64,000 nucleotides of DNA, taken from assembly GCA_030418545.1 (NCBI GenBank), contig QAIB01000007.1:62001-126000 (forward strand), given 5' to 3'. Made by a program: the position numbers and the translations under genes. The notes under the pieces are model-generated. The model was not told the origin of the DNA, made no database searches, and saw only the letters and a program-made list of their open reading frames with translations. The DNA is from Xenophilus aerolatus. GTDB taxonomy: Bacteria; Pseudomonadota; Gammaproteobacteria; Burkholderiales; Burkholderiaceae_C. Position 1 is the first letter of the stretch; each line of letters begins with the position of its first letter. Below, piece after piece: positions 1-64,000 of the stretch.

Positions 1-1313
1 CCGGGCGTGCCGGTGCCGCCGAAGGCCGCGCTGAAGCCCGACAGCACCGCGCCGGCCACGGCCACGCCCAGGCTCATCGCCAGCATCTGCACCATCGACA
101 GCAGGCTGTTGCCGCTGCTGGCGCTGGCGCCGTCCAGGTCCTTCAGCGTGATGGTGTTCATGGCCGTGAACTGCAGCGAGTTGAAGGCGCCGAAGGCCGC
201 GAGCTGCAGCACGCGCAGCCAGATCGGCTCGCCCGGCGTGGCCAGGGCGAAGCTGGCCATCAGCAGGCCGATGATCGCGGTGTTGCCCACCAGCACGTTG
301 CGATAGCCGAAGCGCAGGATCAGCGGCGTCGCGACCCGCTTCATCGCCATGCCGGCGAGTGCCGTGGGCAGCATCATCAGCCCCGCCTGCAGGGGCGAAT
401 AGCCCAGGGAGATCTGCAGCGAGATCGGGATCAGGAAAGGCATCGCCCCGCTGCCCAGCCGGCAGAACAGGTTGCCCAGCAGCCCCACCGACAGCGTGCG
501 CACGCGGAACAGCTGGGTCGAGAACAGCGGCTGAGGGTGCCGCACCGCATGCAGCCAGTAGACCACCAGCGCCGCGAAACCGAAGACGCCCAGCACCAGA
601 GTGCCGGCCTGGCGCAGGCCCAGGTCGGAGCCGCCCTCGATGGCCAGCGAGATGGCGACCATGCCGAAGGCCAGCAGCGCATAGCCCCAGAGGTCGAAGC
701 GGCCGGTCTGCTCGGCCCGCGCATCGGGCATGAAGCGCTGCGTGGCGACGAGGCCGATGAGCCCCACCGGCAGGTTGATGAGGAAGATCCAGTGCCACGA
801 GGCGTACTGCACCAGCCAGCCGCCGAGCGTCGGGCCCAGCAGCGGCCCGATGAGGCCGGGAATCGCGACGAAGCTCATCGCCTGCAGGAACTCGCCGCGC
901 GGAAAGGTGCGCAGCACCGACAGGCGCCCCACAGGCAGCAGCAGCGCGCCGCCCAGCCCCTGCAGCACGCGCGCCGCCACCAGCTCGCCCAGACCGCGCG
1001 AGGCCGCACAGGCCAGGGAGCCGAGCGAGAACAGCGCGATCGCCAGCATGAACACGCGCCGCGTGCCGAAGCGGTCGGCGAGCCAGCCCGAGGCCGGGAT
1101 CAGCATCGCCATGGTCAGCGAATAGGCCACGATCACCGACTGCATGCGCAGCGGGCTCTCGCCCAGGCTCGCCGCCATCGCCGGCAGCGCCGTGTTGATG
1201 ATGGTCGCGTCCAGCGTCTGCATGAAGAAGCCGATCGCCACCAGCCACAGCAGCACGCGGCGGCTGGCGGCATCGGGCGGCGGATCGGGGATGGCGGGCG
1301 TCGGAGCGCTCAT
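1..1313 (-). CDS. MFS multidrug exporter, DHA2 (EmrB/QacA) type, 3' end cut by window
   Basis: Proton-driven drug export in the inner membrane is the usual role of this family. About 437 residues are visible; the C-terminus lies outside the window. The N-terminus has a short polar leader, then a first membrane helix ending in the DHA2 signature QTLDATIINTALP, then the motif-A-like loop GWLADRFGTRR and further hydrophobic helices, followed by the LPVG motif typical of 14-helix exporters. The start ATG at 1313 gives a normal cytoplasmic N-terminus. It stands alone behind the erpA terminator at 1371-1392, so it is probably transcribed separately. The substrate cannot be predicted. Confidence 0.85.
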   Translation of the reverse strand, partial: MSAPTPAIPDPPPDAASRRVLLWLVAIGFFMQTLDATIINTALPAMAASLGESPLRMQSVIVAYSLTMAMLIPASGWLADRFGTRRVFMLAIALFSLGSLACAASRGLGELVAARVLQGLGGALLLPVGRLSVLRTFPRGEFLQAMSFVAIPGLIGPLLGPTLGGWLVQYASWHWIFLINLPVGLIGLVATQRFMPDARAEQTGRFDLWGYALLAFGMVAISLAIEGGSDLGLRQAGTLVLGVFGFAALVVYWLHAVRHPQPLFSTQLFRVRTLSVGLLGNLFCRLGSGAMPFLIPISLQISLGYSPLQAGLMMLPTALAGMAMKRVATPLILRFGYRNVLVGNTAIIGLLMASFALATPGEPIWLRVLQLAAFGAFNSLQFTAMNTITLKDLDGASASSGNSLLSMVQMLAMSLGVAVAGAVLSGFSAAFGGTGTP

Positions 1314-1370
1314 GGTGTTCTGGCTTTCTGGCGCGGGGCGCCGCGGCCGACGGCAGACGCGGCGGGAACG

Positions 1371-1392
1371 AAAAAGCCGCCCGAAGGCGGCT
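1371..1392 (-). terminator. Rho-independent terminator of erpA
   Basis: Read on the minus strand this is a perfect GCCGCC/GGCGGC stem closed by a UUCG tetraloop and followed by a run of T. It lies 64 bp after the erpA stop and before the MFS gene. Confidence 0.85.
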
Positions 1393-1455
1393 GGACCGGT
1401 GACAGGTGGGGCGCGGGGTGGTGGTCGGTGTGCGCCCGCCCGGTCAAGATGCGAA

Positions 1456-1827
1456 TCAGGCCGAGAAGCTCGAGCCGCAGCCGCAGGTGCTGGTGGCGTT
1501 CGGGTTCTTGATCACGAACTGGGCGCCTTGCAGGTCTTCCTTGTAGTCGATCTCGGCGCCGACCAGGTACTGGTAGCTCATCGCGTCGATCAGCAGCGAC
1601 ACGCCATTCTTGGTCATCGTCGTGTCGTCGTCGTTCGTGATCTCGTCGAAGGTGAAGCCGTACTGGAAGCCCGAGCAGCCGCCACCCTGCACGAATACGC
1701 GCAGCTTCAGGTCGGGATTGCCCTCTTCGGCGATCAGGTCCGCCACCTTGGCGGCCGCGCTGTCGGTGAAGACGATCGGCTCGGGCATCTGGCTGGGGGT
1801 GCTGATGGTTTCGGCAACTGCGCTCAT
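1456..1827 (-). CDS. erpA: Iron-sulfur cluster insertion protein ErpA
   Basis: A-type carrier that delivers [4Fe-4S] clusters to apoproteins, including those of isoprenoid synthesis and respiration. It has 123 residues, the family's usual length. The three cluster ligands are present: Cys51 in GGGCSGFQY, and Cys115 and Cys117 in the C-terminal CGCGSSFSA. The start at 1827 is chosen because a GGAGAA ribosome site precedes it and residues upstream of it are not family-like. It follows rpsI on the same strand but is separated by a terminator, so it probably has its own promoter. The order rplM-rpsI-erpA is common in betaproteobacteria. Confidence 0.95.
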
Positions 1828-1901
1828 GGATGGTTCTCCGTGGGGACCGCCACTCGCAAGACAGCGGGCGGCCAATGAGGGAAATGCTACCCCAGACAAA
1901 G

Positions 1902-1922
1902 AAAAACCGCCCCGAGGGCGGT
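1902..1922 (-). terminator. Terminator of the rplM-rpsI operon
   Basis: A 7-bp ACCGCCC/GGGCGGT stem with a 3-nt loop, followed on the minus strand by five T. The plus-strand side also has a short T-rich tail, so weak bidirectional action is possible. Confidence 0.8.
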
Positions 1923-2057
1923 CTTTCTTGATACGGCGCACAGCCGAAGTGTTGATATTCGCGTAGCGAGGGCCTGCAGGGCAAGGCGCGAACCGGAACC
2001 GGACTCGCGTCCGGTGAGGATTCGCAACGCGGCCATGCAGGTCCGCAGTAGCGAAGA

Positions 2058-2450
2058 TCAGCGCTTCGAGAACTGCTTGCGGCGACGTGCGGAGTGCAGA
2101 CCGACCTTCTTCCGTTCGACTTCGCGGGCGTCACGGGTGACGAAACCGGCCTGGCTCAGCACCGGCTTGAGGTTCGCGTCGTAGTCGATCAGGGCACGGG
2201 TGATGCCGTGGCGGGTCGCGCCGGCCTGACCGGATTCGCCGCCGCCGTGGACGTTGACCTGGATGTCGAAGGTCTCGACGTTGTCGGTCAGCACCAGGGG
2301 CTGCTTGGCGATCATGATCGAGGTCTGGCGGCCGAAGAATTCTTCGATCGTCTTGCCGTTCACCGTGATCTTGCCGGTGCCCTTCTTGAGAAACACGCGG
2401 GCGACGCTGGACTTGCGACGGCCGGTGCCATTGTTCCAATCACCAATCAT
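2058..2450 (-). CDS. rpsI: 30S ribosomal protein S9 (uS9)
   Basis: Small-subunit protein whose basic C-terminal tail reaches the P-site tRNA. It is 130 residues long and full length. The tail ends in the conserved [10 protein letters not shown], and the central [19 protein letters not shown] segment is the S9 family signature. It lies 11 bp downstream of rplM and is co-transcribed with it. Nothing unusual was seen. Confidence 0.98.
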
Positions 2451-2461
2451 CTCAAGGCTCC

Positions 2462-2890
2462 TTAGATTTCCAGAGCCTTGGGCTGCTGGGCGGTGTGCGG
2501 ATGCTCTGCACCGCCGTACACCTTGAGTTTCTTGATCATCGCGTAGCCGAGCGGGCCCTTGGGCAGCATGCCCTTGACAGCCTTCTCGAGTGCACGGCCG
2601 GGGTGCTTGGCCTGCATGTCGCGGAAGTTGGTGGCCGTGATGCCGCCGGGGAAGCCCGAATGACGGTAGTACACCTTGTCGAGCGACTTGGTGCCGGTGA
2701 CCTTGAGCTTGGAGGCGTTGACGATGACGATGAAATCGCCGGTGTCGACGTGAGGCGTGTAAATGGCCTTGTGCTTGCCGCGCAGTCGGAGGGCCACTTC
2801 GCTGGCTACCCGTCCGAGGACCTTGTCGGTCGCGTCAATCACAAACCACTCGTGCACGACCTCAGCGGGCTTTGCGCTGAAAGTAGACAT
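2462..2890 (-). CDS. rplM: 50S ribosomal protein L13 (uL13)
   Basis: Large-subunit assembly protein of 142 residues, the standard length. Family motifs include [16 protein letters not shown] near the N-terminus and the central [10 protein letters not shown]. The start at 2890 has an AGGAAAA ribosome site. An in-frame extension upstream to 3115 is rejected because it is not L13-like. It is the first gene of the rplM-rpsI operon, driven by the promoter at 3041-3069, with an mRNA leader of about 145 nt that can fold into several hairpins. Confidence 0.98.
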
Positions 2891-3040
2891 GAGTTTTCCT
2901 AAAAAAGGAGGTTTGCTGAGAGCCCTTTTCCACGGTCGGTCTTCCTCTGGAGGGAAGCTCTTAGGTGGGAGGAATGCCTTCACCCGTAGAGGATCGAAGG
3001 CGTCTTTGCCGCGGGGCCCGAAATCGCTGCAAAGCCAACG

Positions 3041-3069
3041 ATTATAGGTCGGCCGGCGCGGCGGGGCAA
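3041..3069 (-). promoter_or_regulatory. Sigma-70 promoter of rplM-rpsI
   Basis: On the minus strand: -35 TTGCCC (3064-3069), 17-bp spacer, perfect -10 TATAAT (3041-3046). Transcription would start near 3035, leaving a leader of about 145 nt before rplM. Confidence 0.8.
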
Positions 3070-3182
3070 TCTCCGGCGGCCGCCGGGGCTCGAGGCCGCC
3101 CAAGCCGACCGACAATCAGGGGTTCGCGGCGGCGGCGCCCGCCACGGCACCGACCGCGCTCTCACCCAGGATCCAGCCCGCC

Positions 3183-4085
3183 ATGTTCAGCTACCGCCAC
3201 GCCTTCCACGCCGGCAACCACGCCGATGTGCTCAAACACACGGTGCTGATCGCCACCCTCGAGCACCTGCTCGAAAAGCCCGCGCCGATCACGGTGATCG
3301 ACACCCACGCCGGAGCCGGCCTGTACCGGCTCGACGGCGACTATGCCGGCACCAGCGGCGAGGCGGCCGACGGCGTGCTGCGCCTGCTGGGGCCCGCGGC
3401 CGGCGACACGGGGGCGCAAGCGCTGCCGCCGGCTCTCGCCCGCTACCTGGAGGTGGTGCGCAGCTTCAACCGCGAGGGCCAGGCCCGCGTGTACCCGGGT
3501 TCGCCCTTCATCACCCATCACCTGCTGCGCGACGAGGACAAGCTCAAGCTCTACGAGCTTCACCCGACGGACGCGCGCACGCTGGATGCCAATATCGCCC
3601 AGCTCGACGCCGGCCGGCAGATCGCCGTGCTGCGCGAGGACGGCTTCGGCAGCGCCACCAAGTTCCTGCCGCCACCCTCGCGACGCGCGCTGGTGCTGGT
3701 GGATCCGAGTTACGAATTGAAGACCGACTACGCCCGCACGGCGGCCTTCATCGGCGAAGCGGTCAAGCGTTTCGCCACGGGTGTGTACGCCGTGTGGTAC
3801 CCCATCATTCCCCGGCCCGAAGCACACGACCTGCCGCGCCGGCTCAAGACCCTGGCCAACAAGGCCGGCAAGCCCTGGCTGCATGCGACGCTCACGGTCA
3901 AGTCGAGCAAGCTCACGACCAACGCGGCCGGCGAGACGCAGCGACCGGGCCTGCCCGCCAGCGGGATGTTCCTCATCAACCCGCCCTACACGCTGGCCGA
4001 CCAGTTGCGCCCGGCGCTCGCTCGCCTGGCCGAGGTGCTCGCCCAGGACCGCCACGCCGGCTGCGCCGTGGAAACGGGCGGCTGA
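3183..4085 (+). CDS. rlmJ: 23S rRNA (adenine(2030)-N6)-methyltransferase RlmJ
   Basis: SAM-dependent enzyme that methylates A2030 of 23S rRNA. It has 300 residues. The N-terminus MFSYRHAFHAGNHADVLKH is the RlmJ hallmark, followed by the SAM-binding stretch VIDTHAGAGLY. The catalytic motif is DPSYE around residue 175, where enterobacterial enzymes usually have DPPY; the middle Pro to Ser change may be a clade variant. The gene is divergent from rplM and appears to be a single transcription unit. Confidence 0.93.
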   Translation: MFSYRHAFHAGNHADVLKHTVLIATLEHLLEKPAPITVIDTHAGAGLYRLDGDYAGTSGEAADGVLRLLGPAAGDTGAQALPPALARYLEVVRSFNREGQARVYPGSPFITHHLLRDEDKLKLYELHPTDARTLDANIAQLDAGRQIAVLREDGFGSATKFLPPPSRRALVLVDPSYELKTDYARTAAFIGEAVKRFATGVYAVWYPIIPRPEAHDLPRRLKTLANKAGKPWLHATLTVKSSKLTTNAAGETQRPGLPASGMFLINPPYTLADQLRPALARLAEVLAQDRHAGCAVETGG

Positions 4086-4215
4086 CGCAGGCTGCGCAGC
4101 GGCCCCTCGCGCATTCCGTCACGCCCAGACCGTCGCGTCACACAGCGGGCGTCAGGGAGGGTGCCACGCCGCCAGCAACGCGCCGCGTCACCCCCACGGG
4201 GCAAGGGCGTTGCGC

Positions 4216-4926
4216 CTATCGGCGACGTCGCGTTGCCTGCGCCGTCTTCCTGGGTCGCGCGTCCGGCCGCGGCGCATCGGCAAGGGCCGAGCCGTTCGCG
4301 TCATCGGCTGGCGCCACCGCCACGCCGTTGCAGCGCCCGCCGGCGGCATCGATGCGCGTCAGCGCCACCTGCTTGATGCCCAGGCCGACCATCTGGAGTT
4401 GCTCCGCGGCCGCCTGGCTCAGGTCGATGATGCGGCCCGCCGCGTAGGGACCCCGATCGTTCACGCGCACCAGCACCTCGCGGCCATTGACCAGGCTGCG
4501 AACGCAAAGGCGTGTACCGAAAGGCAAGGTCTTGTGCGCCGCCGTGAAGGCGCCCATGTCGAAGCGCTCGCCGCTGGCCGTCTTGCGCTGGTGGAACTGC
4601 AGGCCGTACCACGAGGCGCCGCCGCGCTGGATCACCTCGCCCGGCGGGCCATCGCCGGGCACCCCGTCGTCCGGCGGCAGATCGCCTTCGCTTCCCACGG
4701 CCAGGTCATAACGCACCGATGCAACGCGGGAGCGCGGCGCATCGGCCGGCGCTCCGCCCTGCCTGGCCAGCGGACGAAGGGGCGACGCCGATGGCGCGCC
4801 CTCACCGGTCCTGGTCCCCGCTCCGGATTCGCCGGGCGGCGTGGTGCAGCCGGCCAGCGCAAGGGCCAGCACGGCAGAGGCCAGCCACCGACCCTGTCGA
4901 TGCAGCAGGCGGTGCGGTGCCTTCAT
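4216..4926 (-). CDS. rlpA: RlpA-family septal ring lytic transglycosylase (lipoprotein)
   Basis: Outer-membrane lipoprotein of the RlpA type, which cleaves denuded peptidoglycan strands. It has 236 residues. The signal peptide ends in the lipobox LALAGC. A Pro/Gly-rich linker is followed by the double-psi beta-barrel domain with GGASWYG, the catalytic-region motif RVNDRGPY and IIDLSQAAAEQL. There is no C-terminal SPOR domain, so it is shorter than E. coli RlpA; the tail is basic and low in complexity. The ATG overlaps the metF stop by 4 bp (ATGA), showing translational coupling in one operon. Septal targeting is uncertain without SPOR. Confidence 0.85.
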   Translation of the reverse strand: MKAPHRLLHRQGRWLASAVLALALAGCTTPPGESGAGTRTGEGAPSASPLRPLARQGGAPADAPRSRVASVRYDLAVGSEGDLPPDDGVPGDGPPGEVIQRGGASWYGLQFHQRKTASGERFDMGAFTAAHKTLPFGTRLCVRSLVNGREVLVRVNDRGPYAAGRIIDLSQAAAEQLQMVGLGIKQVALTRIDAAGGRCNGVAVAPADDANGSALADAPRPDARPRKTAQATRRRR

Positions 4927-5768
4927 GCGCGCCAGCCCAGGCCCTGCAGCACACCGAGCGTCGCCGCAGCCTGGTTCATCGTGTAGAAATGGATGGCGGG
5001 GGCACCGCCCGCCTGCAGCCGCTCCACCAGCCGCGTCACCACCTCGAGGCCGAAGGCCTTGATCGAGGCCGTGTCGTCGCCGAAGCCCTGCAATCGCAGC
5101 CGGATCCAGCGCGGGATCTCGGCCCCGCAGGCGTCGGAGAAGCGCATCAGCTGCGTCGAACTGGTGATGGGCATGATGCCCGGCACGATCGGCACGTCGA
5201 TGCCCAGTCGGCGCGCATCGTCGACGAAGCGGAAATACGCCTCGGCGCTGAAGAAGTACTGCGTGATCGCCGAATGCGCGCCCGCCTTCACCTTGGTGGC
5301 AAAGGCCTGCAGGTCGGCCTCTGCCGAGCGGGCCTGCGGGTGCACTTCGGGATAGCATGCCACCTCGATGCGGAAGTCCTCGCCGCACTCCTCGCGGATG
5401 AAGCGCACCAGGTCGCTCGCGTAGTGGAACTCGCCCCCCATGCCGTAGCCGCTGGGCAGGTCGCCGCGCAGGGCCACCAGCCGGCGCACGCCCAGGCGCT
5501 TGAGCTCGGCCAGCTGCGTGCGCACGGTTTCGCGCGTGGCGCCGATGCACGAGAAGTGGCTCGCCGCATCCACGCCTTCGGCAAGGATCTCCTGCACGGC
5601 GCCGAAGGTGCCGGCCTGCGTGGAGCCCCCCGCGCCATAGGTGACCGAGCAGAACTCGGGTCGCCAGGCGTACAGCTGCTGGCGCACGGCACGCAGCTTG
5701 ACCACGCCTTCGGGCGTCTTGGGCGGGAAGAACTCGAAACTCAGGGGCAAACGTTCGGGGGTGGCCAT
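4923..5768 (-). CDS. metF: Methylenetetrahydrofolate reductase (NAD(P)H)
   Basis: FAD-dependent reduction of 5,10-methylene-THF to 5-methyl-THF, the methyl donor for methionine synthesis. It has 281 residues, a single-domain bacterial MetF. SFEFFPPKT at residues 10-18 holds the conserved Glu, and VTYGAGGST and ALRGDLP are further family motifs. It lies between a TlyA-type methyltransferase and rlpA on the same strand; ahcY just upstream makes this a methyl-cycle neighbourhood. It is possibly part of the same long transcript as ahcY and so under the SAH riboswitch, as inferred from strand and spacing (46 bp to the previous gene). Confidence 0.96.
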   Translation of the reverse strand: MATPERLPLSFEFFPPKTPEGVVKLRAVRQQLYAWRPEFCSVTYGAGGSTQAGTFGAVQEILAEGVDAASHFSCIGATRETVRTQLAELKRLGVRRLVALRGDLPSGYGMGGEFHYASDLVRFIREECGEDFRIEVACYPEVHPQARSAEADLQAFATKVKAGAHSAITQYFFSAEAYFRFVDDARRLGIDVPIVPGIMPITSSTQLMRFSDACGAEIPRWIRLRLQGFGDDTASIKAFGLEVVTRLVERLQAGGAPAIHFYTMNQAAATLGVLQGLGWRA

Positions 5769-5814
5769 CGCCAGGGTCCTCTCGGTGTCTTGTTGTCGTT
5801 GTCGTCGTGTCGTC

Positions 5815-6612
5815 TCAGGCGCGCGCGGCGTGGACGAAGAACTCGCGGTTGCCGTCGCCTCCCGCGATCGGACTGTCCAGCCATTTCAACACACGCAGGC
5901 CGGCGCCTTCGCAGGCCGTGCGCAGCCGCTCCTCGACCACGGCGTACAGCGCCGGATCGCGCACGATGCCACCCTTGCCGATCTGCGCAGGCTGCAGTTC
6001 GAACTGCGGCTTGACCAGCATCAGCAGGTCGCCCGCCGGCGCCAGCAACAGCGCCAGCGCAGGCAGCACGAGCGTCAGCGAGATGAAGGACAGGTCGCCG
6101 ACGATCAGGTCGAAGAGCAGCCCCTCTTCGGAGCCGAACCGGGTTCCGGCGCCCGTCCCGCCTGGGCAGGCAGCCATCAATTCAGGAGCATTCAGCGTGC
6201 GCGCGTTCACGCGCTCGACGGCCGTCACCCGCGCATCGGCGCGCAGCCGCTCGTGCAACTGGCCGTGGCCGACGTCGACACCCACCACGTGCGCGGCGCC
6301 GCGCTGCAGCAGGCAGTCGGTGAAGCCGCCGGTGGACTGACCGACATCGAGGCACAGGCGCCCGCGCACGTCGAGGCCGGTGGCATCCAGCGCGCCCTCG
6401 AGCTTCAGCCCGCCGCGCGAGACATAGCGCGCCTCGGCCGCGTCGGCCAGATCGAGCTCTGCCCCGTCGGGCACCACGTCGCCGTTCTTGGCGACAGCGC
6501 GCCACGCCTCGCCCGCATGCAGGCGCCAGCGCAGGCCGCCGGCGATGAGCCGGGCCGCCTGCGAACGGGAGACCGCGAGTCCGCGGTCGACGAGCAACTG
6601 GTCTGCGCGCAT
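5815..6612 (-). CDS. tlyA: TlyA-family rRNA (cytidine-2'-O)-methyltransferase
   Basis: Predicted SAM-dependent ribose methyltransferase of the TlyA/hemolysin A family. It has 265 residues. An S4 RNA-binding domain occupies residues 1-60 (LLVDRGLAVSRSQAARLI, then YVSRGGLKLEGAL). The FtsJ-like fold follows with SAM motif LCLDVGQSTGGFTD and later VGDLSFISL and LVKPQFE, which carry the expected Asp and Lys of the K-D-K-E set. The start at 6612 is favoured because the S4 domain begins directly there. It lies 20 bp downstream of ahcY, whose product removes the SAH formed by such enzymes. Confidence 0.88.
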   Translation of the reverse strand: MRADQLLVDRGLAVSRSQAARLIAGGLRWRLHAGEAWRAVAKNGDVVPDGAELDLADAAEARYVSRGGLKLEGALDATGLDVRGRLCLDVGQSTGGFTDCLLQRGAAHVVGVDVGHGQLHERLRADARVTAVERVNARTLNAPELMAACPGGTGAGTRFGSEEGLLFDLIVGDLSFISLTLVLPALALLLAPAGDLLMLVKPQFELQPAQIGKGGIVRDPALYAVVEERLRTACEGAGLRVLKWLDSPIAGGDGNREFFVHAARA

Positions 6613-6632
6613 GGCGCCGCGCTGAACCCGCT

Positions 6633-8078
<1,446 letters not shown>

Positions 8079-8151
8079 GCGGACTCCAAAACGGGTTTGA
8101 AAGATGCCACTGCGTTCGGGGGAGAGATATGAAACTCACCGCGGGGACAGC

Positions 8152-8216
8152 GGGTGAGCGTGGTTGCATGGAAATCCGAGCCTCACGCCTGACGGCGCTG
8201 CAACGCTCCTCGGAAG
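8152..8216 (-). promoter_or_regulatory. S-adenosylhomocysteine (SAH) riboswitch
   Basis: On the minus strand the leader reads CCGAGGAGCGTTGCA, then a small GCGCC/GGCGT hairpin, then AGGCTCGG, then TGCAAC and CGCTCAC. This is the SAH-I consensus: stem P1 is CCGAG/CTCGG, and the pseudoknot is GAGCG...TTGCA pairing with TGCAA...CGCTC. It lies 74 nt before the ahcY start. A -10 match TAAAAT (8222-8227) places the transcription start right at the riboswitch 5' edge. The family activates ahcY on SAH binding. Confidence 0.9.
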
Positions 8217-8221
8217 GCGGC

Positions 8222-8227
8222 ATTTTA
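8222..8227 (-). promoter_or_regulatory. Candidate -10 element for ahcY
   Basis: TAAAAT on the minus strand, seven bases before the first base of riboswitch stem P1. The -35 region is poor, so this rests mainly on its placement. Confidence 0.5.
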
Positions 8228-8336
8228 CGCAAGTGCGCGCAAGCTGCTTCCGGCCGCGATAATTGAGGGTTCCTCCCAAGAACTTTGTCCGGGCGTGCAT
8301 GCGCGCAGCCCCTGGCCTGCCACGGGCCCTTTTTCC

Positions 8337-9965
8337 ATGTCCTACGCCGCCGAAACCCGCCGCCGCCGCACCTTCGCCATCATCTCCCACCCCGACGCCG
8401 GCAAGACCACGCTGACCGAAAAGCTGCTGCTGTTCTCGGGCGCGATCCAGATCGCGGGCTCGGTCAAGGCGCGCAAGGCTTCGCGGCACGCGACCTCCGA
8501 CTGGATGGAGATCGAGAAGCAGCGCGGCATTTCGGTGGCCTCGTCGGTGATGCAGATGAGCTACCGCGAGCACGTCATCAACCTGCTCGACACGCCCGGC
8601 CACAAGGACTTCTCGGAAGACACCTACCGCGTGCTCACGGCCGTCGACTCGGCACTGATGGTCATCGACGCGGCCAACGGCGTGGAGGCGCAGACACGTC
8701 GGCTGATCGAGGTCTGCCGCCAGCGCGACACGCCCATCATCACCTTCGTCAACAAGATGGACCGCGAGGTGCGCGAGCCGCTGGACATCCTCGACGAGGT
8801 GGAGCGCGAGCTGGGCATGCCCTGCGTGCCCATGACCTGGCCGGTGGGCCAGGGCAAGTCCTTCGGCGGCATCATCAACCTGCGCACGCAGGCGATGACG
8901 GTGTTCGAATCGGGCAGCGAGCGCCGCCCGCAGGACTTCGAGACGATCCCGCTGACCGAGCGCGACACGCTGCGCGCCCGCTTCGGCTCCGAATTCGACG
9001 CGGCCATGGAGAGCATGGAACTGGCCACCGGCGCGTCGCCGGCCTGGGACAAGGAGGCCTTCCTCGCCGGCAAGCAGACCCCCGTGTTCTTCGGCTCCGG
9101 CGTGAACAACTTCGGTGTGATGGAGGTGCTCGACGCGCTGGTCGACCTGGCGCCGCCGCCGCAGCCGCGCATCAGCACCACGCTGGTCAACCGCCAGCCG
9201 GTGACCAAGAAGATCCAGCCCGACGACAAGGACTTCGCGGGCGTGGTGTTCAAGGTGCAGGCCAACATGGACGCCAACCACCGCGACCGCATCGCCTTCG
9301 TGCGCATGGCTTCGGGCAAGTACACGCCGGGCATGAAGCTCAAGGTGCAGCGCACCGGCAAGGAGTTGCGCCCCACCAGCGTCGTGACCTTCATGAGCCA
9401 GCGCCGCGAGGCCGTGGAAGAGGCCTATGCCGGCGACATCGTGGGCTTCACCACGCACGGCGGCGTGCAGCTGGGCGACACCATCACCGACGGCGCGAGC
9501 CTGCAGTTCACCGGCCTGCCCTTCTTCGCGCCCGAGCTGTTCATGACGGTGATCCTCAAGAACCCGCTGCGCACCAAGCAGCTGCAGCAGGGCCTGGCGC
9601 AGCTCGGCGAGGAAGGCGCGATCCAGGTCTTCCGGCCCGAGGTCGGCGGCCCGATGCTGCTGGGCGCCGTGGGCCAGCTGCAGTTCGAAGTCGTGCAGCA
9701 CCGCCTGAAGACCGAGTACGACGCCGACGTGCGGCTGGAGGGCTGCCAGTACACCGGCGCGCGCTGGATCACGGCCGACACGCCGGCCGAGCTGCGCGAG
9801 TTCACGAACGCCTACCCGCAGCGCCTGGCCAAGGACGCGGCCGACACGCTGGCCTACCTGTGCACCTCACCCTACGACGTGCGGCTGGCCCAGGAGCGCT
9901 TTCCGAAGATCCACTTCCACCCGCTGCGCGAACACGCCGGGCTGGCCTTGCAGACGGCCGGCTGA
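8337..9965 (+). CDS. prfC: Peptide chain release factor 3
   Basis: Translational GTPase that recycles RF1/RF2 from the ribosome after termination. It has 542 residues, the family length. G1 is SHPDAGKTT near residue 20, the switch region is RGISVASSVMQM, G3 is DTPGHKDFSEDTYR and G4 is NKMDRE. The start at 8337 gives MSYAAETRRRRTFAIISHP, which matches RF3 N-termini; a longer in-frame start at 8295 adds only low-complexity residues. It is divergent from ahcY. Its stop overlaps the next ATG (TGATG), coupling it to the HAD gene. Confidence 0.96.
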   Translation: MSYAAETRRRRTFAIISHPDAGKTTLTEKLLLFSGAIQIAGSVKARKASRHATSDWMEIEKQRGISVASSVMQMSYREHVINLLDTPGHKDFSEDTYRVLTAVDSALMVIDAANGVEAQTRRLIEVCRQRDTPIITFVNKMDREVREPLDILDEVERELGMPCVPMTWPVGQGKSFGGIINLRTQAMTVFESGSERRPQDFETIPLTERDTLRARFGSEFDAAMESMELATGASPAWDKEAFLAGKQTPVFFGSGVNNFGVMEVLDALVDLAPPPQPRISTTLVNRQPVTKKIQPDDKDFAGVVFKVQANMDANHRDRIAFVRMASGKYTPGMKLKVQRTGKELRPTSVVTFMSQRREAVEEAYAGDIVGFTTHGGVQLGDTITDGASLQFTGLPFFAPELFMTVILKNPLRTKQLQQGLAQLGEEGAIQVFRPEVGGPMLLGAVGQLQFEVVQHRLKTEYDADVRLEGCQYTGARWITADTPAELREFTNAYPQRLAKDAADTLAYLCTSPYDVRLAQERFPKIHFHPLREHAGLALQTAG

Positions 9966-10768
9966 TGGGTGCACGCAGCATGGCGCCGCTGGCCGCGTGG
10001 CCGGCCGAGGCGCGCCGCGGCCTGGTGGGCCTCTTCACCGACATCGACGACACCCTCACCACCGACGGCGCCGTGCCGCCCGAGGTGGTGCAGGCGCTGG
10101 GCGCGCTCAAGGCCACCGGTCTGCACGTGGTGCCGATCACCGGCCGCCCGGTGGGCTGGAGCGAGCCCTTCGCCGCCAGCTGGCCGGTCGACGCGATCGT
10201 GCCGGAGAACGGCGCGATGGCGCTGCTGCGCGAGGCCGACGGCACGCTCGCGCGCCGCTACCAGCAGGACGCCGCCACGCGCGCCGCCAACTTCGCGCGC
10301 ATGCAGGCCGTGCTGGCGCAGATCGAGCGCGACATCCCGGGCGCGCGCCGCGCCACCGATTCGGCCGGGCGCGAATGCGACATCGCCATCGACCACAGCG
10401 AGTTCACGCAGTTGAGCGACGCTCAGATCGACAAGGTGGTGCTGGCCATGCGCCACGAGGGCATGCACGCCACGGTGAGCAGCATCCACGTCAACGGCTG
10501 GTACGGCGAACACAACAAGCTCGAGGGCGCGCGCTGGATCGTGCGCGAGCTGTGGGGCCGCCGGCTCGACGACGAGATCGACCGCTGGGCCTACGTGGGC
10601 GACTCGACCAACGACCAGCTGATGTTCCAGGCCTTCCCGCACAGCATCGGCGTGGCGAACATCGCGCGCTTCGTGCCGCACCTGTCGCAGCTGCCGCGCT
10701 ATGTGACGCCGAGCGAGCGCGGGGCGGGCTTCGTCGAGGTCGCGCGCGCCATCCTCGCGGCACGCTGA
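9965..10768 (+). CDS. HAD-superfamily (type IIB) hydrolase, sugar-phosphatase-like
   Basis: Predicted cytoplasmic phosphatase of 267 residues. HAD motif I is FTDIDDTLTTDG, with the nucleophile at the first Asp; motif II is the Thr in PITGRPVGW; late motif IV is YVGDSTNDQLMF. The long cap between residues about 75 and 190 is of the C2B kind, as in sucrose-6-phosphate and mannosyl-3-phosphoglycerate phosphatases. The ATG overlaps the prfC stop, so the two are co-translated. The substrate is unknown; a link to translation is only implied by coupling. Confidence 0.82.
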   Translation: MGARSMAPLAAWPAEARRGLVGLFTDIDDTLTTDGAVPPEVVQALGALKATGLHVVPITGRPVGWSEPFAASWPVDAIVPENGAMALLREADGTLARRYQQDAATRAANFARMQAVLAQIERDIPGARRATDSAGRECDIAIDHSEFTQLSDAQIDKVVLAMRHEGMHATVSSIHVNGWYGEHNKLEGARWIVRELWGRRLDDEIDRWAYVGDSTNDQLMFQAFPHSIGVANIARFVPHLSQLPRYVTPSERGAGFVEVARAILAAR

Positions 10769-11057
10769 GCGCCAGGCACCCGGCCCGCGTGGCCGGAGCG
10801 CCCGCGAGCCGGGCGCAGCGGGCGCCAAGGGCCAGCCCGTCGTAGCGGCACGGCCGACAGTGACCCGGGGTCGCCACCAAGCCGCAGACCGGGCGCCGTC
10901 GCGCGCCGGCCCTCGCCCGCGGCCGGCGGCGCCGTCCGCTCGCCGCCTACGTGCTCCAGGGCCCGCCTTTGCTCCACTGCCTGCGTTGCGAACGAACCCC
11001 CTCGGGTCGGCAACACATCGAACCGGACAGGTCGAGACAACCAAGGAGTGCCCCACC

Positions 11058-11333
11058 ATGAAAACCATCATCGCTCTGAGCATCGCAACCCTCACCCTCG
11101 GCGCCGGCCTGGCCGGCTGCGACGTGAAGAAGACCCAGGAAGGGAGCGTGACCACGCCCAAGTTCGAGAAGACCCGCGAAGGCGACGTCACGCTGCCGAA
11201 GTACGAGGTCACGCCGCCGAAGGTCGAGGTGACGAAGGAAGAAAAGACCGTCAACGTCCCGACGGTCAAGACCGAGGAGCGCACGATCGAAGTGCCCAAG
11301 GTGACCGTCACGCCGGCCAAGGACAACAAGTAA
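11058..11333 (+). CDS. Small repetitive lipoprotein of unknown function
   Basis: 91 residues. The signal peptide has a type II cleavage site (LGAGLAGC), so the mature protein is a roughly 71-residue lipoprotein anchored at its N-terminal Cys. The mature part is a chain of short beta-like units rich in V, T, K, E and P (KFEKT, KYEVT, KVEVT, VKTEE, KVTVT), with charge alternation and no globular core. An AAGGAG site precedes the start at 11058. Convergent with the enolase-superfamily gene. No function can be assigned; it may be a periplasmic or envelope-associated stress protein. Confidence 0.75.
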   Translation: MKTIIALSIATLTLGAGLAGCDVKKTQEGSVTTPKFEKTREGDVTLPKYEVTPPKVEVTKEEKTVNVPTVKTEERTIEVPKVTVTPAKDNK

Positions 11334-11337
11334 GTCG

Positions 11338-12807
11338 TTACCTTCGCGCCGCGGCCGTTGGCGGCGGCGCCGGCCATTGCGCCGCGGGCATGGGCGCCAC
11401 CGCGTCCAGCCACGGCGATACCGGCGAGCCGAAGCCCGGCGTCTCCAGCGAGCCGATCGCGATCCGGCCGTCGGCCACCCGCAGCCGCACGCGCCAGTCC
11501 ATGCGGTGGTACAGGTCCGGATGCGCGCGCAGGAAGGCCTCGGCCTCCTGCACCGGTCGGCGGTCGAAGCCGTCGATGAAGTGGTGGGCGTTGCGCTCCA
11601 CATGCCCGATGCCCAACAGCGCGACCAGCGCCAGATCCTGCTGCAGCGAGGTGCCGGGCTGCGTGGTCAGGTCCTCCGCCGACATGAAGTACGGCCGCCC
11701 CGGCGTCGTGTCGTTCCAGCGCCGGCAGCGCGCCAGGTTGATGAGCGACTTGTAGAAGCCCTTGCAGGCCTTGGTCGACACGCCGGCGTAGCCCAGCGAG
11801 CGCGCCAGCGGGAAAGCGTCGAGCGAGCCGTCGGACTCGTCGATGATGACGGGCCGGTCCAGCGCTGAATCGGTGATCGGCTGGGCCAGGGCACGCGCCC
11901 GCGCGACGGGCTGCTCGATGAACAGCGTCGCCGCGCACAGCTTCTGCAGCCGCGGTTCGGCCGCCATGCGCTGCCAGAAGGCCGCAACGGCCTGTGCATC
12001 GGCGAACTGCTCGTTGCCGTCCAGCGTCAGCTGAAGTCCGGGCACCGTGTCGAGCACCGCCGCGATGCGGCAGAGGCGATCCATGTCCTCGTCGCCACGG
12101 CCGGAGAGCTTGAGCTTGAAGTAGCGGTTGCCGTACACCGCCACCACCTCCTCCAGCGTCTCCGGCAGGCCGTCGCCAACGCGCTCGCCCTGGGCCTGGT
12201 CGGCCGCGACGATCGGGTCGAGCAGCCCGACCGTGTGTCGCACGTGCAGCCGCTGCAGGGGTTGCAGCGCGGCCAGGAAGGCATCGAGGTCGAAGCCCTG
12301 CAGATCGGGCGCCACCGCATGGGCGCCCATGCCCGCCAGGTTGGCCCGCATGGCCTGCGAGAAGCTCAGTCCGTGGTGGCGGCACAGCGCATCGAAGACC
12401 GCGCGGTCGAGCAGTGCCGGCCCGTAGGCCGACACCAGCGGCTGCAGGCCGATCGCCAGGCCGGCGCCCTGCAGGGGGCGGTACTGGTCGGCGAAGAGCG
12501 CGAAGGGCGTCGCCGGCCCGGCGCCGAGGTAGGCCTCGCGGGCGTTCGCCAGCGCGGCGCGCAACTGGTCGAGGTTCTGGGCATCGCTCAGCTCGGGCGA
12601 CTTGTCGAACCACTTCGCGGCCAGTGCCTCGGCGGCAAAGCCCTCGGCCTCGGCCCCGCCTTCGAAGCGCACGCGCACCCGCACGATGGCCTGCCGGCCC
12701 TCGGTGATGGTGACCGCACCGAAGCGGAAGGGCAGGCGCAGCCGGTAAGGCGACTCGAAGCCATCGACCGCCACCACGCGCACACGAGGCGCCACGCTGC
12801 TGCCCAT
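11338..12807 (-). CDS. Enolase-superfamily enzyme (mandelate racemase/muconate lactonizing-like)
   Basis: 489 residues, longer than the usual 360-400. It carries the alpha-proton-abstraction apparatus: KLK at 231-233, metal ligands Asp263 (in LDGNE), Glu298 (in FIEQP) and Asp323/Glu324 (in IIDESD), and a further Lys pair in STKACKG. The family interconverts or dehydrates carboxylate substrates such as sugar acids, dipeptides or cycloisomers. It is the last gene of a seven-gene minus-strand operon that also encodes a DapA-like lyase, an SDR-like protein and an ABC importer, suggesting catabolism of an organic acid. The exact substrate is unknown. Confidence 0.8.
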   Translation of the reverse strand: MGSSVAPRVRVVAVDGFESPYRLRLPFRFGAVTITEGRQAIVRVRVRFEGGAEAEGFAAEALAAKWFDKSPELSDAQNLDQLRAALANAREAYLGAGPATPFALFADQYRPLQGAGLAIGLQPLVSAYGPALLDRAVFDALCRHHGLSFSQAMRANLAGMGAHAVAPDLQGFDLDAFLAALQPLQRLHVRHTVGLLDPIVAADQAQGERVGDGLPETLEEVVAVYGNRYFKLKLSGRGDEDMDRLCRIAAVLDTVPGLQLTLDGNEQFADAQAVAAFWQRMAAEPRLQKLCAATLFIEQPVARARALAQPITDSALDRPVIIDESDGSLDAFPLARSLGYAGVSTKACKGFYKSLINLARCRRWNDTTPGRPYFMSAEDLTTQPGTSLQQDLALVALLGIGHVERNAHHFIDGFDRRPVQEAEAFLRAHPDLYHRMDWRVRLRVADGRIAIGSLETPGFGSPVSPWLDAVAPMPAAQWPAPPPTAAARR

Positions 12808-12822
12808 CGCCCCCGCTCCGCC

Positions 12823-13668
12823 CTACCAGTGCGGGCCGGCACGGCCCTCGTCGCCGCGGCCCGCGCTGCCCGACAGCTCGGTGTAGATGTCGAAAGCCAT
12901 GCGCCCCAACTCCTGTGACGCGCGGGTCTGCGCGGTGCGAGGCCGCTCGATGTGCACCTCGTGGATGTTGGCGACGCGTCCCGGTCGCGGCGACATCACC
13001 ACCACGCGGTCGGCCAGGAAGACCGCCTCGGGGATCGAGTGCGTGACGAAGACGATGGTCTTGCGCTTGCCGCCGTGCGCCGCCTGGTCTTCGCCCCAGA
13101 TGCGCAGCAACTCGAGGTTCATGTCGTCGCGCGTCATCGCGTCCAGCGCACCGAAGGGCTCGTCCATGAGCAGGATCGGCGGGTCGAGGACCAGGGCGCG
13201 GCACAGCGACGCGCGCTGCTGCATGCCGCCGGACAGCTCGCCCGGCCGCTTGGCGGCGAAGTCGCCCAGGCCCACGAGCTCGAGGAGTTCGCGGGCGCGT
13301 TCGCGGTACTTCTCGCGGTCCAGCCCTGCCAGCTCGGCGGGCAGCAGCACGTTGTCGAGCACGCTGCGCCACTTCAGCAGCAGCGCTGCCTGGAACACCA
13401 TGCCCACTGCGGGGATCGGCTTGACCACGGGCACGCCATCGACGCGCACCTCGCCACTCGTCACCGGGCGCAGGCCCGCCATGGCACGCATCAGCGTCGA
13501 CTTGCCGCAGCCACTGGGACCCACCAGGGCAACGAACTCCCCTTCGTTCACCGTGAGCGAGATGTCGCGCAGCGCCTCCACCGGGCCGCTCCCGGCCTGG
13601 TAGACCATGCCGGCATGGTCGACTTCGATCAAGGCGCGCGGGGCGCTCGGCGTGGGCGTGGCGGGCAT
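12823..13668 (-). CDS. ABC transporter ATP-binding protein, NitT/TauT type
   Basis: ATPase subunit of 281 residues for an importer of the nitrate/sulfonate/taurine class. Walker A is GPSGCGKST, the signature is LSGGMQQR, Walker B is ILLMDEPFGALD, and the switch His is in FVTHSIPEAVFLADR. The start at 13668 is chosen because upstream codons overlap the receptor gene and are not ABC-like. It lies 26 bp after the receptor gene and 15 bp before the enolase-like gene, inside the operon. The C-terminus is extended by a charged tail after the usual IERPR motif. Confidence 0.9.
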   Translation of the reverse strand: MPATPTPSAPRALIEVDHAGMVYQAGSGPVEALRDISLTVNEGEFVALVGPSGCGKSTLMRAMAGLRPVTSGEVRVDGVPVVKPIPAVGMVFQAALLLKWRSVLDNVLLPAELAGLDREKYRERARELLELVGLGDFAAKRPGELSGGMQQRASLCRALVLDPPILLMDEPFGALDAMTRDDMNLELLRIWGEDQAAHGGKRKTIVFVTHSIPEAVFLADRVVVMSPRPGRVANIHEVHIERPRTAQTRASQELGRMAFDIYTELSGSAGRGDEGRAGPHW

Positions 13669-13694
13669 GTCGGGTCTTTCCTCGGGCGACGCGC

Positions 13695-14717
13695 TCACTT
13701 CACGGGCAGGGGCATCGCCACCTTGGTGAAGAAGTCCTTGGCGTAGACGTCCTTGCACTCCACCTTCCTGGGCAGGCCCATGTAGGTGTTGACGATATCG
13801 ACCGAGCCGCACATCTTCTTGTCGTCGATGAAGCCGATGCCCTGGTCGGCGTAGTTCTTCGTGCGCATCAGCTCGAAGCCCAGCAGCATGTTGGCCTTGA
13901 TGATGGCGACGTCGATCTCGGGCACGCGCTTCTTGTAGATGGCCAGCGCCTCGTCGGGGTTGGCCATCACGTCGCGCCAGCCCATGTACGAGGCTTCGAG
14001 GAAGTCCTTGAGCTGCCTGGGTTTGTCCTTCATGGTCTTGTCGCTGGCCATGATCGACATCGCGTACAGGTCGAAGCCGTAGTCGGCCCAGGCCAGTCGC
14101 ACCGCCTTGCCTTCGCCCATGGCCTTGTCGTAGAAGGGCTGGCCGGTGGTGTAATCGGCCACGCCGTCCATGCGCTTCTCGGCGATGGAGGCCACCTTGG
14201 CGGTCGGCTCGATGTTGACCCAGGTCACCTTCTGCGGGTCGATCTTGTTGATGCGCGCGAAGGCCGGGAAGGCCAGGCGCTGGCTGTCGCCGGCCGGCGC
14301 GCCCACGGTCTTGCCTTCGAGGTCTGCGGGCTTGAGCAACGGCGCATCGGCGCGGCTGAAGAAGGTCATCGGCGTCTTGTCGAAGACCATGCCGACGATC
14401 TTCACGCGCGCACCGCGCGAGGTGGCCGAGATGATCGGCACCGCGTCGGCCAGGCCGACGTCGGCGCGGCCGGTGTCGACCTTGGCGATCGAATCGCCCG
14501 AGCCCTTGGACGCCTCGATGCTCACGTCCAGGCCCTTCTGCGCGTAGTAGCCCTTCTCCAGCGCCACCCAGTAGGCGGCATGGTCGCCCACCGCGAACCA
14601 GTTCAGGGCCAGCGTGAACTTCTCGCGCGGCTGCTGGGCCGATGCGGGCGCGGCGGCGAGGGCGAGCGCCATCGCACCGGCGGCGAGGGCGGACAGGGTC
14701 AGGGGGCGCAGGCTCAT
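13695..14717 (-). CDS. ABC transporter substrate-binding protein, NMT1/SsuA type
   Basis: Periplasmic receptor of 340 residues with a cleavable signal peptide ending in PASAQQ. The mature start KFTLALNWFAVGDHAAYWVALEKGYYAQKGLDV... belongs to the NMT1/THI5-like fold used for thiamine precursors, pyrimidines, sulfonates and aromatic acids. The central GAPAGDSQRLAFPAF stretch forms the typical ligand loop. It lies between the permease and ATPase genes. The substrate is presumably what the downstream enolase-like and DapA-like enzymes degrade. Confidence 0.88.
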   Translation of the reverse strand: MSLRPLTLSALAAGAMALALAAAPASAQQPREKFTLALNWFAVGDHAAYWVALEKGYYAQKGLDVSIEASKGSGDSIAKVDTGRADVGLADAVPIISATSRGARVKIVGMVFDKTPMTFFSRADAPLLKPADLEGKTVGAPAGDSQRLAFPAFARINKIDPQKVTWVNIEPTAKVASIAEKRMDGVADYTTGQPFYDKAMGEGKAVRLAWADYGFDLYAMSIMASDKTMKDKPRQLKDFLEASYMGWRDVMANPDEALAIYKKRVPEIDVAIIKANMLLGFELMRTKNYADQGIGFIDDKKMCGSVDIVNTYMGLPRKVECKDVYAKDFFTKVAMPLPVK

Positions 14718-14772
14718 GGGAACGTCCTTTCGGCTGGAGGGGCAGGAACGGGTGATGGAGAACTCGGTGCGT

Positions 14773-15543
14773 TCACGAGGCCTTGTCCTCGGCCCAGGGC
14801 GCGAGCAGGCGCGACAGGCCCGCGACGGCGCCGTAGAGCAGCAGGCCCAGCAGCGAGATCCACACCAGCGCCGCGAAGGCGGCCGGCGTGTTCATGCTGC
14901 TCTGCGTGGTGATGATCACGTAGCCCAGGCCCTTCTGCGAGGCGACGAACTCGCCCACGATGGCGCCCACCACGGCCGAGGTGGCCGTGACCTTGAGGGC
15001 GCTGAGGATGTACGGGTACGCGTTCGGGATGCGGATCTTGACGAAGACCTTCCACTTCGGCGCGCTGAACACGCGGCCCAGGTCCACCAGGTCCTGGTCG
15101 ATCTGCGTCAGGCCCACCGCGGTGTTGATCACCACCGGGAAGAAGCCGATCAGCGCGCCGATCAGCATGTTGGGCAGGATGCCGTAGCCCAGCCACATGA
15201 GGAACAGCGGCGCGATCGCGACCTTGGGCAGCGTGTTGACGAAGACGAGGAAGGGCGTGAGCGCACGCGACAGCCCCGGCGACCACGCGATCACCATGCC
15301 GAGGAAGACGCCGGCCGCGCCCGCGAGCACGAAGGCGCCGACGATCTCCACCGCGGTGATCCACGCATGGCTGAGCCAGGGAATCTCATGGCTGCCCATC
15401 GCCTCCAGCACCGCCCAGGGGCCGGGCAGCAGGTACTCGCGGATGTCGAATACCGTCACGGCGAGCTGCCACAGCGCGATGAAGGCGACGAAGATGCCCA
15501 CCGCTGGGAGGTAGTGCGCCAGGGTCTTGCGGAACTTGCTCAT
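14773..15543 (-). CDS. ABC transporter permease, NitT/TauT type
   Basis: Inner-membrane subunit of 256 residues with about six helices. The EAA loop that docks the ATPase is present as LVDLGRVFSAPKWKVFVKIRIPNAYPYI. The start at 15543 gives a short cytoplasmic stretch before the first helix (YLPAVGIFVAFIALWQLAV). It is the first transporter gene in the operon, 19 bp after the DapA-like gene. Confidence 0.9.
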   Translation of the reverse strand: MSKFRKTLAHYLPAVGIFVAFIALWQLAVTVFDIREYLLPGPWAVLEAMGSHEIPWLSHAWITAVEIVGAFVLAGAAGVFLGMVIAWSPGLSRALTPFLVFVNTLPKVAIAPLFLMWLGYGILPNMLIGALIGFFPVVINTAVGLTQIDQDLVDLGRVFSAPKWKVFVKIRIPNAYPYILSALKVTATSAVVGAIVGEFVASQKGLGYVIITTQSSMNTPAAFAALVWISLLGLLLYGAVAGLSRLLAPWAEDKAS

Positions 15544-15562
15544 GGGCCTCGGTGTGCAGGGT

Positions 15563-16639
15563 TCAGGCCAGCCAGCGCGCGAGGTTCGCGGCCACGAAGT
15601 CGTCGTCGGCGAGGTCCGCATGCTCGGCGCACACGCGGTCGATCGCCTCGGCCTGGCCGGGACTCAGGCCCTCGTGCGGGTCCAGGCACCAGATGCCTTC
15701 GAGCAGCCCCTGGCGGCGCAGCACCTCGTGGCAGCCGGCGATGCAGCCGTGGAAGTCGTTCGCCACATCGAAGAAGGCGCTGTTGCAGTCGGTGACGCGG
15801 CTGTCCAGCGCGAGCAGTTCGGCCGGCACCTGGGCGCCGCCGGCCTGCTGGCAGCGCGCCAGCAGCTGCACCGCCTTGGACGTCCACACCGACCAATGCC
15901 CCAGCAGTCCGCCGCGAAAGCGCACCGTGACCGGCGCGCCGTCGCGCATCACCGTAAAGGGCGTGGCCAGGTCGAGCACGATGTGGTCGTCGTTGCCGGT
16001 GTAGAGCGTCACGCGCTCCTCGGCGCGCGCGGCGACCAGGCCGCGCACCACGTCGAGCGTGCGGTAGCGGTGGAAGGGCGCGACCTTGATCGCCACCACG
16101 TTCGGAATCGCCGCGAAGCGGGCCCAGAAGGCGGCGCCCAGGTCCATGCCGCCCACGGCCGGCTGCAGGTAGAAGCCGATCAGCGGCATCACCTCGGCCA
16201 CTGCCTCGCAATGCGCGATCAGCGCGTCGTCGCTCTCGCCCTTCATCGCGGCCAGGCTCAGCAGCACGGCGCCGTAGCCCAGGCGGCGGGCGGTCTGTGC
16301 CTCGGCCACCGCCTGCGCGGTGCGGCCGCAGGCGCCGGCCACCAGGGCGAGTTCGCGGTCGGGCGCCCAGTCGCGCGCCGTCTCTGCGGCCAGCGACAAC
16401 ACGCGCTCGTACAGCCCCGCCTCGCGGATCGCGAACTGCGTGGTGTGGACGCCCACGGCCAGGCCGCCGGAACCGGCGTCGAGGTAATAGCGCGTCAGGG
16501 CGCGCTGCCGGCGCTCGTCGAGCCGGCGCTGTGCATCGAGCGCCAGCGGATGCGCGGGAATGGCCAGGCCGCGCTGCAGCAGCGCGCGCGTCTGCGCGAC
16601 GAGGGAGGGCAAGGTGTCGGGGGGCATGGAGGCACTCAT
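15563..16639 (-). CDS. Dihydrodipicolinate synthase/N-acetylneuraminate lyase family protein
   Basis: Predicted (beta/alpha)8 Schiff-base aldolase or dehydratase of 358 residues. The Schiff-base lysine is Lys185 in AIKVAPFHRY, and Tyr157 (YLQP) lies 28 residues earlier, exactly the family spacing. The usual N-terminal GTTGE substrate loop is replaced by VGVHTTQF, so the substrate is not pyruvate plus semialdehyde in the normal way. The C-terminus is about 50 residues longer than DapA. Its start overlaps the GNAT stop by 4 bp. In oxidative sugar-acid pathways this fold acts after an enolase-superfamily enzyme, as may happen here. Confidence 0.82.
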   Translation of the reverse strand: MSASMPPDTLPSLVAQTRALLQRGLAIPAHPLALDAQRRLDERRQRALTRYYLDAGSGGLAVGVHTTQFAIREAGLYERVLSLAAETARDWAPDRELALVAGACGRTAQAVAEAQTARRLGYGAVLLSLAAMKGESDDALIAHCEAVAEVMPLIGFYLQPAVGGMDLGAAFWARFAAIPNVVAIKVAPFHRYRTLDVVRGLVAARAEERVTLYTGNDDHIVLDLATPFTVMRDGAPVTVRFRGGLLGHWSVWTSKAVQLLARCQQAGGAQVPAELLALDSRVTDCNSAFFDVANDFHGCIAGCHEVLRRQGLLEGIWCLDPHEGLSPGQAEAIDRVCAEHADLADDDFVAANLARWLA

Positions 16640-17526
16640 CCGAATTCGGGGCCGGCAACGGCGAAAAGCGAGGACGGCGCCTCGGCCAGGTAGGGCGGCA
16701 GCTGCGCACGCAGCGCCATGCGCATGAAGGACCGCTGCAGGCGAAAGCCATGCGCGATCAACCAGCCCGAGAGCGCTTCGCGCGCGTCGGGCACGTCGAT
16801 GAAGACCGGCCCGGGCGTGGCCGCCAGGGCCGCACGCAACAACCCGATCGCCTGCGCGTCGCCGGCGGCGACCAGCGGGCCGATCTGCGCGGCACGCCGC
16901 CCTTCACGCGCAATGACGAAGCCGGTGGCAAGGCCGCGGGCGTCATCGAGGCGCCAGGCGCGGCTGCCTTGCCGCCCCGCCAGGCTGGCCAGCAGCGCCG
17001 CGCGGCCCAGGCCGCAGGCCTGCGTGTCGAGGGCCATGCAGTCCGCCAGCTCGTCCTGCGTGGCCTCGCGCACGCGCGGATCGACGGCCTCGGCCGCCGT
17101 GCTCGCCGCGGCGTCGCGCTCCCAGCGCGAGAAGCCGAAGCCGCGCAGGAAGCCGAGCTTGCGGTACACCGCCTCGCCAGCCGGCGTCGCGTCCAGCGTC
17201 GGCACCATCCGGCGGGCGCGCAGCGACTCGATGCACTGCGCAAGCAGCCGTGTCGCCAGCCCGCGGTGCTGCCAGGCCGGGTCGACCAGCACCATCGAGA
17301 TCCAGGCATGGCCGCCCTCGTAGGGCAGCGTCGCCGCGGTCGCGACCAGTTCGCTGCGCGCGGTGCGCAGGCCGATCGCCTCGCCTTGCGCGATGAAGAG
17401 CGCCCAGTCGTCGGTGGTCTGGTTCCAGCCCGCCGCGGACGACAGCCCCACGCCCGCGAAGACGTCGGCCGCCGCCAGGCACACCGACTGCAGCGCCTCG
17501 GCCTCGACGGCCTCAGAAGGCGCCAT
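16636..17526 (-). CDS. Tandem GNAT acetyltransferase
   Basis: 296 residues with two GNAT-like halves. The first has the acetyl-CoA loop VDPAWQHRGLATRLL followed by the GEAVYRKLGF motif of active GNATs. The second half (from about residue 155) is more divergent and lacks a clear Q/RxxGxG/A loop, so it may be structural. It overlaps the preceding SDR-like gene by 14 bp and the next gene by 4 bp, so it is a true operon member. It may acylate the substrate or detoxify an intermediate. Confidence 0.78.
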   Translation of the reverse strand: MAPSEAVEAEALQSVCLAAADVFAGVGLSSAAGWNQTTDDWALFIAQGEAIGLRTARSELVATAATLPYEGGHAWISMVLVDPAWQHRGLATRLLAQCIESLRARRMVPTLDATPAGEAVYRKLGFLRGFGFSRWERDAAASTAAEAVDPRVREATQDELADCMALDTQACGLGRAALLASLAGRQGSRAWRLDDARGLATGFVIAREGRRAAQIGPLVAAGDAQAIGLLRAALAATPGPVFIDVPDAREALSGWLIAHGFRLQRSFMRMALRAQLPPYLAEAPSSLFAVAGPEFG

Positions 17527-18592
17527 CGCGCACCTCGAACTTGGTGGGCTTGTTGAAGCTCTCGCGTTCGTGCTTCACCCAGTCGGTTACCCAGTCGAGC
17601 ATCGCGCCCAGCGGCACCACCGGGTAGCCGAAGAGCCGGTTGGCCAGCGTCGTGTCCGACAGCAGCGCAGTGGGCGCCTCCTGGCCCGTCACCTTCGGCT
17701 CCACGCCGAGGCGGCGCGCGAACTCGGCGACCAGCCAGCGCACCGAGATCGTCTCCGGGCCGGTGCAGTTGATCGGCGTGGGCGGCACGGTGCAATGCCG
17801 CAGGCTGCGCAGCACCTGGGCATTGGCGTCGCCCTGCCAGATCACGTTGACGTGCCCCATCGTGAGGTCGACCGCCTCGCCGCGGTGCACCTTCGAGCAG
17901 ATGTCGAAGAGCACGCCGTAGCGCATATCGATGGCGTAGTTCAGGCGGAACAGCCGCCCCGGCGTGCCGTGCCTGGCGCCGAAGTACTCGAACATGCGCT
18001 CGCGGCCGATGCACGACTGCGCGTATTCGCCGATCGGCGCCGGGGTGCCGAGCTCGCTCGCGCCCTGCCGCCCTACGGGCGTGAGCGCATACACGTTACC
18101 GGTGGAGAAGGCCACGATGCGCGCATCGCGAAAGGTGTCGGCCACCAGCGCCGGCACGTGCGTGTTCATGGCCCAGGTCAGGGCCTGGTTGCCGCTGGCG
18201 CCGAACTTGTGGCCGGCGGCGAAGACGATGTTGGGCACGCGCGGCAGCGCTTCGAGCGCGGCCCGGTCGAGCAGGTCGCAGGCGATGGTCTCGATGCCCC
18301 AGCCCTCGAGCCGCTCGCGCACCGCCGGGTCGCTGAAACGGGCGACGCCGATCACGCGCTTGTGCGGCGCCGCGTTCTTGGCCAGGCGCGCGAGCGTGGG
18401 GCCCATCTTGCCGGCCACGCCCAGGATCATCAGGTCGCCCTCGACCTGCGCCAGGTCGTCGACGAGAGCCTGCGTGGGACGCGCGAGGAAGTCGTCGAGC
18501 GCCTCGACCGACGCGAAGGCCGCCGGGAGCTGCGCCGGGTCCAGCAGGGAAACGGGCGCGTTCTGCGGGCGCTGCGCGGTGGCGATCGACAT
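17513..18592 (-). CDS. SDR-like (NAD-dependent epimerase/dehydratase family) protein with altered active site
   Basis: 359 residues. The nucleotide-binding glycine motif is LGVAGKMG (58-64) on a Rossmann fold preceded by an unusual 50-residue N-terminal extension. The expected Ser is in AFSTGNVY (162-168). The catalytic YxxxK is present only as Tyr190 followed four residues later by Cys194, so the lysine is missing. It is the first gene of the operon, 59 bp from a strong promoter with an operator. It could be a dehydrogenase with displaced catalysis or a non-catalytic NAD-binding protein. Confidence 0.8.
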   Translation of the reverse strand: MSIATAQRPQNAPVSLLDPAQLPAAFASVEALDDFLARPTQALVDDLAQVEGDLMILGVAGKMGPTLARLAKNAAPHKRVIGVARFSDPAVRERLEGWGIETIACDLLDRAALEALPRVPNIVFAAGHKFGASGNQALTWAMNTHVPALVADTFRDARIVAFSTGNVYALTPVGRQGASELGTPAPIGEYAQSCIGRERMFEYFGARHGTPGRLFRLNYAIDMRYGVLFDICSKVHRGEAVDLTMGHVNVIWQGDANAQVLRSLRHCTVPPTPINCTGPETISVRWLVAEFARRLGVEPKVTGQEAPTALLSDTTLANRLFGYPVVPLGAMLDWVTDWVKHERESFNKPTKFEVRDGAF

Positions 18593-18627
18593 GGCTCGAA
18601 ACTCCAGAAATCGTGTGCGTTGGAACA

Positions 18628-18656
18628 AGCTTAGGCGGCGCTTGCGCAGGTGTCAA
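18628..18656 (-). promoter_or_regulatory. Strong sigma-70 promoter of the catabolic operon
   Basis: Minus strand: -35 TTGACA (18651-18656), 17-bp spacer, -10 TAAGCT (18628-18633). The perfect -35 overlaps the palindromic operator at 18653-18668, an arrangement expected for repression. Confidence 0.75.
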
Positions 18657-18668
18657 CCGTTTGGTTGA
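18653..18668. promoter_or_regulatory. Palindromic operator, probable TetR-family site
   Basis: Inverted repeat TCAACC-GTTT-GGTTGA, 6-bp arms with a 4-bp centre, overlapping the -35 box of the operon. The TetR gene ends 73 bp away. It resembles TetR-family operators in length and symmetry. Confidence 0.65.
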
Positions 18669-18740
18669 AAAAGGGCGAGCGCTTGGCTTTGCCGCTTCGA
18701 GGCGCGGCCGAAGGCGTGAGGGTTTGGAGCGGCCGCCCGC

Positions 18741-19388
18741 TCAGGGCCGCAGGCCGGCCATGGCGAAGTCGACCACGTGCCGCCGGTACGACTCGACCGC
18801 GCGGCCCTCGGTCAGGTCGCGGCCGAAGATGGACGAGAGCGTGAGCCGGTTCGAGAAAAAGAAGTACGACATGCCCGCCACCGACACGTACAGCTCCACC
18901 GGGTCGATGCCCTTGCGGAAGAGCTTGGCGGCGATGCCGCGCTCGAGCGTTCGAGCGATGAGCTCGATCAATGGCGAGTTGGTTTCGCGGATGGCGCGCG
19001 AGTCGCGCACGTGCACGGCGCCGTGCGCGTTCTCGTGGTTCAGCAGGCCGATGAAGTCGGGATGCCGCGCCAGGTAGTCGAAAGAGAAGCCGATCAGCGC
19101 CGCCATGGCCTCGGCCGGCGCCATGTCGCCCAGGTGCAGGTCGCGCTCGAGCGAGCGGATCTCGCTGTAGACCACCTCGAGCGCGGTGCGGTAGAGGTCT
19201 TCCTTGCTGCCGTAGTAGTAGTAGATGAGCTGCTTGTTGACGCCCGCGCGCGCCGCGATCTCGTTCACGCGCGCGCCGGCCAGGCCCTTGGCGGCGAACT
19301 CCGCACGTGCCGCCTCCAGGATGGCGGCACGTGCGGCGCCCTGCTCCGGATCGTGGGGCGAGGCGGCGGCTGCGCGGCGGGACGGCAT
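18741..19388 (-). CDS. TetR-family transcriptional regulator
   Basis: 215 residues. The N-terminal helix-turn-helix spans about residues 20-65 ([16 protein letters not shown], then [20 protein letters not shown]), typical of TetR. The rest is the ligand and dimer domain, with [19 protein letters not shown] as in RutR/PydR-like regulators. It lies upstream of the seven-gene operon on the same strand and divergent from the aldehyde dehydrogenase gene. The palindrome at 18653-18668 is its likely target. The start at 19388 omits an unstructured 54-codon extension. Confidence 0.9.
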
Positions 19389-19575
19389 GGAAGCGGCGGG
19401 ACGAAACGGTCGGGGGAGCGCGATTATCCGCGCGCACCCCGGGGGCGGCGGGGCCGGCGGCATCGGAGTAGGATCGCGAGTTCTGCCCGCCGGCCCGCGC
19501 CGCGCGGCCCACGCCCCCGGGGCAGTCCCGCTTTCGCTTCTCCCTGACATTCACGGACCCAAGGAACGACGCTTC

Positions 19576-21012
19576 ATGACCTACCCCAACACCCAACTGC
19601 TGATCGCCAACGAATGGGTCGACGCCCAGGGCGGCAAGACCCTCGACGTGCTCAACCCCGCCACCGGCAAGACCATCGGCACCGTGGCCCATGCGGCCAT
19701 CGCCGACCTGGACCGCGCGCTGGCCGCGGCACAGAAGGGCTTCGAGGTGTGGCGCGACACCTCGGTGTACGAGCGTGCGGCCGTCATGCGCCGTGCCGCT
19801 GCACTGCTGCGCGAGCGCGCCGAGGAGATCGCCCGCCTGCTGACGCAGGAACAGGGCAAGCCCCTGGGCGAAGCCAAGGTCGAGGTGAACGCCGGCGCCG
19901 AGATCATCGAATGGTTCGCCGACGAGGGCCGCCGCGTGTACGGCCGCATCGTTCCCGGCCGCAACCTGGCCGCGACGCAGATGGTGCTCAAGGAGCCCGT
20001 GGGCCCGGTGGCGGCCTTCACGCCCTGGAACTTCCCCATCAACCAGATCGTGCGCAAGATCGGCGCCGCGCTGGCCACCGGCTGCTCCTTCCTGTGCAAG
20101 GCGCCGGAGGAAACGCCCGCCTCGCCCGCCGCCCTGCTCAAGTGCTTCGTCGACGCCGGCATTCCGCCCGGCGTGGTGGGCCTGGTGTTCGGCAACCCGG
20201 CCGAGATCTCCAACTACCTGATCCCCCACCCGATCATCCGCAAGGTGACCTTCACCGGCTCCACCGCCGTGGGCAAGCAGCTGGCCGCGCTGGCCGGCCA
20301 GCACATGAAGCGCGTGACCATGGAACTGGGCGGCCACGCCCCGGTCATCGTGGCCGAGGACGCCGACGTGTCCCTGGCCGTCAAGGCCGCCGGTGCCGCC
20401 AAATTCCGCAACGCGGGGCAGGTCTGCATCTCGCCGACGCGCTTCCTGGTGCATTCGAGCATCCAGGAGGAATTCACCAAGGCCTTCGTCGCCTACACGC
20501 AGAAGCTCAAGCTGGGCGACGGCCTGGCCGAAGGCACCACGCTGGGCCCGCTGGCCAACGCCCGCCGCGTGACGGCCATGGCCGGCGTGGTGGAAGACGC
20601 GCGCAAGCGCGGCGCCGAGGTGCTGACCGGCGGCGAGCGCGTGGGCGACACGGGCAACTTCTTCGCGCCCACCATCATCAGCAACCTGCCGCTGGAGTCC
20701 GACCTGTTCAACAACGAGCCCTTCGGTCCGATCGCCGGCATCCGCGCCTTCGACCGCCTGGAGGACGCCATCGCCGAAGCCAACCGCCTGCCCTACGGCC
20801 TGGCCTCGTACGCGTACACCAAGTCGTTCAAGAACGTGCAGCTGCTGGCCAACAAGGTCGAGGCCGGCATGGTCTGGATCAACCAGCCCGCCCTGCCCTC
20901 GGCCGAGCTGCCCTTCGGCGGCATCAAGGACTCGGGCTACGGCACCGAGGGCGGCCCCGAGGCAATGGAGGCGTACCTCAACACCAAGTCGGTGGCGGTG
21001 GTCGGGGTCTGA
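19576..21012 (+). CDS. NAD(P)-dependent (semi)aldehyde dehydrogenase, GabD/KGSADH-like
   Basis: 478 residues, the ALDH family length. The catalytic set is complete: Asn152 (PWNFP), Glu250 (MELGG) and Cys284 (GQVC), with the nucleotide loop FTGSTAVGK at 226-234. The sequence resembles succinate- and alpha-ketoglutarate-semialdehyde dehydrogenases. An AAGGAA site precedes the ATG at 19576. It is divergent from the TetR gene, so probably in the same regulon as the catabolic operon. A KGSA dehydrogenase would complete an oxidative sugar-acid route, but this is inference. Confidence 0.9.
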
Positions 21013-21038
21013 CCGAGCACGCGGCGCACGCGCCATGC

Positions 21039-21066
21039 AAAACGCCGGCCCCAGGGCCGGCGTTTT
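21039..21066. terminator. Bidirectional terminator
   Basis: Perfect 12-bp stem (AAAACGCCGGCC with its complement) and a CCAG loop, flanked by A and T runs. It lies between the convergent aldehyde dehydrogenase and Bug receptor genes and can end both transcripts. Confidence 0.85.
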
Positions 21067-21092
21067 TCATTGGAGCGTGAGGTGACGGCGCC

Positions 21093-22067
21093 TCACTGCG
21101 GCTTGGCCAGCCCCAGCTTGTCGATGACGGCCTTCTCGCGCTGCACCGTGTTCTGTGCGAACTTCGCGTAGTCGGCGCTGTTCATGTAGATGGGCTGCAT
21201 GTCGTACTTGGCCAGCGTGGCGACGTAGCTGGGGTCTTCCATCGCCTTCTTGAAGGCGTCGTGCAGGCGCTTGACCACCTCGGGCGGCGTGCCCTTGGGC
21301 GCGCCGATGCCGAAGGGCGAGTTCTGCACGATGTCGTAGCCCAGCTCCTTGAGCGTGGGCGCATCGGGGAACTTGGCCAGGCGCTTGTCGCCCCAGGTGT
21401 TGAGCACGCGCAGCTTGCCGGCCTCCACCTGCGGCGCGAAGCCGGTCGAATCGGCCGCGGCCATCACATGGCCCGCGAGCACCGACTGCATCAGCTCGGC
21501 GCTGCCCTTGTAGGGGATGTGCTGCAGCTCGATGCCGGCCTGCTGCGCCACGATCTCCGTCGTGAGGTGCGGACTGGTCAGCGTGCCGGTGGAACCATAG
21601 CTGAGCTTGCCCGGGTTGGCCTTGGCGTAGGCGACGAAGTCGGCCCAGGTCTTGAGCGGGCTGTCGGTCGGCACCACGATGCCGAAGGCGTAGCCCGTGA
21701 CGTTGATGACGTAGCTGATGTCCTTGACCGGGTCCCAGTTGATCTTCGTGGTGTAGCCCAGGCGGAATACGCCCAGCGGGATCTGCGCGATCGTGTAGCC
21801 GTCGGCCGGCGCCGTCTGCAGCTGTTGCGCCGGCAGCGTGCCGCCCGCGCCGGGCTTGTTCTCGATGATGACCGGGTGGCCCAGCACGCGCGCGGCGTTG
21901 TCGGCCAGCGAGCGCATCGTGATGTCGGTGGGCCCGCCAGCGGGGAAGGCGATCACCAGCTTGATGGGCTTTTCGGGAAAGGTCTTCCAGGCCTGGGCGT
22001 GGGCGTGGGGTGCGGCGAGGCAGACGGCGGCCATCGCGGCGGCGCCCAGCAGGGAACGACGGAACAT
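21093..22067 (-). CDS. Bug-family tripartite tricarboxylate transporter substrate-binding protein
   Basis: Periplasmic receptor of 324 residues. The signal peptide ends in APHAHAQA. The Bug hallmark PIKLVIAFPAGGPTDITMR follows, then VIIENKPGAGG and the ligand loop YGSTGTLTSPHL. These proteins bind organic acids, nicotinate or amino acids; the ligand here cannot be read. No TctA/TctB membrane genes are adjacent, so it is an orphan receptor, as usual in Burkholderiales. The start at 22067 fits the signal peptide. Confidence 0.93.
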   Translation of the reverse strand: MFRRSLLGAAAMAAVCLAAPHAHAQAWKTFPEKPIKLVIAFPAGGPTDITMRSLADNAARVLGHPVIIENKPGAGGTLPAQQLQTAPADGYTIAQIPLGVFRLGYTTKINWDPVKDISYVINVTGYAFGIVVPTDSPLKTWADFVAYAKANPGKLSYGSTGTLTSPHLTTEIVAQQAGIELQHIPYKGSAELMQSVLAGHVMAAADSTGFAPQVEAGKLRVLNTWGDKRLAKFPDAPTLKELGYDIVQNSPFGIGAPKGTPPEVVKRLHDAFKKAMEDPSYVATLAKYDMQPIYMNSADYAKFAQNTVQREKAVIDKLGLAKPQ

Positions 22068-22179
22068 GGGGGTGGTGTCTCCCGGTGTGTGGAGTTGGAA
22101 CGAAGGCGCCATTGGGCCGGCCCGGCTCCGATGCGGCAATCGGTGAAGTCCCGGGCCGTGTCGCGTTGGCGATGCTCTC

Positions 22180-22239
22180 ATTTCGATAGCTGCCAGTGCC
22201 CGCCGCACGGGCGCTGCAGACCGATTTGGCTTGAAGCCC
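22180..22239 (+). repeat. Comamonadaceae-type dispersed repeat, copy 1
   Basis: A 60-bp unit beginning ATTTCGATAGCTGCC and ending TTGGCTTGAAGCCC. It aligns over its whole length with 34172-34231 on the other strand, sharing CGATAGCTGC, GCGCTGC and the GGCnTGnAGCC end. It fills the gap between the Bug receptor and the deacetylase gene. Confidence 0.7.
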
Positions 22240-22270
22240 AAGCCCCTGTGCCCACACCGGGCATGCGACG

Positions 22271-23323
<1,053 letters not shown>

Positions 23324-23345
23324 GCAGTTGCTCCTGTCAGCGCGC

Positions 23346-23627
23346 TCAGGCCGTATCGTTGCGCGCGGACCGCGCACGTCGGTCGTCGCGCAGCATGAAC
23401 AGGTACAGGCTCTCGACCTTCTCGCGCGCCCACGGCGTCTTGCGCAGGAACTTGAGGCTGGACGAGATGCTCGGGTCGGCGGTGAAGCAGCGGATGGGAA
23501 TGCGCGCACCCAGTTCGGCCCAGCCGTAGCGCGCCACCAGCGCCGTGACGATGGCCTCCAGCGTGAGGCCGTGCAGCGGGTTGCGCGGCTGCGCGGGCGG
23601 CGGTGCGGGCGGGGGCGTGTCGGTCAT
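23346..23627 (-). CDS. VF530/DUF2132-family DNA-binding protein
   Basis: 93 residues. The core [25 protein letters not shown]...[17 protein letters not shown] matches the small VF530 family, a helical protein with reported DNA-binding structure. It has a Pro/Ala-rich N-terminal tail of about 17 residues and a basic C-terminus. The start at 23627 is preferred; an ATG three codons further upstream is possible. It lies 22 bp upstream of the deacetylase gene and may be co-transcribed. Confidence 0.82.
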
Positions 23628-23698
23628 CGGAAACATTCTCGCGTGCGCGCGGGCGCGCCCTGCGCGAGACCTCACCCTGGTCCGGAGGCCTGAAAGAC

Positions 23699-23768
23699 GA
23701 AAGTGCAATCGGCCGCCAGCCCCCGTCCCGTGGGCGCTGGCGCCAAACTCGTCACGAACGTGACGATC
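23699..23768 (+). repeat. 70-bp dispersed repeat, copy 1
   Basis: Shares with 40747-40817 the block GTGCAATCGGCC, a GC-rich hairpin centre and the end CGTCACGAnCGTGACGATC, which contains a 16-bp palindrome-like core. It lies just beyond the uvrA stop. Confidence 0.7.
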
Positions 23769-23781
23769 CCGAAAAGCCGCT

Positions 23782-26700
23782 TCAGCGCGCCAGCACCGGC
23801 GCCAGCGCCACCCCCGTGTGCGTGCCCAGGCGCACCACCTCGTCAGGCGGCGCCGAGGCGACGACGCGCCCGCCCTGGCTGCCGCCCTCGGGTCCCAGGT
23901 CCACGATCCAGTCGGCTTCGGCGATGAGGTCGAGGTCGTGCTCGATCACGACCACGCTGTGGCCGCCGTTGACCAGGCGGTGCAGCACGTGGATGAGCTT
24001 CTCCACGTCGGCCATGTGCAGACCCACCGTGGGCTCGTCGAGCACGTAGAGCGTGTGCGGCGCCTTGTTGCCGCGGCGGGTGACGTCGTCGCGCACCTTG
24101 CTGAGCTCGGTGACCAGCTTGATGCGCTGCGCCTCGCCGCCGCTCAGCGTCGGGCTGGGCTGGCCCAGCGTGAGGTAGCCCAGCCCCACGTCCTTGAGCA
24201 GCTGCAGCGGGTGGCTGATGACGGGCATGCTGGCGAAGAACTCGACGGCCTCGTCGACCTCCATCTGCAGCACGTCGCCGATGCTCTTGCCACGCCAGGT
24301 CACGGCCAGCGTCTCGGGGTTGAAGCGCGCGCCGTGGCAGCTCTCGCAGGGCACCTTCACGTCGGGCAGGAAGCTCATCTCGATGGTGCGCACGCCCGCG
24401 CCTTCGCAGGTCGGGCAGCGGCCTTCGCCGGTGTTGAAGGAAAAGCGCCCCGGCCCGTAGCCCCGGGCCTTGGCTTCCAGCGTGTCGGCGAAGAGCTTGC
24501 GGATCGTGTCCCAGAAGCCGATGTAGGTGGCGGGGCAGCTGCGCGGCGTCTTGCCGATCGGCGTCTGGTCGACCTCGAGCACGCGGTCGATCTCCTCGTA
24601 GCCCGCCACGCCGGTGCAGCCGGCCCAGCGCGGGCGCTTGCCCGCCGCGTCGGCGTCACGCCCGGCCTTGGTCGAACGCTGCTGCACGATGGCCTGCACG
24701 TTGTCCAGCAGCACGTCGCGCGCCAGCGTGGATTTGCCCGAGCCGCTGACGCCGGTGACCACCACCAGGCGGTTGAGCGGAATGCTCACGTCCACCGACT
24801 GCAGGTTGTGCAGGTTCGCGCCCGCCACGGCGAGCCACGACACCGCGCCCTCGCCCTCCTCGGCCGTCTCCGACACCAGGCGCCGCGCATGCAGCGGGTG
24901 GCGGATCGCGTCGCGCAGGTAGCGGCCGGTCAGCGACTCCTCCGACTTCTGCACCTCGTCCACCGTGCCCTGCGCGACGACGCGACCGCCGCGCTTGCCG
25001 GCGCTGGGGCCGATGTCGATCACATGGTCGGCGCGGCGGATGGTGTCCTCGTCGTGCTCGACCACCACCAGCGTGTTGCCCTTGTCGCCCAGCTTGTGCA
25101 GGGCGTCGAGCAGGATCTGGTTGTCGCGCGCGTGCAGTCCGATGGTCGGCTCGTCGAGCACGTAGCACACGCCCTGCAGGTTGCTGCCCAGCTGGGCCGC
25201 CAGGCGAATGCGCTGCGCCTCGCCGCCGCTCAGGGTCGGTGCGCCGCGGTCCAGGGTAAGGTAGCCCAGGCCGACCTCCTCGAGGAACTCGAGCCGGCTC
25301 CTGATCTCGGGAATCAGGTCGCGCGCGATGTCGGCCTCGCGGCCGCTCATGGCCAGGGTCTCGACCCATTTGCGGATGTCGGTGACCGACAGGTGGGCGA
25401 TGTCGGCGATGCCCACGCCCGCGAAGCGCACGGCGCGCGCCGTGGCATTGAGGCGGGTGCCCTCGCAGGTCGGGCAGGCGACGTCGGCCACGTCCTCGAC
25501 GTCCGGCTCGGCGAAGGTCTGCTCGCGGCCGCGGTTGTCCTCGGCCATCGTCGAATCGTCCAGCGCCTTGCGCTGCTCCTTCGTCAGCTTCACGCCGGTG
25601 CCCACGCAGTCGGGGCACCAGCCGTGCTTGCTGTTGTACGAGAAGAGGCGCGGGTCCAGCTCGGCGTACGAGGTGGCGCACACCGGGCAGGCGCGCAGGG
25701 TCGAGAAGACCTGCACCCGGCCGATACCGGCGGTGGAACTGCCGGCGAGCATGGCGGCCTTCAGCCCCGTGAGCCCGTGCAGCACGTGCACCACGCCCTT
25801 GCCATGCTCCAGCGCGGTGGCCAGCGCCGCGCGCAGCTCGGCCTCGCGCGCAGGCTCGATGTCGAGGCTGGCCACCGGCAGCTCGATGGTGTGCTCCTTG
25901 AAGCGGTCGATGCGCGGGAAGCCGGTGGTGGGCAGGAACTCGCCGTCCACCCGCAGATGCGTGTAGCCGCGCGGCCGTGCCCAGTCGGCCAGCTCGGTGT
26001 AGACGCCCTTGCGGTTGACCACCAGCGGCGCGAGCAGGCCGATGTGCTGGCCCTTGAAGGTGCGGATCAGCTGGGCCGCGATGCTGTCGGGCGTCTGCGG
26101 CTGCACCGCCGCGCCATCGAAGATGCAGTGCTGCACGCCGAGCTTGACGTAGAGCAGGCGCAGGAAGTGCCACACCTCGGTGGTGGTGCCCACCGTGCTC
26201 TTGCGCCCGCCGCGCGACAGGCGCTGCTCGATCGCCACCGTGGGCGGGATGCCGTACACCGCATCCACCTCGGGCCGGCCGGCCGGCTGTACGATGCTGC
26301 GCGCGTAGGCGTTGAGCGACTCGAGGTAGCGGCGCTGCCCTTCGTTGAAGAGGATGTCGAATGCCAGCGTGGACTTGCCCGAGCCGCTGACGCCCGTGAC
26401 CACCGTGAAGCGTCCGCGCGGGATGTTGACCGACAGGTGCTTGAGGTTGTGCTCCCGTGCGTTGACGATCTCGATCGAGTTCGTGGCCCCCACGCTCCCC
26501 GCTGCGCGTGGTTCGCTGCCCCCCGAGGGGGCTGCCCCGCCTTGGGGCGGCCCGGCGGCGGGGCGCCCCGGCGCAGGCGCCACCTCGTAACGCGGGGCCT
26601 TCTCGCGTGCCACGAGCGCCGCGGGGCCGAGCGCGGCCTCGTAGGCCGCGAGGGCCGCCCCCGTGTGCGTGCCCGTGAGCGTGCGCACGTGCTCGGGCGT

Positions 26701-29670
26701 GCCCACGGCCACGACCTGCCCGCCGCCCTCCCCGCCTTCCGGCCCCAGGTCGATCACCCAGTCGCTGGCGCGGATCACGTCGAGGTTGTGCTCGATTACC
26801 ACGATGGAATGGCCGGCATCGAGCAGCTTGCGCAGCGCCCGCATCAGGCGCGCGATGTCGTCGAAGTGCAGGCCGGTGGTGGGCTCGTCGAAGAGGAAGA
26901 GCTGACCCTTCTTCGCCAGCGGCTGGCGCGACTTGCTGGCGCCGTTGGCCGCCTCGGCCAGGAAGCCCGCGAGCTTGAGGCGCTGCGCCTCGCCGCCCGA
27001 GAGCGTGGGCACCGGCTGGCCGAGCTTCACGTAGTCGAGGCCGACGTCGACGATGGGCTGCAGCACGCGCTGCACCTCGCGGTCGGCCCCGAACAGCTCC
27101 GTGGCCTCGGCCACGGTCAGCTCCAGCACGTCGGAGACGTTGAACACGCGTCCCTTGCGCTCGATCGTCACCTCGAGGATCTCGGGCCGATAGCGTTTCC
27201 CGTCGCAGTCCGGGCAGCGCAGGTACACGTCCGACAGGAACTGCATCTCCACATGCTCGAAGCCGGAGCCGCCGCAGGTCGGGCAGCGGCCGTCGCCGGA
27301 GTTGAAGCTGAACTTGGCGGCCGTGTAGCCGCGCTGCTTCGACAAGGGCGCGACGGCAAAGATCTCGCGCACGGCATCCCACGCACCCACGTAGCTCGCG
27401 GGGTTGGAGCGCGCGGTCTTGCCGATGGGCGACTGGTCGACGAACACCACGTCGCTCAGGTGGTCCGCGCCCAGCAGGCGGTCGTGCACGCCGGCGCCCT
27501 CGGTGGGCTTGCCGAAGTGACGCATCAGCGCGGGCGCCAGCACGTCCTGGATCAGCGTGGACTTGCCCGAGCCGCTGACGCCGGTGACGGACACCAGGCG
27601 CTGCAGCGGGATCTCGACCGTGACGTCCTTGAGGTTGTGTTCGCGCGCGCCTTCGAGGATGAGGCGCGGCGTGCTGTCGGCCACCGGGCGCTTGAAGCCC
27701 ATGCCGATCTGTTTGCGCCCGCCCAGGTACTCGCCGGTGAGCGTGTGGGCGCCGCGCAGTTCGTCCACGGTGCCGTCGAACACCACCTGCCCGCCGCGCG
27801 CGCCGGGGCCGGGGCCCATGTCGATCACGCGGTCGGCCGCGATCATCACCGCCGGGTCGTGCTCCACCACCACCAGCGTGTTGCCCGCATCGCGCAGGCG
27901 CTGCATGGCTTCGGTGATGCGGTCCATGTCGCGCGGGTGCAGGCCGATGCTGGGCTCGTCGAGCACAAACAAGGTGTTGACCAGCGAGGTGCCCAGCGCC
28001 GTGGTGAGGTTGATGCGCTGCACCTCGCCGCCACTGAGCGTGCGGCTCTGGCGGTCGAGCGTGAGGTAGCCGATGCCGACGTCGTGCAGGTAGCGCAGGC
28101 GGGTGGTGATTTCCTCGAAGAGCAGCTTGAGGGCCTGTGCCTCGCCTTCGCCGCCAGGCACGGCGTTGTCGGTGTGCTCCATGCGGTCGAAGAAGCTGCG
28201 CAGCCGCTCGATGGGCATCAGCATCAGGTCGTGCAGGCTCAGCCCCGGCAGCGCCTCCAGCTGCTCGCGCGACCAGTCCACGCCCACCGGCATGAAGCGC
28301 TTGCCCGGGTCGAGCACCGCATCCGCGTCGGCCTTGCTGCCCAGGCGCCACAGCAGGCTCTCGAGCTTGAGGCGCGCGCCGCCACAGGTTGGGCACGGCG
28401 TGTAGCTGCGGTACTTGGACAGCAGCACGCGGATGTGCATCTTGTAGGCCTTGCTCTCCAGGTAGGCGAAGAAGCGGCGGATGCCGTACCACTGCTTGTT
28501 CCAGTTGCCTTCCTTGTAGTTCGGCGTGCCCTCGATCACCCAGTGCTTCTGCGCGTCGGTGAGCTTGTTCCAGGGCGTGTCGCGCGGGATGCCGGCGCTC
28601 TCGGCATGGCGCATGAGGTCGTCCTGCGCCTCTTTCCAGGCGGGGGTCTGGATGGTCTTGATGGCGCCGGCGCGCAGCGTGAGCTTGTCGTTGGGCACCA
28701 CCAGGTTGAAGTCCACCCCGATCACGCGGCCGAAGCCCCGGCAGGCCTCGCAAGCCCCGACGGCCGAGTTGAAGCTGAACATCGACGGGATGGGGTCGGC
28801 GTAGCGGATGTCGCTCTCGGGGCAGTGCAGGCCGGTCGAGAAGCGCCAGACCTGGGCGTCGGCGCCCTCTTCCGCCGGCAGCGCATAGACGGTGACCCGC
28901 CCCGTGCCTCGCTTGAGCGCCACCTCGATCGCCTCGACCACCCGCGCGCGTTCGGTGGTGGAAAAGCGGAAGCGGTCGGCCACCACGTCGAGCACCCGGC
29001 GCGGCCCGGTGGGTGTCGCCACTTCACGTTGCGCCTGCACGCGGGTAAAGCCGCTGGCCGACAGCCATTGCTCGATCTCGGCCTCGGTGGTGCTGCCCGG
29101 CAGTTCGACCGGGAAGGTGACGACCAGGCGCGGATCCCCCGCCGATGCATGTGCCCCCACGGTCCCCGCTTCGCGAGGTTCGCTGCCCCCCGAGGGGGCT
29201 GCTTCGCCTTGGGGCGGCCCGGCGGCGAAGCTCGCCACGCGCTGCTGCAGGTCTGAATAGATGGTGTCGGGCGTGTCGTGCCGCACCGGCAGCGCGGTCT
29301 TGCGGTCGAAGAGCTGGGCCGCGCGCGCGAAGAGCAGCTTCAGGTGGTCGTTGAGCTCCGTCATCGTGCCGACCGTGGAGCGCGAGCTGCGCACCGGGTT
29401 GGTCTGGTCGATGGCGATGGCCGGCGGCACGCCTTCCACCTTGTCGACCGCGGGCTTGTCCATGCGGTCGAGGAACTGGCGCGCGTAGGCCGAAAAGGTC
29501 TCCACATAGCGGCGCTGGCCCTCGGCATAGAGCGTGTCGAACACCAGGCTGGACTTGCCGGAGCCGCTGGGGCCGGTCACCACCGTCAGTTCACCGGTGC
29601 GGATGTCGAGGTCGAGGTTGCGGAGGTTGTGCTGGCGAGCACCGCGGATGCGGATGGAGCCCTGGGTCAT
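23782..29670 (-). CDS. uvrA: Double-length UvrA-family excinuclease ATPase (tandem fusion)
   Basis: 1962 residues, about twice normal UvrA (about 940). Two complete UvrA-like halves are joined: residues 1 to about 1030 and about 1066 to the end. Each half starts with a Walker A ([18 protein letters not shown]) and has LSGGEAQR-type signatures and DEPTxGLH Walker B boxes, so four ATPase sites in total. CxxC zinc modules (CPTCGG, CPTCEG) recur in both. Two dispersed repeats are translated in frame: at residues about 146-173 and about 1036-1061, the latter at the fusion joint. It recognises damaged DNA in nucleotide-excision repair by family; whether it replaces or supplements a normal UvrA cannot be told here. 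Confidence 0.9.
26486..26563 (-). repeat. In-frame dispersed repeat at the UvrA fusion joint
   Basis: About 78 bp, nearly identical to 29152-29231 (shared core GTTCGCTGCCCCCCGAGGGG and CCTTGGGGCGGCCCGGCGGC). It is translated as [19 protein letters not shown] between the two UvrA halves. Confidence 0.85.
29152..29231 (-). repeat. In-frame dispersed repeat in the first UvrA half
   Basis: Second copy of the element at 26486-26563, translated in the same frame as [19 protein letters not shown]. It interrupts the stretch after the first nucleotide-binding segment. Confidence 0.85.
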
Positions 29671-29799
29671 GCGTGCCTTGTGGGTGCCGGAAAGGGTGGG
29701 GGCAAGCATTCTCCAGGACCGTCCGGCCGGCTGTCGGCCCGCACGCCGATGCGCCGCCACCACGCAGGGGTTTGTCCGGATCGCGAAAAAGACACTTTA

Positions 29800-29826
29800 A
29801 GTAACAAATACGCAGTTCTTGTTACT
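29800..29826. promoter_or_regulatory. Inverted repeat, possible operator
   Basis: AGTAACAA and TTGTTACT, perfect 8-bp arms separated by 11 bp, in the divergent region between uvrA and the Leu/Ile/Val-type receptor gene, 39 bp before the latter's ATG. The AT-rich arms stand out against the surroundings. Confidence 0.5.
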
Positions 29827-29865
29827 GTCGCCGGAAGAGCGGCACCCACCCTGGAGACATCGCCC

Positions 29866-30981
29866 ATGCGCCGACCCTTTCGCCTGGCCGCCATCGCGCT
29901 CGGCCTCGCCCTTCCCACCCAGGCCGCCGTGCAGGCGCAGGTCCTGATCGGCCAGACCGCCGGCATGAGCGGGCCGGTCGCGGCCAGCGTCAACGAGACC
30001 ATCGCCGGCGCGCAGCTGGTCATCGACGCGGCCAATGCGCAGGGCGGCATCCACGGCGAGCCGATCGAGATGGTCCGGATGGACGACGGCTTCGACGTCA
30101 AGCGCGCGGCGGAGAACGGCCGCGTGCTCATCGAGGAGCGCAAGGTCGTGGCCCTGTTCATGACGCGCGGGACGCCGCATTCGCAATCCATCATCCCGCT
30201 GCTGGACAAGCACGGCGTGGCGCTCATCGGCCCGTCGACCGGGGCGATGGCGCTGCACAAGCCGGTGCAGCGGCACGTGTTCAACGTGCGCGCCACCTAC
30301 CAGCGCGAGGCCGAGAAGGCCGTCCAGCACCTGAGCACCGTGGGCATGAGCCGCATCGCGGTGGTCTACGTGACGGACTCCTTCGGGCAGGACGCGCTCG
30401 AAGGGGCAATGAACGGATTCAAGGCGGTCAAGGGCGAGCCGGCGGCGACCATCCAGGCCGACCGCGAGAAGCCGGACTACGCCGCCATCGTGCCGAAGAT
30501 CGTGGCATCCAACGCCCAGGCCGTGCTGTGGATCGGCTCGGGCACGGCGGTGGTCGAAGGCGTGAAGGCGCTGCGGGCGGCCGGCTCGGCGGCCCAGGTG
30601 GTCACGCTGTCGAACAACGCGTCCTCCGGCTTCATCAAGCAGCTGGGCGACGCCAGCCGCGGCGTGATCGTGACGCAGGTCTTCCCCAGCGAACGCGCCA
30701 TGGGCCAGCCGATGGTGAAGGAGGCCACCACGCTCGCCAGGGCCAAGGGCCAGATGGAGCTCTCGCCGGCTGCCCTCGAAGGCTTTGCGTCGGCCAAGGT
30801 CTTGGTGGAGGCGCTGCGCCGCGCCGGACCCAAGCCCACGCGGGCCAAGGTGCTGGCCGCGCTGGACGGGCTGAAAGGCTACGACGTCGGCGGCCTGGAG
30901 GTGAGCTACTCGCCGCAGGACCACTCGGGCATCGACTTCGCCGACCTGTCGATCATCAGCGAAGGCCGCTTCAAGCGCTGA
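29866..30981 (+). CDS. ABC transporter substrate-binding protein, Leu/Ile/Val (LivJ-like) type
   Basis: Periplasmic receptor of 371 residues. The signal peptide ends in AAVQAQ, and mature VLIGQTAGMSGPVA begins the periplasmic-binding fold I of branched-chain amino acid or aromatic receptors. RVLIEERKVVALF and GPSTGAMALHKP are typical. GGAGA precedes the ATG at 29866. No permease or ATPase gene follows, so it is an orphan receptor. The gene is divergent from uvrA, with an inverted repeat upstream. Confidence 0.88.
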   Translation: MRRPFRLAAIALGLALPTQAAVQAQVLIGQTAGMSGPVAASVNETIAGAQLVIDAANAQGGIHGEPIEMVRMDDGFDVKRAAENGRVLIEERKVVALFMTRGTPHSQSIIPLLDKHGVALIGPSTGAMALHKPVQRHVFNVRATYQREAEKAVQHLSTVGMSRIAVVYVTDSFGQDALEGAMNGFKAVKGEPAATIQADREKPDYAAIVPKIVASNAQAVLWIGSGTAVVEGVKALRAAGSAAQVVTLSNNASSGFIKQLGDASRGVIVTQVFPSERAMGQPMVKEATTLARAKGQMELSPAALEGFASAKVLVEALRRAGPKPTRAKVLAALDGLKGYDVGGLEVSYSPQDHSGIDFADLSIISEGRFKR

Positions 30982-31008
30982 CGCGCCGCGGCCGGCCCGG
31001 CCGACTGA

Positions 31009-31158
31009 CTACTTGCCCGTGCCGGTCGCAGGCGCCGCTGGCGCGTGCACGTCGCCGCCGTGCTTCTCGCCGCTCATGTCGACCTTGTCGCCGGCCTTGA
31101 GGATGACGAACAGCGCGATGGCGGCGAACACGGCGAAGCCGATGGCGATCTTCCACAT
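31009..31158 (-). CDS. 49-residue single-pass membrane protein
   Basis: Short gene: ATG at 31158, TAG at 31009, with an AAGGA site 9 bp upstream. Residues 1-20 (MWKIAIGFAVFAAIALFVIL) form one hydrophobic helix, followed by KAGDKVDMSGEKHGGDVHAP and an Ala/Pro/Thr tail. The sharp split between a membrane helix and a polar tail, plus a good ribosome site, argue for a real protein. It is preceded by a terminator-like hairpin. The function is unknown. Confidence 0.65.
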   Translation of the reverse strand: MWKIAIGFAVFAAIALFVILKAGDKVDMSGEKHGGDVHAPAAPATGTGK

Positions 31159-31193
31159 GGGAGCAATCCTTGGTCTGGGGGAAACAACGGTTT

Positions 31194-31222
31194 GAAAAAA
31201 TCAAGCCGGGCGCGCCCGGCTT
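31194..31222 (-). terminator. Terminator-like palindrome downstream of the MHS transporter
   Basis: A 20-bp perfect palindrome AAGCCGGGCGCGCCCGGCTT followed on the minus strand by GATTTTTT. It is positioned to end the transporter transcript before the small membrane gene. Confidence 0.7.
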
Positions 31223-31327
31223 GGCGAGCGCAGCGAAGCGCTCAAGGCACCCACGGAACGGGCTTGGCCCGGCCTCTGGGGAGGTCTTGCAGACCGCGCG
31301 AGGCCAGTGGCCTCGCCCTTCGCCAGT

Positions 31328-31417
31328 CTCGAAAGGTCCACCGGACCTTTCGAGTACGGGCTCAGCCCCCTTCGCGAAGCAGAAGGGGGAGCCGCGAAGC
31401 GGCTTGGGGGTTGCTAC
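31328..31417. repeat. Hairpin-rich intergenic element
   Basis: A perfect 12-bp inverted repeat CTCGAAAGGTCC/GGACCTTTCGAG with a 3-nt loop (31328-31354) is followed by a second imperfect hairpin region rich in CCCCC/GGGGG and CGAAG blocks. It reads like a dispersed palindromic unit, but no second copy of the 12-bp hairpin was found in the window. Confidence 0.55.
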
Positions 31418-33112
31418 TCAGTCATTGGCGTAGATGTCCACGTCCTTGGTCTCGCGGATGAACAGCGTGCCGACCACCAGCGTGATGCCCGCGATGATGA
31501 TCGGGTACCACAGGCCGTTGTACATGTTGCCGGTCGAGGCCACGATCGCGAACGAGGTGGTGGGCAGCAGGCCGCCGAACCAGCCGTTGCCGATGTGGTA
31601 CGGCAGGCTCATCGAGGTGTAGCGGATGCGCGTGGGGAACAGCTCCACCAGCATGGCGGCGATCGGGCCGTAGACCATGGTCACCAGCAGCACGAGGTAC
31701 GCGAGGATCACGACCATCATGAGCTTGTTCATCTTGGCCGGGTCCGCCTTGGCGGGGTAGCCGGCCGCCTTGAAGTCGTCGCCGAGTTCCTTCTTGAAGG
31801 CGGCGATGGCCTTGGCCGAAGCCTCGTCGAACTTCAGATTGACGACGTTGCCCTCGGGCGCGGTGATGGCCTTCTCGCCGATCTTCACCACGGCGGGGGA
31901 ACCGGCCGGGCCGGCCACGTTCTCGTAGCTCACCGAGTTCTGCACCAGGTAGCGCTTGGCGATGTCGCAGGAGCTCTTGAAGTCGATCTCGCGCGCCACC
32001 GGGTTGCCCTGGAAGGAGCAGGTCTTCGGGTCGGCCGTGACGGTCACCTGCGCCTTGGCCTGCGCCGCGGCGAGGTCGGGGTTGGCGGCCTCGGTCAGCA
32101 TCTTGAAGACCGGGAAGTAGGTCAGCACGGCCAGCAGGCAGCCGGCCATGATGATGGGCTTGCGGCCGATCTTGTCCGACAGCGTGCCGAAGACGACGAA
32201 GAAGGGCGTGCCGATGAGCAGCGCCGCGGCGATCAGCAGGTTGGCGGTGTTGGCGTCGACCTTGAGCTGCGCCGTCAGGAAGAACAGCGCGTAGAACTGG
32301 CCCGTGTACCAGACCACGGCCTGGCCGGCGGTCAGGCCCACCAGTGCCAGGATCACGATCTTGAGGTTCTTCCATTCGCCGAAGGACTCGGCCAGCGGCG
32401 CCTTGGAGGTCTTGCCCTCGGCCTTCATCTTCTGGAAGGCGGGCGACTCGTTCAGCGACAGGCGGATCCACACCGAGATGCCCAGCAGCAGGATGGACAC
32501 CAGGAAGGGAATGCGCCAGCCCCAGTCCTGGAAGGCCGTTTCGCCCAGGCCCACGCGCACGCCCAGGATGACCAGCAGCGACAGGAACAGGCCCAGCGTC
32601 GCGGTGGTCTGGATCCACGAGGTGTAGGCGCCACGCTTGCCGTGCGGCGCGTGCTCGGCCACGTAGGTGGCGGCGCCGCCGTACTCGCCGCCGAGGGCCA
32701 GGCCTTGCAGCATGCGCAGCGCGATGAGGATCACCGGTGCGGCGACGCCGATGGTGGCGTAGGTGGGCAGCAGGCCGACGATGAAGGTCGACAGGCCCAT
32801 GATCAGGATGGTGACCAGGAAGGTGTACTTGCGGCCGATCATGTCGCCCAGGCGGCCGAACACGATGGCGCCGAAGGGCCGCACGAGGAAGCCGGCGGCA
32901 AAGGCCAGCAGCGCGAAGATGAAGGCCGCGCCCGCATCCAGGCCGCTGAAGAACTGCTTGGCGATGATCGCCGCCAGGGAGCCGTACAGGTAGAAGTCGT
33001 ACCACTCGAACACGGTGCCGAGGGAGGACGCGAAGATGACCTTCTTCTCCTCCGACGACATGGGGCGCGGAGCGACCGAGGGCCCTCCGCGTGAATCCAG
33101 TGTGGCTGCCAT
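31418..33112 (-). CDS. MFS transporter, metabolite:H+ symporter (MHS) type with periplasmic insertion
   Basis: 564 residues, about 120 more than the usual 430-450. The N-terminal ASSLGTVFEWYDFYLYGSL and GRLGDMIGRKYTFL mark the proline/betaine/citrate-like MHS group. The extra block, about residues 340-461, lies between hydrophobic helices and is polar with two Cys (CSFQG and SSC), so it may be an extracytoplasmic domain with a disulfide. A GAGGAGA site precedes the start at 33112. The substrate is unknown. Confidence 0.86.
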   Translation of the reverse strand: MAATLDSRGGPSVAPRPMSSEEKKVIFASSLGTVFEWYDFYLYGSLAAIIAKQFFSGLDAGAAFIFALLAFAAGFLVRPFGAIVFGRLGDMIGRKYTFLVTILIMGLSTFIVGLLPTYATIGVAAPVILIALRMLQGLALGGEYGGAATYVAEHAPHGKRGAYTSWIQTTATLGLFLSLLVILGVRVGLGETAFQDWGWRIPFLVSILLLGISVWIRLSLNESPAFQKMKAEGKTSKAPLAESFGEWKNLKIVILALVGLTAGQAVVWYTGQFYALFFLTAQLKVDANTANLLIAAALLIGTPFFVVFGTLSDKIGRKPIIMAGCLLAVLTYFPVFKMLTEAANPDLAAAQAKAQVTVTADPKTCSFQGNPVAREIDFKSSCDIAKRYLVQNSVSYENVAGPAGSPAVVKIGEKAITAPEGNVVNLKFDEASAKAIAAFKKELGDDFKAAGYPAKADPAKMNKLMMVVILAYLVLLVTMVYGPIAAMLVELFPTRIRYTSMSLPYHIGNGWFGGLLPTTSFAIVASTGNMYNGLWYPIIIAGITLVVGTLFIRETKDVDIYAND

Positions 33113-33355
33113 TGCTGTCTCCTCGTGAATTGATCGGCGGCCCTTTTCGGGCCGTGCGGGATTCTTGGAGGAGCGACTGACCACAGGCTTTCGCCAAACT
33201 GACGTCTTGCTGTCGATTTAAGGACTAACCCCATCGCCTGTTTTCAGGATGCAGAAACTTCCCGATACAGGCTCAGGGATGACCCGTAGAAGGCGCTGCG
33301 CAGGCGCGCCCGGGCGAGCGACGCTGTCAGGAAAGCCGCGGCGATCGCCGCGCGT

Positions 33356-33997
33356 TCAGGGGCGCGGCCGTGTCATCCCCGGCCGCTGGTCGGCCTGCAG
33401 GTAGGCCGGGCTGTCGAACCATGCGTCGCCGGCCAGGTAGGCACGCAGCATGGCCAGCCCGTCGAAGCCCCAGAACAGGCGGCCGTCCACCACGTAGCTG
33501 GGCGTGCCGAACACGCCCGCGGCCACGGCGGCATCGGTGCCGGCCCGCAACTGGGCTTTCACCGCGTCGCCGTTCAGCTCGCGCACCAGCGGCAGGCACT
33601 GCGCCAGCGCCTCGTAGCGCACCGGGTCGCCCGCCTCTGCGCCGCCACGCCAGACCTCGTGCAGGATGGTCTCGGCCACGTAGCGGTTGATCTCGCCGTC
33701 CTCGGTGGTGGCCAGGGCCAGGCGCAGATGCGGCAGCGGGTTGTAGGGATGGGTGGCCGGCATCTCGATCGGGATGCCGTGCGCATGGCCCAGCCACAGC
33801 ACGTGCTGGTAGGTCCAGGTGCGCTTGGCCGGGATCTCGGCCGGGCCGAGCTGGCCGTGGTGCTTGAGCACCGCCCCGAGCAGGATCGGCCGGTAGGCCA
33901 CGCTGTAGCTGAGCCCCTCCAGCGCCTGCGGCATGTGCTCGAAGGCAAGGTACGCATAGGGCGAGATGAAATCCAGGTAGAAGTCGATGTGCTTCAT
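33356..33997 (-). CDS. 2-hydroxychromene-2-carboxylate isomerase/DsbA-like oxidoreductase family protein
   Basis: 213 residues with a thioredoxin-like fold and inserted helical domain. The N-terminal FYLDFISPYAYLAFE has SPY in place of the CxxC, as in glutathione-dependent HCCA isomerases and kappa-class GSTs. GVFGTPSYVVDGRLFWGFD carries the cis-Pro loop. The family isomerises a naphthalene-degradation intermediate, but many members act elsewhere; no aromatic cluster is nearby. Its ATG overlaps the DUF1289 stop by 4 bp (ATGA), so the two are coupled. Confidence 0.85.
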   Translation of the reverse strand: MKHIDFYLDFISPYAYLAFEHMPQALEGLSYSVAYRPILLGAVLKHHGQLGPAEIPAKRTWTYQHVLWLGHAHGIPIEMPATHPYNPLPHLRLALATTEDGEINRYVAETILHEVWRGGAEAGDPVRYEALAQCLPLVRELNGDAVKAQLRAGTDAAVAAGVFGTPSYVVDGRLFWGFDGLAMLRAYLAGDAWFDSPAYLQADQRPGMTRPRP

Positions 33998-34233
33998 GGG
34001 CCGTGTGTCTCCGTGTCGTGGATGCGTTGCTCGAGTCGCGCCCACACCGCCAGGCGCTGCGGGTCGTCCATGGCGCTCCAGTGCGCGATCTCGTCCAGGG
34101 TGCGCCAGCAGCCCGCGCACCAGCCGGTGGCCGCGTCCATGCGGCACACCGAGGTGCAGGGCGAAGGCACCGGCTCCAGGCCTTTTTCGACCGCAGCGCG
34201 CACCAGTGCTGCGCGAGCAGCTATCGAATTCAT
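33994..34233 (-). CDS. DUF1289-family cysteine-rich small protein
   Basis: 79 residues. The core SPCTSVCRMDAATGWCAGCWRTLDEI has the family's four cysteines (CxxxC and CxxC), suggesting a metal site. The first 20 residues or so (MNSIAARAALVRAAVEKGLEP) are encoded by a dispersed repeat (34172-34231) that also supplies the ATG, so the original start may have been lost or moved. It overlaps the next gene by 4 bp and lies 4 bp after the YbaK-type gene. Confidence 0.8.
   Translation of the reverse strand: MNSIAARAALVRAAVEKGLEPVPSPCTSVCRMDAATGWCAGCWRTLDEIAHWSAMDDPQRLAVWARLEQRIHDTETHGP
34172..34231 (-). repeat. Comamonadaceae-type dispersed repeat, copy 2, coding
   Basis: Minus-strand copy of the unit at 22180-22239. 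On this strand it begins AATTCGATAGCTGCT and ends GGCCTGGAGCC. It overlaps the 5' end of the DUF1289 gene, including part of its start codon. Confidence 0.65.
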
Positions 34234-34237
34234 AGCA

Positions 34238-34744
34238 TCAGGCCGCCGGCGGCTGCACCACGTCGGCGACCGGGGCGCCCCCCGTGAGGGCCTCGAGGTC
34301 GGCCGGGCGCAGCTTGAACACCGCGTGTGGGTGGCCGGCCGCGGCCCAGATCTCGTCGAAGCGGAACAGCTCGCGGTCGATCAGCACCACCGGCGGCGTC
34401 GCGTGCGCCACCGGCGACACGCCGCCGATCGAGAAGCCGGTGCGGGCCTTGACGAAGTCGGCGTCGGCGCGGCCGGTCTTGCCGACCAGCGCGTCGACCT
34501 TCTTCTCGTCCACCCGCCGGTCGCCGGAGGTGACGACCAGCACGGCCACCTCGTCGGCCTTGCGGCGGAAGATGATGCTCTTGGCGATCTGCCCCACCGC
34601 GATGCCCAGCGCATCGGCCGCCTGCTGGGCCGTGCGCGCCGCGTCGTCCAGCATGACCGGCGCATGGGGATGGCCGCTGGCCTGGAGGTGGCGGGCGACG
34701 CGCTGGACGCCCTCGGGCAGGGAATGGAGTTCGGAACCGCACAT
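34238..34744 (-). CDS. YbaK/ProX-type aminoacyl-tRNA deacylase
   Basis: Predicted trans-editing enzyme of 168 residues that hydrolyses mischarged tRNA, for example Cys- or Ala-tRNA(Pro). The conserved Lys is in QIAKSIIFR, the glycine loop is GFSIGGVSPVAH, and DRELFRFDEIWAAAG completes the fold. The start at 34744 is chosen since the reading frame upstream crosses the nir regulatory region. It is first in a three-gene run with DUF1289 and the isomerase. Confidence 0.88.
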   Translation of the reverse strand: MCGSELHSLPEGVQRVARHLQASGHPHAPVMLDDAARTAQQAADALGIAVGQIAKSIIFRRKADEVAVLVVTSGDRRVDEKKVDALVGKTGRADADFVKARTGFSIGGVSPVAHATPPVVLIDRELFRFDEIWAAAGHPHAVFKLRPADLEALTGGAPVADVVQPPAA

Positions 34745-34886
34745 GGCCCCGAGCTTACGCAAAAGCCCGGCGGGCCGCCGCACCATGGCGGGCCGCCTCT
34801 GCGCCATCGGCGGGCGCCGGCCGGGCGCGCACGCCGTGCCATGCACCCGATCGCAGCACACGAGGCCCTGAAGCCCCCGAAACGCC

Positions 34887-34902
34887 CGGCATGCAACTTG
34901 CA
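34887..34902 (+). promoter_or_regulatory. Sigma-54 promoter of nirB
   Basis: CGGCATGCAACTTGCA compared with consensus TGGCACGNNNNTTGCA: the invariant GG (-24) and GC (-12) are present with the exact 10-bp gap; only two positions differ. Transcription would start near 34913, just before the first leader hairpin. Confidence 0.65.
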
Positions 34903-34923
34903 TGACCTTGGGCGCTGATCCGC

Positions 34924-34972
34924 GGGCATCGTTGCCCCGGTCCTGACTCAGCACCTCCGCTAACGAAGGCGG
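34924..34972 (+). promoter_or_regulatory. Candidate ANTAR (NasR/NasT-type) two-hairpin leader
   Basis: Hairpin 1 is GGGC-ATCGTT-GCCC (34924-34937); hairpin 2 is CCGCT-AACGAA-GGCGG (34957-34972). Both loops are six bases with A at position 1 and G at position 4, the rule for RNA bound by ANTAR antiterminators. The linker is 19 nt. Confidence 0.55.
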
Positions 34973-35153
34973 AACCCCGAGCGAGCTGACGCCCATCCCG
35001 GCCTGAGGGTCGAGGGCAGCCAGCCCGGTTGTTCCAACACGAATCGCGTTCGTGTGCCTGCGGGGGTGCCCATCCGCACCCACCCCGAGCTTCCCGGCCG
35101 CCGCCCTGCGGCCGGACGCCCGCCGGCCCGTGCGCGAGCAGGAGATCCGACAC

Positions 35154-37679
35154 ATGAAGATCGTTGTCATCGGCCACGGCATGGTGGGCCACAAGTTCCT
35201 CGAGCAGCTGCACGCCCTGGGACTGCCCGGCGCCCAGGTCACGGTGCTGTGCGAAGAGCCGCGCCCCGCCTACGACCGGGTGCACCTGTCCGAATTCTTC
35301 GCCGGCAAGAGCGCACAGGACCTGTCGCTGGTCGAACCCGGCTTCTTCGAGGCCAGCGGCTTCTCGCTGCGCCTGGCGGCGCGCGCCGTGGCCATCGAGC
35401 GGCGCAACAACACCGTCACCACGGCCGAGGGCGAGGTGCTGCCCTACGACAAGCTGGTGCTGGCCACGGGCTCGGTGCCCTTCGTGCCCGCCGTGCCGGG
35501 CCGCGAGCGCCCCAACTGCTTCGTCTACCGCACCATCGAGGACCTGGAGGCGATGCAGGAATGCGGCGCCCGCAGCAAGACCGGCGTGGTGGTCGGCGGC
35601 GGCCTCTTGGGCCTGGAATGCGCCAAGGCCCTGCGCGACCTGGGCCTGGAAACGCACGTGGTCGAGTTCGCGCCGCGCCTGATGGCCGTGCAGGTGGACG
35701 AAGGCGGCGGCCGCACCCTGCGCAGCAAGATCGAGCAGCTCGGCGTGCAGGTGCACACCAGCCGCAACACGGTGGAGATCACCGACGGCGCCACCGCGCG
35801 CCACCGCATGGTGTTCGCCGACGGCACCTGGCTGGAGACCGACATGATCGTGTTCTCGGCCGGCATCCGCCCGCAGGACGCGCTGGCCCGCCAGGCCCAG
35901 CTCGCCATCGGCCCGCGCGGCGGCATTGCCATCGACAGCCACTGCCGCACCAGCGACCACGACGTGTACGCGATCGGCGAATGCGCGGCGTGGAACGAGC
36001 AGGTCTTCGGCCTGGTCGCCCCGGGCTACGACATGGCGCGCGTGGCGGCACGCCACATCGCCGGCGAGGCCGACGCGGCCTTCACCGGCGCCGACATGAG
36101 CACCAAGCTCAAGCTGATGGGTGTGGACGTGGCCAGCATCGGCGACGCCCATGGCAGGACGCCGCATTCGCGCGCCTTCCAGTACATCGACGAGCGCAAG
36201 CAGGTCTACAAGAAGATCGTCGTCAGCGAGGACGGCAAGCAGCTGCTGGGCGCCGTGCTGGTGGGCAACGCCGACGAGTACGGCACGCTGCTGCAGATGG
36301 CGCTCAACTGCATCGCCCTTCCCGAGGAGCCGGAGTTCCTGATCCTGCCGTCCAGCGACGGCAAGGCCAAGCCGGGCCTCGGCGTCGAGGCACTGCCCGA
36401 CAGCGCGCAGATCTGCTCGTGCAACAGCGTGAGCAAGGGCGCCATCTGCGCCGCCGTCGGCGAGGGCGCCTGCACCGTGGCCGAACTCAAGGCCTGCACG
36501 AAGGCCGGCGCCACCTGCGGCGGCTGCGTGCCGCTGGTCACGCAGGTGATGAAGTTCGAGATGGCGCGCCGCGGCATGGCGGTGAACAACCACCTGTGCG
36601 AGCACTTCGCGTACTCGCGCCAGGAGCTGTACCACCTGGTGCGCGTGGGGCAGATCAAGACCTTCGACGAGCTCCTGGCCAAACACGGCCAGGGCCTGGG
36701 CTGCGACATCTGCAAGCCGGCGGCGGCGAGCGTGCTCGCCTCGTGCTGGAACGACTTCGTGCTCAAGCCCCAGCTCGCGAAGCTGCAGGACAGCAACGAC
36801 TACTTCCTGGGCAACATCCAGAAGGACGGCACCTACTCGGTGGTGCCGCGCATGCCCGGCGGCGAGGTGACGCCGGACGGCCTGATTGCCGTGGGCACCG
36901 TGGCCAAGAAGTACGGGCTGTACACCAAGGTGACGGGCGGTGCGCGCGTCGACATGTTCGGTGCGCGGCTGGAGCAGCTGCCGCTGATCTGGGAAGAACT
37001 CATCGCCGCCGGCTTCGAATCGGGCCACGCCTACGGCAAGTCGCTGCGCACGGTGAAGAGCTGCGTGGGCAGCACCTGGTGCCGCTACGGCGTGGACGAC
37101 TCGGTCGGCCTCGCGGTGGAGCTGGAGAACCGCTACAAGGGCCTGCGCGCGCCGCACAAGATCAAGTTCGGTGTCTCGGGCTGCACCCGCGAATGCGCCG
37201 AAGCGCAGGGCAAGGACGTGGGCATCATCGCCACCGACAAGGGCTGGAACCTCTACGTGTGCGGCAACGGCGGCATGAAGCCGCGCCATGCCGAGCTGAT
37301 CGCGTCGGACCTCTCCAAGGCCGATCTGATCCGCCTCATCGACCGCTTCCTGATGTTCTACGTGCGCACCGCCGACCGGCTGCAGCGCACCAGCACCTGG
37401 CGCGAATCGCTCGAGGGCGGCCTGGACTACCTCAAGGACGTGCTGATCGGCGACAGCCTGGGCCTGGGCGCCGAACTCGAAGCGCAGATGCAGCACGTGG
37501 CCGACACCTACCAGTGCGAATGGAAGACGGCCGTCACCACGCCCGAGGTGCGCCAGCGCTTCCGCAGCTTCGTCAACAGCGACAGGCCCGACGAGCACAT
37601 CGTGTTCGTCAACGAGCGCGGGCAGATCCGCCCCGCCCGCGCCGAGGAGCGCGCCGCCAACGAAAGCACGCCGGCCTGA
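35154..37679 (+). CDS. nirB: Assimilatory nitrite reductase (NAD(P)H), large subunit
   Basis: Reduces nitrite to ammonium in the cytoplasm. It has 841 residues, full length. The N-terminal FAD/NAD oxidoreductase domain begins KIVVIGHGMVGHKFLEQL. A BFD-like [2Fe-2S] domain near residues 420-470 has CSCNSVSKGAI and CTKAGATCGGC. The C-terminal siroheme-[4Fe-4S] domain has CVGSTWC and CTREC. The start at 35154 fits the family N-terminus. nirD follows after 24 bp. Regulation is predicted through sigma-54/NtrC and leader antitermination. Confidence 0.98.
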   Translation: MKIVVIGHGMVGHKFLEQLHALGLPGAQVTVLCEEPRPAYDRVHLSEFFAGKSAQDLSLVEPGFFEASGFSLRLAARAVAIERRNNTVTTAEGEVLPYDKLVLATGSVPFVPAVPGRERPNCFVYRTIEDLEAMQECGARSKTGVVVGGGLLGLECAKALRDLGLETHVVEFAPRLMAVQVDEGGGRTLRSKIEQLGVQVHTSRNTVEITDGATARHRMVFADGTWLETDMIVFSAGIRPQDALARQAQLAIGPRGGIAIDSHCRTSDHDVYAIGECAAWNEQVFGLVAPGYDMARVAARHIAGEADAAFTGADMSTKLKLMGVDVASIGDAHGRTPHSRAFQYIDERKQVYKKIVVSEDGKQLLGAVLVGNADEYGTLLQMALNCIALPEEPEFLILPSSDGKAKPGLGVEALPDSAQICSCNSVSKGAICAAVGEGACTVAELKACTKAGATCGGCVPLVTQVMKFEMARRGMAVNNHLCEHFAYSRQELYHLVRVGQIKTFDELLAKHGQGLGCDICKPAAASVLASCWNDFVLKPQLAKLQDSNDYFLGNIQKDGTYSVVPRMPGGEVTPDGLIAVGTVAKKYGLYTKVTGGARVDMFGARLEQLPLIWEELIAAGFESGHAYGKSLRTVKSCVGSTWCRYGVDDSVGLAVELENRYKGLRAPHKIKFGVSGCTRECAEAQGKDVGIIATDKGWNLYVCGNGGMKPRHAELIASDLSKADLIRLIDRFLMFYVRTADRLQRTSTWRESLEGGLDYLKDVLIGDSLGLGAELEAQMQHVADTYQCEWKTAVTTPEVRQRFRSFVNSDRPDEHIVFVNERGQIRPARAEERAANESTPA

Positions 37680-37703
37680 GCCCCGCCCCCGAAAGGACCC
37701 ACC

Positions 37704-38075
37704 ATGAACATGCCCGCCCCCGAATGGACCCTCGAGGCCGCCACAGGCTGGACGCCCGTGTGCCGCATCGACGACATCCTGCCCGACACCGGCGTCTGCG
37801 CCCTCGTGCAGGGCCGCCACGTCGCGGTCTTCCGCGTCGGCACCCACCGGCTCTACGCCATCGACAACGTCGACCCGAAGTCCGGCGCCAGCGTGCTGTC
37901 GCGCGGCCTCATCGGCAACCTGGGCGAGCGCATCGTCGTCGCCTCGCCTCTGTACAAGAACCATTTCGACCTCGCCACTGGCGAGTGCGTGGAAGCCGCC
38001 GAGCATTCGGTGCGCACCCATGCCGTGCGTGCCGACGACGGCCGCGTCTTCGTCTCCCTCGCGCCGTCCGCCTGA
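37704..38075 (+). CDS. nirD: Nitrite reductase (NAD(P)H), small subunit
   Basis: 123 residues with a Rieske-like beta fold that lacks the Cys/His cluster ligands, as normal for NirD. Motifs are the VFRVGTHRLYAIDN core and SPLYKNHFDLATGEC. It partners NirB. It is located between nirB and nirC with short gaps, in the same operon. Confidence 0.95.
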   Translation: MNMPAPEWTLEAATGWTPVCRIDDILPDTGVCALVQGRHVAVFRVGTHRLYAIDNVDPKSGASVLSRGLIGNLGERIVVASPLYKNHFDLATGECVEAAEHSVRTHAVRADDGRVFVSLAPSA

Positions 38076-38113
38076 ACGCCGGACCGCCGCCTCACCCCTT
38101 CCAGGAAAAAACC

Positions 38114-38983
38114 ATGGCCTACCTCGCTCCTGCCGAATTCGTGACCAAGATGGTCGACGCCGGCGAATCCAAGCTGCTGATGTCCACCCGCGACACGCTG
38201 ATCCGCTCCTACATGGCCGGCGCCATCCTCGCGCTCGCGGCCGCCTTCGCGGTCACCGTCACCGTCAACACCGGCAACGCGCTGGTCGGCGCGATGCTGT
38301 TCCCGGTCGGCTTCATCATGCTGTACCTGCTGGGCTTCGACCTGCTCACCGGCGTGTTCACGCTGGCGCCGCTCGCGGTGTTCGACAAGCGCCCCGGCGC
38401 CACCTGGGGCGGCGTGATGCGCAACTGGACGCTGGTGTTCTTCGGCAACTTCGCCGGCGCGCTCACCGTGGCCGTGTTCATGGCCATCATCTTCACCTTC
38501 GGCTGGTCCGAGGCGCCCAACGCCATCGGCCAGAAGATCGGCCACATCGGCGAAGGCCGCACGGTCGGCTATGCGGCCCACGGCGCGGCCGGCATGCTGA
38601 CGCTGTTCATCCGCGGCGTGATGTGCAACTGGATGGTGTCGACCGGCGTGGTCGCGGCCATGATGTCGACCAGCGTGTCGGGCAAGGCCATCGGCATGTG
38701 GATGCCCGTGATGGTCTTCTTCTACATGGGCTTCGAGCACTCGATCGTGAACATGTTCCTGTTCCCCTCGGGCCTGCTGCTGGGCGGCAACTTCACGATC
38801 ATGGACTACCTGATCTGGAACGAGATCCCCACGGTGCTGGGCAACCTGGTCGGCGGGCTGACCTTCGTCGGCGCCACCCTGTACTCCACGCACTACAAGA
38901 CCGCCCCCAAGCGCGCCGTGCCCCCCACGGCACCGGCCGCCGCACGCGACACGGGCCGCGTCGCCTCGCGCGCCGCCGCCTGA
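38114..38983 (+). CDS. nirC: Formate/nitrite transporter family channel, NirC-like
   Basis: 289 residues with about six membrane helices. The FNT hallmarks are seen: GFDLLTGVFTLAPLA, then GVMCNWMVSTGVVAAMMS with the conserved Asn-containing helix, and FEHSIVNMFLFPSGLLLG with the pore-lining His. It carries nitrite across the inner membrane for NirBD. The C-terminus is a 30-residue Ala/Pro/Arg tail. It lies 38 bp after nirD and 10 bp before the phosphatase-kinase gene. Confidence 0.92.
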   Translation: MAYLAPAEFVTKMVDAGESKLLMSTRDTLIRSYMAGAILALAAAFAVTVTVNTGNALVGAMLFPVGFIMLYLLGFDLLTGVFTLAPLAVFDKRPGATWGGVMRNWTLVFFGNFAGALTVAVFMAIIFTFGWSEAPNAIGQKIGHIGEGRTVGYAAHGAAGMLTLFIRGVMCNWMVSTGVVAAMMSTSVSGKAIGMWMPVMVFFYMGFEHSIVNMFLFPSGLLLGGNFTIMDYLIWNEIPTVLGNLVGGLTFVGATLYSTHYKTAPKRAVPPTAPAAARDTGRVASRAAA

Positions 38984-38993
38984 GCGCCGGCCG

Positions 38994-40733
38994 ATGACGG
39001 ACACCCTTCGCGTCGCCATCGGCCAGCACTCGGCCGCCGGACGCGAAGGGCCCAACCAGGACTTCCACGGCGCGATGCTGCCGACCGGCCACCTGCTGGC
39101 CGCCAAGGGCATCGCGCTGGCATTGGCCGACGGCATCGGCTCCAGCGCGGTGAGCCAGGTGGCCAGTGCCGCCGCGGTGCGCAGCTTTCTCGACGACTAC
39201 TACGCCACCTCCGAGGCCTGGTCCACGCGCCGCGCGGCCGAGCGCGTGCTGGGCGCCACCAACGCGTGGCTGCACGCGCAGAACCAGCGCAGCGACACCG
39301 CCCGTTTCGACAGGGACCGCGGCCACGTCTGCACCTTCAGCGCACTGATCCTGAAGGGCCGGCGACTGCACCTGCTGCACGTGGGCGACGCTCGCGTGTA
39401 CCGCGTGCATGCGCAGGCGCTGGAGCAGCTCAGCGACGACCATCGCGTGCAGCTGTCCTCGGTCGAGAGCTACCTCGGCCGCGCCCTGGGCGTGGGGCCG
39501 CATGTGGAGATCGACCACCGCAGCTGGGAGGCCGAGGCCGGCGAGCTCTACCTGCTGGCCACCGACGGCGCCTACGCCCGGCTCGACGCCGCGGCCGTGC
39601 ACGCCGCCCTTGCGGCCGCGGGCGAGGACCTCGACGTCGCGGCGCAGGCGCTGGTGGTGCAGGCGCACGCGCGCGGCAGCGACGACGACGCCACCGTGCA
39701 GCTGCTGCGCATCGACGCCCTGCCCCCGGCCGACGCCCCGCTGCACATCGCCACCCACGAGGGCCTGGCCTGGCCGCCCGCGCTGCGCGCGGGCGAGCTC
39801 TTCGAGGGCTTCCGGCTGGTGCGCGAGCTGCACCAGAGCGCGCGCAGCCAGCTCTGGCTGTCGACCGACGAGGCCACCGGCCGGCCCGTGGCGCTCAAGC
39901 TGCCGGCGTCGGAACTGCGGGAGCAGCCCGCGCAGCTCGAGCGTTTCGCGCTCGAGGAATGGGTGGCGCGGCGCATCGACAGCCCGCACGTGGTGCGCGC
40001 CGCCACGCCCGAGCGTCCGCGGCGCCACCTGTGCGTGGCGCTGGAGTACATCGAGGGCCAGACGCTGGCGCAGTGGATGGTGGACCACCCGCGCCCGCCG
40101 CTGGACGCGGTGCGGGCGCTGCTGGCGCAGATCGCGCAGGGCCTGCAGGCGCTGCACCGGCGCGAGATGCTGCACCAGGACCTGCGGCCCGAGAACGTGA
40201 TGATCGACCGCCAGGGCACGGTGCGGCTGATCGACCTCGGCGCGGTGCATGTGGCGGGCCTGGCCGAGGCGACGAGCGACCCGCGGGCGTTCGCCATCGC
40301 GGGCACCGTGCAGTACACCGCGCCGGAGTACTTCGTTGGCCCGGGCGGCAGCGAGCGCTCGGACCTCTTCGCGCTGGCCGTGCTCGGCTACCAGATGCTC
40401 ACCGGCCAATTGCCCTACGGGCTGGAAGCGGCGCGGCTGCGCACGGCGGCCGATGCACGCCGGCTGCGCTACCGGCCGTTGCGCCAGTTCCGGCCCGAGC
40501 TGCCGGCGTGGCTGGACGCCGTGCTGCAGAAGGCCCTGCAGCCCGACCCCGCACGGCGGCAGGAGGCGGTGTCGGAACTCGTCTTCGACCTGCACGCGCC
40601 CGGCGCCGCCTTCCTGCGCACCGCGCCGCTGCCGCTGGCGCAGCGCCACCCGGTCGCGTTCTGGCAGGCGACCACGCTGGTGCTCGCGCTGGCGGTGGTC
40701 GTGCTGCTGGGGCTGCGCGCCTTCGGCCACTGA
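38994..40733 (+). CDS. Fused PP2C-type phosphatase and Ser/Thr protein kinase, membrane anchored
   Basis: 579 residues. Residues 1 to about 240 are a PP2C phosphatase (LADGIGSS, HVGDARVYR, LLATDGAY, SDDDATVQL). Residues about 255-525 form a kinase with the Lys in VALKLP, catalytic loop HQDLRPEN (HRDLKPEN varied at two sites), DLG in place of DFG, and APEYF. One membrane helix lies at about residues 553-572. It is the last gene of the nir operon, 10 bp after nirC. Such fusions recur next to nitrate/nitrite uptake genes, so it may tune transport or reduction by phosphorylation; targets are unknown. Confidence 0.9.
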   Translation: MTDTLRVAIGQHSAAGREGPNQDFHGAMLPTGHLLAAKGIALALADGIGSSAVSQVASAAAVRSFLDDYYATSEAWSTRRAAERVLGATNAWLHAQNQRSDTARFDRDRGHVCTFSALILKGRRLHLLHVGDARVYRVHAQALEQLSDDHRVQLSSVESYLGRALGVGPHVEIDHRSWEAEAGELYLLATDGAYARLDAAAVHAALAAAGEDLDVAAQALVVQAHARGSDDDATVQLLRIDALPPADAPLHIATHEGLAWPPALRAGELFEGFRLVRELHQSARSQLWLSTDEATGRPVALKLPASELREQPAQLERFALEEWVARRIDSPHVVRAATPERPRRHLCVALEYIEGQTLAQWMVDHPRPPLDAVRALLAQIAQGLQALHRREMLHQDLRPENVMIDRQGTVRLIDLGAVHVAGLAEATSDPRAFAIAGTVQYTAPEYFVGPGGSERSDLFALAVLGYQMLTGQLPYGLEAARLRTAADARRLRYRPLRQFRPELPAWLDAVLQKALQPDPARRQEAVSELVFDLHAPGAAFLRTAPLPLAQRHPVAFWQATTLVLALAVVVLLGLRAFGH

Positions 40734-40746
40734 GGGGTCAGAAAAC

Positions 40747-40817
40747 GCGAAGTGCAATCGGCCTGGAGCGCCCGCCACACGGGCGCCGCGGCCGAATTCG
40801 TCACGATCGTGACGATC
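40747..40817 (+). repeat. 70-bp dispersed repeat, copy 2
   Basis: Matches 23699-23768: GTGCAATCGGCC start, a hairpin centre, and the perfect 16-bp palindrome CGTCACGATCGTGACG near the end. It lies between the convergent phosphatase-kinase and HMG-CoA lyase genes and may act as a terminator. Confidence 0.7.
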
Positions 40818-40826
40818 TGCGCAAGG

Positions 40827-41753
40827 TCAGCCGGCGCGCTTGGTGCGGATCGCCTTGGAGGCGCGCGAGTTGGGCTCGCGGCCCAGTGCCTGGCTGATGA
40901 ACACGCCCGTGTCGATCAGCGCGTCGAGGTCGATGCCGGTGTCGATGCCCATGCCGTGCAGCATGTAGACCACGTCCTCGGTCGCGACGTTGCCCGTCGC
41001 GCCCTTGGCATAGGGGCAGCCCCCCAGGCCGGCCACCGAGGACTGGTGGTTCCACACGCCCAGCTCCAGCGCCGCCAGGGTGTTCGACAGCGCCTGGCCA
41101 TAGGTGTCGTGGAAGTGGCCCGAGACCTCGTCGACGGAGAAATGCGCCAGCGTCGCCTCCAGCGCCGCCTGCACCTTGCGCGGCGTGCCGACGCCGATGG
41201 TGTCGGCCACGTCCACGCGCGCCACGCCGATGCCCTTCATGAGGCCTGCGAGGTAACCCACCTTCTGCGGCGCGATGTCGCCCTCGTAGGGGCATCCGAC
41301 GGTGCAGCTCATCGCACCGCGCACGGCGACGCCCTTGGCGCGCGCGGCCTCGACCACGGGCGCGAAGCGCTCGATGCTCTCGGCGATCGAGCAGTTGATG
41401 TTCTTCTGGCTGAAGGCTTCGCTGGCGGCGCCGAAAACGACGATCTCGTCGGGCCATTCCTCGCGCGGCGCGGCGATGGCGGCCTCGAAGCCCTTCATGT
41501 TGGGCGTGAGCACCGAGTAGCGCACGCCCTCGCGGCGGCGGATGCCGTGCATGACCTCGGCGTTGTCGCCCATCTGCGGCACCCACTTGGGGCTGACGAA
41601 GCTGGTGACCTCGATCTCGCGCAGGCCGGCGTCCTGCAGGCGCTGCACGAGTTCGATCTTGATGGCGGCGGGCACCGGCTGCTTCTCGTTCTGCAGGCCG
41701 TCGCGCGGGCCGACGTCGATGAGGCGGACGCGGGTGGGAAGGGGCATGGACAT
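40827..41753 (-). CDS. liuE: Hydroxymethylglutaryl-CoA lyase
   Basis: Splits HMG-CoA into acetyl-CoA and acetoacetate, the last step of leucine degradation. It has 308 residues, the family length. DVGPRDGLQNE near the N-terminus binds metal and substrate; GHFHDTYGQALSN and VAGLGGCPYAKGATGN, with the active-site Cys, are the lyase signature. Starts at 41753, 41747 or 41789 are all possible; 41753 is chosen for length and a weak GAGA site. It lies apart from the other leucine genes, which resume at 45740 on the same strand. Confidence 0.94.
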   Translation of the reverse strand: MSMPLPTRVRLIDVGPRDGLQNEKQPVPAAIKIELVQRLQDAGLREIEVTSFVSPKWVPQMGDNAEVMHGIRRREGVRYSVLTPNMKGFEAAIAAPREEWPDEIVVFGAASEAFSQKNINCSIAESIERFAPVVEAARAKGVAVRGAMSCTVGCPYEGDIAPQKVGYLAGLMKGIGVARVDVADTIGVGTPRKVQAALEATLAHFSVDEVSGHFHDTYGQALSNTLAALELGVWNHQSSVAGLGGCPYAKGATGNVATEDVVYMLHGMGIDTGIDLDALIDTGVFISQALGREPNSRASKAIRTKRAG

Positions 41754-41876
41754 GTCTCGCGGGTCGTTGGAGCTCGCCTGTGCGGCCACGGCCGTCGGCG
41801 CATGGGGAGCGAGCCTACGCCAATTGCCTTGCCATTGCCTGCCAAGTGGGTTGCAAATGCTGCCAGCGGCACAGCC

Positions 41877-42359
41877 TCAGAGAAAGCCGATCCAGCGCCC
41901 TGCCAGCAGCACCGCCAGCCACAGCACGCAGGAGGCCAGCGCACGCAGCCGCGTGCCGGTGGGCACGTGGCCCGATGCAGCGATCGTTTCGAGTGCGCCG
42001 CCACGGTGCTGCCAGGCCACGTTCAGCAGCGCCACCGCGAGCAGCAGCAGCTTGATCCGGAAGGCCGTGTTGACCCAGTAGTCCGCGGGCTTGACGGTGA
42101 AGAGCCACACGCCCGTGCTCAGGGCCAGCACCACGCCGACCGCCGCCGCACGCGCCAGGAAATCCACCAGCGGCGCCAGCGGCACGCGGCGAAAGAAGCC
42201 CGCCAGCCGCAGGTCCAGCGGCAGGATCGCGCCGACCAACAGCCCGATGCCCAGGATGTGCAGCGCGTTGACGACCAGGTAGGCCGTGCCCGAACTCTGC
42301 AGCCACTGGGCGCCGGGCCAGCGGGCCAGCACGTCGAGCCAAGGCAACGCCTCGGGCAT
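41877..42359 (-). CDS. Four-helix membrane protein (DUF2214/DUF6644-like)
   Basis: 160 residues, with about four hydrophobic helices and short loops (for example ILGIGLLVGAILPLDLRL, AAVGVVLALSTGVWLFTV). The layout resembles small DUF2214/DUF6644 membrane proteins; the family name is from memory. It lies 15 bp downstream of a DUF6152-like periplasmic protein on the same strand, and this pairing recurs in related genomes as far as I recall. The function is unknown. Confidence 0.7.
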   Translation of the reverse strand: MPEALPWLDVLARWPGAQWLQSSGTAYLVVNALHILGIGLLVGAILPLDLRLAGFFRRVPLAPLVDFLARAAAVGVVLALSTGVWLFTVKPADYWVNTAFRIKLLLLAVALLNVAWQHRGGALETIAASGHVPTGTRLRALASCVLWLAVLLAGRWIGFL

Positions 42360-42374
42360 GAGCTTCGCGCCGGC

Positions 42375-42782
42375 CTACTCCTTGATCCGCTCCGGATACA
42401 TGTCGTAGTTCTTGCCAGCGAGCGTGATGCGCACTGCCTTCATGTGGCGCTGCTCACGGTCCTTGTCGCGGTTGCCCAGCACCACGATCGTGTCACCGAC
42501 CTTGGCGGTGGTGCCGGTGAAGCCCGAGCGCTCCGTCTGCGACGGGTTGCCCAGGTCGACCTGCCAGACGCCGTCGGCGGCCTTCACGTGCAGCGTGGGA
42601 TGCGGCGGGGCCATCGAGATGCGCTCGATCTGCCCATTGAGCGTCATCTGCTCGCTGTCGGCCCAGGACCAGCCATGGTGGGCCTGCGCCAGCGGCGCCA
42701 TGGCCAGGCAGACGGCGGCGGTGCAGGCGATGCCCACCCGGCGGCGCGACAGGTTCGGCAGGGAAAGATCGTGGTGCTTCAT
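42375..42782 (-). CDS. DUF6152-like secreted protein
   Basis: 135 residues. The signal peptide ends PLAQAHHG. The mature part is a small beta-rich domain (MTLNGQIERISMAPPHPTL, then GVWQVDLGNPSQTERSG, then VGDTIVVLGNRDKD), an OB-like fold found in DUF6152 proteins. The His pair right after cleavage could bind metal. It is paired with the membrane gene 15 bp downstream. The role is unknown. Confidence 0.72.
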   Translation of the reverse strand: MKHHDLSLPNLSRRRVGIACTAAVCLAMAPLAQAHHGWSWADSEQMTLNGQIERISMAPPHPTLHVKAADGVWQVDLGNPSQTERSGFTGTTAKVGDTIVVLGNRDKDREQRHMKAVRITLAGKNYDMYPERIKE

Positions 42783-42890
42783 GCGACGGCTCCTCGTGTC
42801 GGCGGAGCCGCCAGTGTGTGCGCGCGGGCGCCCCTTGCCCAGCCCACCGCAGGCGACCCCCGGCAAGCCAGGGGTTTTGTTGCGCCCGCC

Positions 42891-43820
42891 TCAGTACCCG
42901 CGCTCGAGGTTCACCACGCCCGCGATCCGCTCGCCGCGCGAGAGCGCACCGATCTTGCCGGCGATCTGGGCGATGGTCTCGCGCCGCAGCGTGCGGGCCG
43001 AGGCATGCGGCGTCACGGCGATCTTCGGGTGGCGCCAGAACGGGTGCTCGGCGGGCAGTGGCTCCTGCTGGAACACGTCGAGCGTGGCGCCGGCGAGCTG
43101 GCCGGACTCGATCAAGGGAATCAGGTCTTCCTCGACCAGGTGGCCGCCGCGCGCGATGTGGATCAGGTAGCCGCCCGGGCGCAGTGCCGAGAGCGTCTGC
43201 CGGTTGAGGATGCCGCGCGTCGCGTCGGTCAGCGGCAGCAGGTTCACCAGCACGCGCGTGCCGACCAGGAAGTCGCCCAGGCGCGCCTCGCCCGCGAAGG
43301 TGCGCACGCCCTCGATGGCCTTGGGCGTGCGGCTCCAGCCCAGCACGGGAAACTCGAACTGCTGCACGGCCTTCGCCACGCGCTGGCCCAGCACGCCCAG
43401 GCCCAAGATGCCGACCGGGAAGTCGGCCCGTTCCAGCGGCTTGCGGTAGACCCAGCGGCCCTCGCGCGCCTCGGCCTCGTAGACGTCGAACTCGCGGAAG
43501 TGGCGGATCAGCGCATGGCACACGTACTCCGCCATCTGCACCGACATGCCGGCATCGTCCAGGCGCACGACCTTCAGGCCCGGCGGCAGCTGCCGCGCCA
43601 GGATGGCGTCGACACCGGCGCCGATATTGAACATGGCCTTCAGGCCCGCGGCCTGCGCGTCGATGAAGGACTGCGGCGGCGCCCACACGATGGCGAAATC
43701 GGCCTGCGGGGCGCCGGGTTGCCACTCGGTGACGTCGGCATCGGGCAGCGCCGCGCGCAGGCCCTCGATCCAGGGGGCGGCCTTGGTGTCGGTGAGGCAG
43801 AGGGTGATTTGGGTCGTCAT
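42891..43820 (-). CDS. ghrA: Glyoxylate/hydroxypyruvate reductase A-type 2-hydroxyacid dehydrogenase
   Basis: NAD(P)H-dependent reduction of glyoxylate or hydroxypyruvate in the cytoplasm. It has 309 residues. The GILGLGVLGQRVA nucleotide motif, the catalytic Arg in HIARGGHLVEEDL, the acidic partner in LDVFQQEPLP and the His in VTPHASA are all present. The start at 43820 matches family N-termini. The LysR gene immediately upstream is on the same strand, with a 55-bp gap. Confidence 0.9.
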   Translation of the reverse strand: MTTQITLCLTDTKAAPWIEGLRAALPDADVTEWQPGAPQADFAIVWAPPQSFIDAQAAGLKAMFNIGAGVDAILARQLPPGLKVVRLDDAGMSVQMAEYVCHALIRHFREFDVYEAEAREGRWVYRKPLERADFPVGILGLGVLGQRVAKAVQQFEFPVLGWSRTPKAIEGVRTFAGEARLGDFLVGTRVLVNLLPLTDATRGILNRQTLSALRPGGYLIHIARGGHLVEEDLIPLIESGQLAGATLDVFQQEPLPAEHPFWRHPKIAVTPHASARTLRRETIAQIAGKIGALSRGERIAGVVNLERGY

Positions 43821-43875
43821 GGGCCGATTCTGCGGGCAGGGCGACGGCGCCCGCAGCCGGCCGCAAAGATGCGCC

Positions 43876-44793
43876 TCAAGGCGGCAGACCGCCGCCAACG
43901 GCAGCCGGAAAGCGCTCGAGCACCCAGTCGATGAACACGCGCAGCCGGTGCGTCACATGCCGGTGGTGCGGGTACACGACGTGGAAGGGGTACGGCGACG
44001 GCCGCCAGCGCCGCAGGATCTCCACCAGCGCGCCCTCGCGCAGTGCGGGGCCGGCCGCGTAGGCGAAGGTCTGGATGATGCCCAGCCCGGCCAGGCCGGC
44101 GGCCAGGTGCGCATTGCTTTCATTGACGCCGAAGCGGTGCTCGAGCTTGAGCTCGGACTTCTCGCCGCGATGCAGGAATCGAAAGGGCATGGCCCGCCCG
44201 TTGAGCGCCGAGACGTAGCTGACGAGCCGGTGGCCGTTCCTCAGTTCCTCGGGGTAGGCCGGCACCCCGTACTGCTTCAGGTACTGCGGGGCGGCGCAGG
44301 TGAGCATCACGGCTTGGCCCAGCGGGCGCGCCACGAGCGAGGAGCTGTCGAGCGGGCCGCCGCGGATCACGCAGTCGACGTTGTCGCCGACTAGGTCGAC
44401 GGCGCGGTCGGACACGCCCAGGTCGATGCGGATGTCCGGGTAGCGCGCCACGAAATCGGGCAGCAGAGGGATGAGCACGTCGCGCGCCGTCGAGCCGCCG
44501 ACATCGATGCGCAGGTGGCCGCGCGGCTTGCCGCGGGCGAGGTTGAAGGAGGCGTCGATGTCGTCCAGGTCGCGCAGCACGCGCAGTGCCTTGGCGTAGT
44601 AGTCGTGCCCCTCGCGCGTGACGGTGAGCTTGCGCGTGGTCCGCTGCAGCAGCCGCGCGCCCAGGTGAGCCTCGAGGTCCTGGACCAGCTTGCTCACGGT
44701 GGCATTGGGCATGTCCAGCGAGTCGGCGGCGCGCGTGAAGCTGCCCACCTCGACGACGCGGGTGAAGGCGCGCATGGCCTGCAGTTGATCCAT
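43876..44793 (-). CDS. LysR-family transcriptional regulator
   Basis: 305 residues. The N-terminal winged helix (residues 1-60: MRAFTRVVEVGSFTRAADSL, then ATVSKLVQDLEAHLGARLLQRTTR) and a periplasmic-binding-like effector domain are seen. It is divergent from an SDR gene, with a TATCCA/TGGATA inverted repeat between them, the classic LysR arrangement. The CrgA/YhjC-like subgroup often controls the neighbouring oxidoreductase. Confidence 0.92.
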   Translation of the reverse strand: MDQLQAMRAFTRVVEVGSFTRAADSLDMPNATVSKLVQDLEAHLGARLLQRTTRKLTVTREGHDYYAKALRVLRDLDDIDASFNLARGKPRGHLRIDVGGSTARDVLIPLLPDFVARYPDIRIDLGVSDRAVDLVGDNVDCVIRGGPLDSSSLVARPLGQAVMLTCAAPQYLKQYGVPAYPEELRNGHRLVSYVSALNGRAMPFRFLHRGEKSELKLEHRFGVNESNAHLAAGLAGLGIIQTFAYAAGPALREGALVEILRRWRPSPYPFHVVYPHHRHVTHRLRVFIDWVLERFPAAVGGGLPP

Positions 44794-44821
44794 CGGTGCC
44801 CCTTCCTGGCGTCGCGCAGAT

Positions 44822-44839
44822 TATCCATACCCATGGATA
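44822..44839. promoter_or_regulatory. Candidate LysR operator
   Basis: TATCCA-TACCCA-TGGATA, 6-bp perfect arms, 29 bp upstream of the LysR start and in the divergent promoter region of the SDR gene. Confidence 0.55.
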
Positions 44840-44967
44840 GTCATTCCATTGCCAGCCATTTTTCTTTGAATGGCCGGTGCCTACATTCATGGCCATGCGC
44901 TGCAGGCAGCCCGCGCCGGACCGGCAGGCGATGCACGCACCACCTCGCATCCACGAAAGGAACATCC

Positions 44968-45717
44968 ATGAACAAGCCCCTTGACGGAAAGATCGCCCTG
45001 GTGACCGGTGGCAGCACCGGCATCGGCCTGGGCGCCGCACAGGAACTGGTGAGTCAGGGCGCGCGCGTCTTCATCACCGGCCGCCGGCAGGCCGAGCTCG
45101 ACGCCGCGGTGGCGGCGCTCGGCCCCGCCGCGACGGCCATCCGCGCCGATGTGTCGGTGCTGGCCGAGCTCGACACGGTCTATGCACAGATCGCGAAGAG
45201 CGCGGGCCGGCTCGACATCCTGTTCGCCAATGCAGGCGGCGGCGACATGCTGCCGCTGGGCGCGATCACCGAAGAGCACTTCGACCGCATCTTCGGCACC
45301 AACGTGCGCGGCGTGCTGTTCACGGTGCAGAAGGCGCTGCCGCTGCTGAGCGATGGAGCCTCGGTCATCCTGACCTCGTCCACCGCGGCCATCCAGGGCA
45401 CGGCGGCCTTCAGCGTCTACAGCGCCAGCAAGGCCGCGGTGCGCAACTTCGCGCGCTCGTGGGCGCTGGACCTCAAGGACCGCCGCATCCGCGTCAACGC
45501 CGTGAGCCCCGGCCCGATCCGCACGCCCGGCCTGGGTGGCCTGGTGCCCGACGAAGCGCGCCAGGGCCTGTTCGACGCCCTGGCCGCGCAGATCCCGCTC
45601 GGGCGCCTGGGCGAGCCCCAGGAGGTCGGCCAGGCGGTGGCGTTCCTCGCTTCGGACGCCGCCAGCTTCGTCAACGGGATCGAGCTCTTCGTCGACGGCG
45701 GCATGGCGCAGGTCTGA
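44968..45717 (+). CDS. Short-chain dehydrogenase/reductase (classical SDR)
   Basis: 249 residues. The coenzyme site is TGGSTGIGLG (14-23), NAG is in FANAGGG, and the catalytic Ser and YSASK are in place. The Pro-Gly motif SPGPIRTPG follows. Arg in TGRRQAEL after strand 2 suggests NADP preference. AAAGGAA lies 6 bp before the ATG at 44968. It is under probable control of the divergent LysR. The substrate is unknown. Confidence 0.93.
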   Translation: MNKPLDGKIALVTGGSTGIGLGAAQELVSQGARVFITGRRQAELDAAVAALGPAATAIRADVSVLAELDTVYAQIAKSAGRLDILFANAGGGDMLPLGAITEEHFDRIFGTNVRGVLFTVQKALPLLSDGASVILTSSTAAIQGTAAFSVYSASKAAVRNFARSWALDLKDRRIRVNAVSPGPIRTPGLGGLVPDEARQGLFDALAAQIPLGRLGEPQEVGQAVAFLASDAASFVNGIELFVDGGMAQV

Positions 45718-45739
45718 ACGCGACGCGCCCAGTACGCGA

Positions 45740-47750
<2,011 letters not shown>

Positions 47751-47758
<8 letters not shown>

Positions 47759-48422
47759 TCGGGGTGTCTCCCGTGGAGGATTTCTTGAGTCGGAAGGCGG
47801 GCTCGACGCCGGGGTCGGGCTTGCCGCTGAAGATGCGGGTGAGCCGCGCGACCAGGCCGCGCAGGAAGCGCCAGCTCTTGCGGATGAGCCACACGCTGAA
47901 CACCAGCAGCAGCACGAAGAGCACGAGGAAGACGAGCGGATGCGCCACCGCCAGCCACAGGCCCGTGGGCACCGCGGCGTCTTCCACCAGCGAGGTGCCG
48001 ATGTTGGAGAAGGGCTCGGGCGAGGTGTTGATCGCGGCCCGCGTGGTGGCCTTGGCCGCATGCGCCGTCGCCGCGAAGCCCCCGCCCAGCAGGGCTGCGA
48101 CCACGGCCATGGCGGCATGGTCGGCGCCGAACACCGAAGCCGCGAGGGCGGCCCCGGCCGGGATGCGGATGGCGGTGTGCACCATGTCCCACAGCGAGTC
48201 GAGGCCCGGGATCTTGTCGGCGAAGAATTCGACGAAGACCAGGAAGCCGCTCACCGCCAGCACGATCGGGTGCGCCAGCACATGCAGTCCGCCCGGCAGC
48301 GGCACCCAACCCAGGTAGCCGGCCAGCCCCACGAGCAGCACCACCAGATACAGCCGCACGCCGCTCGCCCAGCCGAGGGCCGCGGCCAGGGCGACGAGCT
48401 GGGACATGTCGAAGCTGTTCAT
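47751..48422 (-). CDS. DUF4126-family membrane protein
   Basis: 223 residues with about five hydrophobic segments (LVALAALGWASGVRLY region, LVVLLVGLAGYLGWVPLP, then FLVLFVLLLVFSVWLI). The FADKIPGLDSLWDMVHTAIR segment is typical of DUF4126. The C-terminal 30 residues are polar. It overlaps liuD by 8 bp and is preceded by repeat element 48443-48566. An inserted passenger in the leucine operon with no assigned role. Confidence 0.82.
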
Positions 48423-48442
48423 TGTTCGGCCTCCCTGGAACC

Positions 48443-48566
48443 CGGACATCCGTACGCGAAGGAAAAACCAAAGTGGCGCGGAGGGCGCGAAAAACACCAA
48501 ACCAATTCGAATGGACTTTCTTGCGTCCTTCGCGCCACCTTCGCGCCCTTCGCGTACGGTTGTCCG
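48443..48566. repeat. 122-124 bp palindromic repeat, copy 1
   Basis: Bounded by CGGACATCCGTACGCGAAGG and its near-complement; the arms contain GGCGCG/GGGCGCGAA blocks. It lies between liuC and the DUF4126 gene. Confidence 0.85.
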
Positions 48567-48570
48567 TCTT

Positions 48571-49365
48571 TCATGACTGAGTCAACCACGACGGCTTGCG
48601 CTTCTCGAGGAAGGACCGCAGCCCCTCGCGCGCCTCGTCGGTGGCGCGAATGGCGGCGATGCGGCGCACGGTGTCCTGCGTCAGCTCGTCGGTGATGGGC
48701 TGGCCCGTGACGTCGCGCAGCAGGCGCTTGCATTCGCCCAGCGCGGCGGGCGCGGCGCCCGAAAGCGACTTCACGATCTCGGCCACCTTCGCATCGAGCG
48801 CCTCGGCCGGGACCACCTCGTGCACCAGGCCGATGCGATGCGCCTCGGCCGCGCCGAAGCGCTCGGCCGTCAGAAAGTAGCGCTGCGCCGCACGCGCGCC
48901 CATCGCGCGGATCACGTACGGGCTGATCGTGGCGGGGATGAGTCCGATCTTGACTTCGCTGAGACAGTAGTTCGCGGTATCGACCGAGATGGCGATGTCG
49001 CAGGCCGAGACGATGCCCATGCCGCCCGCATACACGTCGCCCTGGATGCGCGCGACCACCGGCTTGCTGCTGTGGTGCAGGGTGCGCAGCATGGTCGCCA
49101 GGCCGCCGGCGTCCTGCAGGTTCTGTTCCTGCGTGTACTCGGCGGCCTTCTTCATCCAGTTGAGGTTCGCGCCGGCGCAGAAGGCCGGCCCGCGGCCGCC
49201 GAGCACGACCACGCGCACCTCGGGCGCCGCCTCGGCCTGCGCGAAGGCCTCCGACAGTTCGCGGATGAACACGTCGTCGATGGCGTTGCGCATCTCCGGC
49301 CGGTTGAGCCAGATGCGCGCGACGGCGCCGTCCAGGTGCAGTTCGAGGGTGGTGAAGTCGCTCAT
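48571..49365 (-). CDS. liuC: Enoyl-CoA hydratase family, probable methylglutaconyl-CoA hydratase
   Basis: 264 residues of crotonase fold. The oxyanion-hole motifs are FCAGANLNWM and VYAGGMGIVSACDIAIS, with the Glu in CLSEVKIGLIPATISPYV. This last motif is close to AtuE/LiuC-type hydratases that convert 3-methylglutaconyl-CoA to HMG-CoA. It sits between MCC subunit genes. Its ATG overlaps the DinB stop (ATGA). Confidence 0.9.
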   Translation of the reverse strand: MSDFTTLELHLDGAVARIWLNRPEMRNAIDDVFIRELSEAFAQAEAAPEVRVVVLGGRGPAFCAGANLNWMKKAAEYTQEQNLQDAGGLATMLRTLHHSSKPVVARIQGDVYAGGMGIVSACDIAISVDTANYCLSEVKIGLIPATISPYVIRAMGARAAQRYFLTAERFGAAEAHRIGLVHEVVPAEALDAKVAEIVKSLSGAAPAALGECKRLLRDVTGQPITDELTQDTVRRIAAIRATDEAREGLRSFLEKRKPSWLTQS

Positions 49366-49877
49366 GGGTTGGCCGCTTTCGCTTCGCTTTGCAGAAGGGA
49401 GACCCAGTCGAGTGACGGGCCGGGGCAGCCCAGTCCGGTCACTGCGGCCGTGACCTGGCCGCGGTGGTGGGTCGCATGGTTGAAGACATGGCCCAGCGCC
49501 GGCGCGAAGGGAATGCGCACCGCCTCGCCGTTGCCACGGGTGTAGACGAGCTCGCCGTCGAAGCGCGTGGCATCGAGGGCCTCGGCCCACGGCACCCACC
49601 GACCGACGATGCCGGCAAGCGCCTCGCACACGGCCTCGCGCCCAGGATGCGGCACGGCGTCCAGCGCGATGCGGGGCGAGCGGTCCTCGGCGAAGCGCGC
49701 CCACCAGATGTCGTCGGTCACCACGAGGTGGTTGACGGTGCGGTGCACCGAGCCGAAGAACAGCCGCGCATCGCGATGCCACTCCTCGTCGCTCAGTGGC
49801 GCGAGATCGGCCAGCAGCTTGTGCGTGGCCCAGGCGTGGTAGCGCGCGAGCGCGGCGAAGTAGGTCGCGAGTTTCAC
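49362..49877 (-). CDS. DinB-family metalloprotein
   Basis: 171 residues from a GTG start at 49877, 11 bp after the MCC beta gene with a GAGGCGG site. The three His ligands of the four-helix DinB fold are seen in YHAWATHKLL, SVHRTVNHL and FNHATHHRGQV. DinB proteins are putative thiol-dependent transferases or hydrolases. An ATG start at 49997 would lie inside the MCC beta gene and is rejected. It is a passenger gene coupled to liuC. Confidence 0.82.
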   Translation of the reverse strand: MKLATYFAALARYHAWATHKLLADLAPLSDEEWHRDARLFFGSVHRTVNHLVVTDDIWWARFAEDRSPRIALDAVPHPGREAVCEALAGIVGRWVPWAEALDATRFDGELVYTRGNGEAVRIPFAPALGHVFNHATHHRGQVTAAVTGLGCPGPSLDWVSLLQSEAKAANP

Positions 49878-49887
49878 CGCGCCCGCC

Positions 49888-51537
49888 TCACATGCGGAAG
49901 ACGCCGAACTTCGGCTCGGGGATCGGCGCATGCCGCGCGGCGGCCAGGCCCAGCGCGAGCACGCGGCGCGTGTCGGCCGGGTCGATGATGCCGTCATCCC
50001 ACAGGCGCGCCGTCGCGTAGTAGGGGTGGCCCTGGTCCTCGTACTGCCGGCGGATGGGGGCCTTGAAGGCCTCCTCTTCCTCGGCCGACCAACTGCCGCC
50101 CTTGGCCTCGATGCCGTCGCGCTTGACGGTGGCCAGCACGCTCGCGGCCTGTTCGCCGCCCATCACGCTGATGCGCGCGTTGGGCCACATCCAGAGGAAG
50201 CGCGGCGAGTACGCGCGGCCGCACATGCCGTAGTTCCCGGCCCCGAAGCTGCCGCCGATGATGACCGTGAACTTGGGCACGTTCACCGTGGCGACGGCTG
50301 TCACCATCTTGGCGCCGTGGCGCGCGATGCCCTCGTTCTCGTACTTGCGCCCGACCATGAAGCCGGTGATGTTCTGCAGGAACACGAGCGGGATCTTGCG
50401 CTGGCCGCACAGCTCGATGAAGTGCGCGCCCTTCTGCGCCGACTCGCTGAACAGGATGCCGTTGTTGGCGACGATGCCCACCGGCATCCCCTCGATGGAC
50501 GCGAAGCCGCAGACCAGCGTGGCGCCGAAGCGCGCCTTGAACTCGTGGAACTCGCTGCCGTCGACGATGCGGGCGATGATCTCGCGCACGTCGAAGGGCT
50601 TGCGGGTGTCGGTCGGGATCACGCCGTAGAGCTCTTGTGCGTCGAAGGCGGGCGGTGCCACCCTACCCGTTCGGGCTGAGCCTGTCGAAGCCGTCCGCGG
50701 CACTTCGACAGGCTCAGTGTGAACGGAGTGTGATGCATTGAGGTTGGCGACCGCCGAGCGCGCCAGCGCCAACGCATGCAGGTCGTTCTGCGCCAGGTGG
50801 TCGGCTACGCCCGACAGGCGCGTGTGCACGTCGCCGCCGCCCAGGTCCTCGGCCGAGACCACCTCGCCGGTGGCGGCCTTCACGAGCGGCGGGCCGCCCA
50901 GGAAGATGGTGCCCTGGTTCTTCACGATGATGGATTCGTCGCTCATCGCCGGCACGTAGGCGCCGCCCGCCGTGCACGAGCCCATGACCACGGCGATCTG
51001 CGCGATGCCCTGGGCGCTCATGTTGGCCTGGTTGTAGAAGATGCGGCCGAAGTGTTCGCGGTCGGGGAAGACCTCGTCCTGGTTCGGCAGGTTGGCCCCG
51101 CCCGAATCGACGAGGTAGATGCAGGGCAGGCGGTTCTGCTCGGCGATCTCCTGCGCGCGCAGGTGCTTCTTCACCGTCATCGGGTAGTAGGTGCCGCCTT
51201 TGACCGTGGCGTCGTTGCACACGATCACGCAGTCCACGCCGTTCACGCGCCCGATGCCGGTGATGACGCCCGCCCCCGGGGCTGCCCCGTCGTACATGCC
51301 GTGCGCCGCCAGCGGCGAGAGCTCCAGGAAGGGGGTGCCGGGGTCGAGCAACTGGTTCACGCGCTCGCGCGGCAGCAGCTTGCCGCGGGCGGTGTGCTTG
51401 GCCCGCGCGGCTTCGCCGCCGCCCTGCTCCACCTTCGCGAATTGGCCGCGCAGGTCGTCGACCAGCGCGCGCATCGCGGCGGCATTGGCCTGGAACTCGG
51501 CGCTGCGGGGGTTGAGTCTGGATTCGAGTTGGGTCAT
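49888..51537 (-). CDS. liuB: Methylcrotonyl-CoA carboxylase carboxyltransferase (beta) subunit
   Basis: Transfers CO2 from biotin to 3-methylcrotonyl-CoA. It has 549 residues, about 15 more than common. [18 protein letters not shown] and [18 protein letters not shown] are MCC-type motifs; [22 protein letters not shown] is the second oxyanion site. A dispersed palindrome (50667-50726) is translated in frame near residues 270-290 as [18 protein letters not shown], between the N- and C-type carboxyltransferase domains. Start ATG at 51537 beats an upstream one at 51564. Confidence 0.94.
50667..50726. repeat. Dispersed palindrome translated in frame in liuB
   Basis: Two 24-bp arms (50667-50690 and 50703-50726), nearly perfect inverted copies around GGCTGAGCCTGTCGAAG, with a 12-bp loop. 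This is the well-known bacterial palindromic repeat translated as [16 protein letters not shown] in many genomes. Confidence 0.88.
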
Positions 51538-51557
51538 GGAAATCTCAAATTCGGGGA

Positions 51558-51680
51558 CGGACATCCGTACGCGAAGGTCGCAAAAGTTGCGCGAAGGTCG
51601 CGAAGAACAGCCTTCAAAAATCTTTGCCTTCCTTTTGCGCTCTTCGCGGAACCTTCGCGACCTTCGCGTATGGAGGTCCG
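51558..51680. repeat. 122-124 bp palindromic repeat, copy 2
   Basis: Starts CGGACATCCGTACGCGAAGG and ends CCTTCGCGTATGGAGGTCCG. It fills nearly the whole gap between liuB and the acyl-CoA ligase gene. Confidence 0.85.
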
Positions 51681-51684
51681 CTTG

Positions 51685-53361
51685 TCATGCCGTCTTCTCC
51701 TCAGCCAACCCCAGTTCCGTCTTCATCACATCGCGGATCTTGAACTTCTGGATCTTGCCGGTCACGGTCATCGGGAACTCGGTGACGAAGCGGATGTACT
51801 TCGGCACCTTGTAGTGCGCGATCTGGCCCTTGCAGAAGTCGCGGATCTCGTCCTCGGTGGGCTGCTGGCCGGGCTTGGGGATGATCCAGGCGCACAGCTC
51901 CTCGCCGTACCTGCGGTCGGGCAGGCCGACGACCTGCACGTCCTGCACCTTCGGGTGCCGGTACAGGAACTCCTCGATCTCGCGCGGGTAGATGTTCTCG
52001 CCGCCGCGGATCACCATGTCCTTGATGCGGCCGACGATGTTGACGTAGCCCTGCGCGTCCATGGTGGCCAGGTCGCCGGTGTGCATGTACCCCTCGGCGT
52101 CGATGGCCTCGCGGGTCTTCGCCTCGTCGCCCCAGTAGCCGTGCATCACCGAATAGCCCCGCGTGCACAGCTCGCCCGACTGGCCGCGCGGCACCGTGGC
52201 GCCGGATTCTGGGTCGACGATCTTCACCTCCAGGTGCGGCTGCACCGTGCCGACGGTTGACACGCGCAGTTCCAGCGGGGTGTCGGTGCTGCTCTGGCAG
52301 CTCACGGGGCTGGTCTCGGTCATGCCGTAGGCGATCGTGATCTCGCCCAGGTGCATCTGGCTGACCACGCGCTTCATCACCTCGATGGGGCAGGCGGTGC
52401 CGGCCATGATGCCGGTGCGCAGCGACGAGAGGTCGAACTCGGCGAAGCGCGGGTGGTCCAGCTCGGCGATGAACATGGTCGGCACGCCGTGCAGCGCGGT
52501 GCACTGTTCGGCCTGCACCGCCTCGAGCGTGAGCAGCGGGTCGAAACCGTCGTTGGGGTAGACGATGGCCGAGCCGTGCGTGAGGCAGGCCAGGTTGCCC
52601 AGCACCATGCCGAAGCAGTGGTACATGGGCACGGGGATGCACAGCCGGTCCTCGGGGCCGAGCTTCATGCATTCGCCGATGAAGAAGCCGTTGTTGAGGA
52701 TGTTGCGGTGCGTGAGCGTGGCGCCCTTGGGGAAGCCCGTCGTGCCGCTGGTGAACTGGATGTTGATGGGCTCGGTGGCCGTCAGCGTGCGCTGCACCTC
52801 GGCCACGCGCGGGTCGGCCGGGTCACCGCTGGCCAGCAGGGTCGAGAAGCGGGCCAGCGGGATGTCGCCGCCCTCTTCCTCGGCATCGCCGGCACGGTCG
52901 ATCCACCAGATGCTCCTCAGCTGTGGCAGCTTCGCCGCACCCAGCTCGCGCAGCATCGCCAGGTACTCGCTGGTCTTGAAGCGCGGCATGGTCACCAGCG
53001 CCTGGCAGCCCACCTTGTTGAGCGCGTATTCGACCTCGGACGTGCGGTACGCGGGGTTGATGTTGACGAGGATCAGCCCCGCCTTGGCAGTCGCGATCTG
53101 CATCAAAACCCACGCCAGGTTGTTGTGCGACCAGATGCCGATGCGCTCGCCCGGCTTCAGGCCGGAGCGTAGCAGTGCGCTGGCCAGCCGGTTCGACTCG
53201 GCCTGCAGTTCGGCATAGCTGCGCCGCACGCCTTCGTGGCGGCTCACCAGCGCCAGCGCCTCGGGCTGGCGCGCCACCATGGCGTCGAAGAAATCGCCGA
53301 TCGTCTGCTCGATCAGCGGCGGCTCGGTGGCGCCGCGCGCGTAGCTCAGGGCTTCGTTCAT
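51685..53361 (-). CDS. AMP-forming acyl-CoA ligase
   Basis: 558 residues. The P-loop is [27 protein letters not shown] and GYMHTGDLA follow; the catalytic Lys is in [14 protein letters not shown] near the C-terminus. It activates a carboxylic acid as a CoA thioester; in this cluster the substrate may be isovalerate or a medium-chain acid. It lies between liuA and liuB with repeats on both sides. Full length, nothing missing. Confidence 0.92.
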
Positions 53362-53375
53362 CGTGATGTCTCCAA

Positions 53376-53497
53376 AGACGGATGCAGAACGCGAAAGACG
53401 CGAAGGTTTCGCGAAGGCCGCGAAAAAGACAAACAAAAAGTTTTTCTTCTTTTGCGTCTTTCGCGAAGCCTTCGCGTCCTTCGCGTACGGGTGTCCG
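53376..53497. repeat. 122-124 bp palindromic repeat, copy 3
   Basis: The left end is degenerate (ACGGATGCAGAACGCGAAAG); the right end CTTCGCGTACGGGTGTCCG is intact. It fills the gap between the ligase and liuA. Confidence 0.8.
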
Positions 53498-53500
53498 ATT

Positions 53501-54673
53501 TCAGGACGTCTCCGCAAACAACTCGCGGCCGATCAGCATGCGCCGGATCTCCGAGGTGCCCGCACCGATCTCGTACAGCTTGGCATCGCGCCACAACCGC
53601 TCCACGGGGAACTCCTTGGTGTAGCCCACGCCGCCCAGCGCCTGGATCGCCTCACCGGCCATCCAGGTCGCCTTTTCGGCCGAGTAGAGGATGGCGCCGG
53701 CGGCGTCCTTGCGGAAGGTGCGCGCATGGTCGTTGCGGTCGCAGGCCTTGCCCACGGCGTACACGTAGGCGCGCGTGGCCTGCCAGGTGGAGTACATGTC
53801 GGCGATCTTGCCCTGCATCAGCTGGAACTCGCCGATGCTCTGGCCGAACTGCTTGCGGTCGTGGATGAAGGGGATCACCGCATCCATGCAGGCCGCCATG
53901 ATGCCCAGCGGCCCGCCCGAAAGCACGGCACGCTCGTAGTCCAGCCCGCTCATCAGCACCTTGGCACCGTTGCCCTCGCCGCCCAGGATGTTCTCTTCGG
54001 GCACTTCGCAGTTGTCGAGGAAGAGCGGGTACGTGTTGCTGCCGCGCATGCCCAGCTTGTCGAGCTTGGTGCCGGCCGAGAAGCCCTTGAAGCCCTTCTC
54101 GACGATGAAGGCCGTCATGCCGCGCGCGCCCATTTCGGGCTCGGTCTTGGCGTAGATGACCAGGGTGTCGGCGTCGCCGCCGTTGGTGATCCACATCTTG
54201 CCGCCGTTGAGGACGTAGTAACCGTCCTTCTTTTCGGCCCGCAGCTTCATGCTCACCACGTCGGAGCCGGCGTTGGGCTCGCTCATGGCCAGCGCGCCGA
54301 CGTGCTCGCCGCTCACCAGCTTGGGCAGGTACTTCTTCTTCTGCGCCTCGCTGCCGTTGCGGTGGATCTGGTTCACGCACAGGTTGGAGTGCGCGCCATA
54401 CGACAGGCCGACGGAGGCCGACGCACGCGACACCTCCTCCATGGCCACGATGTGCGCGAGGTAGCCCAGTTCGGTACCGCCGTATTCCTCCTTCACCGTC
54501 ATGCCGTGCAGGCCCAGCGATCCGAGCTTGGCCCAGAGGTCGTGGGGGAACAGGTTGTCGCGGTCGATCTCGGCGGCGCGCGGCGCGATCTCGTGGGCAC
54601 AGAAGTCGGCCACCGCGTCGCGCAGCGAATCGATGGTCTCGCCCAGGTCGAAATTCAGGCCGATCTGGCTCAT
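53501..54673 (-). CDS. liuA: Isovaleryl-CoA dehydrogenase
   Basis: FAD enzyme oxidising isovaleryl-CoA to 3-methylcrotonyl-CoA, the first committed step of this route. It has 390 residues. [32 protein letters not shown] and [19 protein letters not shown] match IVD. The catalytic Glu is expected in [15 protein letters not shown], the IVD-specific position. It is the first gene of the liu run. Electrons go to ETF. Its upstream region to the AraC gene contains repeat copy 4. Confidence 0.94.
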
Positions 54674-54705
54674 GCGTTGTCTCCTTGAAGGCAGGGGTGC
54701 GGGGG

Positions 54706-54827
54706 CGGACATCCGTACGCGAAGGGCGCAAAGGTTGCGCGAAGGACGCGAAAGAACTTCAGAGGAGAAAAGGCTGTTCTTTTGCGTCCTTCGCGAAGTT
54801 TTCGCGTCCTTCGCGTGCGGATGTCCG
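54706..54827. repeat. 122-124 bp palindromic repeat, copy 4
   Basis: Starts CGGACATCCGTACGCGAAGG and ends CCTTCGCGTGCGGATGTCCG. It lies in the divergent region between liuA and the AraC regulator, so it occupies most of the liuA promoter space. Confidence 0.85.
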
Positions 54828-54907
54828 ATTGCATGCAGCTTACGCCGCCCCTGCCCGCATTTGGCGCCACAATGGTTGCAAATCCCGCCACATCCAGCTG
54901 CCTAGGA

Positions 54908-55933
54908 ATGACCGCATCGACCCTCGTCAAACCGCCCCGCGCGGCCACGCCAATGGCCTTCGTGCAGGCGATCGTCAAGGGGTATGCGCGCCATGGCGTC
55001 GATCCGGGCGCGGCCCTGCGGGCGGCACAGATCACGCCGCGTGAACTGTGGCGGCCGGGTGCGCGCGTGACGGCAGCCCAGTTCGAGGCGCTCAACGAGC
55101 ACGCGATGCAGGAACTCGACGACGAGGCGCTGGGCTGGTTCGGCCGCAAGCTGCCCTGGGGCAGCTACGGCATGCTGTGCCGGGCCTCGCTCACTTCGCC
55201 GAACCTGGGCGTGGCCATCCGGCGCTGGTGCCGCCACCACCGGTTGCTGGTGGACGACATCGCCCTGTCGCTCTCGGTCGCGGACGGCGAGGCCACGGTC
55301 CGCATCGAGGAGCGGCGCGACCTCGGCGCCTTCCGCGAGTTCTGTCTGGTGTCGAGCCTGCGCTTCCTGCACGGCTACGCGAGCTGGGCCATCGATTCAC
55401 GCGTGTCGCTGCGCGCCGCATGCTTTCCGTACCCGGCACCGCCGCACGCGGAGGCCTACCCGCTGATGTTCACCGGCCGCGTGCAGTTCGATGCCGAGCA
55501 GGCGAGCTTCAGCTTCGACGAACGCTACCTGGCACTGCCGATGATGCGCGACGAGCGCGCACTGCGGACCATGCTGCGCCGCGCCCTGCCCTTGACGGTG
55601 CTGCAGTACCGGCGCGACCGGCTGCTGGGGCAGCGCGTGCGCGAGCTCCTGCGCACCCACGGGACGGAACTGACGAACGCCGAGGCGATCGCCACCACGC
55701 TGCATGTTTCCAGCCGCACGCTGCACCGGCAACTGCAGGCCGAAGGTCTGTCGCTGCAGGCGCTGAAGGACGAAGTGCGGCACGAGGCCGCCGTCGACCA
55801 GTTGCGCCGGAGCGAGCGGCCGATCAAGCAGATCGCACTGGCGGTGGGCTTTCGCAACGAGAAGAGCTTCGCGCGGGCCTTTCGCCAGTGGACGGGCATG
55901 ACGCCGGGCGAGATGCGCCGCCGCGGCGCCTGA
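54908..55933 (+). CDS. AraC-family transcriptional regulator
   Basis: 341 residues. The N-terminal arabinose-binding-like domain (PF12625 type: VKGYARHGVDPGAALRAAQI) is followed by a C-terminal double HTH with LHVSSRTLHRQLQAEGLS and IAGSV-like IALAVGFRNEKSFARAFRQWTGMTPGE. It is divergent from liuA, so it probably controls leucine or isovalerate use; most pseudomonads use a MerR-type LiuR instead. The start at 54908 is the best fit to OruR-like proteins; an ATG at 54872 is possible. Confidence 0.88.
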   Translation: MTASTLVKPPRAATPMAFVQAIVKGYARHGVDPGAALRAAQITPRELWRPGARVTAAQFEALNEHAMQELDDEALGWFGRKLPWGSYGMLCRASLTSPNLGVAIRRWCRHHRLLVDDIALSLSVADGEATVRIEERRDLGAFREFCLVSSLRFLHGYASWAIDSRVSLRAACFPYPAPPHAEAYPLMFTGRVQFDAEQASFSFDERYLALPMMRDERALRTMLRRALPLTVLQYRRDRLLGQRVRELLRTHGTELTNAEAIATTLHVSSRTLHRQLQAEGLSLQALKDEVRHEAAVDQLRRSERPIKQIALAVGFRNEKSFARAFRQWTGMTPGEMRRRGA

Positions 55934-55944
55934 AGGCCTGCGCC

Positions 55945-56151
55945 TCAGGCGCCAGCTTCAGTGTGCGGATGCAGCTGCGCGCTGAGTGCGCGCGTGCCGG
56001 CCGCCAGGGCGGCCTCGTAGGACTCGAAGGAGTCTTCCGCGCGGCGCGCGACCTGGGTCGGCGTGCCGTCGGCATCGGTTTCCAGCAGGGTCCACAGGAA
56101 GGCGCCGGGGCTGGCTTCCTGGACCTGGAGTCGCATGGATGGGTGGGTCAT
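55945..56151 (-). CDS. Small protein of unknown function (68 residues)
   Basis: A single small domain: RLQVQEASPGAFLWTLLETDADGTP then EDSFESYEAALAAGTRALSAQL, with a pattern of two to three beta strands and one helix. Acidic and without signal or membrane segment. Starts at 56151 or 56160 are both possible. Convergent with the AraC gene. No family is recognised. Confidence 0.6.
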   Translation of the reverse strand: MTHPSMRLQVQEASPGAFLWTLLETDADGTPTQVARRAEDSFESYEAALAAGTRALSAQLHPHTEAGA

Positions 56152-56231
56152 GGCTGCCATCGTGGGCGCCGGATCGGGGCCTGGCTGTCAGCCGAATTCG
56201 CCGATGCGCGAAGTGGCCGCCAGGACGAGCC

Positions 56232-56534
56232 TCAACGCAGGGAGGCCTGGAAGGAAGGCTGCGAGTTGGGCAGAGGCATCCCCGGCGCCCAGGCGGCCGG
56301 ATCGTGCGTGGGCGGGCGGAAGGTCTGGACCGCCATCATCCCCAGGCGCGTGATCTCGAACACCACCGCAGGTGGCTGTTCCTCCTGCCCGCCCAGGCCC
56401 TGCCGCGCCTGCGGGATCTGCGCACGCACCTGTCCGGCGGCCTGAAGGGCGCGCAGCTTGTCGATGTCCGTCGGGTCGGTGATGCGCACCGGCAGCGGCG
56501 CGCGGGCCAGTGCATGGAGCAGTTCCAGAGGCAT
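56232..56534 (-). CDS. Small protein of unknown function (100 residues)
   Basis: Begins MPLELLHALARAPLPVRITDPTDI, followed by a helix (KLRALQAAGQVRAQI) and a beta-like VVFEITRLGMMAVQTF, then a Pro-rich tail. This pattern suggests a small winged-helix-like domain, but no family is recognised. The start at 56534 is preferred over an upstream ATG at 56597 because the N-terminus is more regular. Confidence 0.6.
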   Translation of the reverse strand: MPLELLHALARAPLPVRITDPTDIDKLRALQAAGQVRAQIPQARQGLGGQEEQPPAVVFEITRLGMMAVQTFRPPTHDPAAWAPGMPLPNSQPSFQASLR

Positions 56535-56649
56535 GCGTGTTCTCCTCGCAGGACCCCGATTTTTCTGCGCTTCACCCACCGAATCAAGATAAGCCATAGG
56601 TGTTAGCGCTTGCTCATGCCCGGGCGCCGTCGCTGGCGCGCCGGCTGCT

Positions 56650-57006
56650 TCAGGCCTGCACCAGGGTCTCGAAGCCGCCCCAGATCATGCGCTTGCTGTC
56701 GAAGGGCATGCCTTCGGTGTCCATGCCCGCAATCCGCGGGTCGGCCATGACCTTGGCATTGACGACGTCGCGGTGCTGGCGCGATTCGTAGGTGATCCAT
56801 GCGAAGACCACCACCTCGTCGTCCTTGAGCTGCACGCTGCGCGGGAAGGAGGTGAGTTCGCCGACCTGGACGTCGTCGGCGATGCACTCGCGGTATTCCA
56901 GCGCGCCGTGCTCGCGCCATACCTGGCCGGCCGTGGTGGCCAGCTGGCGATAGGCCTCCACCTTGTCCTTCGGCACCGGCACCACGAATCCGTCGACATA
57001 GCTCAT
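56650..57006 (-). CDS. DUF1428-family protein
   Basis: 118 residues with the dimeric alpha/beta-barrel ferredoxin-like fold typical of DUF1428: YVDGFVVPVPKDKVEAYRQLA, then VWREHGALEYRECIADDV and PFDSKRMIWGGFE at the C-terminus. Related to YbaA of E. coli. Function unknown. It lies 111 bp after the paralogue operon on the same strand. Confidence 0.9.
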   Translation of the reverse strand: MSYVDGFVVPVPKDKVEAYRQLATTAGQVWREHGALEYRECIADDVQVGELTSFPRSVQLKDDEVVVFAWITYESRQHRDVVNAKVMADPRIAGMDTEGMPFDSKRMIWGGFETLVQA

Positions 57007-57117
57007 CGTGTGTCTCCTGGTTCTGGGAATGCGGGCCATGACGGCCCGGTCCCCGAGTCTAGGGACTTCGATGTGCGCAGGAAGCTCATCCCCACGCACG
57101 GCAGGGCTGCCACGGCC

Positions 57118-57678
57118 TCAGCCCTGCGCATCGGTCTCGTCGACGATCTTCAGTGGCGAACTGGGACGCAGCTGGAAGCGCAGCACGCTGACGCTGTGCT
57201 CCGCCAGCGCCGAGGCGGGCAGCTGGGTGATCTGCAGGCCGTCCTTGACGTCGATGCCGCCGCGCACCTCGACCTCCACGCCGTCCACCAGCATGCCCGG
57301 CACCTTCTTCGCGATCACCTCGGTGTTGACGCGATCGATGCCCGACTTGACCTGCGTCACGAGGTCCTGGATGCCGATCTTCGCGGTCTGGTTCTTCAAC
57401 TGGTCCAGCTCGGCCGCCAGACGCACGTTCCGCTCGGACTGCGCCGCCAGCTCCTTGCGCAGGCCGCCGAGCTCGGCGTCGCGGCTCACCACCGTCTGGG
57501 TCGCCGTGGCGAGCTGCTTCTGCAGCTCGGTGTTGGTGTCGCCCAGTCGCTGGATCTCGGCGTCGCGCACCGCCACCGCCTGCACGGCCTCGTTGAACTT
57601 GCCGCGCACGAAGTCGACGTTGCGGATGCTGGTGTCGTTGATGGTGCCGGGGTCGAAGGGCACGAAACGGGTGGCCAT
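57118..57678 (-). CDS. Coiled-coil member of the paralogue operon, unknown
   Basis: 186 residues. The N-terminus MATRFVPFDPGTINDTSIRN is followed by a heptad-rich coiled coil at residues about 25-95 and then a beta-rich C-terminal domain with VEVEVRGGIDV and SVSVLRFQLRP. The last part resembles the SLLRVTxKPVP segment of the two genes upstream. AAGGAG precedes the ATG. It is the last gene of the six-gene operon, 17 bp after the previous one. No known family; acidic, no signal peptide. Confidence 0.7.
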   Translation of the reverse strand: MATRFVPFDPGTINDTSIRNVDFVRGKFNEAVQAVAVRDAEIQRLGDTNTELQKQLATATQTVVSRDAELGGLRKELAAQSERNVRLAAELDQLKNQTAKIGIQDLVTQVKSGIDRVNTEVIAKKVPGMLVDGVEVEVRGGIDVKDGLQITQLPASALAEHSVSVLRFQLRPSSPLKIVDETDAQG

Positions 57679-57695
57679 GGCGGTGTCTCCTTCGC

Positions 57696-58070
57696 TCAGG
57701 CGGTGGTGCCCGGCGGCGGCACCGGCACGATGCGCAGCTTCAGCGAGCTGGTGCCTTCGGCATTGAACGCGAAGGTGCTGCGGTACTTGGTATTGAAGGG
57801 CGCCACGTACATGCGCGGCGCGGCCTGCGGTGCCTTCTTCTCGAAATGCAGCGCCATGCGCATCTCGACCGTGGCCTCGGGGATCTGGTACCAGGTCACC
57901 TGGTAGCCCAGGGCCTGCAACTCGGGGTGCTCGGCCGCGAGCTGCGTCTGCGATGCCAGCGCCGCGGCATCCAGCTCGCGCTGCGCGGCTGCCACGCCGG
58001 CACTGATCTCGCGCACCATGCTCGACAGCGGCGAGATCAGCACTTCGTCCATGTTCACGTCGGTGGCCAT
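57696..58070 (-). CDS. Paralogue-operon protein, short form (124 residues), unknown
   Basis: The N-terminal half is an amphipathic helical region (ISPLSSMVREISAGVAAAQREL). The C-terminal half has the shared beta core: VEMRMALHFE, then KYRSTFAFNAEGTSSLKLRIVPVPPPG. Compared with its longer paralogues it lacks the middle linker. AGGAG lies before the ATG; it is 9 bp after the previous gene. No signal peptide or membrane segment. Function unknown. Confidence 0.75.
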   Translation of the reverse strand: MATDVNMDEVLISPLSSMVREISAGVAAAQRELDAAALASQTQLAAEHPELQALGYQVTWYQIPEATVEMRMALHFEKKAPQAAPRMYVAPFNTKYRSTFAFNAEGTSSLKLRIVPVPPPGTTA

Positions 58071-58079
58071 GGCATCTCC

Positions 58080-58664
58080 TCAGCGTTCCGTGCGCGTGAC
58101 GACGGGCGGCGTCACGGTCGCGTTGATGGTGACCACGTCCGGCGCGAGGCGGATCGGCGGCGGCACCGGCTTCATCGTCACCCGCAGCAGGCTCGAACCT
58201 TCCGCGGTGTGCGTGTAGGTGCTCTGGTTGCGGAAGTTGACCGGCGCGGCAAAGGCGATGACGCCGCGCTTGCCGAAGCCCGGTCGGCCCTCGGTCTGCG
58301 TGGCGCTGGCCTGCTTGAGGCTCACCGACATCTTCACCTCGATCAGGGCCTCGGTGAACTGGTAGAAGGTCGGCAGCAGTCCGGCCTGCAGCAGCGTGGT
58401 CTTGACCGGCGCCACGGGCTGCTGCGTCACGCTCACGCCGGGCACCGTGACATTGCTGCCGGCCACGGCGAGCGTGGTCGGTGCGGGCGAGATGACCTCC
58501 GTCACCTGCGGAATGAGGTCGATGGCGTTGGCCTCGCTGGCGAGGAATTTGAGCGTGTCGATCGACGCGCGGTCCAGCGCGAGCTGTCCCTCGGCAACGG
58601 CGGCGGCGAGGTCGCGCACCATGTCGGCGATGGGGACGTCCAGAAGTTCCTGTCCTACGGCCAT
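58080..58664 (-). CDS. Paralogue-operon protein, long form B (194 residues), unknown
   Basis: MAVGQELLDVPIADMVRDLA begins an N-terminal helical domain (residues 1-45), followed by a Thr/Val-rich linker, then LLQAGLLPTFYQFTEALIEVKMS and the beta core ending YTHTAEGSSLLRVTMKPVPPP. Closely related to 60127-60771. AAGGAGAA precedes the ATG. The family is shared with other bacteria by memory, but I know of no assigned role. Cytosolic by sequence. Confidence 0.78.
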   Translation of the reverse strand: MAVGQELLDVPIADMVRDLAAAVAEGQLALDRASIDTLKFLASEANAIDLIPQVTEVISPAPTTLAVAGSNVTVPGVSVTQQPVAPVKTTLLQAGLLPTFYQFTEALIEVKMSVSLKQASATQTEGRPGFGKRGVIAFAAPVNFRNQSTYTHTAEGSSLLRVTMKPVPPPIRLAPDVVTINATVTPPVVTRTER

Positions 58665-58695
58665 GGGGTTCTCCTTCGGGTTCGGGGGCAATCGG

Positions 58696-60102
58696 TCAGT
58701 CGAACACGGCGGCTGGCGTGCTGGCATGGACGGCGCGCCGCAGCGCATGCAGCGCACGCGTCGGCGCCGGGGTGCCGCGCGAACGGTCGAACCAGCCGGT
58801 CGCGCTGTGCGCGAGCCAGCCGACGCCGCCCTGCAGGCACAGCGCCATGAGCCGGTCATGCGCCAGCGGCGCCTGCGCCAGGGGTTCCCAGCCATCGAGC
58901 AGCAGGGGCTGCCGCAGGGTGCCGGCGAGTGCTGCGGCCGGGGGCGCCTGCGGCCGCGTGGCGTCCCACAGCAGGCCCAGGCCCGGCTGCATCGGCGACC
59001 GCGGCAGGTCGGCCACGGACTCGAGGGGCAGCCACACCAGCGCGCGTGGGTGCAGGGACTGCAGCGCCAGCGCGGCCGCGCGGAGTCGGGCCGCCAGCGG
59101 GGGCCGGCCCAACAGGCCGAACAGCACCGCGGGCCGCTGTGCATGGCGCTGTGCCAGGCGCAGGTGATGGCCATGCAGCCACAGCCGGGCGTCGAAGCGC
59201 AGCAGTGTGTAGATGCCCTGGGCGGCCCAGGCATCGATGCGCGCATCGAGCCGCGCCAGCGCTGGCGGGGTCAGCTGGGACGCCAGCGACAGGCACAGCG
59301 CCACGCAGCGCCGGCCAGGCGGAACGCCCGCGAGCGCCTGGTCGGCGAGTGCGAGTTCGGGCCCGTCGGCGTCCCGCGGTAGCCGCAGCCCCAGCAGCCG
59401 CAGCGCCGAGCCGTCGGCTGCCAGCAGATGGCCGCCTTCGCTGCGCAGCCAGTCCAGCGTCGATGCGGCCGCCGGGGCCCTTGCGGAGGGCACGACCGCC
59501 GATCGCGGTGCCGGGCGCAGCGGGCGCGTCGGTGTGGCGGCGGCGGCGCGTGGTGGCCGGGCCTCGCCGCGTGGCCGCGCGGCACGCGCCGCCGGCGGCG
59601 CGGCGTCGCGCGCCGCGCGGCCAGCCCGCGCATCCGCCGCGGTGCGCGCGGCGGGTGGGGGACGACGCGCGTCGCCGGACGACGGCGGGCGCGGCCTCGG
59701 CGGCCGAACCGGCCGCGATGCCACGACACGCACGCCTGCGCGGCGCCCCGGCTCAGGCCGCGCCGCGCCGGAGGCGACGGCGCGCTCGCGCGATGGCAAC
59801 GCGACCGACCGCATGCGCACCGGCGGCGACGTGGGCGCGCGTGCAGGCCCGCCGGCGGTCGGCCGTTCCCGCGCGGGGCGCGCAGGCATGGGCCGCTCCC
59901 GCGCAGGCCGCGCAGGCACCGGCCGCTGCAGCGTCGGCCGGGGCGGCGGCGTGGTCGGTGCGCCGGGTCGGGCGGCATCCGCTGCATGACGGGGTGGCAG
60001 GGGCGGCCGGGCCGCGACATCCACACGCGCCGCCGAACGGGCAGGACGGCCCCGCTCCTGGCGGCGCGCCTCGACCAGCGCCGGAAACCGTGGCCGCGAC
60101 AT
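58696..60102 (-). CDS. Disordered N-terminus plus degenerate glycosidase-like barrel, unknown
   Basis: 468 residues. Residues 1 to about 215 are Arg/Pro/Ala-rich and disordered, with RPMPARPARERP-like repeats. The rest looks like a cellulase-type (GH5) barrel: LLAADGSALRLLGLRLP, then LDARIDAWAAQGIYTLLRFDARLWL and later VLFGLLGRPP. The NEP acid-base motif is not there, so hydrolysis is doubtful; it may only bind. It lies mid-operon, 24 bp after and 31 bp before the paralogue genes. No signal peptide. Confidence 0.65.
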   Translation of the reverse strand: MSRPRFPALVEARRQERGRPARSAARVDVAARPPLPPRHAADAARPGAPTTPPPRPTLQRPVPARPARERPMPARPARERPTAGGPARAPTSPPVRMRSVALPSRERAVASGAARPEPGRRAGVRVVASRPVRPPRPRPPSSGDARRPPPAARTAADARAGRAARDAAPPAARAARPRGEARPPRAAAATPTRPLRPAPRSAVVPSARAPAAASTLDWLRSEGGHLLAADGSALRLLGLRLPRDADGPELALADQALAGVPPGRRCVALCLSLASQLTPPALARLDARIDAWAAQGIYTLLRFDARLWLHGHHLRLAQRHAQRPAVLFGLLGRPPLAARLRAAALALQSLHPRALVWLPLESVADLPRSPMQPGLGLLWDATRPQAPPAAALAGTLRQPLLLDGWEPLAQAPLAHDRLMALCLQGGVGWLAHSATGWFDRSRGTPAPTRALHALRRAVHASTPAAVFD

Positions 60103-60126
60103 GGGAGGTCCTGGGCGATGCAGCGC

Positions 60127-60771
60127 TCAGGCGCCGAAGGTCACCTTGGGCGGCGTGACGGTCGCGTCGACGGTGACGATGCGCGGAATGATGCGCGGCG
60201 GCGCGGGCACCGGCTTGAGCGTGGTGCGCAGCAGGCTCGAGCCCTCGGCCGAGTAGTCGTAGGTGGACGAGCTCTTGTAGTTGACGTGCGACGCGAAGGT
60301 GGTCGACACCGAGGCCGAGCCGCCGAATCCGAACAGCGAACCGTGGGCCTCGGCCTCGGTGCTGATCTCGAACTCGGCCCCGGCTTCGAATTCGCGCGAA
60401 CTGGAGCTGCGGTGGCTGATCGACACCTTCACCTCGATCAGCGATTCGGTGAACTGGTAGAAGGTCGGCAGCAGCCCAGCCTGCATCAGCGTCATGTCGA
60501 CGGCCTTGGCCGCCTCGGTGCGCACGGCGATCGTGTCGGTGTCGCCGGCATCGCCCGGCAGGGTGGTGCCGGGCTCGAGGGCGTCCGAGAGCTTCTTCTT
60601 CTCGACGATCTCGTAGATGTCGGGGATGACCTTGACCTTGGCCTTGGCCAGCGCGCGCGCCGTGTCCAGCGACGCCTTGTCCAGCTTGCGCTGGCCCTGG
60701 GCGATGGCGTTGGCCATCTTGTAGATCATGTCCGGGAAGGGGACGTCCAGAAGCTCCTGACCGATGCTCAT
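60127..60771 (-). CDS. Paralogue-operon protein, long form A (214 residues), unknown
   Basis: MSIGQELLDVPFPDMIYKMA starts an N-terminal helical domain with many Lys (residues 1-50), then a linker, LMQAGLLPTFYQFTESLIEVKVS, a Ser/Glu-rich beta stretch and the common core STYDYSAEGSSLLRTTLKPVP. About twice as many beta residues in the middle as its paralogue 58080-58664. GAGGTG precedes the ATG at 60771; the previous gene ends 4 bp upstream. Confidence 0.78.
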   Translation of the reverse strand: MSIGQELLDVPFPDMIYKMANAIAQGQRKLDKASLDTARALAKAKVKVIPDIYEIVEKKKLSDALEPGTTLPGDAGDTDTIAVRTEAAKAVDMTLMQAGLLPTFYQFTESLIEVKVSISHRSSSSREFEAGAEFEISTEAEAHGSLFGFGGSASVSTTFASHVNYKSSSTYDYSAEGSSLLRTTLKPVPAPPRIIPRIVTVDATVTPPKVTFGA

Positions 60772-60775
60772 GATT

Positions 60776-61189
60776 TCACCTCGCGACGGGTTGGGTGGAA
60801 ATGCGGATGCCGGTGGCGCCGTCCGGCCGATGCTGCGCGGGCCGGTGCCAGACCAGCGGGCGGTGCGCGGGGCCCGGCGCCGGGGCGCCCGCTTCAAGGC
60901 CACCGCGTGCGGCCAGCTGGGCCGCCACGTTGGCCGCGAACAGGTGGCGCAGCTTGGTGGCGGCTGCGCCCTGGGGATCGAGGCTGAGCGCCCCACAGGA
61001 CTCGACGGCCTCGTGGCGCAGGAAGAGCGGCTGCCACTGGTCGTCGAAGGCGGCGATGAGCGCGCCCGAGCCGGTCGCCATCAGCACGAAGCCGCCCAGC
61101 CTGTGCAGCAGGCCTGCGAGTTCGTCGCGCACGGCGTCGTCGTCCTGCGCGCCGGCCTTGAGTGCGATGAGGAAGATCTGGTGCGACAT
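60776..61189 (-). CDS. First gene of the paralogue operon, unknown (137 residues)
   Basis: SHQIFLIALKAGAQDDDAVRDELAGLL then GGFVLMATGSGALIAAFDD suggest a ferredoxin-like alpha/beta domain in residues 1-60, and a helical LSLDPQGAAATKLRHLFA region, with a disordered tail. Not related to the other members. No strong ribosome site is seen. The gap to the next gene is 4 bp. No family is recognised. Confidence 0.68.
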   Translation of the reverse strand: MSHQIFLIALKAGAQDDDAVRDELAGLLHRLGGFVLMATGSGALIAAFDDQWQPLFLRHEAVESCGALSLDPQGAAATKLRHLFAANVAAQLAARGGLEAGAPAPGPAHRPLVWHRPAQHRPDGATGIRISTQPVAR

Positions 61190-61415
61190 GCGCGTGCTAG
61201 TCCCCGCGTCGAGCGCCGGGACGGCGTCCGGCTGCGCGCCCCGGCGGCCCAGGGCCGCACGGGATGTAGTGAACTCTAGAAGTGCCCGCTCACCTCGTAC
61301 ATATCTCCTTCGACCGGTCGGGCACGCGGCGGACGGCCAAGGCGCGGCCTATGGCATTCGCCACACCCACTCGAAGGGAGGCCGTCGGATGTCGCGGGGG
61401 TACCCCGCCAGCGGC

Positions 61416-62111
61416 TCAGGCGCGGTGCGTCGGCCGGTACGCGGTCAGCACGGCGGGCAGCCGCGCCATGTCGGTGAACACGCGCGCCACGCCGATGGCG
61501 CGCATCGCGTCGGCACCGCTGTGGCCCAGGCCGCCCGGGCTGTAGCCGAAGACGGTGGCGCCGGCGGCGATGCCGGCGCTGGCACCGGTCACCGTGTCCT
61601 CGACCACGGCGCAGCGCGAGGGCTCGACGTCCAGCGCGCGCGCGGCGGCCAGGTAGACGTCCGGGTGCGGCTTGCTGCGCGGCGTCTCGTGGCCGCTGAA
61701 TATCCGGCCCTCGAAGGCATCGAGCAGGCCGATCTTGGCCAGCTGCAGTTCGACCTTGCGGCGGTCCGCACCCGATGCGCAGGCGATGCGGCCGTCCAGT
61801 TGCGCGTGCAGCGCACGCACCGCCTCGACGGCGCCGGGGATGGGGGTGAGTTCGCGTTCGAGCGCCTCGTTGCGCCGCGCCCAGAACATCGCGAGCCAGT
61901 CCTGCGTCAGCCTGAAGCCGGTCTTCTCCTCGATCAGTGCCATCTCGTCCTTCACCGCCTTGCCGACGAAGATGCGCATCGTCTCCTCGACCGTCAGATG
62001 CCAGCCGAGCTCGCCGAGCATCTCGGTGAGCACGCGGTTGGTGATGGGTTCGGAGTCGACGAGCACGCCGTCGCAATCGAAAAGGACGGCATCGAAGGAA
62101 AGCGCGGCCAT
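61416..62111 (-). CDS. HAD-superfamily phosphatase (beta-phosphoglucomutase-like)
   Basis: 231 residues. Motif I is LFDCDGVLVDSEP (nucleophile Asp), the Ser/Thr site is ACASGADRRKVE, the Lys is in SKPHPDVYLAAA and the acidic pair in VVEDTVTGASAG. The four-helix cap is at 18-80. Similar to phosphoglycolate phosphatase and beta-PGM types. The ATG at 62111 is preceded by a GTG that could also start. It is separate from the paralogue operon, 226 bp upstream of it. Confidence 0.9.
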   Translation of the reverse strand: MAALSFDAVLFDCDGVLVDSEPITNRVLTEMLGELGWHLTVEETMRIFVGKAVKDEMALIEEKTGFRLTQDWLAMFWARRNEALERELTPIPGAVEAVRALHAQLDGRIACASGADRRKVELQLAKIGLLDAFEGRIFSGHETPRSKPHPDVYLAAARALDVEPSRCAVVEDTVTGASAGIAAGATVFGYSPGGLGHSGADAMRAIGVARVFTDMARLPAVLTAYRPTHRA

Positions 62112-62240
62112 CACGTGAGGGCTCCTTGCAGCAGAACGGGGAAACGGGTCCCGCCGTGCGCCGAGCGGGCCGGCCTGCGGGACGCCGGCATCGTACCGCG
62201 CGCGTCACCCGCCCCGCGTGCCGAGAGGCTTCCGGCCCGC

Positions 62241-63224
62241 TCAGGCGGCGCCTGCAGCGCCCAACGATGCGGGGACGACCGGGGCCGCGTCGGCCGTACC
62301 GACCGCATCGACAGCGTCCGTCCAGGCCGACAGGCCGCCCTCCAGCACGCGCACCCGCGGCAGGCCGGCCGCCATCAGCACGCGCGCCGCGGCGACGGCC
62401 GACGCATCGTCAGGGCAGTCGCAGAACAGCACCAGTTCGCGGCCATCGGCCAGGGGGCCCAGCGCGTGCGGAAGTTCGCGCAACGCAAAGCCGACGGACC
62501 CCGGAATCGCCCGCGGGTCGAGCGCGCGCACCTGTTCGCCCCGCACGTCGACCACGGTCAGCGCGCGCCCCTGTGCGAGGGCGCTGCGCAGCGCATCGAC
62601 GCTGATGGTGACGATGTCATCGGCGCGGCGCGCCAGCCGGCGCTGCCGGTAGCGCCAGACCAGGAAGGCCAGCAGCAGCGCGCCACCCACCGCAGTCGCC
62701 GCCAGCCCGATGTTCGCCAGCACCGCCAGCACGTCGCGGATGGCGGCATGGAACACCGCGCCCAGCAGCAGGTAGCCCAGCGTCCAGACCAGGGCGCCGA
62801 CCGTCTCGTAGGCCAGGAAGCGGGCGTTCGACATGCCGATCGCGCCGGCCATCGGCGGTGCCACCACCGACACGCCCGGCACGTACTTGGCCGCGATCAG
62901 CGACAGCCCGCCCCAGCGCCCGAGGATCGATTCGCTGCGCGAGACGCAGGTGTCGGCCGAGAGCGAGACGCGGCACAGCAGCCGCATCACGCCGTAGCCC
63001 CAGCGCCGCCCGGCCAGGAACCAGGCACCGTCGCCCAGCAGGTTGCCCAGCAGCGAGGCGGCGACGATGGCTGCAGCGTTCAGCGCCGTGCCGCCCATCG
63101 CGAGGCCGCCCGCCACCACCAGGAAGGGCACCGCCGGCACCGGCGCGCCCAGCCGCGCGGCCAGCGTCACCAGGAAGACCACGGCGGGTCCCTGGGTGGC
63201 GAGCAGCGAGACGAGGTCGTTCAT
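62241..63224 (-). CDS. DedA-family membrane protein fused to a rhodanese domain
   Basis: 327 residues. Residues 1 to about 195 are a DedA/SNARE-associated transporter-like domain with FLVVAGGLAMGG, FLAGRRWGYGVMRL and KYVPGVSVVAPPMAGA. Residues about 205-305 are a rhodanese domain with the active-site Cys in LFCDCPDDASA and VVDVRGEQV. The loop after the Cys is short. DedA proteins act in lipid-carrier recycling and membrane potential; the cytosolic rhodanese may sense or move sulfur. Confidence 0.88.
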   Translation of the reverse strand: MNDLVSLLATQGPAVVFLVTLAARLGAPVPAVPFLVVAGGLAMGGTALNAAAIVAASLLGNLLGDGAWFLAGRRWGYGVMRLLCRVSLSADTCVSRSESILGRWGGLSLIAAKYVPGVSVVAPPMAGAIGMSNARFLAYETVGALVWTLGYLLLGAVFHAAIRDVLAVLANIGLAATAVGGALLLAFLVWRYRQRRLARRADDIVTISVDALRSALAQGRALTVVDVRGEQVRALDPRAIPGSVGFALRELPHALGPLADGRELVLFCDCPDDASAVAAARVLMAAGLPRVRVLEGGLSAWTDAVDAVGTADAAPVVPASLGAAGAA

Positions 63225-63234
63225 GGCGGTCCCG

Positions 63235-64000
63235 CTATTCGGCCGTGCCGTTGCCCGTCGGCCGCACTTCGGCGCGCAGCGCCGTGGAGCCGACCAGGCT
63301 CAGGTCGGAAAAGTAGGCCAGGCCGTGGCCGTGCGTGCTGTCGGCATCGGCCGAGACCACCACCGCCACCACGTCGGGTGTGGCGCCCTGCGCCTCGCCG
63401 CCGAAGGCGCGGCGGTAGTCGGCCAGCAGGTTGCGGCGCTCGCCCACCCAGGTGCCGGGGCGCGCGGCGGGGCCGGACTCCAGCACCACCATGTGCATGC
63501 GGTTGGTGAAGGCGTTGACCAGCATCTGGCCCTTGGCTTCCTTGCCGTCCCACACGTAGCACAGGGCCTCGCTGGGCACGTCCTCGCCCGACACGCTGCG
63601 GGCCAGCGCGAGACGCGTGCGCTCCATCAGCGGCAGGCGGTCGGCCGGGAAGTCGAAGAACACGCACAGCTTCGCGGCGCCGTCGTCGCCCGCGCGGGTG
63701 TGCAGGTCGGCGCCCTCGACGAACTGGTCGACCCGCCAGCGCCAGCTGAGCACCGTCGACTCGTTCAGCGGCATCTGCACGCGGTGGGACAGCAGGCCAT
63801 AGGAATCGCTGGCTTCCACCCTGAGCACGCGGCGGCCGTCCTCGGACACGACATCGAAGCGTGTCGGCGTCTTGTTCGGCAGCGTGCTGAAGTGCCAGGG
63901 GGCGGGAGGCACGGCACCCGCCGCGGCCGAGAAGGGCGTCAGCGAATGCGGCTCCTCGGCTCGCGCATGTGGCATTGCCGCGCTCAGGACCAGCCAGGCA
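63235..64000 (-). CDS. DUF3047-family secreted protein, 5' end cut by window
   Basis: At least 255 residues. Upstream of the Met at 63975 the frame continues as hydrophobic WLVLSAAMPHARA, a signal peptide with an ARA-like cleavage site, so the true start is beyond 64000. The DUF3047 domain has WHFSTLPNKTPTRFDVV, LSWRWRVDQFVEGADL, KLCVFFDFPADRLPL and LCYVWDGKE. It lies 10 bp before the DedA-rhodanese gene. Function unknown. Confidence 0.85.
   Translation of the reverse strand, partial: AWLVLSAAMPHARAEEPHSLTPFSAAAGAVPPAPWHFSTLPNKTPTRFDVVSEDGRRVLRVEASDSYGLLSHRVQMPLNESTVLSWRWRVDQFVEGADLHTRAGDDGAAKLCVFFDFPADRLPLMERTRLALARSVSGEDVPSEALCYVWDGKEAKGQMLVNAFTNRMHMVVLESGPAARPGTWVGERRNLLADYRRAFGGEAQGATPDVVAVVVSADADSTHGHGLAYFSDLSLVGSTALRAEVRPTGNGTAE

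Follow-up and report, generated by a model that had tools for sequence, protein, structure and literature searches.

Layout of the six-gene operon

What do six tightly spaced genes on the minus strand of Xenophilus aerolatus encode, and do their products act together? An earlier note on the window (the whole stretch of 64,000 nucleotides that was analysed) had seen in them a family of paralogues that may form a hetero-oligomer. Its gene map was correct for all six coding sequences and for their spacing of 4–31 bp; in coordinate order the gaps are 17, 9, 31, 24 and 4 bp. All on the minus strand, the genes encode S (P0006; 60776–61189; 137 aa; residues ~1–95 conserved), which is the operon's first gene, A (P0005; 60127–60771; 214 aa), the main long paralogue, P0004 (58696–60102; 468 aa), B (P0003; 58080–58664; 194 aa), the second long paralogue, C (P0002; 57696–58070; 124 aa) and D (P0001; 57118–57678; 186 aa). 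A purine-rich stretch lies upstream of five of the six starts, the exception being that of S, and a promoter and terminator scan gave nothing above chance. The reading frames are backed by homologues elsewhere: A, B, C and D are 86, 88, 86 and 60% identical to their counterparts in genome G126, and D also has homologues in Polaromonas (L119) and Xenophilus (L122).

The paralogues had been said to lack signal peptides, and a scan of the family bears this out. A simple hydropathy scan for a 19-residue stretch of mean hydropathy at least 1.8 within the first 35 residues found no leader-like stretch in 118 A, 42 B, 71 C or C(w) and 31 D or D(w) proteins, where (w) marks the type found in the window. 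No transmembrane segments were seen in the cassette proteins by the hydropathy scan.

One domain in four copies

Judged from sequence comparison, one domain underlies A, B, C and the C-terminal portion of D, each of which is a copy of it. A and B have in common the motifs GQELLDVP, LLPTFYQFTExLIEVK and AEGSSLLR, as had been read from the letters; they are 43% identical (BLASTP, E 3e-53), and their profiles align at E 8e-48 (hhalign). C, the minimal copy, had been proposed as a third paralogue and is related, as it aligns with B at E 7e-12. In hhalign comparisons, the C(w) profile matched A at E 1.6e-24 and C at E 4.5e-10, and the window D domain (residues 99–186; 57121–57384, minus strand; placed by alignment and hhalign) matched type-I C at E 6.2e-11 with a recut 21-sequence profile. 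For each of the links A–C(w), C(w)–C and D–C, all 40 column-permuted controls scored below the real comparison. The four paralogues thus align with one another in profile comparison, as a chain.

The claim that the fourth gene is a paralogue as well stood by way of the type-I C chain and failed as a direct match to A (hhalign E 0.24 and 0.069). Since the direct comparison fails and the link runs through a chain of profiles, D is a remote copy. When D was cut by position, there were no or weak links (best, window-type D vs C, E 4e-4); the clear link arose after the domain had been recut by eye in 21 sequences of our own choosing. The window D domain is linked weakly to type-I D proteins (E 1.7e-4, probability 49%), and 27 of the 61 D calls described below were therefore made from gene position and a coiled-coil profile. 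The remainder of D gave coiled-coil matches in the family search.

An alignment was built from two window sequences and 87 of 118 A-type open reading frames, with fused copies of more than 280 aa and near-duplicates excluded. B clusters with the second of the long copies in loci L090 and L096 (SH-aLRT 80).

The predicted core of the shared domain is one long helix and three strands. In the AlphaFold2 model of C (mean pLDDT 78.8) the helix spans residues 15–47 and the strands residues 66–77, 86–91 and 108–114. The model of A is fair (mean pLDDT 65.0, pTM 0.43) and contains a long beta-hairpin (residues 105–187; 60211–60459, minus strand; placed by the AlphaFold2 model and an alternation score), with strands at 105–124 and 169–187 and a low-confidence tip at ~126–169. 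Apolar and polar residues alternate in this region with z 4.7 in P0005 and z 1.2 in P0003. The mean z was 3.5, with 70 of 83 proteins above 2, against -0.1 for an N-terminal control segment; the 83 were drawn from 109 proteins, in 26 of which the regex-defined region was absent or too short. Structure searches against the PDB gave nothing significant (best E 3.0 for A and 0.18 for C). The A profile had no match among PDB sequences at E 1, and the C profile had seven, the best at E 0.12 and mostly on the helix.

A cassette in bacteria and archaea

The shared domain and S are found together again, as a cassette of genes, in bacteria as well as archaea. A GTDB scan gave 262 A/B-type relatives, of which the best 80 were studied; these 80 loci are not independent (seven are from Halorubrum and four from Nitrospira, for example). 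As the earlier note had required of a real system, the gene set stays together elsewhere: among these best 80 of 262, A is accompanied by C in 70, by D in 61 and by S in 49, with seven further S genes found by profile. Several of the loci lacking C or D lie at contig ends, although L085 and L087 seem to be devoid of C while the contig continues, and no D was found in nine large clusters by the profiles used. Within the same set, A spans 15 named bacterial phyla; in 14 of these it is joined by C and D, and A as well as the trio also occurs in archaea. This breadth of the A+C+D cassette makes it likely that it is a defined machine, and one that annotation has overlooked, as the core of the set has no family model; in Sphaerotilus, all five cassette genes are annotated 'hypothetical protein'.

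The spread is patchy. The cassette was found in 9 of 399 genomes of the family, our own included, and in 1 of 200 across the phylum, which was our own. In a quick tree of A-type sequences, bacteria and archaea are intermixed, which suggests horizontal transfer of the cassette. The tree had 81 rows and SH-aLRT support only; duplicates and six of the nine large clusters were left out, and the tree program warned that some long branches meet.

Relation to named families

Searches of Pfam, NCBIfam, PHROGs and PADLOC with the window proteins gave nothing informative, and none of these proteins could be placed in a family with an established function; the earlier note could likewise put no name to the system. 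In PADLOC, P0002–P0006 gave none at E 0.01, and P0001 gave one, at E 0.0095, within its coiled coil. Two relatives matched PADLOC models, the D protein of L113 PD-T4-6 (E 2.7e-22) and the large A protein of L116 ZorB (E 8.5e-5). Both matches were set aside, since Pfam locates PASTA and OmpA/MotB-type regions there.

Two named domains proved to be remote relatives. A aligned with DUF2589 (PF11655) at E 6.4e-8 (hhalign), none of 40 permuted controls being as good, and an HMM of six DUF2589 sequences recovered six A-type open reading frames at E 4e-8 to 5e-4. Direct comparisons of C(w) and D with DUF2589 were not significant. By Pfam search, the window proteins had no DUF2589 match even at E 1, below the 23-bit cut-off, and 2 of 89 A-type proteins had one (best E 0.0056). 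DUF2589 resembles A in its profile and in occurring as two close copies in four of five matching genomes; it differs in that the five loci searched had no A, B, C, D or S profile matches at E 0.01. In one fecal 'Bacteriophage sp.' record, a DUF2589-like match was seen (E 2e-11, 30.5%).

Trypco2 (PF19631) aligned with D at E 3.7e-6 and with C(w) at E 4e-5, each beating 40 of 40 permuted controls; A did not match it significantly in direct comparison. The window proteins had no Pfam match to Trypco2 (cut-off 24.2 bits), the best member score printed was 16.4 bits (C of L046), and 3 of 89 A-type proteins matched (best E 0.0036). In the accessible part of PMC7159879, Trypco2 is a short domain that takes its name from being found with trypsin-like peptidases in VMAP ternary systems, and the portions available of that paper and of PMC10907252 name Trypco1 and Trypco2 in conflict systems and term them adapter domains. 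Trypco2 shares with the cassette domain a pattern of helix plus strands (by eye) and the profile link to D and C(w), whereas the cassette has four diverged copies together with S; it also has no recurrent peptidase. No publication treating DUF2589 and Trypco together was found in the literature outside subscription papers and preprints. The cassette would be new as a system, with a domain that has relatives. Joining DUF2589 and Trypco2 in one superfamily means that work on any member would inform the others.

The barrel protein P0004

The earlier note had described P0004 as a degenerate barrel, and a relation to GH5 was found. After Arg/Pro/Ala-rich residues 1–205, the barrel (residues 206–468; 58699–59487, minus strand; placed by hhalign) aligned remotely over 147 columns with the GH5 protein of L090 and L096 (hhalign E 1.6e-11) and with the second, degenerate barrel of these loci (E 3.1e-10). 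The GH5 protein of L090 matches PF00150 at E 1.8e-19. P0004 differs: it had no Pfam match at E 1, and so none to PF00150, and the NEP of the L090 enzyme is aligned to GRP. The Glu of the Asn-Glu-Pro motif has a catalytic role in GH5. Since this motif is replaced, hydrolase activity of P0004 is unlikely. The gene has homologues in Xenophilus, Polaromonas, Giesbergeria and G126; a degenerate barrel is present in Comamonadaceae and also in Syntrophobacterales-type metagenome-assembled genomes, there beside a Pfam-matching GH5. The idea that P0004 is an unrelated insert was dropped, as L090 and L096 show the same features.

The small protein S

The S-type profiles are interlinked at E 2e-9 to 4e-5, with none of 30 permuted controls as good. 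Against the PDB, the S profile gave weak matches, seven of nine of them to Tk-subtilisin propeptides at E 0.66–0.79, which is not significant, and a Pfam search of 30 S proteins at E 0.1 gave no I9 family. S further differs from such propeptides in having no attached protease. Its pattern, by eye, resembles that of a ferredoxin-like fold. In a Syntrophobacterales cluster that also has GH5, S is fused to a glycosyltransferase.

Added modules and neighbours

Some relatives carry further modules. By Pfam, an OmpA domain lies inside the long hairpin of the single large A copy scanned, PASTA stands at the end of C-type and D-type proteins in L116 and of the D protein in the archaeal locus L113, and both haloarchaeal D proteins scanned have PASTA with helix-hairpin-helix (HHH). 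PASTA and OmpA domains are usually extracytoplasmic in function. These modules occur in relatives although export signals were not found by the hydropathy scan.

Neighbours were clustered for 60 of the 80 loci, after removal of near-duplicates. Besides parts of the cassette and of the large clusters, one ABC-ATPase cluster recurred (9 of 60 loci), and a few families were present in three loci each. No nuclease, peptidase or NTPase-effector enzymes, no STAND, MoxR or vWA families and no trypsin-like peptidase recurred in at least 3 of the 60 loci, nor did hydrolases or metabolic pathways recur beside the cassette in these 60.

A possible assembly and its alternatives

From their co-conservation, A, B, C, D and S may well belong to one hetero-oligomer, as the earlier note had suggested for the paralogues. 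The operon quite possibly encodes a leaderless multi-protein assembly, a scaffold or adaptor that presents binding modules (PASTA, OmpA, a sugar-type barrel); we infer both the assembly and this function. The long helices would form a bundle and the sheets would associate through their edges, with different domain copies in different positions of the oligomer. The coiled coil of D could serve as stalk or as tether, and the small S subunit might cap the complex or help it to assemble. Ligand-binding modules lie within the long hairpin (OmpA) or at the C-terminal ends (PASTA, helix-hairpin-helix) of relatives, and in the lineage of the window the degenerate sugar-hydrolase barrel is encoded alongside. 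The likeliest job of such a scaffold, although a doubtful one and the least certain step, might be to bind polymers, cell-envelope or foreign glycans among them, during stress or conflict; we suggest it because Trypco2, one of the nearest named domains, is described as a conflict-system adapter in the text available of the papers cited above.

We consider it unlikely that the cassette is a defence or conflict system proper, one in which detection of phage or competitors would set off an effector, as proposed for Trypco2-containing ternary systems. The profile link to Trypco2, the patchy spread and a tree that intermingles bacteria and archaea are consistent with it. The cassette would share Trypco-type adapter domains with the VMAP ternary systems, and its relatives share OmpA and PASTA with iSTAND systems, in which, according to the part of PMC7159879 that is available, these usually follow a transmembrane segment. 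However, the cassette proteins have no such segments, the window proteins have no informative PADLOC match, and the absence of effector enzymes and of STAND, MoxR or vWA clusters recurring in at least 3 of 60 loci sets the cassette apart from iSTAND and VMAP systems.

Improbable, in our view, is a membrane-inserting assembly in which the A and B hairpins would form a beta-barrel pore or tip, in the manner of the stems of beta-barrel pore-forming proteins, and envelope polymers would be the target of a hydrolase or barrel encoded with them. The alternation in the hairpins, with its flat control segment, points in this direction, as do the two ~20-residue strands and unresolved tip of the A model and the three of five inspected DUF2589 loci whose neighbours were judged by eye to be wall hydrolases of GH19 or amidase type. 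A soluble amphipathic sheet would be expected to alternate too, however; the alternation of P0003 is low, PDB matches to protective antigen and aerolysin were not significant (E at least 5.4), a whole OmpA domain in the hairpin of large A copies suits insertion badly, and the cassettes have no recurrent hydrolase.

A complex tied to metabolism, accessory to energy or carbohydrate pathways and unconnected with conflict, is likewise a poor prospect. In its favour, Archaeoglobus fulgidus AF0414–AF0417, a region of short DUF2589-related genes and at most a candidate for this cassette, is up-regulated on lactate according to the available part of PMC3949148, the Syntrophobacterales cluster joins a glycosyltransferase–S fusion to GH5, and many hosts are anaerobes or sediment organisms (an impression from titles). 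Against it, the range of hosts is wide and the neighbourhoods of the 60 loci have no metabolic pathway in common.

The boldest reading, and an improbable one, is a new cellular nanostructure of bacteria and archaea, a leaderless hetero-oligomeric ring or spike of helix-hairpin subunits whose amphipathic hairpins would engage membrane or envelope and whose tips would carry exchangeable modules; DUF2589 and Trypco2 would then be simpler members of the same superfamily. The cassette is small and is present in hosts that can be cultured, which makes it directly testable.

Phage records and viral models

The A proteins of the window (P0005) and of L046 had no match in 50,697 phage records, and a pattern scan of viral contigs gave 142 matches, none a relative by tblastn. 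Phage origin was rejected, A having no relatives in either set.

In the structure search against viral models, the A model had one match, A0A516MP19 (E 6.8e-3, probability 1.00, TM 0.42/0.50).

The window operon belongs to a widely spread cassette

The six-gene observation is real and larger than first noted: the window operon belongs to a patchily distributed, cross-domain cassette built on a superfamily that joins the Pfam families DUF2589 (PF11655) and Trypco2 (PF19631). As the earlier note had claimed, six close-packed minus-strand genes were found at 57118-61189, with gaps of 17, 9, 31, 24 and 4 bp, and encode, in transcription order, S (P0006, 137 aa), A (P0005, 214 aa), a barrel protein (P0004, 468 aa), B (P0003, 194 aa), C (P0002, 124 aa) and D (P0001, 186 aa). 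A and B were 43% identical in pairwise protein comparison. At E 1, P0002-P0006 had zero matches in Pfam, NCBIfam and PHROGs, and P0001 had weak coiled-coil-type matches only. The closest named kin of the locus belong to Xenophilus (Comamonadaceae), and an A profile gave no match in the own genome outside the window locus.

A scan of GTDB genome contigs yielded 262 A relatives, and the cassette was studied in the best 80. The gene set is kept together elsewhere: in these 80 loci, where A is present by construction, C was found in 70 and D in 61, all 61 also carrying C. S was identified in 49 loci before profile-based additions and in 56 with them. The additions were small adjoining genes in 7 loci of archaeal and Aquificota-type clusters, which matched S of type-I cassettes (e.g. 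Pelovirga) at E 4.7e-7 and 7.4e-6 and window-type S at E 6.2e-9 and 3.8e-5 in profile comparison, with 0/30 permuted controls equalling each real score. The commonest order was S-A-B-C-D (25/80 loci), haloarchaea mostly had A-B-C-D-S, and the window-type order S-A-barrel-B-C-D was also seen in Xenophilus (L122), Polaromonas (L119) and the related genome G126. All five cassette genes are encoded on a Sphaerotilus plasmid, each annotated as hypothetical.

The cluster is larger in ten loci (including Marinobacterium, Saccharophagus and Caulobacter), where it also encodes a TPR protein and an A copy of 537-596 residues; the one large copy scanned contained an OmpA domain. Near the head of larger clusters, 9 loci encode a protein of ~330-370 residues; for the copy at 5518-6519 of locus L116, Pfam gave nothing more than a weak, unconvincing match to MarR_2 (E 0.0012). 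In a relative from genome G185 the A core is split, its two halves lying at opposite protein ends.

A relatives occurred in 9/399 same-family genomes, the own genome counted, and in 1/200 genomes across the phylum, this one being the own genome. Judged by record title, the best 80 of 262 covered 15 named bacterial phyla, although many records are MAGs whose individual taxon assignments may be wrong, and archaea including haloarchaea and methanogens. Fourteen of the bacterial phyla had both C and D; the remaining one, Campylobacterota, was represented by a short contig. Further archaeal hosts among these 80 belong to lineages of alkane- or methane-oxidisers. Isolates with an A relative included Sphaerotilus, Pelovirga, Parerythrobacter and Saccharophagus among bacteria, and Halorubrum, Natronomonas, Methanocalculus and Methanimicrococcus among archaea; Sphaerotilus A was 62-63% identical to one Halorubrum A. 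A quickly built tree (81 sequences) showed archaea dispersed: its starred branches alone require at least five changes of the archaeal label, although the details of its topology are unsure, since the program warned that long branches meet. This scatter suggests horizontal transfer.

A shared domain links A, C and D to DUF2589 and Trypco2

The earlier note had proposed that four of the window proteins are paralogues, and profile-profile comparisons upheld this through a chain: A matched P0002-like C proteins (Cw) at E 1.6e-24, Cw matched type-I C at E 4.5e-10, and type-I C matched the D domain, including P0001, at E 6.2e-11. A also matched DUF2589 (E 6.4e-8), and Trypco2 matched D (E 3.7e-6) and Cw (E 4e-5). 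In controls for the eight comparisons tested, none of 40 column-permuted profiles each scored as high as the real one, and reversed alignments gave E 0.028 at best. The window-type D domain was weakly linked to type-I D proteins (E 1.7e-4, probability 49%). Direct comparisons of A with D and with Trypco2, and of DUF2589 with Trypco2, Cw and D, were not significant; thus, the superfamily is joined through a chain of links. An independent route agrees with the A-DUF2589 link, as an HMM of six DUF2589 proteins matched six A-type ORFs (E 4e-8 to 5e-4).

In 3/5 DUF2589 loci (L037, 9138-12123; L126, 8842-11240; L128, 6254-8474), the DUF2589 genes adjoin putative GH19-type or amidase-type wall hydrolases, as named by eye. 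A viral protein of 178 residues (BFVD A0A516MP19) has a model similar to that of A (E 6.8e-3, probability 1.00) and may be DUF2589-like.

Models and possible roles of the cassette

The AlphaFold2 model of C (38 sequences) had a mean pLDDT of 78.8, with a long helix (15-47) and three strands. The weaker A model (89 sequences; mean pLDDT 65.0, pTM 0.43) comprised a helix and a long hairpin with strands 105-124 and 169-187 and an unresolved tip. Foldseek searches of both models against the PDB found nothing significant. With W and Y counted as apolar, apolar/polar alternation in the hairpin exceeded that of shuffles (mean z 3.5; z >2 in 70/83 proteins; P0005, 4.7; P0003, 1.2), and the N-terminal control segment lacked it (z -0.1).

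A simple hydropathy scan, which left out archaeal-type D, found no hydrophobic N-terminal stretch in A, B, C/Cw or D/Dw proteins, in line with the absence of signal peptides noted earlier, and one in 1/42 S proteins. The products therefore probably start in the cytoplasm. Since the domain copies and S are kept together across two domains of life, the best reading is that they belong to a single assembly as its subunits, in which four diverged helix-plus-sheet copies would join the small partner S. Relatives carry binding modules in two places, OmpA within the hairpin and, at C-terminal ends, PASTA (bacterial and archaeal proteins) or HHH (haloarchaeal D), suggesting that the cassette proteins form a scaffold presenting ligand-binding parts.

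As to what such a scaffold would serve, the profile link of D and Cw to Trypco2 and the presence of OmpA and PASTA modules suggest a possible role in conflict; in excerpts of the eLife paper (PMC7159879), Trypco2 is named from its co-occurrence with trypsin-like peptidases, and iSTAND systems also carry OmpA and PASTA modules. However, no recurrent effectors or defence neighbours were found beside the cassette in the 60 loci compared, where the recurrent neighbours beyond the cassette and large-cluster parts were one ABC-ATPase cluster (9/60 loci) and a few families in 3 loci each. A metabolic role is suggested by the Archaeoglobus fulgidus genes AF0414-AF0417, candidate cassette counterparts that are DUF2589-related and induced on lactate according to excerpts of PMC3949148. 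A membrane role would draw solely on the long alternating hairpin modelled for A, and the alternation shows this hairpin to be amphipathic, not thereby a membrane one.

The barrel protein and an intergenic repeat

In P0004, Arg, Pro and Ala make up 67% of the N-terminal 205 residues, and the C-terminal barrel is related to glycoside hydrolase family 5 (GH5, PF00150) by profile comparison. The GH5 motif NEP aligns to GRP, and on this alignment P0004 is read as a degenerate, probably binding, barrel. In two near-identical MAGs, L090 (Syntrophobacterales) and L096, A, B, C and D-type genes are followed by a GH5 gene (PF00150, E 1.8e-19 for the L090 copy, the only one scanned) and by another barrel gene, whose product has a basic N-terminal region. 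The barrel of P0004 matched this second barrel over nearly its full length at E 3.1e-10, against E 0.029 for the strongest of 30 permuted controls. As window A and B group with those of L090 (support 93; B pair, 80), the association of cassette and barrel may be old, the tree support being moderate. The gene preceding A in L090 (6711-8894) encodes a fusion of a GT4-type glycosyltransferase and an S-type domain, with a weak, below-cut-off match to the Pfam GT4-conflict family (E 0.0029).

Elsewhere in the window, a palindromic repeat of ~110 bases lies between genes at 53447-53503 and 54706-54833. When a 141-base query containing it was compared with the genome, there were 71 matches (69-100% identity), of which many represent both strands of a single site, and the repeat looks like a dispersed intergenic family.
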